This document shows, piece after piece, positions 1 to 42,091 of a DNA stretch of 42,091 nucleotides. The notes beneath the pieces were generated by a model. The model was not told where the DNA came from and did no database searches. It saw nothing but the letters and a program-made list of their open reading frames with translations. A program made the translations under genes and the position numbers. Within the stretch, counting starts at the first letter, position 1, and the number at the start of each line of letters is the position of its first letter. Source of the DNA: Candidatus Eremiobacteraceae bacterium. GTDB taxonomy: Bacteria > Vulcanimicrobiota > Vulcanimicrobiia > Eremiobacterales > Eremiobacteraceae. The stretch spans positions 1-42,091 of the forward strand of contig DASTCX010000029.1 in NCBI GenBank assembly GCA_035710745.1, written 5' to 3'.

Positions 1-1
1 C

Positions 2-118
2 AAGATCCAATGGGTCAAATACCAGGCCCGCGGCTTCCGAAACGAAGCACGCTTTGCCCAGGCCATCTACTTCCATTGCGGCGGCCTCGACCTATCGCCG
101 AGCCACCAGAAAGCCTGA
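2..118 (+). CDS. Transposase C-terminal fragment, ISL3-like (partial)
   Basis: An open frame enters from the left edge and stops with TGA at 116-118, giving the last 38 residues of a protein. The peptide contains WVKYQARGFRN and ends in a CGGLDL segment. This resembles the C-terminal end of DDE transposases of the ISL3 (IS204/IS1001) family, where a basic YxARGFRNF-type stretch follows the last catalytic acid. The rest of the gene lies outside the window, so I cannot tell whether it is intact. A truncated palindromic repeat begins seven bases after the stop, so the insertion or a later deletion seems to have cut the repeat array. Recognition rests on a short stretch; another transposase family is possible. 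Confidence 0.55.
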   Translation, partial: KIQWVKYQARGFRNEARFAQAIYFHCGGLDLSPSHQKA

Positions 119-124
119 AGCGCC

Positions 125-339
125 GATTTATCTCGACCGCCGCGGTCATTCACTCAGGGTAAGGGAGCGGTCGAGATTCATCTCGACCGCCGCGGTCATT
201 CACTCAGGTAAGGGAGCGGTCGAGATTCATCTCGACCGCCGCGGTCATTCAACTGCAAGGTCGTCTTCGGTCGAGCTAAAGCTCGACCGCTACATATCCT
301 TCGAGCAATATCGCGGCGGTCGAGATGAATCTCGACCGC
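125..339. repeat. Array of palindromic REP-like hairpins
   Basis: Four complete palindromes lie at 167-190, 216-239, 268-289 and 316-339, plus a right half at 125-140. All share outer arms GCGGTCGA/TCGACCGC (the 268-289 copy begins at CGGTCGA). Inner bases differ but stay paired: GAT/ATC in the first two, GCT/AGC at 268-289, GAT/ATC with another loop at 316-339. The first three right arms end at 140, 190 and 239, so the left part is a 49-50 bp direct repeat with spacer CGCGGTCATTCACTCAGG. The 316-339 copy has its flanks reversed (CGCGG on the left, CTCCCC on the right). The array sits between convergent gene ends and contains no gene. Confidence 0.9.
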
Positions 340-365
340 TCCCCAAGTCGATTGAAGACAAGATA

Positions 366-395
366 AAAAAATTGGGGGCGGCCTGCGCCGCCCCC
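366..395 (-). terminator. Rho-independent terminator of the sigma/anti-sigma operon
   Basis: A perfect 9-bp stem (374-382 with 387-395, GGGGGCGGC/GCCGCCCCC) and a 4-base loop. Read on the minus strand it is followed by AATTTTTTTA. It lies 26 bases past the stop of the anti-sigma gene and has the textbook stem plus U-tract. Confidence 0.92.
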
Positions 396-420
396 TGATC
401 CGATACGGGCTGCTTGAGGG

Positions 421-1338
421 TTACGAGTGCTGCTTGGTGACGATGTCTTTCGTAGGCGTGGTCGTCGCCGGCTTCACCGGCTTGTCGCGTAGGACGCCGC
501 CGTTCGCGGCGATCATCATGCCTTGGCCCGCGAGCAGGTTCATCACGCGACCCGCCGTGTAGACCGCGACGCTGCCCTTGTTCACGGTGACGTGCGTTCC
601 GGTCAGGCGCTGATCGACGGAGAAGGTCGTGCCGGTCGGTACGACGGTCGCCTGATCGGTCGCGATCTTGATCGGCGATGCTTCGTGGTGGAGATCTTCG
701 TGGACCTGGACGCCGCCGCGGTCGACGTGGACGTCGATCTCGTTGATGTTGCCGGTCTTCGGGTCGGTCGCGACGCGCTCGAAGTGCACCTGCGAGCCGC
801 CCTGGAGCGTCATGTTGAGGTGCGCGGTGAGAGCGACGACCGCCGGGTTGATCGATGTGTTCGCGACGGTCGAGCCGCCGGTGATATCCATCGTGCCGTT
901 CGCGACGTTCGTCGTCGCGCCGTTGTCGATCGTCTCGAGAGCGCCTTGGACGGCGGCGACGAGCGGCGGACCGCTCACCGGTAGACTCGCGTTGTGGACG
1001 TAGACACCGACCGCGAGCGCGGCTGCGAGGACGCCGCCGAAGGCGCTCGCCTGGCGCCAATTCTGACGAGCGGCGGTCGTGATCGAGCGGACCTTGTCGG
1101 AAGGCGTCGATGACGAGCTGCCATGGACGACGCGGCTGATGATCCGTTGTTCGAGGCCGCGCGGCACAGTAAGCTGCGGCACGTGCCGGATCAGCTCTTG
1201 GAACCGTTCCGCCTTGATCATGCTGCTCGCGCATGCGAAGCAGGTGCGGCGATGGCCGTCGAGGAGCGACTGTTGGGTGGGCGTGATCTGCCCGTCGAAC
1301 GACGAGTAGAGAAGATCGAGCGCTTCAGAGCATTCCAT
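421..1338 (-). CDS. Anti-sigma factor with zinc-finger N-terminus and FecR-like domain
   Basis: A 305-residue protein likely to hold the neighbouring ECF sigma factor inactive at the inner membrane. C3 and the motif H29-x3-C33-x2-C36 form a ZAS/zf-HC2 anti-sigma finger. One hydrophobic helix spans about residues 97-115. The outer part carries a FecR-like segment (PTGTTFSVDQ, then VTVNKGSVAVYTAGRV), a beta-rich domain often used to receive an envelope signal. The ATG at 1338 is preceded by AGGGAAGGAAG, a good ribosome site. The gene follows the sigma gene by 18 bases, so the two are co-transcribed, and a strong terminator follows. FecR-type regulators usually sit next to a TonB receptor gene; none is adjacent here, so the signal is unknown. 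Confidence 0.85.
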   Translation of the reverse strand: MECSEALDLLYSSFDGQITPTQQSLLDGHRRTCFACASSMIKAERFQELIRHVPQLTVPRGLEQRIISRVVHGSSSSTPSDKVRSITTAARQNWRQASAFGGVLAAALAVGVYVHNASLPVSGPPLVAAVQGALETIDNGATTNVANGTMDITGGSTVANTSINPAVVALTAHLNMTLQGGSQVHFERVATDPKTGNINEIDVHVDRGGVQVHEDLHHEASPIKIATDQATVVPTGTTFSVDQRLTGTHVTVNKGSVAVYTAGRVMNLLAGQGMMIAANGGVLRDKPVKPATTTPTKDIVTKQHS

Positions 1339-1356
1339 TTACGTGCGCTTCCTTCC

Positions 1357-1968
1357 CTAACTGATCAGCGGGTCGAGCCAGACCTGGAGGCGCCGCTTGG
1401 CGCGACACAGGTTGGTGCGAGCCGCCTGCTCGTTCATGCCCAGGATGTCGGCGATCTCGCCGTACGAGAGTCCCTGAAGCTCCCGAAGGATGAAGACCAT
1501 TCGCTGCTGGCTAGGCAACGCTCGCAAGCCATCCTCGAGCTCGCGGAACGTCTCGCCGCGGACCGCCGTCGCATCCGGCCGATCTTCGGTCCGGCTGACG
1601 AGTTCCGCTTCGTTCACGTCATCGATGTCCGCCATCGGCACGCCCGACTTGCCTTGATGGGTGAGGCAGACGTTCACGCAGATGCGGTAGAGCCAAGACG
1701 ATACTTTGCTGCGCCCCGAAAACGTGTTGGCATGCTGGTAGGCGCGCAGGAACGATTCCTGGACGAGGTCCTCGGCCGAGGAAGCATTGTATCGGTACGC
1801 GACGTTGTAGAGCATCCGTGTGTATCGCCTCACCAGCTCTGCGAACGCTTCGCCGTCGCCGTTGGCGATGCGCTGCATCAGGGCAAGGTCTTTGCCCAGC
1901 GAGACCGGTTCTAGGTGATACGACCGGACCGCCCCCGGAATTGTTACACCGAAAAAGATTGGCAGCAT
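1357..1968 (-). CDS. ECF (sigma-70 family) RNA polymerase sigma factor
   Basis: A 203-residue protein of group IV sigma factor size. Region 2 is clear: FAELVRRYTRMLYNVAYRY followed by SAEDLVQESFLRAYQ and SSWLYRICVN. Region 4 follows after a linker: LPSQQRMVFILRELQGLSYGEIADIL, then NEQAARTNLCRAKRRLQ as the helix-turn-helix that reads the -35 box. It would direct RNA polymerase to a small regulon when released by the anti-sigma factor encoded directly downstream. The ATG at 1968 is used because it opens the frame, but no strong ribosome site is close, and a start some residues further in is possible, since region 2 begins only near residue 25. Confidence 0.93.
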   Translation of the reverse strand: MLPIFFGVTIPGAVRSYHLEPVSLGKDLALMQRIANGDGEAFAELVRRYTRMLYNVAYRYNASSAEDLVQESFLRAYQHANTFSGRSKVSSWLYRICVNVCLTHQGKSGVPMADIDDVNEAELVSRTEDRPDATAVRGETFRELEDGLRALPSQQRMVFILRELQGLSYGEIADILGMNEQAARTNLCRAKRRLQVWLDPLIS

Positions 1969-2103
1969 GATCGGTCTTGTCGTCCTCGGGCTGTGCCCGC
2001 AAGGTTACGGGACACATAGCTCGTGCTAATATAATCGGGATTGGCGGCTTGATTCCTTATTATAACGTCAAACTTTGATGCTCGACACGACGCCCGGCAA
2101 GCG
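1969..2103. promoter_or_regulatory. Divergent promoter region between sigma and Fic genes
   Basis: This 135-bp gap separates divergently transcribed genes and is much more AT-rich than its surroundings (2020-2080). On the minus strand TATAAT lies at 2064-2059 and TATATT further along near 2035. On the plus strand TATAAC lies at 2061-2066. No partner -35 box at standard spacing is convincing on either strand, so I mark a promoter region rather than exact promoters. Self-activation by the ECF factor is plausible but not shown. Confidence 0.45.
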
Positions 2104-3336
2104 TTGCGAGGCTTTGCGGGACGGCCGCTCGAAAACCGCGTTTGCGTGCGAAACTTCATATTAGAAGAGCTGGCCGACGCACTCGACGACCGCAGCGGCC
2201 AGTTCCGCTACTTTTTCATCCTCTCCGATTGCCGGCTCGAGCCGTACGCAGCCGACGATCCGGGCGCACGCGGCTGCTCTTCTCGCAACGACGCCGTCGC
2301 CGTCCATCCGCTCTCGCATGCCGATGCGCACGAGATGATCCGCGACTTCATCGCGACGCTCGCTGACGGCGAGCTGGCCGAACGTCTTCATTCTGCCGCG
2401 GCCGGCCCATCGCCCGCACGCTTCCTTCAAGTCATCGGCGCATTCCCGCGCGCCAGGCGTTCGTGGTTGTCGTATCGCCAACGGCGGCTCGAGGCGGTGG
2501 CGCTCGATTGGCTTCGGAGCCAGAACGTCGACCTGCAGCGCCTTGGCTTGGACAAGGCGCCCCGGGCGGAGGAAGAAGCGATCGGTCTGCGCTTCGACGG
2601 AGCGCTCGAGGCGCGAATGCGCGAGGTCGACGAACGGGTCAAGGCGTTATGGCGGCGCGGCGCCGCCGCGATCGCGTCCGCCGGGGCGATCCGCGCCGAG
2701 CTCCATCTCGATGAGATCTACCACTCGAACGCGGTGCGCGGCAACCGGCTCGACCGCGTTCAGACGGAGGCGCTCGTGCTGCGCGGCGAGACGGTGGGCG
2801 GTCTCACGCTGCGCGAACATCTCGAGGCGGTCAATCTGCACAAAGCGCTCGGGCACGTCGACGTGCTCGCTAAGAGTCAGGCACCGTTGACGGAGCGTGC
2901 GATCCGCGAACTCCACATGCTGCTGTTCGCAGCTATCGACGACGAGAACGCCGGCACGTATCGTAGGATCGACACGCGCATCGTCGGCTCCGATTATCTT
3001 CCGCCGGAATCGGCGCTCGTGCCGGCGCTCGTGCGCGAGTTCACCGAGTGGCTCGATGAGACGAGCGCCGCGACGCTCGCGAAAGCGGCGGCGGCGCAGG
3101 CGAAGATCCAGAACATCTCGCCGTTCCTCGACGGGAACGGCCGCGTCGGACGCCTGCTTTCGAGCATGGTGCTGAGCGGCTCTGGCTACCCGCCGGCGAT
3201 CGTGCGCTCGGATGACGCCGATCGCTACTACGACGGCCTGCGTCAATCCGACGCCGGCGACCTGAGCGCCATGCTCGCGCTGACGATCGATTGCGTCGGT
3301 GCTTCGCTCGCGCGGCTCGAAGCCGCGCTGAAATAA
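2104..3336 (+). CDS. UPF0158-Fic fusion protein with degenerate Fic active site
   Basis: A 410-residue two-domain protein. Residues about 15-145 match the UPF0158 pattern (ILEELADALDDRS, MIRDFIATL, a W-x-x-Y segment and ALDWLRSQ). Residues about 190-400 are a Fic domain, the fold that transfers AMP from ATP to target proteins. The canonical motif HPFxDGNGRxxR reads SPFLDGNGRVGR, with S339 where the catalytic His belongs. The inhibitory motif S/TxxxE(G/N) reads SNAVRGN (208-214), with Arg for Glu. Losing both together suggests a non-AMPylating Fic relative, though another transfer chemistry cannot be excluded. The frame opens with TTG at 2104; GTG at 2146, at the domain edge, is an alternative. 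It starts a tight operon with two DNA-processing genes. Confidence 0.8.
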   Translation: MRGFAGRPLENRVCVRNFILEELADALDDRSGQFRYFFILSDCRLEPYAADDPGARGCSSRNDAVAVHPLSHADAHEMIRDFIATLADGELAERLHSAAAGPSPARFLQVIGAFPRARRSWLSYRQRRLEAVALDWLRSQNVDLQRLGLDKAPRAEEEAIGLRFDGALEARMREVDERVKALWRRGAAAIASAGAIRAELHLDEIYHSNAVRGNRLDRVQTEALVLRGETVGGLTLREHLEAVNLHKALGHVDVLAKSQAPLTERAIRELHMLLFAAIDDENAGTYRRIDTRIVGSDYLPPESALVPALVREFTEWLDETSAATLAKAAAAQAKIQNISPFLDGNGRVGRLLSSMVLSGSGYPPAIVRSDDADRYYDGLRQSDAGDLSAMLALTIDCVGASLARLEAALK

Positions 3337-3339
3337 CCG

Positions 3340-5289
3340 TTGTCCGCGGCGGAGAGGGCGGCGGCGTATCGCGGACTGATCGCCGAGCCGTCGCTCGCAG
3401 TACTTGCGTCCGATCGCGGTGCGCTCGACGAGTTCTGCTCGCTGAGCAGGGCCGTGGAAAACGCCGGCGTCTCGGATGCTGCGCTGGCCGCGGCGTGCGC
3501 CGACGCCGAACAGTCGATCGCGACTGTAGCTCGCGTGCTGCTTGCCATGCGCGGTACGCTGCGCGCCGCATCGCCCGGCATCGCCGCGTCGACCGCGATA
3601 CCTGGAACGCAGGATCGCTTTGAAATCGCTGCGAGCTCGCTTGCAGAAGCGCTCGACATCGTCGCGCGTGATGGCTTTGAGCGCGCCGAGGTGCCTCGCG
3701 ACGTCGTCGCAGCCCTCGGCGTCGATGATCCGCCGGCCATCCGCGTTCTACGGGCGGCGTTCTCGAGCGATGACCGGTCGCTTGTCGAGGCGCTCGCCGG
3801 CGATTTCGACGTCGCAGAGCTGAAAGCGGCGGAGAGGCTCGCGGGTCAGCGGTCGCTGCGCGCCGGTTTGCGCACAACGGGAGCGGCATTTCGCGGAATC
3901 GGCTCGCGCGAGCGTGCCGTCGAGTGGTTCGATCGCCTCGAAGTAGTACGCCGAGGCGGCCGAAAGCGCCGCGGAGCGCTTCGCGCCGCAGTCGAAGCGA
4001 CAGGCGTTTGCGACGCGGACGTCGCGAAGCACGCTGCATCGGCAGACGCGGTTTGGGACTCGCTCGACGATCCGCCGTCGTTTGGCGTGCGAGCGGCGCT
4101 ACTTTGTGACGCGCTCTCGACGGCTCGCATCTCCGATGATTTTCGGCTCGTGCCTATCGGCACCGATACTAGCCATCCAGCTCGGATCGACTTCGACGAC
4201 GCACCGGGAGGAGCCGTCGATGTCGCGGCGTTTGCGACCGCGATCGGCTGCGACGGACCGCTGTTCCACGGGCCTCATGTGCGCGTTCGTTTGCCTGCGA
4301 ATGAAGTGGTCGCGCGCTTCTTGCAGCAGCGGGGCGAAGCTGAGAATGTCCGCGTACGGCTGGATCGTCCGCTTCCGGAGAGCGGCGGCATGGTCGTCGC
4401 TCCGCGCATGACGTTCTCGGCGTCGCGGCTCAACATGTTCGTGAAATGTCCGCGCCGATTTTTCTACGAGTATCTCTGCGATGCCGTCGACGAACGCACG
4501 ACGTCGAACGCAGTGTACGGAAAGGTCTTCCATGCCGCGCTCGAGGCGCTCCATCGCGAGGTGCGCATCCCGTCCGCGTGGCAGCGCGGCGAAGTCCTCG
4601 ACAAGCTCTGCTTGCAGCTCGACGCCGCGTTCGGCGTCGCGAGTCGCGAGTTCGAGTCGGAGCTCGAGTACGCGGTGCTCCGGTTGCGCGCACGTCAGGT
4701 CGCGCGCCATTACGTCCGCTGGCTCTTCGAAGAGACGGCGGACGCGCCGCTCGAGATCTCGGATGTCGAAGAGCGACATGATGTCCTGCTCGGCGACCAT
4801 CGCTTCGTCGGCTACATCGATCGCGTCGACCGCCCTGCGGGCGGCGGTCCGGTCACGATCCTCGACTACAAGACCGGCCGCATCGAAGAAGATCCGGAGG
4901 AGTACCTGCGACAGGTGCGTACCGGCGATGAGGCGCAGCTCGCTCTCTACTACGCGATGCGCCGCGCGCGCGGTGACCAGGTGGCGCGTATCGCGCTCGT
5001 ATCGATCCGCGACGCCCGCGATCGCACGTGGGTGCTCGCGCTCGACATCGCCGACGAATCCGGCAAGTCGGTCGCGCCGAGGCGCGAACGCGCCGGTGTC
5101 CTGCGCGCGACGTGTTCGCTCGCCGATCTCGAGGCATCGCTCGCCGCGCTGACGCGCCGGTGCGACGAGATCACGACCGAGGGCTTCGATCATTTCGCGG
5201 TCGGCGACGATCCGCCATGTTCGTACTGCGCGTACGCCGCTTCGTGCCGCGAGCGACCCGATGACCAGGAGCGGATCTTTGCTCGCTGA
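3340..5289 (+). CDS. PD-(D/E)XK nuclease, AddB/RecB-like with Fe-S cysteines
   Basis: A 649-residue protein whose C-terminal half is a PDDEXK_1 nuclease. The metal-binding residues are visible: D494 and D497 in GYIDRVD, D509-x-K511 in LDYKTG, and a QLALYY motif after them. C370 (in FVKCPRRFFYEY) together with C627, C630 and C636 (C-x2-C-x5-C) reproduces the four-cysteine iron-sulphur pattern of AddB-type nucleases. The N-terminal 350 residues are low-identity and show no Walker A motif. It begins with TTG three bases after the Fic stop and overlaps the helicase gene by 29 bases, so the two products very likely act as a pair in end resection, repair or defence. It is much shorter than classical AddB, which has about 1,100 residues. 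Confidence 0.85.
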   Translation: MSAAERAAAYRGLIAEPSLAVLASDRGALDEFCSLSRAVENAGVSDAALAAACADAEQSIATVARVLLAMRGTLRAASPGIAASTAIPGTQDRFEIAASSLAEALDIVARDGFERAEVPRDVVAALGVDDPPAIRVLRAAFSSDDRSLVEALAGDFDVAELKAAERLAGQRSLRAGLRTTGAAFRGIGSRERAVEWFDRLEVVRRGGRKRRGALRAAVEATGVCDADVAKHAASADAVWDSLDDPPSFGVRAALLCDALSTARISDDFRLVPIGTDTSHPARIDFDDAPGGAVDVAAFATAIGCDGPLFHGPHVRVRLPANEVVARFLQQRGEAENVRVRLDRPLPESGGMVVAPRMTFSASRLNMFVKCPRRFFYEYLCDAVDERTTSNAVYGKVFHAALEALHREVRIPSAWQRGEVLDKLCLQLDAAFGVASREFESELEYAVLRLRARQVARHYVRWLFEETADAPLEISDVEERHDVLLGDHRFVGYIDRVDRPAGGGPVTILDYKTGRIEEDPEEYLRQVRTGDEAQLALYYAMRRARGDQVARIALVSIRDARDRTWVLALDIADESGKSVAPRRERAGVLRATCSLADLEASLAALTRRCDEITTEGFDHFAVGDDPPCSYCAYAASCRERPDDQERIFAR

Positions 5290-7402
5290 ACAGCCGGTGC
5301 CGCTCTCCGAAGCGCAGCGGAGCGTCGCGTCGTTCGACGGTCCGTCGCCGCTGCTCGTCACGGGGCCGCCCGGCTCCGGAAAGACGACCGCACTCGCTGC
5401 GCTCGCAGGGCGCTGGGCCGAGGCAGGCCCGGTCACCGTCGTCTGCGCGAACGATGCGTCGCGCGCTGCTTTTCTTGCGAGTGCGATACGGTTAGGGATC
5501 AGCGAAGGGATCGTCGTGGAGACCCTTCCCGGGCATTTGGCATCGTGGATGCGTCGCGAGTTCGCCGCGTCCGGCGCATCGCCGCGCCTGGCGGTCGGAG
5601 CGGAAGCAGATTCGATCGCGCTCGCTCGAGAGGCCGGCCGTACGATACTCGACATGACGTGGCCAGGTTTCCGCAGCACCGAGTTCGTCCTCGATCTTCC
5701 GTTCTTGGCCCGGCCCGACGTCTTTTTCGAAGAGACTGCGCGCCTTTTCCAACAGCTTCGGCGCAGGCTCGTCGATCCCGAGAGCTTCAGCGCGGGTTGT
5801 GCCGGAGGCATCGAAGCGTTCTACGGAGCCGATGTCGAGCGAGCACGTGCGCTTTGTGCCGACGGCAGCGTTCGATCGAACGCGAGCCGTCGCGGGCGTG
5901 AAGCGATGTCGGCGACGGTCGATCAGCTTCGCGTGCAGCGACGCGCCGAACGCGATCTAGCGGTGATGCTCGTCTTCCTGTATGGCGAGTACGCCGGCCT
6001 CGCGCGCGGCAGGAGCGTGTTGTGCGCGGAAGACGTCATCGCGGAAGGCGTCGCCTGGCTCGAGCGCGATCCGGACGCGGTCGCACGGCTCGCCGCGCGA
6101 TCCGGCGGATTCGTCGTCGACGATGCGGAGGACGCCGAGCCGGCGCTCGCGCCTTTGCTCGAGATCTTAGGTCGCGCCGGCGGCGTGCGGCTTGCCGCCG
6201 CGATCTGCCCGTCGTCGGCGATCGAAGGCATCCGCGGGCGCCGCGCGCTTGCGCTCGATGTGTCTGCCGAGAAGATCGTGCTGCCGCCGCCGGCGAGCCG
6301 CTGCGCGACGACCGCGGCGCGGTTCTCGGACGAAGGCGCCGAAGCCGACGCCGTCGCGCGCGACATCCGCGAGCTGCTCGATCAGGGCTCTCGACCTTCG
6401 GACGTCCTCGTGTTGACGCGCGACCGGCACGCGGCCGCCATCTACGTCCGTGCTCTGTCCGAGCGCGGCGTGCCGATCGCGGCACCGCGCGAGTCGTGGC
6501 AGGCGTCCGATGATATCGCCGACTTGCTCGCGCTTGCGTGCGTCGTCGACGACCCCTACGATCACGCGCACTTGCTGCGCGTTCTTTCGTCGCCGGTCGT
6601 CGCGCTGTCCGACCTGTCGTTGCTGCGCTTGTGCCGCGACCCGGAGGACGCGGACCAACTGGCGCTCGACGTCGGGCTGGACGACGCGCGCTTGAGCGGC
6701 GGGCGCGGCGTCGCCTCGACGACCCTAGCCGAAAACGTCCTCTACGGACTAGCCGACCAGCGCTTGTCGGAAGATGCGCGCGTCTCGCTCGTGACGTTCC
6801 GGGAGCGCTCGAAGGCGTGGCGGACGGCGTGTGCGCGCATGAGTCCTCCGTCAGCGCTCGCATACCTCAGCGAAGTCGGTGGGTTCCGAGCCGAGTGGCA
6901 CGCCGCGCCCGAGCATCTGCGCGAGCGCCTTTCCGAGGATGCGAGGCGTCTCGTAGCGGCGGCGTGCGGGCAGCCCGGCGGACTCGGCGATGTGGCGCGC
7001 ACGCTCGAATCTGGTCTGGCGGCGATCGAACCCTCAAAGGCCGGCGGCGACGCCGTCGGCAGCGAGACGATCGCCGGCGTCAAAGGATCGCGCGCGCCAT
7101 ACGTGTTCGTCACAGGCGTGGCACACAATCGCTTCCCGCGGATCTATGTCTCGCACGCGCTCTCCTTCACGAAGCAGTGGGGTCTCATCGCCCGCGAGAA
7201 CGTAGCCGGGGGCGCATCGCAGACGGCGAAGTTCGCGTGGTACTATGCCAAACACGGCGCGAAGCGGATGTATATAGAAGAAGAGCGACGCGCGCTCGCC
7301 TACGCGTTGTCGCGTGCCGACGTTGCGGCACGCGCGACGGGCTACGGCTCGACGCCGCGCTGGGCCGCCGACCAAGACTTGCTCTCGGCATACGGCGCAT
7401 GA
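5261..7402 (+). CDS. Divergent UvrD/AddA-like superfamily 1 helicase
   Basis: A 713-residue protein with a Q-motif glutamine (Q19) and a good Walker A, GPPGSGKTT (35-43, K41). Motif II reads VVDDAEDAEP with D287-D288 instead of the usual DE. Motif III lacks the usual GDxxQSIYxFRGA; the matching segment is CPSSAIEGIRGRRA. Motif VI is good (EEERRALAYALSRA). Near the C-terminus GVKGSRAPYVFVTGV is a weak version of the HxxKGLEW motif. ATP binding looks possible but strand unwinding may be reduced, as in AddB, which keeps the fold but not all motifs. The gene starts inside the nuclease gene and its TGA overlaps the next ATG, so translation is coupled on both sides. Confidence 0.82.
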   Translation: MTRSGSLLAEQPVPLSEAQRSVASFDGPSPLLVTGPPGSGKTTALAALAGRWAEAGPVTVVCANDASRAAFLASAIRLGISEGIVVETLPGHLASWMRREFAASGASPRLAVGAEADSIALAREAGRTILDMTWPGFRSTEFVLDLPFLARPDVFFEETARLFQQLRRRLVDPESFSAGCAGGIEAFYGADVERARALCADGSVRSNASRRGREAMSATVDQLRVQRRAERDLAVMLVFLYGEYAGLARGRSVLCAEDVIAEGVAWLERDPDAVARLAARSGGFVVDDAEDAEPALAPLLEILGRAGGVRLAAAICPSSAIEGIRGRRALALDVSAEKIVLPPPASRCATTAARFSDEGAEADAVARDIRELLDQGSRPSDVLVLTRDRHAAAIYVRALSERGVPIAAPRESWQASDDIADLLALACVVDDPYDHAHLLRVLSSPVVALSDLSLLRLCRDPEDADQLALDVGLDDARLSGGRGVASTTLAENVLYGLADQRLSEDARVSLVTFRERSKAWRTACARMSPPSALAYLSEVGGFRAEWHAAPEHLRERLSEDARRLVAAACGQPGGLGDVARTLESGLAAIEPSKAGGDAVGSETIAGVKGSRAPYVFVTGVAHNRFPRIYVSHALSFTKQWGLIARENVAGGASQTAKFAWYYAKHGAKRMYIEEERRALAYALSRADVAARATGYGSTPRWAADQDLLSAYGA

Positions 7403-8172
7403 TGGCTCGCCGACCAGGTATCGCCATCGCGTTCGTCGCCTGGCTCACGCTATGCGCAGCCACGTCCGCGACACCGCCGACGCTCGCAGGCGTCGCAGTC
7501 GGCTCGTCCGTGCTCGATGTCGAGAAGCGGTTCGGCTTCCCCGATGTCGCGGAGACGACCGACTACGGGAGCTTCTGGCAATGGTCCGAGCGCGACGGTC
7601 TCGACCGCGAGATCTACACCGACGACGATCTGGTCGTCGAAAGCGTCCTCGTCGCACCGGCTCGCGGCGGCTCGACCGCTCAGCCATCCGAGGCGCCGAT
7701 GCTCGGCATAGACGTGTCGAAGGCGGCGACGGCAGCTGCATCGGTCGGCGCCGGTCCGACGATTGTCAAGCCATCGACGCCCGGCATCATCGTGTGGCCT
7801 TTCGGTTCGGGCTATCTCGTGGCGGAGACGGTCGGCAGCGTCGTCGCGCGCCTGCGCGTTCTCGACGTCACGAGCACCCGGCGTTGGCGCTATGCCGGGG
7901 ATCCGCTCGCGACGCCTCCCCACACCGCGGCTACGATGGTAAGGGAGGTGATCGCTCCATCCGTGCCCGCCGGCGTGGGTGAGGATCTCATCCTCGTGAA
8001 CCTCGACGCGACCGGAAAAGTCACCGATGCGAAAGTCCTCATCGGCTCGGGCCAGACAGACGTCGATCGATTCGCCATCGATTGCGTGAGGTTGTCGACG
8101 TTCAAACCCGCGACGTGTGCGGGCGTGCCCTGCGCCGGCACGTATCTCTACTCAGGCGGCATTCTGCGCTAA
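7399..8172 (+). CDS. Exported protein with TonB C-terminal domain
   Basis: A 257-residue protein beginning MMARR and an Ala-rich hydrophobic segment (about residues 8-25), which can be a signal peptide or an uncleaved membrane anchor. The last 75 residues match the TonB C-terminal domain (DLILVNLDATGKVTDAKVLIGSGQ, then a D-x-F-A-x-x-C-V-R segment and FKPA), the part that contacts TonB-dependent receptors. The middle (GVAVGSSVLDVEKRFGFPD) is reminiscent of SmpA/BamE-type repeats. It lacks the proline-rich spacer of classical TonB. The start overlaps the helicase stop (ATGA), so the gene is in that operon although the topic differs. It may serve the receptor encoded at 15650, or act elsewhere in the envelope. 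Confidence 0.7.
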   Translation: MMARRPGIAIAFVAWLTLCAATSATPPTLAGVAVGSSVLDVEKRFGFPDVAETTDYGSFWQWSERDGLDREIYTDDDLVVESVLVAPARGGSTAQPSEAPMLGIDVSKAATAAASVGAGPTIVKPSTPGIIVWPFGSGYLVAETVGSVVARLRVLDVTSTRRWRYAGDPLATPPHTAATMVREVIAPSVPAGVGEDLILVNLDATGKVTDAKVLIGSGQTDVDRFAIDCVRLSTFKPATCAGVPCAGTYLYSGGILR

Positions 8173-8194
8173 GGTCGCCGCAAGAGAAAATGTA

Positions 8195-8269
8195 GCGGTC
8201 GAGCTTTAGCTCGACCGCCGCGGTCTTTCAACTGCGAGGCCGTCTACGGTCGAGATAAATCTCGACCGC
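8195..8269. repeat. Composite 75-bp dimer of palindromic repeats
   Basis: Two palindromes (8195-8218 and 8247-8268) flank a linker, CTTTCAACTGCGAGGCCG followed by TCTA. The same arrangement, also exactly 75 bp, occurs at 216-290 with a linker that differs at only a few bases. The inner stems differ (GCT/AGC left, GAT/ATC right) yet stay paired. The second copy is followed by CTCCC, the reversed flank. It lies between convergent gene ends (stop at 8172, opposite stop at 8304) and has no U-tract. Confidence 0.88.
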
Positions 8270-8303
8270 TCCCTGCCCGATTTGCGAACGTTCGACGGAT
8301 CGT

Positions 8304-9917
8304 TCAGATGGACCAGTCTTGGACGTTCCAGAAATCGGAGTTGACCGTCTCCGGGGCGAAGCCGCGCAGATCGTCGCTGACGCCGTAGACGAACTGCTCC
8401 CAATCGATCGGGATGTAGGGTAAGTCCTCGTTGAGCCGTCGCTGTATGAGCGCGTAGTATTTCTTGCGAGTCGCCCGGTCGTACGTCGCGTTCGCCGCTT
8501 CCGTCCACCGGTCGACGTCGGCGCTCGAGTATCTCGCCGAATTGAAGCCGTGCGGTTCGATGAAACGCGTCTCGATCAGCTGCGACCGGTCGGGGTCGAC
8601 GTCGTACCCGTAGCCTGAGAGAAGCGCGTCGAACGTTCCGGCCGGCTCGATCTGCCCCACGAGCACGTTGCGAGGGACCGAACGCAGCTGTACGTCGGCG
8701 CCGATATCGTGCCACGCGCTTTGAAGCTCTTCGGAAATCGCCGCGCCGGTCGTCGACGTCGTGTGGATGAACTCGAACGAGAGCCGCTTGCCGTCCTTCT
8801 CACGGATACCATCTGCGCCGACGACCCAACCCGCTTCGTCGAGCAGCCGGCGCGCGCCGACGAGATCGAACGACGGCGAACCGTTGTCGGGATCGAATGC
8901 CCAGTTGTTCGGCGGCATGAGCGACGTCGCCGGCACCGCGGTGCCGTTGAACGCGGTCGAGGCGACACGATCGCGATCGATCGCCATCGCGAGCGCGCGG
9001 CGGACGCGGACGTCGTCGAACGGCGCATGCGTGAGATTGAGCGTGATGAAATCCTCGAGGTACGTGGGCGCGACGACGACGTGGATGCCGGTGATCCGTT
9101 TGTACGGCTCGATCTGTGTCGGCCGCGCTTGCGTCGCGACGTCGAGCTGGTGGCTTTGCATCGTGACGAGCTGCGTGTCCTCGTTCGGCAGGATCTCGAC
9201 GTCGATCTCGTGCACGTGCGGTGCGCCGCCGAAGTAGCGCGGATTGGCTTTCAAAACGATCGTCGAACCGCGATCCCAGCGGGCGAGCATGTACGCGCCG
9301 CTCCCGACGGGATGCGTATTGAACGGGTCGCGGTTGAGGTCGGTCGTGTGCGCGAGCACGTGTTCCGGCACGATCTGCCCGAAGCCGCCGACGCAGAAGA
9401 CCTGGCTGAGGACCGGCGCGAACGGTTCGCGCAGCCGCAAGATGACGGTGCGCGGGTCCGGCGTGTCGATGCGCTCGATGCGCGCGTACGTCGATTCGAC
9501 CGGCGAATTGTTCTTCGGATCCATGATGAGGTCGTAGGTGAATCGGACGTCCGCGGAAGTCACCGGCACCCCGTCCTGCCAGACCGCGTTCCTGCGAAGA
9601 TGATACGTGATGCTGCGGCCGTCCTTGCTGATGCCGCCGTTCGAGAGGGTCGGCACTTGCGTCGCGAGATCGGGCACGAGGTTCTCGGTCGAGTCGTACT
9701 TGACGAGCCCGCTGAAGATCGCTTCCTGGACGTAGTTCTCCGCATAGAGCTGCGCGACGATCGGGTCGAACGAGTTGACGTCGGTGTTGATGCTGATGCG
9801 GACGACGCCGGGCACCGTCCAGGGATTCGATGCGGCGACGCCCGCCGATTGGGTCGCCTTGGAGCACGCCGCTATCGACAACGCAGCGACGATCGCCGCG
9901 GCACGCATCGTCCTCAT
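8304..9917 (-). CDS. Family 5 extracellular solute-binding lipoprotein
   Basis: A 537-residue protein of the DppA/OppA (SBP_bac_5) family, which captures peptides, nickel or other small ligands outside the inner membrane and passes them to an ABC permease. The N-terminus ends in a lipobox (LSIAAC, C18). Family landmarks follow: NTDVNSFDPIVAQ, GLVKYDSTENLVPDLAT, YHLRRNAVWQDGVPVTSADVRFTYD, GSGAYMLARW and RRALAMAIDRDRV. Its ATG overlaps the stop of the molybdenum-hydroxylase large subunit (9914-9917), so the two are translationally coupled. No permease or ATPase for it lies in the window. It may supply substrate to the hydroxylase pathway, but the ligand cannot be read from the sequence. Confidence 0.92.
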   Translation of the reverse strand: MRTMRAAAIVAALSIAACSKATQSAGVAASNPWTVPGVVRISINTDVNSFDPIVAQLYAENYVQEAIFSGLVKYDSTENLVPDLATQVPTLSNGGISKDGRSITYHLRRNAVWQDGVPVTSADVRFTYDLIMDPKNNSPVESTYARIERIDTPDPRTVILRLREPFAPVLSQVFCVGGFGQIVPEHVLAHTTDLNRDPFNTHPVGSGAYMLARWDRGSTIVLKANPRYFGGAPHVHEIDVEILPNEDTQLVTMQSHQLDVATQARPTQIEPYKRITGIHVVVAPTYLEDFITLNLTHAPFDDVRVRRALAMAIDRDRVASTAFNGTAVPATSLMPPNNWAFDPDNGSPSFDLVGARRLLDEAGWVVGADGIREKDGKRLSFEFIHTTSTTGAAISEELQSAWHDIGADVQLRSVPRNVLVGQIEPAGTFDALLSGYGYDVDPDRSQLIETRFIEPHGFNSARYSSADVDRWTEAANATYDRATRKKYYALIQRRLNEDLPYIPIDWEQFVYGVSDDLRGFAPETVNSDFWNVQDWSI

Positions 9918-12181
9918 CCGCGATTCTCCTCGATCGCGCGCCAGACGCGCTCCGGCGTCATCGGCGCTTCGTAGGGCACGACGCCAACAGCGTCGCGGAT
10001 CGCATTGCCGATCGCACCCGCCGGCGTCGTCACCGGGGGTTCGCCGACGCCTTTCATGCCGCGCGGTCCTTCCTTTGACGGATGCTCGACTATGATCGCC
10101 TCGATCTCGGGAGCGTCGACGGCGGTCGGAAGCAGATAGCCGCCCAAGCTCGGGTTGACGAAACGTCCGTCCTCGTAACGCATCTCCTCGGTGAGCGCCC
10201 AGCCGAGACCTTGCACCGCGCCGCCTTCGATCTGTCCGATGACGCCGGGCGGGTTGACCGCGAAGCCGACGTCTTGCGCAGTCGCGAGCTTGCGGACGCG
10301 GACGCGGCCGGTCTCGGCGTCGACATCGACTTCGGCCGCGGTCGCGGTGAACGAAGGCGCCATCCAGCTGGCGAACGAGTGCGACTCGACGAGCGATGCG
10401 TCGAACTCGGGATCGTCCGAGCCGACGGCTTCACCTTTACCTTCGATCATGCCGCCCGCCGATTTGGCGAGCGCCGCGAAATCGACGAAGTGATCGGGTG
10501 CGCCGCGGACATATGCGCGGCCGCTTCGCAGCTCGATGTCCTCGGCACGCGCTTCGAGCACGTCTTCGGCACGCGCGATGAGCTTTTCGCGCGCGTCTTT
10601 CGCCGCGTTCTCGGCGGCCATGCCCGAGCCGAACGTCGAGCCGCTTCCGCCCACGCCGCCGTCGTACGTCGCCGACGCCGTGTCCGCCAAGACGATCTCG
10701 ATATCTTCCGGTGCGATGCCGAGCGCGTCGGCGGCGAGCATCGGCAACGCCCACGCAGCCGAGCCGGTTCCGACCTCTGGGTTGCCCGAGTGCAGCCGGA
10801 CACGGCCTTCGCCTGTTATCTCGACGCGCGCGCGCGACTCGGTGCACGAGGAGAACCACCACGTGCACGCGAGACCGCGGCCGCGGCCCGCCTGCTTGGG
10901 CGTTCCCCATCCGATCGCGCGTGCCGCTCGCTCCAGCACGTCTTTTGCGCTGACACCTTCGAGGCGCTGCCCGGTCGGGCCCGAGTCGCCTTCGACCCAA
11001 GCGTTGCGAAGGCGGAACTCGAGCGGGTCGATGCCGAGTTCGCGCGCGAGCTGATCGATGTGCAGCTCTTTCGCGAAGTTCGTCTGCGGTCCGCCGGGCG
11101 CGCGGACCGGCCCGGCGTTGTGCTTGTTCGTATAGACGAGCCTCGCTTCGATGTCCAGATCCGGGATACGATACGGCGCGGATGCGAGCATCGACGCGAT
11201 GAGCGCGCTGCCGCCGCCCCAGCCGAGGTACGCGCCGGTGTCGAAGACGATCGACGCGCGCATCGCGAGCAGCGTGCCGTCTTTGCGTGCGCCCGAGCGG
11301 AACGTCGCGCGGCCGCCATGTCGCGGGTAGACGTTGAGGCTGTCTTCAAGGCGCGACCAGACGAGGCGCACCGGTCGATCGCACGCAAGCGCGAGCGCCG
11401 CCGCATACCATTCCGCCGCCATGACGAGCTTGCCCCCGAATCCCCCGCCGACGAATTGGTTGACGAATCGCACCTTCTCGACGTCGAGGTCGAAAAATTC
11501 CGCCAAACTGTCGCGGTTGTCGTACGGCGTCTGGGAGCCGCACCAAAGGGTGAGGCCACCGCCCGGCTCCTTGCGCGCGAGCGCGGCACGCGGCTCGATA
11601 TACGCTGGCATGCCATGCGAGAAACGGAACTGCGACTCGACGACCGCATCCGCCCTTGCGAAGGCCTTGTCGACGTCGCCGCGCCGGATGCGATTGTATC
11701 CGCACGTGTTGCGGTCGAGCACGCGGCCTTCGCCCTTCTCGTACGTCTGCCAATCGGGATGGACGAGGCGGCCGTCGGGGGCGAGCGCGTCGTCGATCGT
11801 GAGGATCGGCTCGACGGGTTCGAGATCGACCTCGATCGCAGCGGCGGCCGCGCGTGCGTGCGCTTCGGTGTCGGCCGCGACCGCCGCGATCGGCTCGCCG
11901 GCGTAACGCACGAAGTCGCGCGGGAACAAGTATTGATCTTTGATGCCGAACGCGAGGCGCTTTTCAGGGACGTTGCCCGAGTAGACGATCGCGGCAACAC
12001 CGGGCATCGCCCGCGCCTTGTCGATGTCGATCCTGCAGATACGCGCGAACGGATGCGGCGATCTGCGGACGAACGCGACGAGCGGATCGTCGAGCGCGAC
12101 GTCGGCCGTGTAGATCGTCGCGCCGGACGCCTTGGCGCGCGCATCGCCGCGGATGCGATGCGTGCCGACGACGGACGCCAT
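9914..12181 (-). CDS. Xanthine-dehydrogenase-family molybdenum-binding subunit
   Basis: The 755-residue large subunit of a molybdenum hydroxylase, which binds the molybdopterin cofactor and hydroxylates a substrate with water as oxygen source. It begins at the a/b hammerhead domain (RIRGDARAKASGATIYTADV). Motifs include QFVGGGFGGK, GPVRAPGGPQ and the C-terminal GMKGVGEPP, whose E714 is the expected catalytic glutamate. The aerobic CO dehydrogenase signature AYxCSFR is absent, so this is not a form I CODH; a purine, aldehyde or aromatic substrate is more likely. It is third in the order FAD, 2Fe-2S, Mo subunit, 16 bases after the iron-sulphur gene. Confidence 0.94.
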   Translation of the reverse strand: MASVVGTHRIRGDARAKASGATIYTADVALDDPLVAFVRRSPHPFARICRIDIDKARAMPGVAAIVYSGNVPEKRLAFGIKDQYLFPRDFVRYAGEPIAAVAADTEAHARAAAAAIEVDLEPVEPILTIDDALAPDGRLVHPDWQTYEKGEGRVLDRNTCGYNRIRRGDVDKAFARADAVVESQFRFSHGMPAYIEPRAALARKEPGGGLTLWCGSQTPYDNRDSLAEFFDLDVEKVRFVNQFVGGGFGGKLVMAAEWYAAALALACDRPVRLVWSRLEDSLNVYPRHGGRATFRSGARKDGTLLAMRASIVFDTGAYLGWGGGSALIASMLASAPYRIPDLDIEARLVYTNKHNAGPVRAPGGPQTNFAKELHIDQLARELGIDPLEFRLRNAWVEGDSGPTGQRLEGVSAKDVLERAARAIGWGTPKQAGRGRGLACTWWFSSCTESRARVEITGEGRVRLHSGNPEVGTGSAAWALPMLAADALGIAPEDIEIVLADTASATYDGGVGGSGSTFGSGMAAENAAKDAREKLIARAEDVLEARAEDIELRSGRAYVRGAPDHFVDFAALAKSAGGMIEGKGEAVGSDDPEFDASLVESHSFASWMAPSFTATAAEVDVDAETGRVRVRKLATAQDVGFAVNPPGVIGQIEGGAVQGLGWALTEEMRYEDGRFVNPSLGGYLLPTAVDAPEIEAIIVEHPSKEGPRGMKGVGEPPVTTPAGAIGNAIRDAVGVVPYEAPMTPERVWRAIEENRG

Positions 12182-12197
12182 CAGCGTGGATCCTCGC

Positions 12198-12719
12198 TCA
12201 TGCTCGCGACCTCACCGGCGTGCGTCCGCGCTTCGTTTCGTTCGCGGCCTCCGACCGGCCCACGGCGCCGGCAGCCGCGCGCACCGACTTGACGATCGAC
12301 TGATAGCCGGTGCAGCGGCAGATATTTCCCGCGAGCGCCGATCGGATCTGCTCGGGTGAGGGGTCGGGCGTGTCGTCGAGCAGCGCTTGCGTCGCGACGA
12401 CCATACCGGGCGTGCAGTAGCCGCACTGCAATCCACCGTTGTCGACGAACGCCTGCTGGACGGGCGAGAGCGAGCCGTCTTGCGACAGGCCTTCGATCGT
12501 CGTCACGCGTTTGTTGTCCGCGTCGACCGCGAAATACAGGCACGAGTTCACGGGGAGTTCCTCGATGAGCACCGTGCACGCGCCGCAATACCCCGTGCCG
12601 CAGCCTTCCTTTGTCCCCGTCAACCCGAGTTCGTCGCGCAGCACGCGCAGCAGCGGCGCGATCGGATCGACGACGACGCGATGCGTCGTTCCGTTGACGT
12701 GGAGCGTGATCGCATGCAT
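12198..12719 (-). CDS. [2Fe-2S] subunit of molybdenum hydroxylase
   Basis: A 173-residue protein that relays electrons from the Mo site to FAD. The N-terminal plant-type ferredoxin cluster uses C40, C45, C48 and C60 (GCGTGYCGAC with a later C). The C-terminal helical cluster uses C99, C102, C134 and C136 (QCGYCTPGM and ICRCTGYQ). All eight ligands of the CoxS/XdhC-type subunit are present. The last 20 or so residues are a basic tail rich in Arg that is longer than usual. The gene starts three bases after the FAD subunit stop. Confidence 0.95.
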   Translation of the reverse strand: MHAITLHVNGTTHRVVVDPIAPLLRVLRDELGLTGTKEGCGTGYCGACTVLIEELPVNSCLYFAVDADNKRVTTIEGLSQDGSLSPVQQAFVDNGGLQCGYCTPGMVVATQALLDDTPDPSPEQIRSALAGNICRCTGYQSIVKSVRAAAGAVGRSEAANETKRGRTPVRSRA

Positions 12720-12722
12720 CGA

Positions 12723-13586
12723 TCAAGCCCCTTCCATGGACGTGCGCCGGATCGAATCCAACGCCCGCGTCACGAGCGTTCGCACGAGCTGCCGCCGAAA
12801 AGCCGTCGATGCACGCTCGTCGTCGCGCGGCTCGGCGTCGACTTCAGAAGCGGCGTGCGCCGCGCGCGCAATGCGGGCATCGCTCAGGCCCCCGCCGGCG
12901 ATGGCGCGCTCCGCGGCGATCGCGCGGATCGGCGTTTCCGCCGCGCCGCCGAGCGCGATGCGTGCGTCCGCGACGTCGCCGCTGGGTCGAAGGCGCAAGG
13001 ACGCGCCCACCGAGACGAGCGCAAGCTCGAACGCTTGCCGCGTCTGCATCTTTTCGAACGCGCAGCGGCTACCGACCGCCGTCGGGATCCGAAAGCCTGC
13101 CAGAAGCGAGCCCGCACGCAAGCCCGCAAAGCCGGGCGAAAGCATCTGTTCGACCGACAGCACGAGCATCTCATCGTCGAGCTTCGCGATCGTCGCTGCG
13201 GCGTCGCATGCGAGCAGCGCGCACGCCATGTCGGCTGCGTGATGCGACGAGAGCACGTTGCCGCCGATCGTCGCGACGGTCCGCAGCGCCGGTGCGCCGA
13301 GCGACGACGCAGCGGTCGAGAGGAGCGGCGCGTGATGTTTGACGAGAGGATCGCGCGCGATCGAGCGCGCCGTCGCGAGGGCGCCGACCAGCAGCGTGTC
13401 GCCGTCGATCCGGATCTCGGACAGCTCGTGTATCCTTTTCAGGTTGACGAGCGCGTCGGCGGCGCCGGGATTCGCGCGCAGGTGCGGGCCGAGAAGCGTG
13501 CCGCCTGCGAGGACCTTCGCACGTTCGCCGAAGCGATCGAGGACGACGAGTGCTTCGCCGATGAAGTTGGGCTCGTAGTAGTGCAT
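12723..13586 (-). CDS. FAD-binding subunit of molybdenum hydroxylase
   Basis: The 287-residue medium subunit (CoxM type), first gene of the four-gene minus-strand operon. It holds FAD and passes electrons to the final acceptor. The two FAD loops are visible: AGGTLLGPHLR (27-37) and TIGGNVLSSHHAADM (106-120). The second keeps the TIGGN of the family, but the following residues SSHHAAD replace the more common AxPxSD. A C-terminal CO-dehydrogenase-flavoprotein domain follows (AFEKMQTRQAFELALVSVG). It is transcribed away from the cobalamin riboswitch, from the gap between 13587 and about 13685; I see no clear -35/-10 pair there. Confidence 0.93.
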   Translation of the reverse strand: MHYYEPNFIGEALVVLDRFGERAKVLAGGTLLGPHLRANPGAADALVNLKRIHELSEIRIDGDTLLVGALATARSIARDPLVKHHAPLLSTAASSLGAPALRTVATIGGNVLSSHHAADMACALLACDAAATIAKLDDEMLVLSVEQMLSPGFAGLRAGSLLAGFRIPTAVGSRCAFEKMQTRQAFELALVSVGASLRLRPSGDVADARIALGGAAETPIRAIAAERAIAGGGLSDARIARAAHAASEVDAEPRDDERASTAFRRQLVRTLVTRALDSIRRTSMEGA

Positions 13587-13685
13587 CTACGTCTGCGTTT
13601 TTGGGCCAGCCAATCTCAGGCCTTCCGGCCAGCGGCGGAACAGAGGAGCGCCCGCGCGTTCTTCATAAGTAATTCGCGAACACAG

Positions 13686-13824
13686 ATCCGAGGCGCCAGG
13701 GAAGCCGGTGAGAATCCGGCGCGGTCGCGCCACTGTAACCGGGGAGCCGCCGACACCGCCACCGCCGCGATAGCGACGGGAAGGCGACGGTACGAAGGCC
13801 ACGATCCGGGAGCCAGGAGACCTT
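13686..13824 (+). promoter_or_regulatory. Cobalamin (B12) riboswitch
   Basis: The conserved core of the adenosylcobalamin-type aptamer is visible in order: CCAGGGAAGCCGGTG, AGAATCCGG, GGTCGCGCCACTGTAACC (13722-13740) and the B12 box AGCCAGGAGACC (13811-13822). It lies directly upstream of a four-gene B12 uptake operon on the same strand. When cobalamin is bound, expression of the downstream genes should fall. Exact ends of the aptamer are approximate. Confidence 0.95.
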
Positions 13825-13849
13825 CCTCGGACCAGCGCTCGACGTAAGT

Positions 13850-13872
13850 CCTCTCTTCGCGAAAAAAGAGGG
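13850..13872 (+). promoter_or_regulatory. Hairpin over the ribosome site, likely riboswitch output
   Basis: CCTCT at 13850-13854 can pair with AGAGG at 13867-13871, and the neighbouring TT/AA can extend the stem. The right arm, AGAGGG, is the only purine-rich stretch upstream of the permease ATG at 13886. There is no U-tract after it. This suggests control of translation by hiding the ribosome site rather than transcription termination. The mechanism is inferred. Confidence 0.5.
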
Positions 13873-13885
13873 TGCTTCGACCAGC

Positions 13886-14881
13886 ATGACTCGCTCGCGC
13901 TACAAGCGCACGGTCGCGCTTGCGGCTTTGACGGCGGCCGCCGTCGTTGCGGCATGCGCCGCGCTCGCGTATGGCTCCGTCGGCGTGCCGATCGGAGCGC
14001 TCGCGTTCGCCGCCGCGCATCCGAGCACGACGAGTCTCGCGCACACGATCTTCTGGGACCTTCGCTTGCCGCGCGTCTGCATCGCTGCGTGCGTCGGCGC
14101 CGGTCTCGGGGTCGCAGGCGTCATGCTCCAGGCGTTGTTCCGCAATCCGCTCGTCGATCCGTACGCGAGCGGCGTTTCCGCGGGCGCTGCGCTCGCTGCG
14201 ACGCTCGGGATCGCCGCAGGGATGTCGTTCGCGGTCGTGCCTGCGGTCGCGTTCGTCGGCGGTCTCGCGTGCGCAGCGGTCGTCGCCATCCTCGGCGCGG
14301 GAAGCGGCGCGGCCGGCAACCTCCGTCTCGTGCTGGCCGGCGTCGCGGTGTCGGCGTTGTGCAGTGCGGCCGTGACGCTCGTGCTCTTGCGGCTCGAGCC
14401 GTCGTCGGAGCTCTCCGTCCTCTCGTGGCTCGCCGGCGGCATCGGCGGACGCGGGTGGCTCGAGCTGCGGTGGTCGGGCAGCTATCTCGCCGTCGGCTTC
14501 GCCGGCGCGGCGACGCTTGTCCACCAGCTCAACGCCCTGCGGCTCGGCACGTCTGCCGCCGCAGGGCTCGGCCTCAACGTCGACGGCGCACGCTGGCGCG
14601 TGCTTTCCCTTGCGGCGCTCATCACGGCGGCTTGCGTCGCCGTCAGTGGCGTCGTCGGGTTCGTCGGCCTCATGGTGCCGCACGGCGCGCGAAGGCTCGT
14701 CGGCGGCGACATCGCGTGGCTCTTGCCGACGAGCGCGATCGGCGGAGCGGCGGTCGTGATCGTCGCCGATACGCTCGCGCGATCGATCGCGCCGCCGACC
14801 GAGATCCCGCTCGGCGTCCTGCTCGCGATCGTCGGCGTTCCATTCTTCCTCGCGGTCGCACGAAGGCCGGTGGAGCTATGA
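13886..14881 (+). CDS. btuC: FecCD-family ABC permease, probable B12 importer
   Basis: A 331-residue inner-membrane permease with about ten hydrophobic segments, normal for the BtuC/FhuB/FecD family. Family motifs are clear: DLRLPRVCIAACVGAGLGVAG, LFRNPLVDPYASGVSAGAAL, GFVGLMVPHGARRLVGGD and TEIPLGVLLAIVGVPFFL. It moves the corrinoid across the inner membrane, powered by the next gene's ATPase. The B12 riboswitch directly upstream is the strongest reason to call it a cobalamin rather than an iron-siderophore system. Its stop overlaps the ATPase start (ATGA). Confidence 0.92.
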   Translation: MTRSRYKRTVALAALTAAAVVAACAALAYGSVGVPIGALAFAAAHPSTTSLAHTIFWDLRLPRVCIAACVGAGLGVAGVMLQALFRNPLVDPYASGVSAGAALAATLGIAAGMSFAVVPAVAFVGGLACAAVVAILGAGSGAAGNLRLVLAGVAVSALCSAAVTLVLLRLEPSSELSVLSWLAGGIGGRGWLELRWSGSYLAVGFAGAATLVHQLNALRLGTSAAAGLGLNVDGARWRVLSLAALITAACVAVSGVVGFVGLMVPHGARRLVGGDIAWLLPTSAIGGAAVVIVADTLARSIAPPTEIPLGVLLAIVGVPFFLAVARRPVEL

Positions 14882-15612
14882 CGACGATCGCCGCTGTCAA
14901 CGGCGTTGCAGTTCGGTACGGCCGCCGGACGATATTCACGGACGTTTCGCTCTCGCTCCCGACGGGGTCGTTCACCGCGATCGTCGGTCCGAACGGATCC
15001 GGCAAGTCGTCGCTGCTGCGCGTTCTCGCGCGCACGCAGCGCCCCGATGCGGGTTCGGTGTCGGCGGCCGAGGGACTCGCGCTCGTCGTGTCGACCGTCA
15101 ATCCGCCCTCCGACGTGACACCGCGCGAACTGGCCGACTACGGGCTCGCCCTTCGCCGTCCTTGGTGGCGCTTGCGGCCCTCTCCGAGCGACGATACGGC
15201 CGTCGCAGCCGCGCTCGCGCGGACCGGACTCGACGATCGAGCCGACGATCCGGTCGCGCAGCTCAGCGCCGGCGAGGTGCAGCGCGCATGGATCGCGGCG
15301 GCTCTGGCGACCTCGGCGCGCACGCTCCTCATCGACGAGCCGACGACGCATCTCGACTTGCGCTACCAGGTCGAGATCCTGGAGACGTTGCGTTCGCTTA
15401 CGGCGAGCGGCGTCGCGGTCGCCGCAGCGATCCACGATCTGACGCTCGCCGCGCGATTCGCCGACAGCATCGCGCTGCTCGCCGGCGGCGCGCTCAAGAG
15501 CGGGTCGCCGCTCGAAGTGCTCGAGCCTGATACGTTGCGCCGAGCGTTCGGCACGGACGTTTCAGTCCACCGTCATCCCGACGAAGGCTATCTCGTCTGC
15601 CTGCCGCGCTGA
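14878..15612 (+). CDS. btuD: ABC transporter ATP-binding protein, probable B12 importer
   Basis: A 244-residue ATPase. Walker A is GPNGSGKSS, the signature is QLSAGEVQRAWIA, Walker B is LLIDEPTTHLD, and the switch His lies in AAAIHDLTLAARF. This pattern and size fit BtuD/FecE/FhuC-type partners of FecCD permeases. I place the start at the ATG overlapping the permease stop (14878), although the frame stays open far upstream; the upstream part is only the shadow of the permease gene. The signature has LSAGE in place of LSGGQ, which is common in this family. Confidence 0.92.
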   Translation: MTTIAAVNGVAVRYGRRTIFTDVSLSLPTGSFTAIVGPNGSGKSSLLRVLARTQRPDAGSVSAAEGLALVVSTVNPPSDVTPRELADYGLALRRPWWRLRPSPSDDTAVAAALARTGLDDRADDPVAQLSAGEVQRAWIAAALATSARTLLIDEPTTHLDLRYQVEILETLRSLTASGVAVAAAIHDLTLAARFADSIALLAGGALKSGSPLEVLEPDTLRRAFGTDVSVHRHPDEGYLVCLPR

Positions 15613-15649
15613 TACGGTGCGCTTGATCTCAAATGAAGGACGAATACCA

Positions 15650-17590
15650 ATGAAGCTCTCGACAATCGCAGGATCCGCAGCGTCCGCCATCGCGTTGTTC
15701 TTGTCCGCCGGTCCGGCTGCAGCGGATCAGCCCGCGCCGTCGCCGACCCCGACCTCGGTCCCCGCGAAACTTCTCGACACGATCGTCACGACCGCGGAGC
15801 GCCGCACGACGACGATTCGGGCCGCCTCGCGCGAGACGTACGTCGTGACGTCGGACGACCTGGCGGAGTTCGCTTCACCTACGCTCGCGCAGGCGCTCTC
15901 GTTCGTCCCTGGTCTGTTCGTCAAGCGCAACGGTGCGTTCGGCGGCGTCGAGAGTCTGCTCGCGCGAGGTGCGAGCTCGGAACAGACGCTCGTCCTCATC
16001 GACGGGCGTCCGGCGGGCGATGCGGATCTCGGCGACTTCGACCTCTCGTCGCTCGCGCCGGACGGCGTCGAGCGCATCGAGGTCGTGGAGGGCGGCGCGT
16101 CGACGCTCTATGGATCCGGAGCGGTCGGCGGCGTCATCAACATCATCACAAAGCAGGCAGCGGGCGCCCCATCCGCATCGGCCTACGAGCAGATCGGCTA
16201 CGAGGGCGCGACCGCGACCGGCGTCAGCGCCCGCGGCGGCGATCCGCGCGTCCTCGCTGCGTCATTTGACGCCCGGTCGTCGCACGCGCGAGATCAATTC
16301 GACTATCCAGCCTTCCTCACGATCCCCTCGGGCACTCGCACGGACGACGACGCGAAAGCGCAAGACGTGACGCTCTCGCTCGGACACGACTTCGGCTCAG
16401 TCCACGGCTCGCTCTCGCTCAACGACGACACGAACGACGTCGGCGCTCCCGGCGATCTCGAATTCTGCGCGGCGCCGCCGAACAACGCGTTCTGCCCGAG
16501 CGGTCTTGCCCGGCAGCAGCGCGATTGGGGGCGAAGCGAGGCCGACTTCGAGTGGCAGGGCGGCTCTAACGACATCACGATCCAAGGCTATGCCGACGGC
16601 AGGAGGCTTCATTTCTACGACCCGGCGCCGCCGTTCGGTTTCGACACGTTCACTTCGCTCGCGACTCGCGGTGCGAGCGTCCGCGACGTCGTGACCGCCG
16701 GAAGGTCGAACACGATCGTGGCGGGCTTCGACACGCGGGGCGATCGCGCGACGTTCGGCGCGAGCTTCTATGCAGCGCCGACGATCGCGAGCGACGCGAC
16801 GACCGCGTGGTACGTGGAGGACGACATCCACGCGCCCGGCTCGCCGACGGGTCTGTCGTTCGGCTTGCGGCGCGAGCATCCGCAAGGCGTCGCGGCTGTG
16901 ACCGTGCCGAGCGTCGGCGTCACCGAAGAGCTCTCTGGCGGCGGTGCGCTGCGCGCGAACTACGCGCGTTCTTTTCGCTCGCCGACGCTCGACGAGCGCT
17001 ACTTCCCGAACTTCGGCACGCCGACGCTCCAACCGGAATACGGTGCGACCTTCGACGTAGGCGCGTCTGAACCGGCCGGGCGCGGGCTCGCATCGCTGAC
17101 CTACTTCGGCACGGACACGAACAACCTCATCATCGACGTGCCGATCGATAACTTCGGCGACGTGGCGCCTGAGAACGTCGCGAGCGCGCGCGTCCGCGGA
17201 TTCGATGCGTCGCTGCGAGAGCCGTTCGGTGCCGGCTTCGCGGTGTCGGCATCGTACACGGATTACACCGAGGCCAGGGATCTGACCATGGATAAGCGGC
17301 TGCTCTACCGGCCGACGGCGACGGCAGCCTTACGCGTCGAGCGAGACCGGACGCGCACGTCGTACGGCGTCGATGTCGATTACACCGGACAGCGCTATGC
17401 GGATGAGAAGAACACCGTGCTCTTGCCGTCGTTTGCCAGCCTTGGCGGGTTCGGGCGCATGTCGCTGGGCGGCGGTTCGTCGGTGATGCTCCGCCTCGAC
17501 AACCTGACTGGCGAGCGCGTGCCGGAATCGTACGGTTATCCCGTCTTGGGGCCGACGATGTCGCTGACGTTCACCCAGACATGGCGGTGA
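15650..17590 (+). CDS. btuB: TonB-dependent outer-membrane receptor, BtuB-like
   Basis: A 646-residue outer-membrane receptor. A signal peptide (about residues 1-25, ending GPAAADQ) is followed by a plug domain: AERRTTTIRAASRETYVVTSDD, LAQALSFVPGLFVKRNG, VLIDGRPAGD and IEVVEGGASTLYGSGAVGGVINIITK. The remainder is a beta barrel ending MSLTFTQTWR. The frame is open from 15617, but ATG at 15650 is preferred because GAAGGA stands nine bases before it and the signal peptide begins there. Its place in the riboswitch-controlled operon argues for a corrinoid ligand. It implies a second membrane in this organism. The next gene starts inside its last codons (10-base overlap). Confidence 0.93.
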   Translation: MKLSTIAGSAASAIALFLSAGPAAADQPAPSPTPTSVPAKLLDTIVTTAERRTTTIRAASRETYVVTSDDLAEFASPTLAQALSFVPGLFVKRNGAFGGVESLLARGASSEQTLVLIDGRPAGDADLGDFDLSSLAPDGVERIEVVEGGASTLYGSGAVGGVINIITKQAAGAPSASAYEQIGYEGATATGVSARGGDPRVLAASFDARSSHARDQFDYPAFLTIPSGTRTDDDAKAQDVTLSLGHDFGSVHGSLSLNDDTNDVGAPGDLEFCAAPPNNAFCPSGLARQQRDWGRSEADFEWQGGSNDITIQGYADGRRLHFYDPAPPFGFDTFTSLATRGASVRDVVTAGRSNTIVAGFDTRGDRATFGASFYAAPTIASDATTAWYVEDDIHAPGSPTGLSFGLRREHPQGVAAVTVPSVGVTEELSGGGALRANYARSFRSPTLDERYFPNFGTPTLQPEYGATFDVGASEPAGRGLASLTYFGTDTNNLIIDVPIDNFGDVAPENVASARVRGFDASLREPFGAGFAVSASYTDYTEARDLTMDKRLLYRPTATAALRVERDRTRTSYGVDVDYTGQRYADEKNTVLLPSFASLGGFGRMSLGGGSSVMLRLDNLTGERVPESYGYPVLGPTMSLTFTQTWR

Positions 17591-18441
17591 GGCGTGCGCT
17601 CGGCGTGTTCGCGGCCGCATTTGCGGTCCTCGCCGCGGCGTGCTCGTCGTCGCGAAATACCGCGGCGCAGCCGGCTCCCTATGACTCTGGCATTCGCATC
17701 GTCTCGCTCGCTCCGTCGATCACCGAGATAGCGTATGCCGTCCGGTGCGGCGGAGAGCTCATCGCCGACACGACCTTCGACGACTACCCGCCGGCGGCGA
17801 AGAAGCTGCCGCACGTCGCCGATCTCGCCCACGTCGACTTGGAAGCGCTCGCGACGATCCATCCGTCCGTCGTGCTCGCATTGCACGATCAAGAAAAGGA
17901 AGGGACGGAAATAGCCGAGCGGCTCGACGTTCCGGTGACGTATTTGCCCAATCGCGGCATGGCAGACCTGTACGCCGACATCGCCGGCGTCGGACGAGCG
18001 TGCAAAGCGGAGACGTTTGCTGCCGAGCTCTCGGCGCTGATACGCGCCCAGGTCGCGACGATTGCGGCGAAGGCCGCGCACGCGCCGACGAAGCCGCGTG
18101 TGTTGTTCCTCCTCGGGCTGCCGGGCTTTACGGCGGGCAAGAGCAGCTACCTCGACGATCTCATCCGTATGGCCGGCGGCGTCAACGTCGCCGGAAACGT
18201 CGATCAGGCATACCCCGACCTCAGCGGCGAAGCGATCGCCGCGATGCAGCCCGACGTCATCGTCGTCGGTCGCGAGGTGCCGTTCGGTCAAGATGTCCGA
18301 TCGCGCGAGCCGTGGCGCAGTCTCGCGGCCGTGCGTTCCGGCCGGATCGAAGTATCGCCCGACGACGATATCCTCGAGCGGCCGGGCCCGAGAATCGTCG
18401 AGGGGCTCGCTTGGCTCGAAAAAGCGATCCACCAGAAGTAG
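17581..18441 (+). CDS. btuF: Cobalamin-binding periplasmic lipoprotein, BtuF-like
   Basis: A 286-residue binding protein with a lipobox near residue 20 (AVLAAAC), so probably lipid-anchored. The BtuF/FhuD-type fold shows as RIVSLAPSITEIAYAV, then LPHVADLAHVDLEALATIHPSVVLA, VTYLPNRGMADLYADI and a second lobe RVLFLLGLPGFTAGKSSYLDDLIRMAGG, then YPDLSGEAIAAMQPDVIVV. It delivers corrinoid to the permease encoded at the start of the operon. The ATG overlaps the receptor stop by 10 bases. This is the last gene of the operon; a palindromic repeat follows nine bases after the stop. Confidence 0.93.
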   Translation: MAVRRALGVFAAAFAVLAAACSSSRNTAAQPAPYDSGIRIVSLAPSITEIAYAVRCGGELIADTTFDDYPPAAKKLPHVADLAHVDLEALATIHPSVVLALHDQEKEGTEIAERLDVPVTYLPNRGMADLYADIAGVGRACKAETFAAELSALIRAQVATIAAKAAHAPTKPRVLFLLGLPGFTAGKSSYLDDLIRMAGGVNVAGNVDQAYPDLSGEAIAAMQPDVIVVGREVPFGQDVRSREPWRSLAAVRSGRIEVSPDDDILERPGPRIVEGLAWLEKAIHQK

Positions 18442-18449
18442 GCTTGGGA

Positions 18450-18489
18450 GCGGTCGAGATTTATCTCGACCGGCCGCGCGAAGCGCGGC
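18450..18489. repeat. Palindromic repeat plus adjoining GC hairpin
   Basis: A family palindrome at 18451-18472 (CGGTCGAGAT, loop TT, ATCTCGACCG) with left flank TGGGAG. It is joined directly to a second hairpin at 18473-18489 (GCCGCGC, loop GAA, GCGCGGC). It lies between the end of the B12 operon (stop at 18441) and the opposite stop at 18507. There is no U-tract, so if it ends transcription it does so by another route. Confidence 0.85.
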
Positions 18490-18506
18490 GTTCGAGGACG
18501 CGGACT

Positions 18507-18794
18507 CTAAGGACGAGGCAGATGACTTCCGCGTTCGCCGTGTTTTTCGTGTTCGGCCTGCTCATCCGGATCTGCGACCGCGAGTTCGGATAGACGGAAG
18601 AACACAATCCGGTCGTCCGGGGGGAACTTCACCTTCACGAGCGGGTTGTCGCGAGGCACCGCTGGGACGATTGCGTGCACGATGCCGGTCGATCCGACAT
18701 AGCCGCGATGGACTTCGGTGAAATACGAAGGCTCGTCGTCGGGCGTGCGCACCGATGCCGCCAAGCCGACGATGGATTTCGGCCGCTCAGTCAT
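18507..18794 (-). CDS. Small protein of unknown function (possible SH3-like fold)
   Basis: A 95-residue soluble protein, not firmly recognised. The core GYVGSTGIVHAIVPAVPRDNPLVKVKF followed by RIVFFRLSELAVA alternates short strands with Gly and Pro, as in small SH3-like barrels. The C-terminal 20 residues are charged and His-rich. The frame stays open much further upstream, but that part only mirrors the gene on the other strand. ATG at 18794 with GAGATCAG before it is the best start and leaves a 31-base gap to the divergent gene at 18826. The function is unknown. Confidence 0.55.
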   Translation of the reverse strand: MTERPKSIVGLAASVRTPDDEPSYFTEVHRGYVGSTGIVHAIVPAVPRDNPLVKVKFPPDDRIVFFRLSELAVADPDEQAEHEKHGERGSHLPRP

Positions 18795-18825
18795 CTGATC
18801 TCGAAGCCGCGAAGGGCGTGATGCG

Positions 18826-19416
18826 ATGAAAACGTATAGTTCGGTCATGAGCGAGCCGAACCATGCGACCGTCGGATGTGCGTTCTCGAGCGACGACGCG
18901 ATAGTCACCACGATGCGCAAGCTCTCGGACGACGGCATCGTCGCCGGCTGGCGCGTCGGGGCGGTCGACAAAGACAGAGCGGCACGGGTCGCGCGAGCGG
19001 TAGGCGCGACCGACGACCTCGACCCGCTCGACCCGTTCTTCGGCGTTCCCGGCGTGGCATCGGGAGCGGACGCGAGCGAAGGCGTCAACCGCGGCGCGGT
19101 CTTGGGGGGCGTCGTCGGCGCGCTCGCCGGGCTTGCCGCTGGGCCGACGAACATCGGCGCGCTCATGCCCGTCGATCCGCCGCTTCGGACGCTCGCGGCG
19201 TCGCTGCTGTTCTTCGCGGTCGGCGTCGCAGCGGGCGGAGTGCTCGGTGGCGCGTTCGGCAAACGGCCGTCGACCCACGCCGGGTTCCAGCTCATCGACG
19301 CCATGGAGGCGGGCGACGTCGCCGCGGTCGGCTCGATCGAGACCGCGCGCATAGACGAGGCGAAGCGCGTGCTCGGCGACGGCGGCGCTGCCGAGATCGT
19401 CGTCATCGCGCACTGA
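18826..19416 (+). CDS. Membrane protein with YflT/17M-like N-terminus
   Basis: A 196-residue protein. The first 60 residues (ATVGCAFSSDDAIVTTMRKLSDDGI) recall the small general-stress domain of YflT/GSP17M proteins. The centre has two glycine-rich hydrophobic segments (about 93-107 and 122-146), which can be membrane helices or a glycine zipper. The C-terminus is a short soluble tail. GAAGGG before the ATG at 18826 supports that start; ATG at 18847 is possible. It is followed two bases later by the ABC-F gene. The assignment is tentative. Confidence 0.55.
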   Translation: MKTYSSVMSEPNHATVGCAFSSDDAIVTTMRKLSDDGIVAGWRVGAVDKDRAARVARAVGATDDLDPLDPFFGVPGVASGADASEGVNRGAVLGGVVGALAGLAAGPTNIGALMPVDPPLRTLAASLLFFAVGVAAGGVLGGAFGKRPSTHAGFQLIDAMEAGDVAAVGSIETARIDEAKRVLGDGGAAEIVVIAH

Positions 19417-19418
19417 TC

Positions 19419-21371
19419 ATGGAATGGCTGCGATTCACCGACGTCGAGCGTTTCTACGGCGCCCGGCAAGTGCTCGTCCGGGCGTCGGGCGTCCTTCGCG
19501 ACGGTGACAAGATCGCGATCGTCGGCGCGAATGGATCCGGCAAGTCGACGCTCGTGCGGATCCTCTCCGGCATCGACGCGGCCGACGGCGGTTCGGTGAC
19601 TCGCGCGCGCGGCGGTCGCGCCGGTTACGTCGGTCAGGAGGCGCTCGCGGACCCTCAGGCGCGGCTACGCGACGTCATGGACTCCGCTTTTGCGATGGTC
19701 GGGGAAGAAGAACGCAAGCTCCGTGCGATGGAAGAGCGGATCGCCGAGGCCGCGCGGCGACGAGATGGAGAAGCCGAATCGAAGCTGTTGAAGGCGTACG
19801 CCGAAGCCCGCGAGGCGCACGAGCGGCACGGCGGCGCCGGTTTCGAACGCCGCATGCGATCGATGTTGTCGGCGTTCGGGCTCGGCGAAACCGATCTGGA
19901 TCAGCCGATCGGCGAGCTTTCCGGCGGACAGCGGACGCGTGCCGCTATCGCGCGGACGCTCCTCGAAGATCCCGACTATCTTATCCTCGACGAGCCGACG
20001 AACCACCTCGACCTCGAAGCGACGCGCTTTCTCGAAGACTTGATCGCGCGCGACCGCCGGGCGACGATCGTCGTCTCTCACGACCGCTATTTCCTCGATC
20101 GCGTCGCGTCCGTGATCTGGGAGCTCGAAGACGGTGTGATCGCGACGTATCCGCGGCTGGACGGGGCGCCGGCGTACACGGCGTATGTCGATGCGAGGCG
20201 CCAGAAGGACGAAGAGGCCAGACGCGTCCACGACCGCTTCGTCGCCGAGCGCGAGCGGCAGCGCGCGGCGATCGCCGAGCTGCGAACGCACGGATCGCAT
20301 AACTACGCCCAGGTGCGCAGCAGGGAGAAGATGTTCGCCAGGCTCGAGGACCCGGGTGCTCCGAAGGCGAGTCGCGCCCCTGTCGGCGTCCGCCTGACGT
20401 CTGCGCGCACGGCGACCCGCGGTTTCGCACTTGTCGCGGACGCGCTCGCCAAGACGTATCGCGAGCGGCTTTTCCTTGATCTTAGCTTCGAGGTCGTCCG
20501 CGGCGAGCGGATCGCCGTCGTCGGTCCGAACGGCTCGGGTAAGTCGACGCTGCTCAAGATGATCGCGGGCGTCGTCGCCCCGGATGCAGGATCGATCAAG
20601 TTCTCGTCGGGCGTACAGCCTGTCTATTTCTCGCAAGAATCGGCTGTTGAACTCACCGCCGGTGCGCGCGCCGTCGACATCGTCTCGGATGCCGGCCGCG
20701 TGAAGCCGCAGCAAGCGCGAGCGCTGCTCGGGCGGATGGGACTCGGCGGCGAGCACGCCGACAAACGAGTCGAGGAGTTCTCCGGTGGCGAGCGCCGCCG
20801 GGTCATGCTCGCGCGACTTATGACACGCGAGTCGGACTGCTTGCTGCTCGACGAGCCGACGAACGATCTCGACATCGCAAGCCGCGAAGCGCTCGAAAAC
20901 GCGCTCGATGGTTTCGTCGGTGCGATGCTGGTCGTCTCGCACGACCGGTATCTGCTCCGCCGCCTCGCGGATCGCGTTCTCGCGCTCCGCGACGGCGAAT
21001 GGACTTTATTCGACGGCGGCTACGAGGACTTCGAGCGTTCGCTGCGCGACGGCCGGGCGAAAGAAGCCGGTGCTCCCGCACGATCGCCGGCCGATCGATC
21101 GTCGGATGACGACGTCGACCGTCCGCTCGTCGTGCTATCGAAGAACAAACGCGCGTCGCTCGAACGCGAGCTCGCGGCGTGCGAGGCGGAGATCGAACGG
21201 CTCGAGCAGCGCTGCGGGGAGCTGGAGGCCGCGTACGCCGATCCGGAGCTCTACGGTGATCCCCGGCGAGTCGACGACGTCCGCTCGGAATTGGAATCGG
21301 TGCGAGCGGCGACGCAGCGCGCGACGCGCGCGTGGGAACACCTCGTCGAGACGCTCGGCGCAACGACGTAA
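19419..21371 (+). CDS. ABC-F family ATP-binding protein (Uup/EttA-like)
   Basis: A 650-residue cytoplasmic protein with two ABC domains on one chain and no membrane part, typical of ABC-F factors that bind the ribosome E site and help stalled or initiating ribosomes. Domain 1 has GANGSGKST (36-44), LSGGQRTRAAIAR and LILDEPTNHLD. Domain 2 has GPNGSGKST, FSGGERRRVMLAR and LLLDEPTNDLD. Between them lies the charged linker (P-site-tRNA interaction motif). After domain 2 comes a coiled-coil-like tail (LERELAACEAEIERLEQRCGELEAAY), as in Uup. I start it at ATG 19419; the open frame upstream mirrors the preceding gene. A named role, such as Uup or antibiotic resistance, cannot be fixed from sequence alone. 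Confidence 0.94.
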   Translation: MEWLRFTDVERFYGARQVLVRASGVLRDGDKIAIVGANGSGKSTLVRILSGIDAADGGSVTRARGGRAGYVGQEALADPQARLRDVMDSAFAMVGEEERKLRAMEERIAEAARRRDGEAESKLLKAYAEAREAHERHGGAGFERRMRSMLSAFGLGETDLDQPIGELSGGQRTRAAIARTLLEDPDYLILDEPTNHLDLEATRFLEDLIARDRRATIVVSHDRYFLDRVASVIWELEDGVIATYPRLDGAPAYTAYVDARRQKDEEARRVHDRFVAERERQRAAIAELRTHGSHNYAQVRSREKMFARLEDPGAPKASRAPVGVRLTSARTATRGFALVADALAKTYRERLFLDLSFEVVRGERIAVVGPNGSGKSTLLKMIAGVVAPDAGSIKFSSGVQPVYFSQESAVELTAGARAVDIVSDAGRVKPQQARALLGRMGLGGEHADKRVEEFSGGERRRVMLARLMTRESDCLLLDEPTNDLDIASREALENALDGFVGAMLVVSHDRYLLRRLADRVLALRDGEWTLFDGGYEDFERSLRDGRAKEAGAPARSPADRSSDDDVDRPLVVLSKNKRASLERELAACEAEIERLEQRCGELEAAYADPELYGDPRRVDDVRSELESVRAATQRATRAWEHLVETLGATT

Positions 21372-22604
21372 GTGACGCCCGACGGCGACGTGGCGATAAG
21401 TCCGTACGAGGCGCTCGCCTCGTCCGAGGGAGCGGCGCTGCTGTCGGCGCTCGAGGGCTTCGACGAAGAGCATGCTGCGGCCGCGGCACAACGCGCGCGT
21501 TCGCTCGCGTCGCCCGATCTCGCGCGCGCGGCGCTCGCGACGTCGTTCGCGCGTCGCCGTGCCGAAGCGTCCGGCAAGTTCGAACATCCTCGTTCGATGT
21601 TCTTCACGCGCGCAGGTTACGAACAGGCGACCTCGGACGCGGTCGCGCGCTATCGCGCCGAGCGTTTCGCCGGTCTCGAACTTGTGGCCGACCTATGCTG
21701 CGGCATCGGCTCGGATTCGGTCGCGCTCGCACGGCGCGCAGATAGCGTCGATGCATTTGACGTCGATCCCGACGCGCTCGCATGCGCTGCCGGCAACTTG
21801 CGCGCGGCGGGTCTCGAGGCCAAATTGCGCGTGACCCTCGGCGACGCGACACGCGTTCCCCTCGATGGCGTTAGCGCTGCCTTCGCCGATCCGTCTCGCC
21901 GCCGCGGCCCTGACCGCATTCGCAGCACGGCCGAATACTCGCCGCCGCTCGCCTCGCTTCTCGCGCGCGCACGCGAACTGCCGGAATCGCGGCTGTGCGT
22001 CAAGGTGGCGCCGGGGATCGATCTTTCGGATCCGTCGATCAAGGACGCGCTCGGCGATGCTGCGCTCGAAGCCGAGTTCATCTCCGAACGAGGGACGTGT
22101 AAGGAGGCAGCGCTATGGTGCGGTACGTTCGCCCGCGACGATGGCGCACGTCGAGCGACCGCCATCGACACGGAGGGCGCGCACGTCTTCGACGGCGACC
22201 GGTCTGTCGCCGCGACGGTCTCGCCCGTCCAAGCGTTCGTCGGCGAACCCGATCCGGCGCTCATCCGTGCGGGTCTGATCGGCGCGTTCTCCTCGGCTCG
22301 GCATTGGCACGTGCTCGATCGCAGAGTCGCCTACCTTACGACCGACATGACGGAGCCGTCGCACGACCCGTTCGTGCGCTGGTATCGAGTGCGCGACGCG
22401 ATGGATTTCGGCGTGAAGCGCATCCGCGAGTACTTGCGCGAACGAACCATCGGCAGGCTCGTCGTCAAGACGCGTGCCTTTCCGTTGAAACCGGACGAGA
22501 TGATCGCCCTCCTCAAACCCCGCGGTCCGAACACGGCAACCCTTATCGTGACGACGATCCAAGAGAAGAAGACCGCGATCGTCTGCGATCCTTGCCGAGC
22601 GTGA
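21372..22604 (+). CDS. Class I SAM methyltransferase with THUMP-like C-terminus
   Basis: A 410-residue protein beginning with GTG directly after the ABC-F stop. The Rossmann motif I is VADLCCGIGSDSVALA (105-120), followed by the acidic residue in VDAFDVDPDALACA. FADPSRRRG (about 170-178) and LCVKVAPGIDL match a family of predicted RNA methyltransferases in which a THUMP-like ferredoxin-fold domain is at the C-terminus (here about 330-405, with KRIREYLRERTIGRLVVKTRAFPL). It probably modifies an RNA; substrate and position are unknown. Adjacency to a ribosome-acting ABC-F protein fits a translation-related role. Confidence 0.82.
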   Translation: MTPDGDVAISPYEALASSEGAALLSALEGFDEEHAAAAAQRARSLASPDLARAALATSFARRRAEASGKFEHPRSMFFTRAGYEQATSDAVARYRAERFAGLELVADLCCGIGSDSVALARRADSVDAFDVDPDALACAAGNLRAAGLEAKLRVTLGDATRVPLDGVSAAFADPSRRRGPDRIRSTAEYSPPLASLLARARELPESRLCVKVAPGIDLSDPSIKDALGDAALEAEFISERGTCKEAALWCGTFARDDGARRATAIDTEGAHVFDGDRSVAATVSPVQAFVGEPDPALIRAGLIGAFSSARHWHVLDRRVAYLTTDMTEPSHDPFVRWYRVRDAMDFGVKRIREYLRERTIGRLVVKTRAFPLKPDEMIALLKPRGPNTATLIVTTIQEKKTAIVCDPCRA

Positions 22605-22646
22605 ACCGCGCGAGGGCGTCGTCATAGCGGAAAAGAAGCGCACGGC

Positions 22647-23393
22647 GTGCTCGATGCGGTCATCACCGCCGGCGGGCGGCTATCGCCCGACGCGGCGGCG
22701 CGTTTCGGTTCCGACGTCAAAGCTCTCGTCCGCGTCAACGGCAAGCCGATGATCGCGACGGTCGTCGACGCACTTCGCGCGACGCCCGGCATCGGGCGGA
22801 TCGCCGTCGTGGGGCCGTCAGCGGCGCGATCGGCGGCGCCCGGCGTCGATCAGTGGATCGACGAGTTTTCGACCGGCGAAGAGAACCTCATCGCTGCGGT
22901 CGGCGCGGCGCAGACCGAGCGCATCGTCATGTCGGCGTCGGACTTGCCGTTCGTCACGCCCGCGAGTTACGCGAGCCTCATCGAGAAGACGGGTCCCGAT
23001 GTCGACGCGGGCTATCCGGTCTTCGGTCGCGACGAGTTCCTGCGGGCGTACCCGCGGGGCCGCAAGCATTTCGCCACGCTCGCGGACGGCGAGTGGACCG
23101 GCGCGAGCGCATTCGTGCTCAACCGCTCGCCCCTCGTCAAAGATGACCGGATGATCCGCCGCGCTTTTGGCGCGCGCAAGAGTTTGCTCGCGCTCGCTTT
23201 GCTGCTCGGGCCTGCGCTGCTCTTCAAGTTCCTCTTCAAGACGTTGACGCTTGCGGACGTCGAGCAGCGCGCGGGTGCATTGCTCGGCGCGAAGGTCCGA
23301 GCCGTTCGCGGCGCGGATCCGGCACTTGCCATGGATTGCGACGACCCGATCGATTTCGCGTACGCGCATGCGGAAGAAGCGAAGGTAGGCTGA
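22647..23393 (+). CDS. MobA-like nucleotidyltransferase
   Basis: A 248-residue protein with the nucleotide-binding start of GT-A-type NTP transferases: LDAVITAGGRLSPD, then K in VKALVRVNGKPM and the metal-binding SASDLPFVTPASY. Such enzymes join CTP or GTP to molybdopterin or activate sugars. A hydrophobic stretch near residues 178-193 (LLALALLLGPALLFKF) is odd for a soluble enzyme but is seen in some family members. GTG at 22647 is the start, with GGAAAAGAAG upstream. A link to the molybdenum hydroxylase at 9914-13586 is attractive but the genes are 9 kb apart and the substrate is not shown. Confidence 0.72.
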   Translation: MLDAVITAGGRLSPDAAARFGSDVKALVRVNGKPMIATVVDALRATPGIGRIAVVGPSAARSAAPGVDQWIDEFSTGEENLIAAVGAAQTERIVMSASDLPFVTPASYASLIEKTGPDVDAGYPVFGRDEFLRAYPRGRKHFATLADGEWTGASAFVLNRSPLVKDDRMIRRAFGARKSLLALALLLGPALLFKFLFKTLTLADVEQRAGALLGAKVRAVRGADPALAMDCDDPIDFAYAHAEEAKVG

Positions 23394-23396
23394 CGG

Positions 23397-24653
23397 ATGG
23401 CGGCAGCGCTGAAACGTCTTGGTAGTCAAGCGGTCTTATCCGCGTTCTGGTTCGCCTGGGAAGTGCACTGGGCCGCGCTGCTCGGCGCGGCGATGCAGGC
23501 GCAGACTGCCCGCTTTGTCGCCCCGGGCGCGATCGGCACGGCGACCGCCATCTTGAGCGGTGCGGGCGCCGCATGCTCGATCGTCTCGCAGTACCTCGCC
23601 GGCCGCGCATCGGATAGAGCTGGGCGGAGGATCCCGTTCATCGTCGCGGGCACGCTGCTCGACGTCGTCGCGCTCTTCGGGTTCGCGCTGGCGCCGTCGT
23701 TCGTCTCGGTCGTGTTCGCCGTCTTCGCGGTCCAGATATCGCTCAACATCGCAGGCGGGCCGTATCAAGCGCTCATCCCCGACAAGGTCCCGCGATCGCG
23801 GCAGGGCGGCGCCTCAGCAGTCATGGCGTTCTATCGCCTCGCGGGCAACGCCGTCGGCCTGCTCGCTGCGAAGCGGCTCGTCGTCCAACCTGATCCTGAC
23901 GTGCCCGCGGCGACGGTGACGCACGGGCTCATCATGCTCGCCATCGTCCTCTCCGTCGTCCTGCTGGCGGCGCTCGCAGTGACGCTCGTCGGCGTTCGCG
24001 ACGAGCCCGCGCCGAAGGCCGACGATGCCGCATCGAAGCCGGCGGTAGCTTGGCCCGAGCGCGTCTCGTTCGTCTGGCTCGTCGTATCGCGATCACTCGT
24101 CAGCATGGGCCTCTACCTGATCTTGCCGTTCTTCGCGTTCTTCCTCCGGTTCGCGCTCCACGTGCAGTCGTATCTGCAGATGAGCCTTGGCGTTTTGCTC
24201 GCGATGGTCGGCTTCTCGATCATCGGAACCGTACCGGCGTATCTCTTGGCGGATCGCGTCTCGAAGAAAGCCGTCATGTTCGGCGCTTTGTTCGTGCTTG
24301 CGGCGGGTGCGGCCGTGCTCTCGCAACTGCAGAGCACGCAGTACGTCATCGCGGTCGCCATCGCACTCGGCATCGGCTGGGGCGCCTACTATGCGGTCGA
24401 CTGGGCGCTGGCGTGCAATCTCTTGCCGGCCGGACGGGCCGGCGCCCTCATGGCGATCTGGAACATCGGCGCGTCGGGTCCGCAAGTACTGTCGCCGGCC
24501 GTCGGCGGCGTGCTCGTCGATAGGATCGGTGCCGCTGCGAACGATCCGGGCGCGGGGTATAGGCTCGTCTTCGAACTGCTGGCAGTCTACGTGATCTTGG
24601 GCGCCGTCGCGCTTGGTTTCGTTCGCGAGCCGAGCGGGGAGGGAAAGATATAG
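23397..24653 (+). CDS. Major facilitator superfamily transporter
   Basis: A 418-residue integral membrane protein with about twelve hydrophobic segments and a cytoplasmic loop after the sixth (DEPAPKADDAASKPAVAWPE). The loop 2-3 signature appears as LAGRASDRAGRRIPFI. Segments with TLLDVVALFGFALAP and NIAGGPYQALIPDKVP resemble the sugar/cation symporter branch (GPH/SUC-like), but the substrate is unknown. It follows the nucleotidyltransferase by three bases and is probably co-transcribed with it. Confidence 0.88.
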   Translation: MAAALKRLGSQAVLSAFWFAWEVHWAALLGAAMQAQTARFVAPGAIGTATAILSGAGAACSIVSQYLAGRASDRAGRRIPFIVAGTLLDVVALFGFALAPSFVSVVFAVFAVQISLNIAGGPYQALIPDKVPRSRQGGASAVMAFYRLAGNAVGLLAAKRLVVQPDPDVPAATVTHGLIMLAIVLSVVLLAALAVTLVGVRDEPAPKADDAASKPAVAWPERVSFVWLVVSRSLVSMGLYLILPFFAFFLRFALHVQSYLQMSLGVLLAMVGFSIIGTVPAYLLADRVSKKAVMFGALFVLAAGAAVLSQLQSTQYVIAVAIALGIGWGAYYAVDWALACNLLPAGRAGALMAIWNIGASGPQVLSPAVGGVLVDRIGAAANDPGAGYRLVFELLAVYVILGAVALGFVREPSGEGKI

Positions 24654-24695
24654 GTAGGCACAAAACGCCCCGCGCAACGGAAGGAGTAGTGCGCT

Positions 24696-25145
24696 GTGAA
24701 GAAATTGCTCGCGGTCTTGACCGTGGTGCTCGCATCAGGCGCGATCGTCGCCGCTTGTTCCGGTAGCTCGAGCTCGGACAACTCGTCATCCTCATCATCC
24801 GCCACCGCGGCCGCGACCGACATGTCGGCCGCAACGGCCGCGCCCATGACCAAGTCGACGCTGCCGATCCCGCTCGCGAAACTCAAGAGCATGACGGTCG
24901 CAAGCGGGAACGTCGCAGCCGGTAAGGCCGTCTTCGATTCGAACTGCATGAGCTGTCACGGCGCGGGCGCCAAGAACCAGGGTGGACCTGGCCCGACGCT
25001 CGCGGGAACGGGCATCAAGGCCGGACAGGTCGCCTTCATGGTGCGCAACCCGGCTGCAATCGATCCTGAGTCCGGCATGCCGAAACTCCCGATCACCGAC
25101 AAGCAGCTGGCGGACGTTTCGGCCTACGTCGCATCGCTCAAGTAG
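24696..25145 (+). CDS. Cytochrome c lipoprotein, single heme
   Basis: A 149-residue electron carrier. The N-terminus MKKLLAVLTVVLASGAIVAAC gives a lipobox with C21, so it should be anchored on the periplasmic side. A Ser/Ala/Thr-rich linker (22-55) follows. One heme site C84-M-S-C87-H88 is followed by a class I cytochrome c fold, with M128 in SGMP as the likely sixth heme ligand. GTG at 24696 with GGAAGGAG nine bases upstream is a strong start. It is a separate unit after the MFS gene (42-base gap) and ends at a hairpin. Its redox partners are not in the window, unless it accepts electrons from the hydroxylase. Confidence 0.93.
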   Translation: MKKLLAVLTVVLASGAIVAACSGSSSSDNSSSSSSATAAATDMSAATAAPMTKSTLPIPLAKLKSMTVASGNVAAGKAVFDSNCMSCHGAGAKNQGGPGPTLAGTGIKAGQVAFMVRNPAAIDPESGMPKLPITDKQLADVSAYVASLK

Positions 25146-25171
25146 CAGCGTAGCGATCGTCGCCCACATCG

Positions 25172-25203
25172 CAGGCCGCCCGGATAACACGGGCGGCCTG
25201 TTC
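25172..25203 (+). terminator. Hairpin terminator after the cytochrome c gene
   Basis: A perfect 11-bp stem (25172-25182 with 25190-25200, CAGGCCGCCCG) with loop GATAACA, 26 bases after the stop. It is followed only by TTCGTC, so the U-tract is weak. Its strength and position make it a probable end of transcription. Confidence 0.7.
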
Positions 25204-25268
25204 GTCGAGCCTCACGGCGCGGGCCGTTGCAGGCGTCACGCTCCGATGCCGGTGAAGCGCAACGCGGG

Positions 25269-26681
25269 ATGACCGTCAGCATCCATTGGTTTCGGCGCGA
25301 CCTGCGCCTTCGTGACAACCCATCGCTCGCGGCTGCGAACGGGTCGTCCGAACGCGTCTACGGCGCATACGCGCTCGAGGACTTCGAGCCGCTCAACGAT
25401 CGTCAGCGTGCCTTTGCAGCGGGCTGCATCAAGCAGCTGCGTTCGACGCTCGACAAGCGCGACGCAAGTCTGACCGTGCTCGAGGGCCGAGCGGCCGAGG
25501 CGCTGACGTCGATGGCGAAACGGCTTGGCGCCTCGGCGGTACACGTGGCGCGAGCATATTCCGGGCGCGAGTTCGCGCTGCAGCAAAAAATGGGGGAAAC
25601 GCTCGGCGCGAGCGGGATCGCGTTCCACGTGCATCGCGGACACGCGGTCCAGGAGCCGGAGACGATCGCGGAGCGGAAGGCGGGCGGCGCGACGGGCTAT
25701 CGAGTGTTCCCGCCCTTCTACGATATATGGAAGTCGATCGGGGTCGACTTCGCGACGCCCGAAAGCTCGTGCACCGCGCGCGATCCGTCGCCCGGTCCGT
25801 TGCCGGAGCCGCCGTCGCCGCTCGCGGTGCCGCCGGGAGAAGAAGCAGGCACGAATCAGCTGACGCGCTTCGTCTCCGCTCGGCTCGCGGACTACGCGGT
25901 CAACGGCGAATACCCGGCGCGCAACGCGACATCGGGCCTCGGCCCGTATCTACGTTTCGGATGCGTGAGTTCGCGGACGGTTTACCGCGCGGTCGCCGAA
26001 CGCATGTCGCGCTCGTGGACGCTCGCGCAAGAGCGCATGTCTATGGAGGCGTATTTCCGCCGGCTCGCGCTCGCCGATTTCTTCACGCACCTCGCGAGCT
26101 TCGACCGGACGCTCCACGACGAGGCGCTGCAGGAGAAGATGCGTTCGTTCGGCTGGTCGACCGACGCCGGCAAGCTCGAAGCGTGGCTCGAGGGGCGCAC
26201 CGGGTACCCGTTCGTCGACGCGGCGATGCGCCAGCTGCGCAAAGAGGGCCACGTCCATCAGCGCGCCGGCATCGCCGCGGCGTCATTCTGCTGCTTCGAC
26301 CTCGGACTCGATTGGCGTGTGGGGCGCGACGCGTGGATGCGCGCATCGATCGAAGCGGACGAGGCGCTGTGCGACGGCAACTGGCAATGGATCGCCGGCG
26401 TCGGATCGGATCAAGCGGCGTATCCGAGGATCTACAATCCGGAGAAGCAGGCGCGGCATTTCGACGCGCAAGCCATGTACGTACGGCGCTACTGTCCGGA
26501 GCTGACGCGCTTGCCGACGCGAGCCGCGCTCGCGCCGTGGCAGCTCGAGCGGACGCAGCAAGTCGAGCTAGGGTTTTTCTCTCCCGACGACTATCCGCGT
26601 CCGATCGTCGATCACGAGGAGGCCGCGCGCGAATTCCTCGCCCGGTACGAAGCGCATCAGGCGAAGGCGGGCGGCTCTTGA
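25269..26681 (+). CDS. phr: Deoxyribodipyrimidine photolyase (cryptochrome/photolyase family)
   Basis: A 470-residue enzyme that uses blue light and FADH- to split UV-made pyrimidine dimers. The N-terminal antenna domain opens IHWFRRDLRLRDNPSLAAA. The FAD-binding half includes SGLGPYLRFGCVSSRTVY, then EAYFRRLALADFF, TGYPFVDAAMRQL and the signature DGNWQWIAGVGSDQAAYPRIYNP. A low-complexity Pro-rich insert at about 165-190 separates the halves. Usual photolyases have MIVASFLTKDL before LDWR; here it is IAAASFCCFDL, a small local difference. ATG at 25269 is chosen because the family start is there, although the frame is open from 25227. The pigment bound by the antenna cannot be judged. Confidence 0.94.
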   Translation: MTVSIHWFRRDLRLRDNPSLAAANGSSERVYGAYALEDFEPLNDRQRAFAAGCIKQLRSTLDKRDASLTVLEGRAAEALTSMAKRLGASAVHVARAYSGREFALQQKMGETLGASGIAFHVHRGHAVQEPETIAERKAGGATGYRVFPPFYDIWKSIGVDFATPESSCTARDPSPGPLPEPPSPLAVPPGEEAGTNQLTRFVSARLADYAVNGEYPARNATSGLGPYLRFGCVSSRTVYRAVAERMSRSWTLAQERMSMEAYFRRLALADFFTHLASFDRTLHDEALQEKMRSFGWSTDAGKLEAWLEGRTGYPFVDAAMRQLRKEGHVHQRAGIAAASFCCFDLGLDWRVGRDAWMRASIEADEALCDGNWQWIAGVGSDQAAYPRIYNPEKQARHFDAQAMYVRRYCPELTRLPTRAALAPWQLERTQQVELGFFSPDDYPRPIVDHEEAAREFLARYEAHQAKAGGS

Positions 26682-26754
26682 CGCCCCAGACGTAGGGCCT
26701 TGGACCGCGGACGCGGTTCGCTGAGGGAGGCATAGCCATCGCGAACGCAACCGC

Positions 26755-26779
26755 GCGGTCGAGCGTAAAGCTCGACCGC
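26755..26779. repeat. Palindromic repeat with five-base loop
   Basis: Family palindrome with a 10-bp stem, GCGGTCGAGC (26755-26764) and GCTCGACCGC (26770-26779), loop GTAAA. The right flank CTCCA marks the reversed orientation. It lies between convergent stops (26681 plus, 26822 minus). A separate short stem, GCCCGC at 26803-26808 with GCGGGC at 26817-26822, lies at the stop of the minus-strand gene. Confidence 0.85.
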
Positions 26780-26821
26780 TCCACTCCGAGGCGACAAGAG
26801 CCGCCCGCTGACTGCGGCGGG

Positions 26822-27430
26822 CTACGCCGCGTACTTCGACGCGAGCTCCGCCGCGATCGGCACCTTGACGCTCTCGCCGCCGTACGCTTTGACGCCGAGA
26901 TACAGGTCGATGAAGAACCAGATCGGCATTGCGAAGGGGAGGACGAGCGCGCTTTGCCACCCGATGACCGGGAAGTGCGAAGTCGCCGCGTAGATCGCGT
27001 ATAGCCCGACGCCAAGCGCGTTGACGGCGAGCGATTGCACGACGTTGAAGCGCAGGAACTTCGAGCGCTGCGACTGCAGGAAGAGCACGATCATCGCGAC
27101 CGGCCAAAGCGGGTAGCACAGGGCGGCGAGCAGCCGATCCTCTGGAGTCGGCGGCGCTTCGACGACCGTGACGCCGGCGCGCGGGGGCGCGGCGGTCTGC
27201 GCGGTTGCCGTGAACGTCGGCCGAGGATCGGTCTGCGTTCGAGCGCCGTTGCCGTTCGAACCGCCTTTGATCGCGGTGAGCACCGGTTGGCGCTGCGCCG
27301 CGCCCTTCATCGCTTGGCCAAGGCGGCAGCCGGGGCAAAGCGAGTCGACCGCGCAGTGCGTACAGATCTCGTGCCCGCAATCGCGACATAAGACGGCGGT
27401 GGGCACGGCGGGATGGTAATAGCAACCCAT
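26822..27430 (-). CDS. Zinc-ribbon membrane protein, DUF4870-like
   Basis: A 202-residue protein. The first 40 residues hold a B-box-like zinc ribbon: MGCYYHPAVPTAVLCRDCGHEICTHC, then a CPGC pair. A flexible linker rich in Pro, Thr and Ala follows (about 55-95). The C-terminal part has three or four hydrophobic segments (LLAALCYPLWPVAMIVLFL, VVQSLAVNALGVGLYAIYA, ALVLPFAMPIWFFIDLYLGVKAYGG), resembling DUF4870/Tic20-like small membrane proteins. ATG at 27430 is preferred over 27457 because GGAGG lies 12 bases before it and the zinc ribbon starts there. The function is unknown. Confidence 0.75.
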   Translation of the reverse strand: MGCYYHPAVPTAVLCRDCGHEICTHCAVDSLCPGCRLGQAMKGAAQRQPVLTAIKGGSNGNGARTQTDPRPTFTATAQTAAPPRAGVTVVEAPPTPEDRLLAALCYPLWPVAMIVLFLQSQRSKFLRFNVVQSLAVNALGVGLYAIYAATSHFPVIGWQSALVLPFAMPIWFFIDLYLGVKAYGGESVKVPIAAELASKYAA

Positions 27431-27458
27431 GGTCGTTGACGGCCTCCATCGACGCAAG

Positions 27459-27481
27459 GCATGCCGCGCGTCGCGGCATGC
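27459..27481. repeat. Perfect inverted repeat between divergent genes
   Basis: GCATGCCGCG (27459-27468) and CGCGGCATGC (27472-27481) with a 3-base centre. It lies in the 151-bp gap between the divergent zinc-ribbon gene and the MsbA-like gene. Because both genes read away from it, a terminator role is unlikely and an operator is more plausible. The sequence is unlike the GCGGTCGA palindrome family. Confidence 0.6.
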
Positions 27482-27581
27482 GTGTTTGCGGTCGTGTGGC
27501 TCTACCGCAAGTATTCGGGCTTTGTTACAGCGCGATTCGCGCGGGATTTAGCGCATCGCGGGGCTAAAGTCAACGTCCCGT

Positions 27582-29312
27582 ATGGTATTCCGCCGCATCC
27601 TGGCATACGCCCGGCCGCTCATGGTCAAGATGGTCGTCGGGCTGATCTTCGCGGGCATCGGTTCTGCAGCGACGATCGCCTACTACAAGGTCGGCATGTC
27701 GCTCGCGCAAGCCGTCCAGACGCGAAGCCTCACCGAACTGTTCCTGACGCTCGTCGCTTTTCTCGCCCTTAACCTGGTGAAGAACGCCTCATCGTACGCG
27801 GGCAGCTACACGATCACGTCGGTCGGTCAACAGGCGGTCGCCAAAGTGCGATCCGACCTGTTCGCGCGCATCCAGTATCTGCCGCTCCAGATATTCGACA
27901 CGTGGCGCACCGGCGAGCTCATGTCGCGCTTCGACAACGACGTCAACCTGATGGTCGTCGGCGTCTCGTCGATGCCGCTGTTCGTGAGCGCCGCGCTCAC
28001 GCTCGTCGGTTCGGTCGGCACGATGCTCTACCTCAACTGGAAGCTGACGCTCGTCCTCATCGCGGTGGCGCCGTTCGTGGCGCTCGCCGTGTCGCGCTTC
28101 TCGGTGCTCATGCGGCGGACGACGACCGCGTCGCTTTCGCGCATCGCCGACGTCAACGCGATACTCCAGGAGTCGCTCGAGTCGATGCGCGTCGTCAAGG
28201 CGTTCGCCCGCGAGCCGTACGAGATGACGCGCTTCACGAACCGCAACGACGCGTATCTCGGCGCGTCGATGAAGTCATCGCAGATCGGGCTGACGCAGAC
28301 GCCGGTCGTCGACTTCATCGTCACCCTCGGCGTCGCGATCCTCGCCGGCTACTCGTTCCACGAGGTCATCGTCGGCCACCTGACGATCGAGGCGTGGACC
28401 GGCTTCTTCACGCTCGCGATCGTCGCGGGAAATCCGGTGAACCAGATCGCGAACTACGTCGGCGACCTCAACAAAGCGATGGTCGGAGCGCGGCGCATCT
28501 TCGAGATCCTCGACCTGCCGGTCGAAGTGCCCGATGCGCCCGGCGCGAAGCCGCTGGTCGGCGCGCGCGGCGAGGTCGATCTCGACGACGTCCACTTCGC
28601 ATACGTCGGCCGCAACGAAGTGCTCAAAGGCGTGACGGCGCACTTCGAGCCCGGTGAAGTCGTCGCGCTCGTCGGGCCGTCGGGCGCAGGCAAGACGACG
28701 CTCGTCAATCTCATCCCGCGCTTCTATCGCCCCACGAGCGGTCACGTGCTCGTCGACGGCCACGACATCGCCGGAGTGACGCTCGAATCGCTGCGTTCGT
28801 CCATCGCGATCGTTCCACAGGACCCGCAGCTCTTCTCCGACACGATCGAGAACAACATCCGCTATGGACGGCTCGAAGCGACGCAGGAGGAGATCCGCGC
28901 TGCCGCTCGTCTCGCGAACGCCGAGGAGTTCATCGCGCGCTTCCCCGAGGGGTATGGTACGAAGGTCGGCGCGCGCGGCATGCGGCTGTCGGGCGGAGAG
29001 CGTCAGCGCATCGCGATCGCGCGCGCGATCTTGCGCGACCCGCGGATCCTCATCCTCGACGAAGCGACGTCGTCGCTCGACGCGCAGAGCGAAGCGCTCG
29101 TCAACGACGCGCTCGAACATCTCCTCGTCGGCCGGACGACCTTCATCATCGCGCACCGCTTCTCGACGATCCGGCGTGCCTCCACGATCCTCGTGCTCGA
29201 GGAAGGCAACGTGGTCGAGCGCGGAACGCACGCCGATCTTGTCACCCGCGGCGGTCTCTACGCGAAGCTGTACGAGACGCAGATCCGCGAACCCGTCGCG
29301 CAAGCCGACTAA
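27582..29312 (+). CDS. MsbA-like ABC exporter (membrane and ATPase domains fused)
   Basis: A 576-residue half-transporter that works as a homodimer. The N-terminal 310 residues hold six membrane helices and the coupling region (VRSDLFARIQYLPLQIFDTWRTGELMSRFDNDVN). The ATPase follows: GPSGAGKTT, the Q-loop IVPQDPQLFSDTI, LSGGERQRIAIARAIL, LILDEATSSLD and the H-loop FIIAHRFST. It resembles lipid flippases (MsbA) and related multidrug exporters. The position near two glycosyltransferases fits export of a glycolipid, but that is inference. No ribosome site is obvious at ATG 27582. Confidence 0.93.
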   Translation: MVFRRILAYARPLMVKMVVGLIFAGIGSAATIAYYKVGMSLAQAVQTRSLTELFLTLVAFLALNLVKNASSYAGSYTITSVGQQAVAKVRSDLFARIQYLPLQIFDTWRTGELMSRFDNDVNLMVVGVSSMPLFVSAALTLVGSVGTMLYLNWKLTLVLIAVAPFVALAVSRFSVLMRRTTTASLSRIADVNAILQESLESMRVVKAFAREPYEMTRFTNRNDAYLGASMKSSQIGLTQTPVVDFIVTLGVAILAGYSFHEVIVGHLTIEAWTGFFTLAIVAGNPVNQIANYVGDLNKAMVGARRIFEILDLPVEVPDAPGAKPLVGARGEVDLDDVHFAYVGRNEVLKGVTAHFEPGEVVALVGPSGAGKTTLVNLIPRFYRPTSGHVLVDGHDIAGVTLESLRSSIAIVPQDPQLFSDTIENNIRYGRLEATQEEIRAAARLANAEEFIARFPEGYGTKVGARGMRLSGGERQRIAIARAILRDPRILILDEATSSLDAQSEALVNDALEHLLVGRTTFIIAHRFSTIRRASTILVLEEGNVVERGTHADLVTRGGLYAKLYETQIREPVAQAD

Positions 29313-29327
29313 GCAGTAGTGGTGGGA

Positions 29328-29393
29328 GCGGTCGACCTTTACGGTCGACCGCCGCGGTGATGTTGGGAGCGGTCGACCTTTACGGTCGACCGC
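29328..29393. repeat. Two tandem palindromic repeats
   Basis: Two 25-bp palindromes, 29328-29352 and 29369-29393, both with arms GCGGTCGACC/GGTCGACCGC and loop TTTAC, repeated every 41 bases with flanks GGGAG on the left and CGCGGT on the right. Here the inner stem is GACC/GGTC where most other copies have GAGAT/ATCTC, so pairing is conserved while sequence changed. They lie between convergent stops (29312 and 29432). Confidence 0.9.
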
Positions 29394-29431
29394 CGCGGTC
29401 TCGCATGGAAATGTGCGCAGATCCGGGAGGA

Positions 29432-30319
29432 CTAAGCGATGCGGCCCCAGCGAGCCCCCGCTTCGAGCTTTCGAAAAGCGATGAGCCTCGCGTAGTTCGC
29501 GCGCCGTACGCCGCGTCGAAGCCGTTCGAGCAGGCTCACCTGCGAGAACAGCGCGTCGACGGCCGCCAGCGTCGGCGCCCACTCGATCCGCAGCGCATCG
29601 ACCGTCGGCCGCACCGCTGGCGGATGCTCTCCGTCGAACCGCATGACGTCGGGCCGGAACCGTCCCCAGGCTTGTGCGGCGTCGACGCCGGCGAGCTCGT
29701 CGTCGGTAGGAGCGAATCCGGGTTGACCGAGCGAGCTGTAGAGCCGGCTTTTCTCCCATTCCATCCGCGGCGTGACGACGTGCCCGTAATGCCCCCAGAC
29801 GAACGGGAGGGTGACGCGTCTGCCGAGCGGTTCGAGCCGTTCATGAACGAGTCCGAGCCAACGGCGGTCGCCTCGCCCGCGGAAGAAACATAGGCGTCGC
29901 TCGACGCTGACCCACCATGAGAACGATCCGACGAAATGGCGGCTATAGCCGTCGACCGCGTCGACGTCTGCCGGCAGGGACGGCAGCAGCCGCGCCATCG
30001 CGGCGAGTTCGGTGCCGTGGACCTCATCGGCGTCGACGAAGAGCGTCCACGCGCCGCGCAGCTCGACCGGTGTCGCGTCGATGCAGGCGTTGCGAGCCGA
30101 CGCGAAACCTTCGAACGACGTCCGGATGACGATCAGACGACCGTCTTTGCCAAGCCTCGAGGTTTGGAGGAAATCGTCGTTCGCCCCCGGGATGGAACCG
30201 CCGTTATCATTGATGACTGCGACCGCGCACGCATCGGCGATCGATTCGAGCACGGCGGCGAGATACGGCTCGCGCCTGCGCCCGATTATGAGATGCGCGA
30301 CGATATCGTTGCGCGGCAT
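29432..30319 (-). CDS. Family 2 glycosyltransferase
   Basis: A 295-residue cytoplasmic enzyme of the GT-A fold. The opening IVAHLIIGRRREPYLAAVLESIAD and the nucleotide-sugar part FEGFASARNACIDATPVELRGAWTLFVDADEVHG are typical; DAD is the metal-binding DxD motif. The RNACID segment is common in GT2 enzymes that elongate surface glycans. The substrate is unknown. The ATG at 30319 has AAAAGGG just upstream. It diverges from another glycosyltransferase gene across only 43 bases, so their promoters must overlap or lie within the genes. Confidence 0.85.
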   Translation of the reverse strand: MPRNDIVAHLIIGRRREPYLAAVLESIADACAVAVINDNGGSIPGANDDFLQTSRLGKDGRLIVIRTSFEGFASARNACIDATPVELRGAWTLFVDADEVHGTELAAMARLLPSLPADVDAVDGYSRHFVGSFSWWVSVERRLCFFRGRGDRRWLGLVHERLEPLGRRVTLPFVWGHYGHVVTPRMEWEKSRLYSSLGQPGFAPTDDELAGVDAAQAWGRFRPDVMRFDGEHPPAVRPTVDALRIEWAPTLAAVDALFSQVSLLERLRRGVRRANYARLIAFRKLEAGARWGRIA

Positions 30320-30362
30320 GGTGCCCTTTTGAACGCGTCAGCACGGCACACCTAGGAGCCTG

Positions 30363-31460
30363 ATGGGTCTGCACATCGGCGTCGACGCCTGGAATCTCGC
30401 CGACGATCGGCGAGGCATAGGCCGCTACGTCCGCATGATCCTCGGGCGCTGGGCGCGCTTCGACCGCCGGCGCGTGCGCGCGACGCTCGTCATACCCGAG
30501 CGCTTCACGTGGTTCGAGAAGCGCCGCTATTTGAAGACGCTCGATTTCGACCCGCCGGCCGTCAGACACCGAGAGTCGGTGGCGCGCTGCGGGTTCGACG
30601 CGCTGTGGTTCCCTTGGAACGGACTCAGCTGGACGGCGAGCGGCGTCAAGATCGCGACCGTCCACGACGGTTTCTTCTTCGCGTGGCCGCCGCCCGATCC
30701 CGCGATCGCGGCGCGCGAGCAGTCCCCGGTACGGACAGCCGCTCGCGAAGCCTCCCAGATAATCACCGACTCGCATTTCTCGAAAGCCGAGCTCATGCGT
30801 TATCTCGGCTTGCCGAGCGAGCGCATCGACGTCGTCCACCTCGGGGTCGACCCGGTGATGCTCGCGCAGCGGCACGAGCCCGCAGCTTTCGAAGGCGCGT
30901 CGCGTTACGTGCTGTTCGTCGGCGAGCTTGAAAGCCGCAAAGGCATCGACACGCTCCTCGAAGCGGCGGGTCGGCTACCGGAACCGCTGCGCTCGGACAC
31001 CGTTATCGCGATCGCCGGCCACTTATCGGAGCGGCCGGATCTTCACGGTCATCCGATCCCGAAGCCGCCTCCCGGCGTTCGACTCGAGATCCTCGGCCAT
31101 GTGAGCGACGCGAGGCTGCGATCGCTTTATGCGGGAGCGGCCGCGTTCGTCTTCCCGTCAAGGTATGAGGGCTTCGGACTACCGGTGCTCGAGGCCATGG
31201 CGTGCGGGGCGCCGGTGATCGCGTCGGACGCCGCGAGCATTCCCGAGGCCGGCGGCGAGGCGGCTCTGTACTTTCCAGTAGGTGATGCGCCCGCGCTCGC
31301 GGGCGCGATCGAGCGCATCCTCACCGACGATTCGCTCGCGACCCGACTGCGCGAGGCCGGCTTGAAGCGAGCCGAAGCTATGCCGTGGGATACGACCGCC
31401 GAGCAGACGCTCGAGATCTTCGAGCGCGTCGTCGCGGAGGCGAAATCAAAGAAGCGGTAG
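30363..31460 (+). CDS. Family 4 glycosyltransferase
   Basis: A 365-residue GT-B enzyme. IGVDAWNLADDRRGIGRYVRMIL is a family N-terminus. The donor-binding half shows YVLFVGELESRKGIDTLLEAA and the EX7E motif in YEGFGLPVLEAMACGAPVIASDAASIPE. AGGAG stands four bases before the ATG. It likely adds a hexose or mannose to a surface polysaccharide or lipid, with the divergent GT2 and the upstream MsbA-like exporter as possible partners. The stop codon's last base is also the first base of a palindromic repeat. Confidence 0.92.
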   Translation: MGLHIGVDAWNLADDRRGIGRYVRMILGRWARFDRRRVRATLVIPERFTWFEKRRYLKTLDFDPPAVRHRESVARCGFDALWFPWNGLSWTASGVKIATVHDGFFFAWPPPDPAIAAREQSPVRTAAREASQIITDSHFSKAELMRYLGLPSERIDVVHLGVDPVMLAQRHEPAAFEGASRYVLFVGELESRKGIDTLLEAAGRLPEPLRSDTVIAIAGHLSERPDLHGHPIPKPPPGVRLEILGHVSDARLRSLYAGAAAFVFPSRYEGFGLPVLEAMACGAPVIASDAASIPEAGGEAALYFPVGDAPALAGAIERILTDDSLATRLREAGLKRAEAMPWDTTAEQTLEIFERVVAEAKSKKR

Positions 31461-31461
31461 C

Positions 31462-31481
31462 GGTCGAGCTTTAGCTCGACC
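31462..31481. repeat. Palindromic repeat right at a stop codon
   Basis: A 9-bp perfect stem (GGTCGAGCT with AGCTCGACC, loop TT). The left arm begins two bases after the glycosyltransferase stop, and the right outer bases have decayed (CCTG instead of CCGC). It is the only copy in the window whose next gene is far downstream on the same strand (rpoB). The stretch 31482-31659 after it shows no gene. Confidence 0.78.
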
Positions 31482-31659
31482 TGCGCGATTTTGCCTGAAC
31501 GAGGGCGCAGATAGCGGAGCTAATTCCGAGCGGTCGGATCTCCATCGAGAGGTGGGACCTTGTGGCGAGGCGAAGTAGCGGCCATAGGGTGGTGACCCTG
31601 GCAAAACTAAATCGATTTGGCTCGGCCAATTCTGGCTGTCGGGACGCGAGGGATGCGTC

Positions 31660-31687
31660 TTGACTGTCCATCTTTTTGTGCTATAAT
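31660..31687 (+). promoter_or_regulatory. Housekeeping-type promoter of rpoBC
   Basis: TTGACT (31660-31665), a 16-base spacer and TATAAT (31682-31687) make the best promoter in the window. Transcription should start near 31694-31696, giving a leader of about 235 bases before rpoB. No gene lies in that leader except a possible 20-codon frame at 31696. Confidence 0.8.
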
Positions 31688-31695
31688 CGTAACCT

Positions 31696-31758
31696 ATGTC
31701 ACTCTGGGACGACTGCGCGTGGAACCGGCGTCGGCTCGAGCTGAAAGGCTCGCCATAA
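31696..31758 (+). CDS. Possible 20-residue leader peptide
   Basis: ATG at 31696 sits eight bases past the -10 box, so an RNA from this promoter would start at or almost at the AUG, as a leaderless message. The frame runs 20 codons to TAA at 31756-31758. The peptide has two Trp, one Cys and an Arg-Arg-Arg cluster, and no membrane helix. A short frame like this can occur by chance; position alone makes it worth noting. It might govern rpoB leader folding. Confidence 0.3.
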   Translation: MSLWDDCAWNRRRLELKGSP

Positions 31759-31928
31759 CACCGCCGGACACGACGACCGGCTTCGTCCCTTTTAGTTTCG
31801 ACCCCGACATGCGCGCCGATCGCGCGCACGACAAATGAGGCGGTGGACCAGGCCGTAGTCCGCTGCCTATCGCGCCGCAAAGCGCTCCTCGAATCCACCC
31901 CTCGCCGCACAGAATCGCCGCATAGAAG

Positions 31929-35762
<3,834 letters not shown>

Positions 35763-35780
35763 AGTACAGGATCGTGATCG

Positions 35781-35823
35781 GGCGCGCCCTCGCGGGCGCG
35801 CCGGTCGAGATGAATCTCGACCG
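35781..35823. repeat. Palindromic repeat and GGCGCGCC pair between rpoB and rpoC
   Basis: GGCGCGCC occurs at 35781-35788 and 35795-35802 and can form one hairpin (loop CTCGCG). It is followed directly by the family palindrome 35802-35823 (CGGTCGAGAT, loop GA, ATCTCGACCG), with flank CTCCC marking the reversed orientation. It sits inside an expected operon, 18 bases after the rpoB stop and 28 bases before the rpoC ATG. It could therefore trim or attenuate the transcript. Confidence 0.85.
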
Positions 35824-35850
35824 CTCCCATGTCGTTTTGATGGATAACAA

Positions 35851-39450
<3,600 letters not shown>

Positions 39451-39462
39451 GCCCAGGCACAG

Positions 39463-39505
39463 AAGGGGCTGGCGTCCGCTTGAAAAGCGACCGCCAGCCC
39501 CTTTT
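39463..39505 (+). terminator. Rho-independent terminator after rpoC
   Basis: AAGGGGCTGGCG (39463-39474) pairs with CGCCAGCCCCTT (39492-39503), 12 bp, with an inner stem CGCTT/AAGCG around GAA. TTTT follows. It starts 12 bases after the rpoC stop. It belongs to the actinobacterial side of the joint. Confidence 0.92.
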
Positions 39506-39681
39506 CATTTGAACCAGAACGCCGGTAGTTTCACCCGGCGCGGCCCGCGTGGCGCCAGACCCCCCGGTCAGAGCCCTCAGTCAGAGCCCCCGGTCAGCGG
39601 GCTCGTTGGCGCCATCAACACGCTCTCGCGCCGTGGTGCACGTTCCACCGTTTTGCCGGCTGCGGCCTGCGGCTCGCAGCC

Positions 39682-39768
39682 CCGGCCGGCACCGGGACCG
39701 GCACCCGCACCGGGACCGGGGTCGGCACCGGCACCCACACCCGGACCGGCACCCACACCGGCCACCAC
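39682..39768. repeat. Low-complexity GGCACC/GGGACC tract
   Basis: A run of imperfect six-base units (CCGGCACC, CCGGGACC, CCACACC and the like) over about 87 bases. It carries no repeatable protein signal in any frame that continues on either side, and is best seen as simple-sequence spacer in the 909-base gap between rpoC and rpsL. Confidence 0.8.
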
Positions 39769-39818
39769 ATTTCCGACATGTACGTATATGTGCCGCTGGC
39801 GGCCACGTGGCCAGCGAG

Positions 39819-39871
39819 TCGATTGCGCAATCGGCACGCTCTAGCGGGATCGATTGCGCAATTGGCACGCT
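39819..39871. promoter_or_regulatory. Twin ATTGCGCAAT operator-like sites
   Basis: A 22-base direct repeat occurs at 39819-39840 and 39850-39871 with one mismatch. Each copy contains the perfect 10-base palindrome ATTGCGCAAT (39822-39831 and 39853-39862). The two centres are 31 bases apart, about three helical turns, so both face the same side of the DNA. This is the layout of a dimeric regulator bound cooperatively. No matching -10 box is clear. Confidence 0.55.
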
Positions 39872-39969
39872 GCGGACGGTGCGGCGTCGGCGCGGCCGCC
39901 GGGCCGGCGCGGCCGCCCGGCCGGGGCGGACGGGGGTGGGAATGCGGCGGCGGGGGCGGGGCGTTGGAG

Positions 39970-40083
39970 ATGACTGGTGAGGGAGCGATCCTTGCGTGCG
40001 CGCTGATTTTGCTTGGTGCGCTCGGCATGGTAGTTTTTTCATTCGTGTCCGTGTGCGCATGGGCACGTAAGCGTGCCAGCTGA
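39970..40083 (+). CDS. Possible 37-residue single-pass membrane protein
   Basis: A short frame starting ATG at 39970 gives MTGEGAILACALILLGALG, then a hydrophobic run and a basic tail ending ARKRAS. One hydrophobic helix (about residues 6-31) followed by positive charges is a normal inside-positive membrane anchor. GGAG abuts the ATG with no spacing, which is poor. It lies in the actinobacterial rpoC-rpsL gap downstream of the twin operator-like sites. No family is recognised; conservation among relatives would be needed to accept it. Confidence 0.35.
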   Translation: MTGEGAILACALILLGALGMVVFSFVSVCAWARKRAS

Positions 40084-40131
40084 CGGCGTGACCTAGTGCG
40101 GTGTTGACCTGGTTCTAGGCAGGCGATGGCT

Positions 40132-40299
40132 GGAAACGTGGGTTTCCTTCCCCTTTGGTGCGGCTCTGCATGAGCCGCTGATGCCCGGGCTGTGCGCCCG
40201 CTGACCTCCGGTCAGCGCGACACGCCCGACCTCGGGGGTCGGCGGAGGATAGGAAACCGCAGGTAGGGGGCCTACCTGAGGTCCCCGAAGGCCTCGGGG
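40132..40299 (+). ncRNA. Structured 5' leader upstream of rpsL
   Basis: Several perfect hairpins follow one another: GCGGCTC/GAGCCGC (40160-40178), GCTGACC/GGTCAGC (40200-40216), CCGACC/GGTCGG (40226-40242), CAGGTAGG/CCTACCTG (40260-40278) and CCCCGA/TCGGGG (40283-40299). GGAAAC/GTTTCC adds another at about 40132-40147. Together they fill the space before rpsL. TTGACC at 40104 may be a -35 box but no good -10 follows. The density of stems suggests a regulated leader, though no known riboswitch class is recognised. Confidence 0.5.
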
Positions 40300-40359
40300 A
40301 GGGCCTGAATTTTAGCCGGAACGACAGCGGAAACGCCAACACGAATTACGGAGACGCGG

Positions 40360-40734
40360 TTGCCCACGATCCAGCAGCTGGTCCGCAAGGGCCGCCAGGA
40401 CAAGGTAGCGAAGAACAAGACGCCTGCGCTCAAGGAGAGCCCGCAGCGCCGTGGCGTTTGCACGCGTGTCTACACGACCACGCCGAAGAAGCCGAACTCG
40501 GCCCTGCGCAAGGTCGCCAGGGTCCGGCTCACCAGTCAGATCGAGGTCACCGCGTACATCCCCGGAGTCGGCCACAACCTGCAGGAGCACTCCATCGTGC
40601 TCGTGCGCGGTGGCCGGGTGCGGGATCTTCCCGGCGTCCGCTACAAGATCATCCGCGGGTCACTGGACACCCAGGGCGTGCGCAACCGTAAGCAAGCTCG
40701 GAGCCGGTACGGAGCGAAGAAGGAGAAGAGCTGA
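40360..40734 (+). CDS. rpsL: 30S ribosomal protein S12
   Basis: The 124-residue S12 protein of the decoding centre. [49 protein letters not shown] and [17 protein letters not shown] are fully conserved. K43 (in TPKKPNSA) and K88 region ([12 protein letters not shown]) carry the residues whose change gives streptomycin resistance; they look wild type. The start is TTG at 40360 with GGAG eight bases before. The C-terminal tail [11 protein letters not shown] is the actinobacterial type. It heads the str operon with rpsG and fusA. Confidence 0.97.
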
Positions 40735-40735
40735 G

Positions 40736-41206
40736 ATGCCTCGCAAGGGTCCCGCGACGAAGCGGCAGCTTGTCACCGATCCGGTCTACGGCTCGCCGCT
40801 GGTAACCGCGCTCGCCAACAAGGTCCTCAAGGACGGCAAGCGTTCGCTCGCCGAGCACATCGTGTACGGGGCACTGGAGGGCTGCCGGGACAAGACCGGC
40901 AACGACCCGGTGATCACCCTCAAGCGCGCGCTGGACAACGTCAAGCCGACGCTGGAGGTCAAGAGCCGCCGGGTCGGCGGCGCGACCTACCAGGTGCCGG
41001 TCGAGGTCCGTGCGTCCCGCAGCACCACGCTGGCGCTGCGGTGGATCGTCGCCTACTCGCGGCAGCGCCGGGAGAAGACGATGACCGAGCGGCTCATGAA
41101 CGAGCTGCTGGACGCGAGCAATGGCCTCGGCGCGAGCGTCAAGCGCCGGGAGGACACACACAAGATGGCGGAGTCCAACAAGGCCTTCGCCCACTACCGC
41201 TGGTAA
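40736..41206 (+). CDS. rpsG: 30S ribosomal protein S7
   Basis: The 156-residue S7 protein that nucleates the 30S head. [45 protein letters not shown] and the C-terminal [23 protein letters not shown] are conserved, and the length is normal for Actinobacteria. The start ATG lies one base after the rpsL stop, with GGAGAAGAG in the rpsL end as ribosome site. The open frame further upstream only mirrors rpsL. Confidence 0.97.
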
Positions 41207-41236
41207 TCACAAAGACGTAAAGAGAACTGAGGAATC

Positions 41237-42091
41237 GTGGCCACCCAGACCGCCGTAGACCTCGCCAAGGTCCGCAACATCGGGATCATGGCGCATATCG
41301 ACGCGGGCAAAACCACTACGACCGAACGCATCCTGTTCTACACCGGCATCAACTACAAGATCGGTGAGGTTCATGAGGGCGCGGCCACCATGGACTGGAT
41401 GGAGCAGGAGCAGGAACGCGGCATTACCATCACCTCTGCCGCTACCACGACGAGCTGGCTCGGCCACACCATCAACATCATCGACACCCCAGGCCACGTG
41501 GACTTCACCGTCGAGGTGGAGCGCTCGCTGCGGGTGCTGGACGGCGCGGTCGCGGTATTCGACGCGGTCGCCGGCGTCGAGCCCCAGTCCGAGACCGTGT
41601 GGCGGCAGGCCAACCGGTACGGCGTACCGCGGATCTGCTTCGTCAACAAGATGGACCGGGTCGGTGCCGAGTTCCACCGCTGCGTGGAGATGATCAGCGA
41701 CAGGCTTGGTGCCACCCCCTTGGTCATTCAGCTGCCGTGGGGCGTGGAGTCCGACTTCCGCGGTGTCATCGACTTGGTGCGGATGCGCGCTCTGCTGTGG
41801 CAGACCGAGGGCAAGGGCGACAAGTACGACGTCGTGGCCATTCCCGGCGACCACGAAGAGGCCGCGAGGGAGTGGCGGGACAAGCTGCTCGAGACCACCG
41901 CCGAGCATGACGACGAGATGATGGAGCTGTACCTGGAGGGCATCGAGCCCACCGCCGAGCAGCTTGAGGCCGGCATCAGGCGAGCCACCATCGCTGGCGC
42001 TGTCACCCCGGTGCTGTGCGGGACCGCGTTCAAGAACAAGGGCGTCCAGCCCATGCTCGACGCGATCGTGGACTACCTGCCCAGCCCGGTC
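41237..42091 (+). CDS. fusA: Elongation factor G (5' part, runs off the window)
   Basis: The first 285 residues of EF-G, the GTPase that moves tRNAs and mRNA through the ribosome. It starts with GTG at 41237 (GAGGAATC before it) and is open to the last base. G1 is [13 protein letters not shown], switch I holds [13 protein letters not shown]3 is DTPGHVDF and G4 is NKMDR. The G-prime insert follows ([18 protein letters not shown]). About 415 residues (rest of the G domain and domains II-V) lie outside. Wording such as [16 protein letters not shown] and codon use are actinobacterial. Confidence 0.96.

Follow-up and report, generated by a model that had tools for sequence, protein, structure and literature searches.

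A Fic-fold protein with both hallmark residues replaced, fused to a UPF0158 domain and kept beside a nuclease-helicase gene pair in Candidatus Eremiobacterota

Non-catalytic Fic domains have rarely been documented. Non-enzymatic Fic action is already known from BepC, and natural Fic/Doc groups without the catalytic His are known from Doc clade D2 (Qx[FY]x[DE][GV]NKR), in which it is replaced (PMC4454073). BepC and the non-canonical Bartonella Beps conserve the Fic fold, apparently without AMP transfer, and BepC acts by binding a protein (PMC7842960, PMC8401265), a case that its own paper calls unique (PMC7842960). AvrB, a rhamnosyltransferase with a Fido fold, likewise lacks the canonical catalytic motif (PMC10866546). 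In human FICD/HYPE, a Fic protein preceded by a TPR region, N369 and R371 bind the diphosphate, D367 holds Mg (PMC12974487), and the inhibitory Glu234 engages Arg374 (PMC6826200); binding of ADP, GPP, and FPP persists in the H363A mutant (PMC12974487). For the UPF0158 family (PF03682), our literature search returned no function and one passing mention.

Here we analyze a gene that departs from all of these, located in a 42,091-nucleotide stretch of Candidatus Eremiobacteraceae DNA (referred to in its entirety as the window). The open reading frame at positions 2104 to 3336 of the forward strand (410 codons from TTG) codes for a Fic protein, and our analysis bears out the preliminary description of this frame, of its S339 and R212 substitutions, and of its N-terminal UPF0158-like domain. 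By both profile score and fold the protein belongs to the Fic/Doc family (PF02661), the Pfam model matching residues 261 to 357 (E 2.2e-14; 54.5 bits against a cut-off of 24). In the alignment with human FICD, S339 falls on the catalytic His363 (IHPF to ISPF) and R212, encoded by CGC at 2737-2739, on the inhibitory Glu234 (AIEGN to AVRGN), and FICD D367, N369, and R371 correspond to D343, N345, and R347. An AlphaFold2 model built with 54 homologs (with the ten orthologs alone, the core was poorly modeled) had a mean pLDDT of 92.8, a pTM of 0.84, and a FICD-like fold. Its best PDB neighbors by Foldseek were FICD with MgAMP-PNP and MgATP (FICD E 6e-15), with a whole-chain TM of ~0.6 by query against FICD structures.

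The protein thus shares with FICD/HYPE and the class II Fics the fold (best Foldseek and phmmer matches), the anion hole, the Mg-binding Asp, the position of the flap, the helix carrying the former inhibitory motif, and a Leu at the dimer position L258. Compared with FICD/HYPE, His363 is replaced by Ser/Ala and Glu234 by Arg, Gln332 takes the place of the second His in the motif helix (AHYKL to AQAKI), and the front carries UPF0158 instead of TPR. Doc clade D2, in contrast, has a Doc-type motif with Gln instead of Ser/Ala at the catalytic position and is usually single-domain, with no Glu-to-Arg change in the available part of its description (PMC4454073). BepC retains the His (HxFxKGNGR) and is a secreted host effector with a BID domain, whereas the window gene is chromosomal and occupies a fixed locus in environmental bacteria. 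The AvrB motif is more divergent, only the His and Glu being lost here. A partial literature search, mostly of titles and abstracts, turned up neither a Glu-to-Arg replacement combined with loss of the His nor UPF0158 fused to Fic, and none of the papers returned named Eremiobacterota and Fic together.

The named near relatives are all Candidatus Eremiobacterota metagenome-assembled genomes. Full-length orthologs were found in 10 of the 14 genomes of the window's family, representing eight genera and including the window genome, with 64 to 97% identity to the window protein (64 to 69% outside the window's own genus). Of the four noncarriers, three make up genus g5, and the fourth is a 72%-complete genome in which the neighboring helicase is missing as well. 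No further full-length relative turned up when the search was extended to the class (117 genomes) and the phylum (149 genomes). The closest Fics outside the family (L035 and L036) are at most 40% identical across the Fic region, have His and Glu intact, and show no UPF0158 domain at the front of their open frames; close relatives with both residues intact, which would have indicated recent decay, were looked for and not found. No plasmid or phage record covered at least 80% of the query, with only Fic-domain matches among those listed, and viral contigs held no relative. In eight of the ten carriers the protein is the sole Fic of the genome. The gene is vertically kept and under selection.

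Position 212 is Arg in all ten orthologs, specified by CGC, CGG, or CGT, and position 339 is Ser in six (TCG/TCA) and Ala in four (GCG), never His, so that the two substitutions are indeed kept together, as had been asked of relatives at the outset. The nucleotide loop is otherwise intact, again as first described: P340 to V348 and R350 are unchanged, including the Mg-binding D343, the anion-hole residues N345 and R347, and the second motif Arg, R350. L236, at the FICD dimer position, is also invariant, as are flap residues R287, R288, D290, R292, V294, G295, D297, Y298, L299, P300, P301, E302, and S303. Measured against the active-AMPylase motif HPFx(D/E)GNGRxxR, the group therefore matches everywhere except at the His. 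Of the class II self-inhibition motif (S/T)xxxE(G/N), the helix, the Ser, and the GN frame are present (SNAVRGN), with Arg for Glu throughout. In class I FicTA, a small gene ahead of the Fic gene supplies the inhibitory motif; here the comparison covered a reading of the gap between the ECF and Fic genes, and the protein has its own helix, without the Glu, and no catalytic His.

According to the tree of the neighboring genes, residue 339 switched between Ser and Ala at least twice. Since the two alternate freely while the pocket stays fixed, this argues against a catalytic role for residue 339 and suggests that the pocket itself matters. Recruitment of Ser339 as a nucleophile was rejected because four orthologs have Ala there. 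The ratio dN/dS between G000 and G012 was 0.058 for the Fic gene, compared to 0.140 for the nuclease and 0.097 for the helicase gene downstream. Mean pairwise identity was 69% for the Fic protein and 75% for the Fic domain alone versus 44 to 45% for the nuclease and helicase, and none of the ten orthologs has an internal stop. The protein is under strong purifying selection and is not a product of recent decay.

The class has another, separate Fic lineage (L045 to L054, family f3) that also lacks the inhibitory Glu (SSRLAGARLD and similar). In this lineage, the catalytic position is occupied by His in L045, L046, L049, and L053 and by Gln (LQPF) or Arg (IRPF) elsewhere. The Glu can hence go missing while the His stays, which does not bear out, in the form given, the initial supposition that losing the Glu alone would be harmful. 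Most members of this lineage have the C-terminal LYKAAQRGRLRVVRRG..W part.

The N-terminal region belongs to UPF0158, the window sequence itself being borderline: it scored 20.6 bits by hmmscan, just below the gathering score of 21.1, and 22.0 bits when the genomes were searched in translation. Unaided, nine orthologs out of ten clear the cut-off, and G012 scores 20.9 bits, or 21.9 counting neighbors in frame. The fusion to Fic was found in none of the sequences searched beyond the ten orthologs, in keeping with the view that UPF0158 is an unusual Fic partner, and it links an uncharacterized domain to a fold organized about a pocket for a ligand. Genomes of the window's family also hold a standalone UPF0158 paralog (~300 aa) matching this region, such as the 304-aa product of L158:5592-6506 (G000:C19), whose synteny is conserved. 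The start of the gene ahead of this paralog reads like an isopropylmalate/homocitrate synthase.

The true start of the Fic gene is probably the GTG at 2146 rather than the TTG at 2104. This GTG is invariant in the ten orthologs, the L011 ortholog has only three open codons ahead of its counterpart, residues 1 to 11 are disordered in the AlphaFold2 model, and the DNA 5′ of 2146 looks conserved even in genomes without the Fic gene. Residue numbers are nevertheless counted from TTG 2104 throughout (S339, R212), although the GTG product is 14 residues shorter (Table 1). A stretch resembling GCGGGACGGCCGCTCGAA separates the ECF gene from the genes downstream, both where Fic is present and where it is missing (before the nuclease gene in the g5 loci L084 to L086), and could be an ECF-dependent promoter or leader element.

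TABLE 1 Coordinates of the Fic locus features in the window
Feature	Position	Strand	Details
FecR-domain (anti-sigma-like) gene behind the ECF gene	421..1338	-	PF04773; synteny
ECF sigma factor gene, divergent	1357..1968	-	Sigma70_r2/r4_2
Putative promoter or 5′ leader stretch GCGGGACGGCCGCTCGAA	2116..2133	+	Before the Fic start; seen by eye
Pseudo-Fic gene, likely true extent	2146..3336	+	GTG start; 396 aa
UPF0158-like N-terminal domain	2146..2553	+	Residues 15-150; PF03682
Former inhibitory helix (H187-211) and motif SNAVRGNRLD	2662..2754	+	FICD alignment; helix in model
Flap (target-docking hairpin) RRIDTRIVGSDYLPPES	2962..3012	+	Placed by homology to FICD
Fic motif SPFLDGNGRVGR	3118..3153	+	S339 codon TCG at 3118-3120 replaces His; P340-V348 and R350 invariant
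PD-(D/E)XK nuclease gene, directly downstream	3340..5289	+	PF12705, E 5.9e-33
Divergent UvrD-like helicase gene, downstream	5261..7402	+	PF13361; Walker A GPPGSGKTT

The order Fic-nuclease-helicase is identical in all ten carriers. The ECF gene is divergent to the Fic gene at nine of the ten orthologous loci (partial in G011; the G001 contig ends first) and also stands beside the locus in genus g5, and the FecR-type gene follows it wherever the contig extends that far. The nuclease has Cys motifs resembling those in AddB/Cas4-type Fe-S nucleases, with the motifs GYIDRVD, LDYKTG, and CX2CX5C type kept in aligned relatives.

On balance, and with confidence somewhat above even, we read the protein from its sequence as a non-AMPylating Fic pseudoenzyme. 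Its pocket would bind, but not transfer, a nucleotide or some other ligand with a diphosphate, and Arg212, at the site of the old blocking Glu, would help to hold the ligand phosphates. Such an Arg should be unable to engage an Arg as FICD Glu234 does and would add positive charge at the phosphate end. Ligand occupancy might then alter the grip of the UPF0158 domain and/or the flap on a partner protein, making the protein a ligand-sensing adaptor or regulator; the likeliest partner, judging by gene order only, would be the nuclease-helicase pair encoded downstream. In support of this reading, R212 and Ser/Ala339 are fixed across eight genera, residue 339 changed repeatedly within an otherwise unchanged motif, and both dN/dS and identity are stricter than in the two downstream neighbors. 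The FICD-like fold also supports it, since FICD H363A keeps ADP and isoprenoid-diphosphate binding (PMC12974487), as do the occurrence of the protein as sole Fic domain in most carriers, the fixed gene order, and the BepC precedent of a non-catalytic Fic domain (PMC7842960). A pure binder, however, would not obviously need the flap, the Mg-binding Asp, and the anion hole to be conserved together. A more specific proposal, which we regard as unlikely though worth stating, is that the Glu-to-Arg and His-to-Ser/Ala changes made a new enzymatic or ligand-gated device (with a new donor and Arg212 on its phosphates) controlling the helicase-nuclease. If so, this would be a Fic-fold sensor wired to DNA processing, not a protein AMPylator. 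Whichever the case, the group, with both hallmark residues replaced, the pocket otherwise intact, purifying selection, a fixed neighborhood, and usually no other Fic in the cell, offers a clean natural experiment on the uses of a Fic pocket apart from transfer chemistry.

Foremost among the competing readings is an active transferase using another chemistry, in which the pocket and flap would still join a donor and a target, with another residue or the substrate assisting in place of the His. The invariance of the Mg-binding Asp, the anion hole, both motif Args, and the flap core is what such an enzyme would show, and AvrB, despite its divergent motif, acts as a glycosyltransferase with UDP-rhamnose (PMC10866546). 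IbpA His mutants are moreover reported to have residual activity, the His-to-Ala protein retaining some AMPylation (PMC4454073), which makes residual AMPylation compatible with the sequence here. We nonetheless hold this chemistry to be a minority prospect, as no invariant residue near the motif is evident as a new base, position 339 alternates between Ser and Ala, and AvrB is a loose parallel, its motif being divergent where here only the His and Glu are gone. Retention of the pocket also weighs on the idea of a purely structural scaffold, in which the Fic fold would dimerize and bind a protein with the pocket irrelevant, as BepC does with GEF-H1. BepC works with all four motif residues mutated (PMC7842960), and invariant L236 would fit dimerization, but a pocket-independent scaffold would have no need for a pocket invariant across orthologs that are 64 to 69% identical outside the window genus, and we consider it improbable.

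A slightly poorer prospect still is that the protein reads or traps proteins bearing AMP or another modification, in the manner of FICD H363A, which holds AMPylated BiP with a low off-rate (PMC6826200). The parts that such a trap would use, pocket and flap, are those conserved here; however, the FICD trap retains Glu234 where this protein has Arg, and eight of the ten carriers have no other Fic to write the mark (a count of Fic proteins). The lack of another Fic counts generally against the protein partnering or reading one, and a canonical Fic partner in trans, as in a pseudo-antitoxin or heterodimer, was rejected as a general role on the same grounds. Loss of both hallmark residues might finally suggest the decaying relic of a canonical Fic, a reading to which we attach almost no weight given a dN/dS of 0.058, ten orthologs free of internal stops, a fixed R212, and conservation above that of the downstream neighbors, all of which led us to reject recent decay.

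As to the putative partners, helicase relatives occur in 110 of the 117 genomes of the class, so that the nuclease-helicase pair predates the fusion gene. Since g5 and class members without a Fic ortholog also have the pair, the Fic protein is not an essential subunit of it. Within the family, the g5 genomes are the only ones seen with the locus but without Fic. Their helicases (L084 to L086) have a shortened N terminus and an eroded Walker A (SPRATGMTA, SLRGAGMTA, and SVSGAGKTT), whereas the helicases of carriers and aligned outgroups retain the GK(T/S) P-loop; this erosion, in a single lineage, hints at a functional link between Fic and helicase. The AU p values, 0.168 for all carriers forming one clade without g5 and 0.401 for g5 grouping with the window genus, are compatible both with loss of the Fic gene in g5 and with its absence there from the start.

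The nuclease and helicase fall far below the AddA/AddB equivalog cut-offs and do not qualify as members of AddAB/AdnAB. Elsewhere in the genome, at G000:C3:66445-72709, two adjacent frames, one 1,066 aa and the other 1,093 aa long, both combine a UvrD helicase with a PD-(D/E)XK domain and are AdnAB-like. Because of this separate fusion pair, the neighbors of the Fic gene are unlikely to be the main double-strand break repair complex and would instead constitute an extra module. In the UvrD-like helicase at 5261-7402 and its class relatives, the Walker B-like motif has DD for DE (VDDAED) in all 18 aligned sequences.
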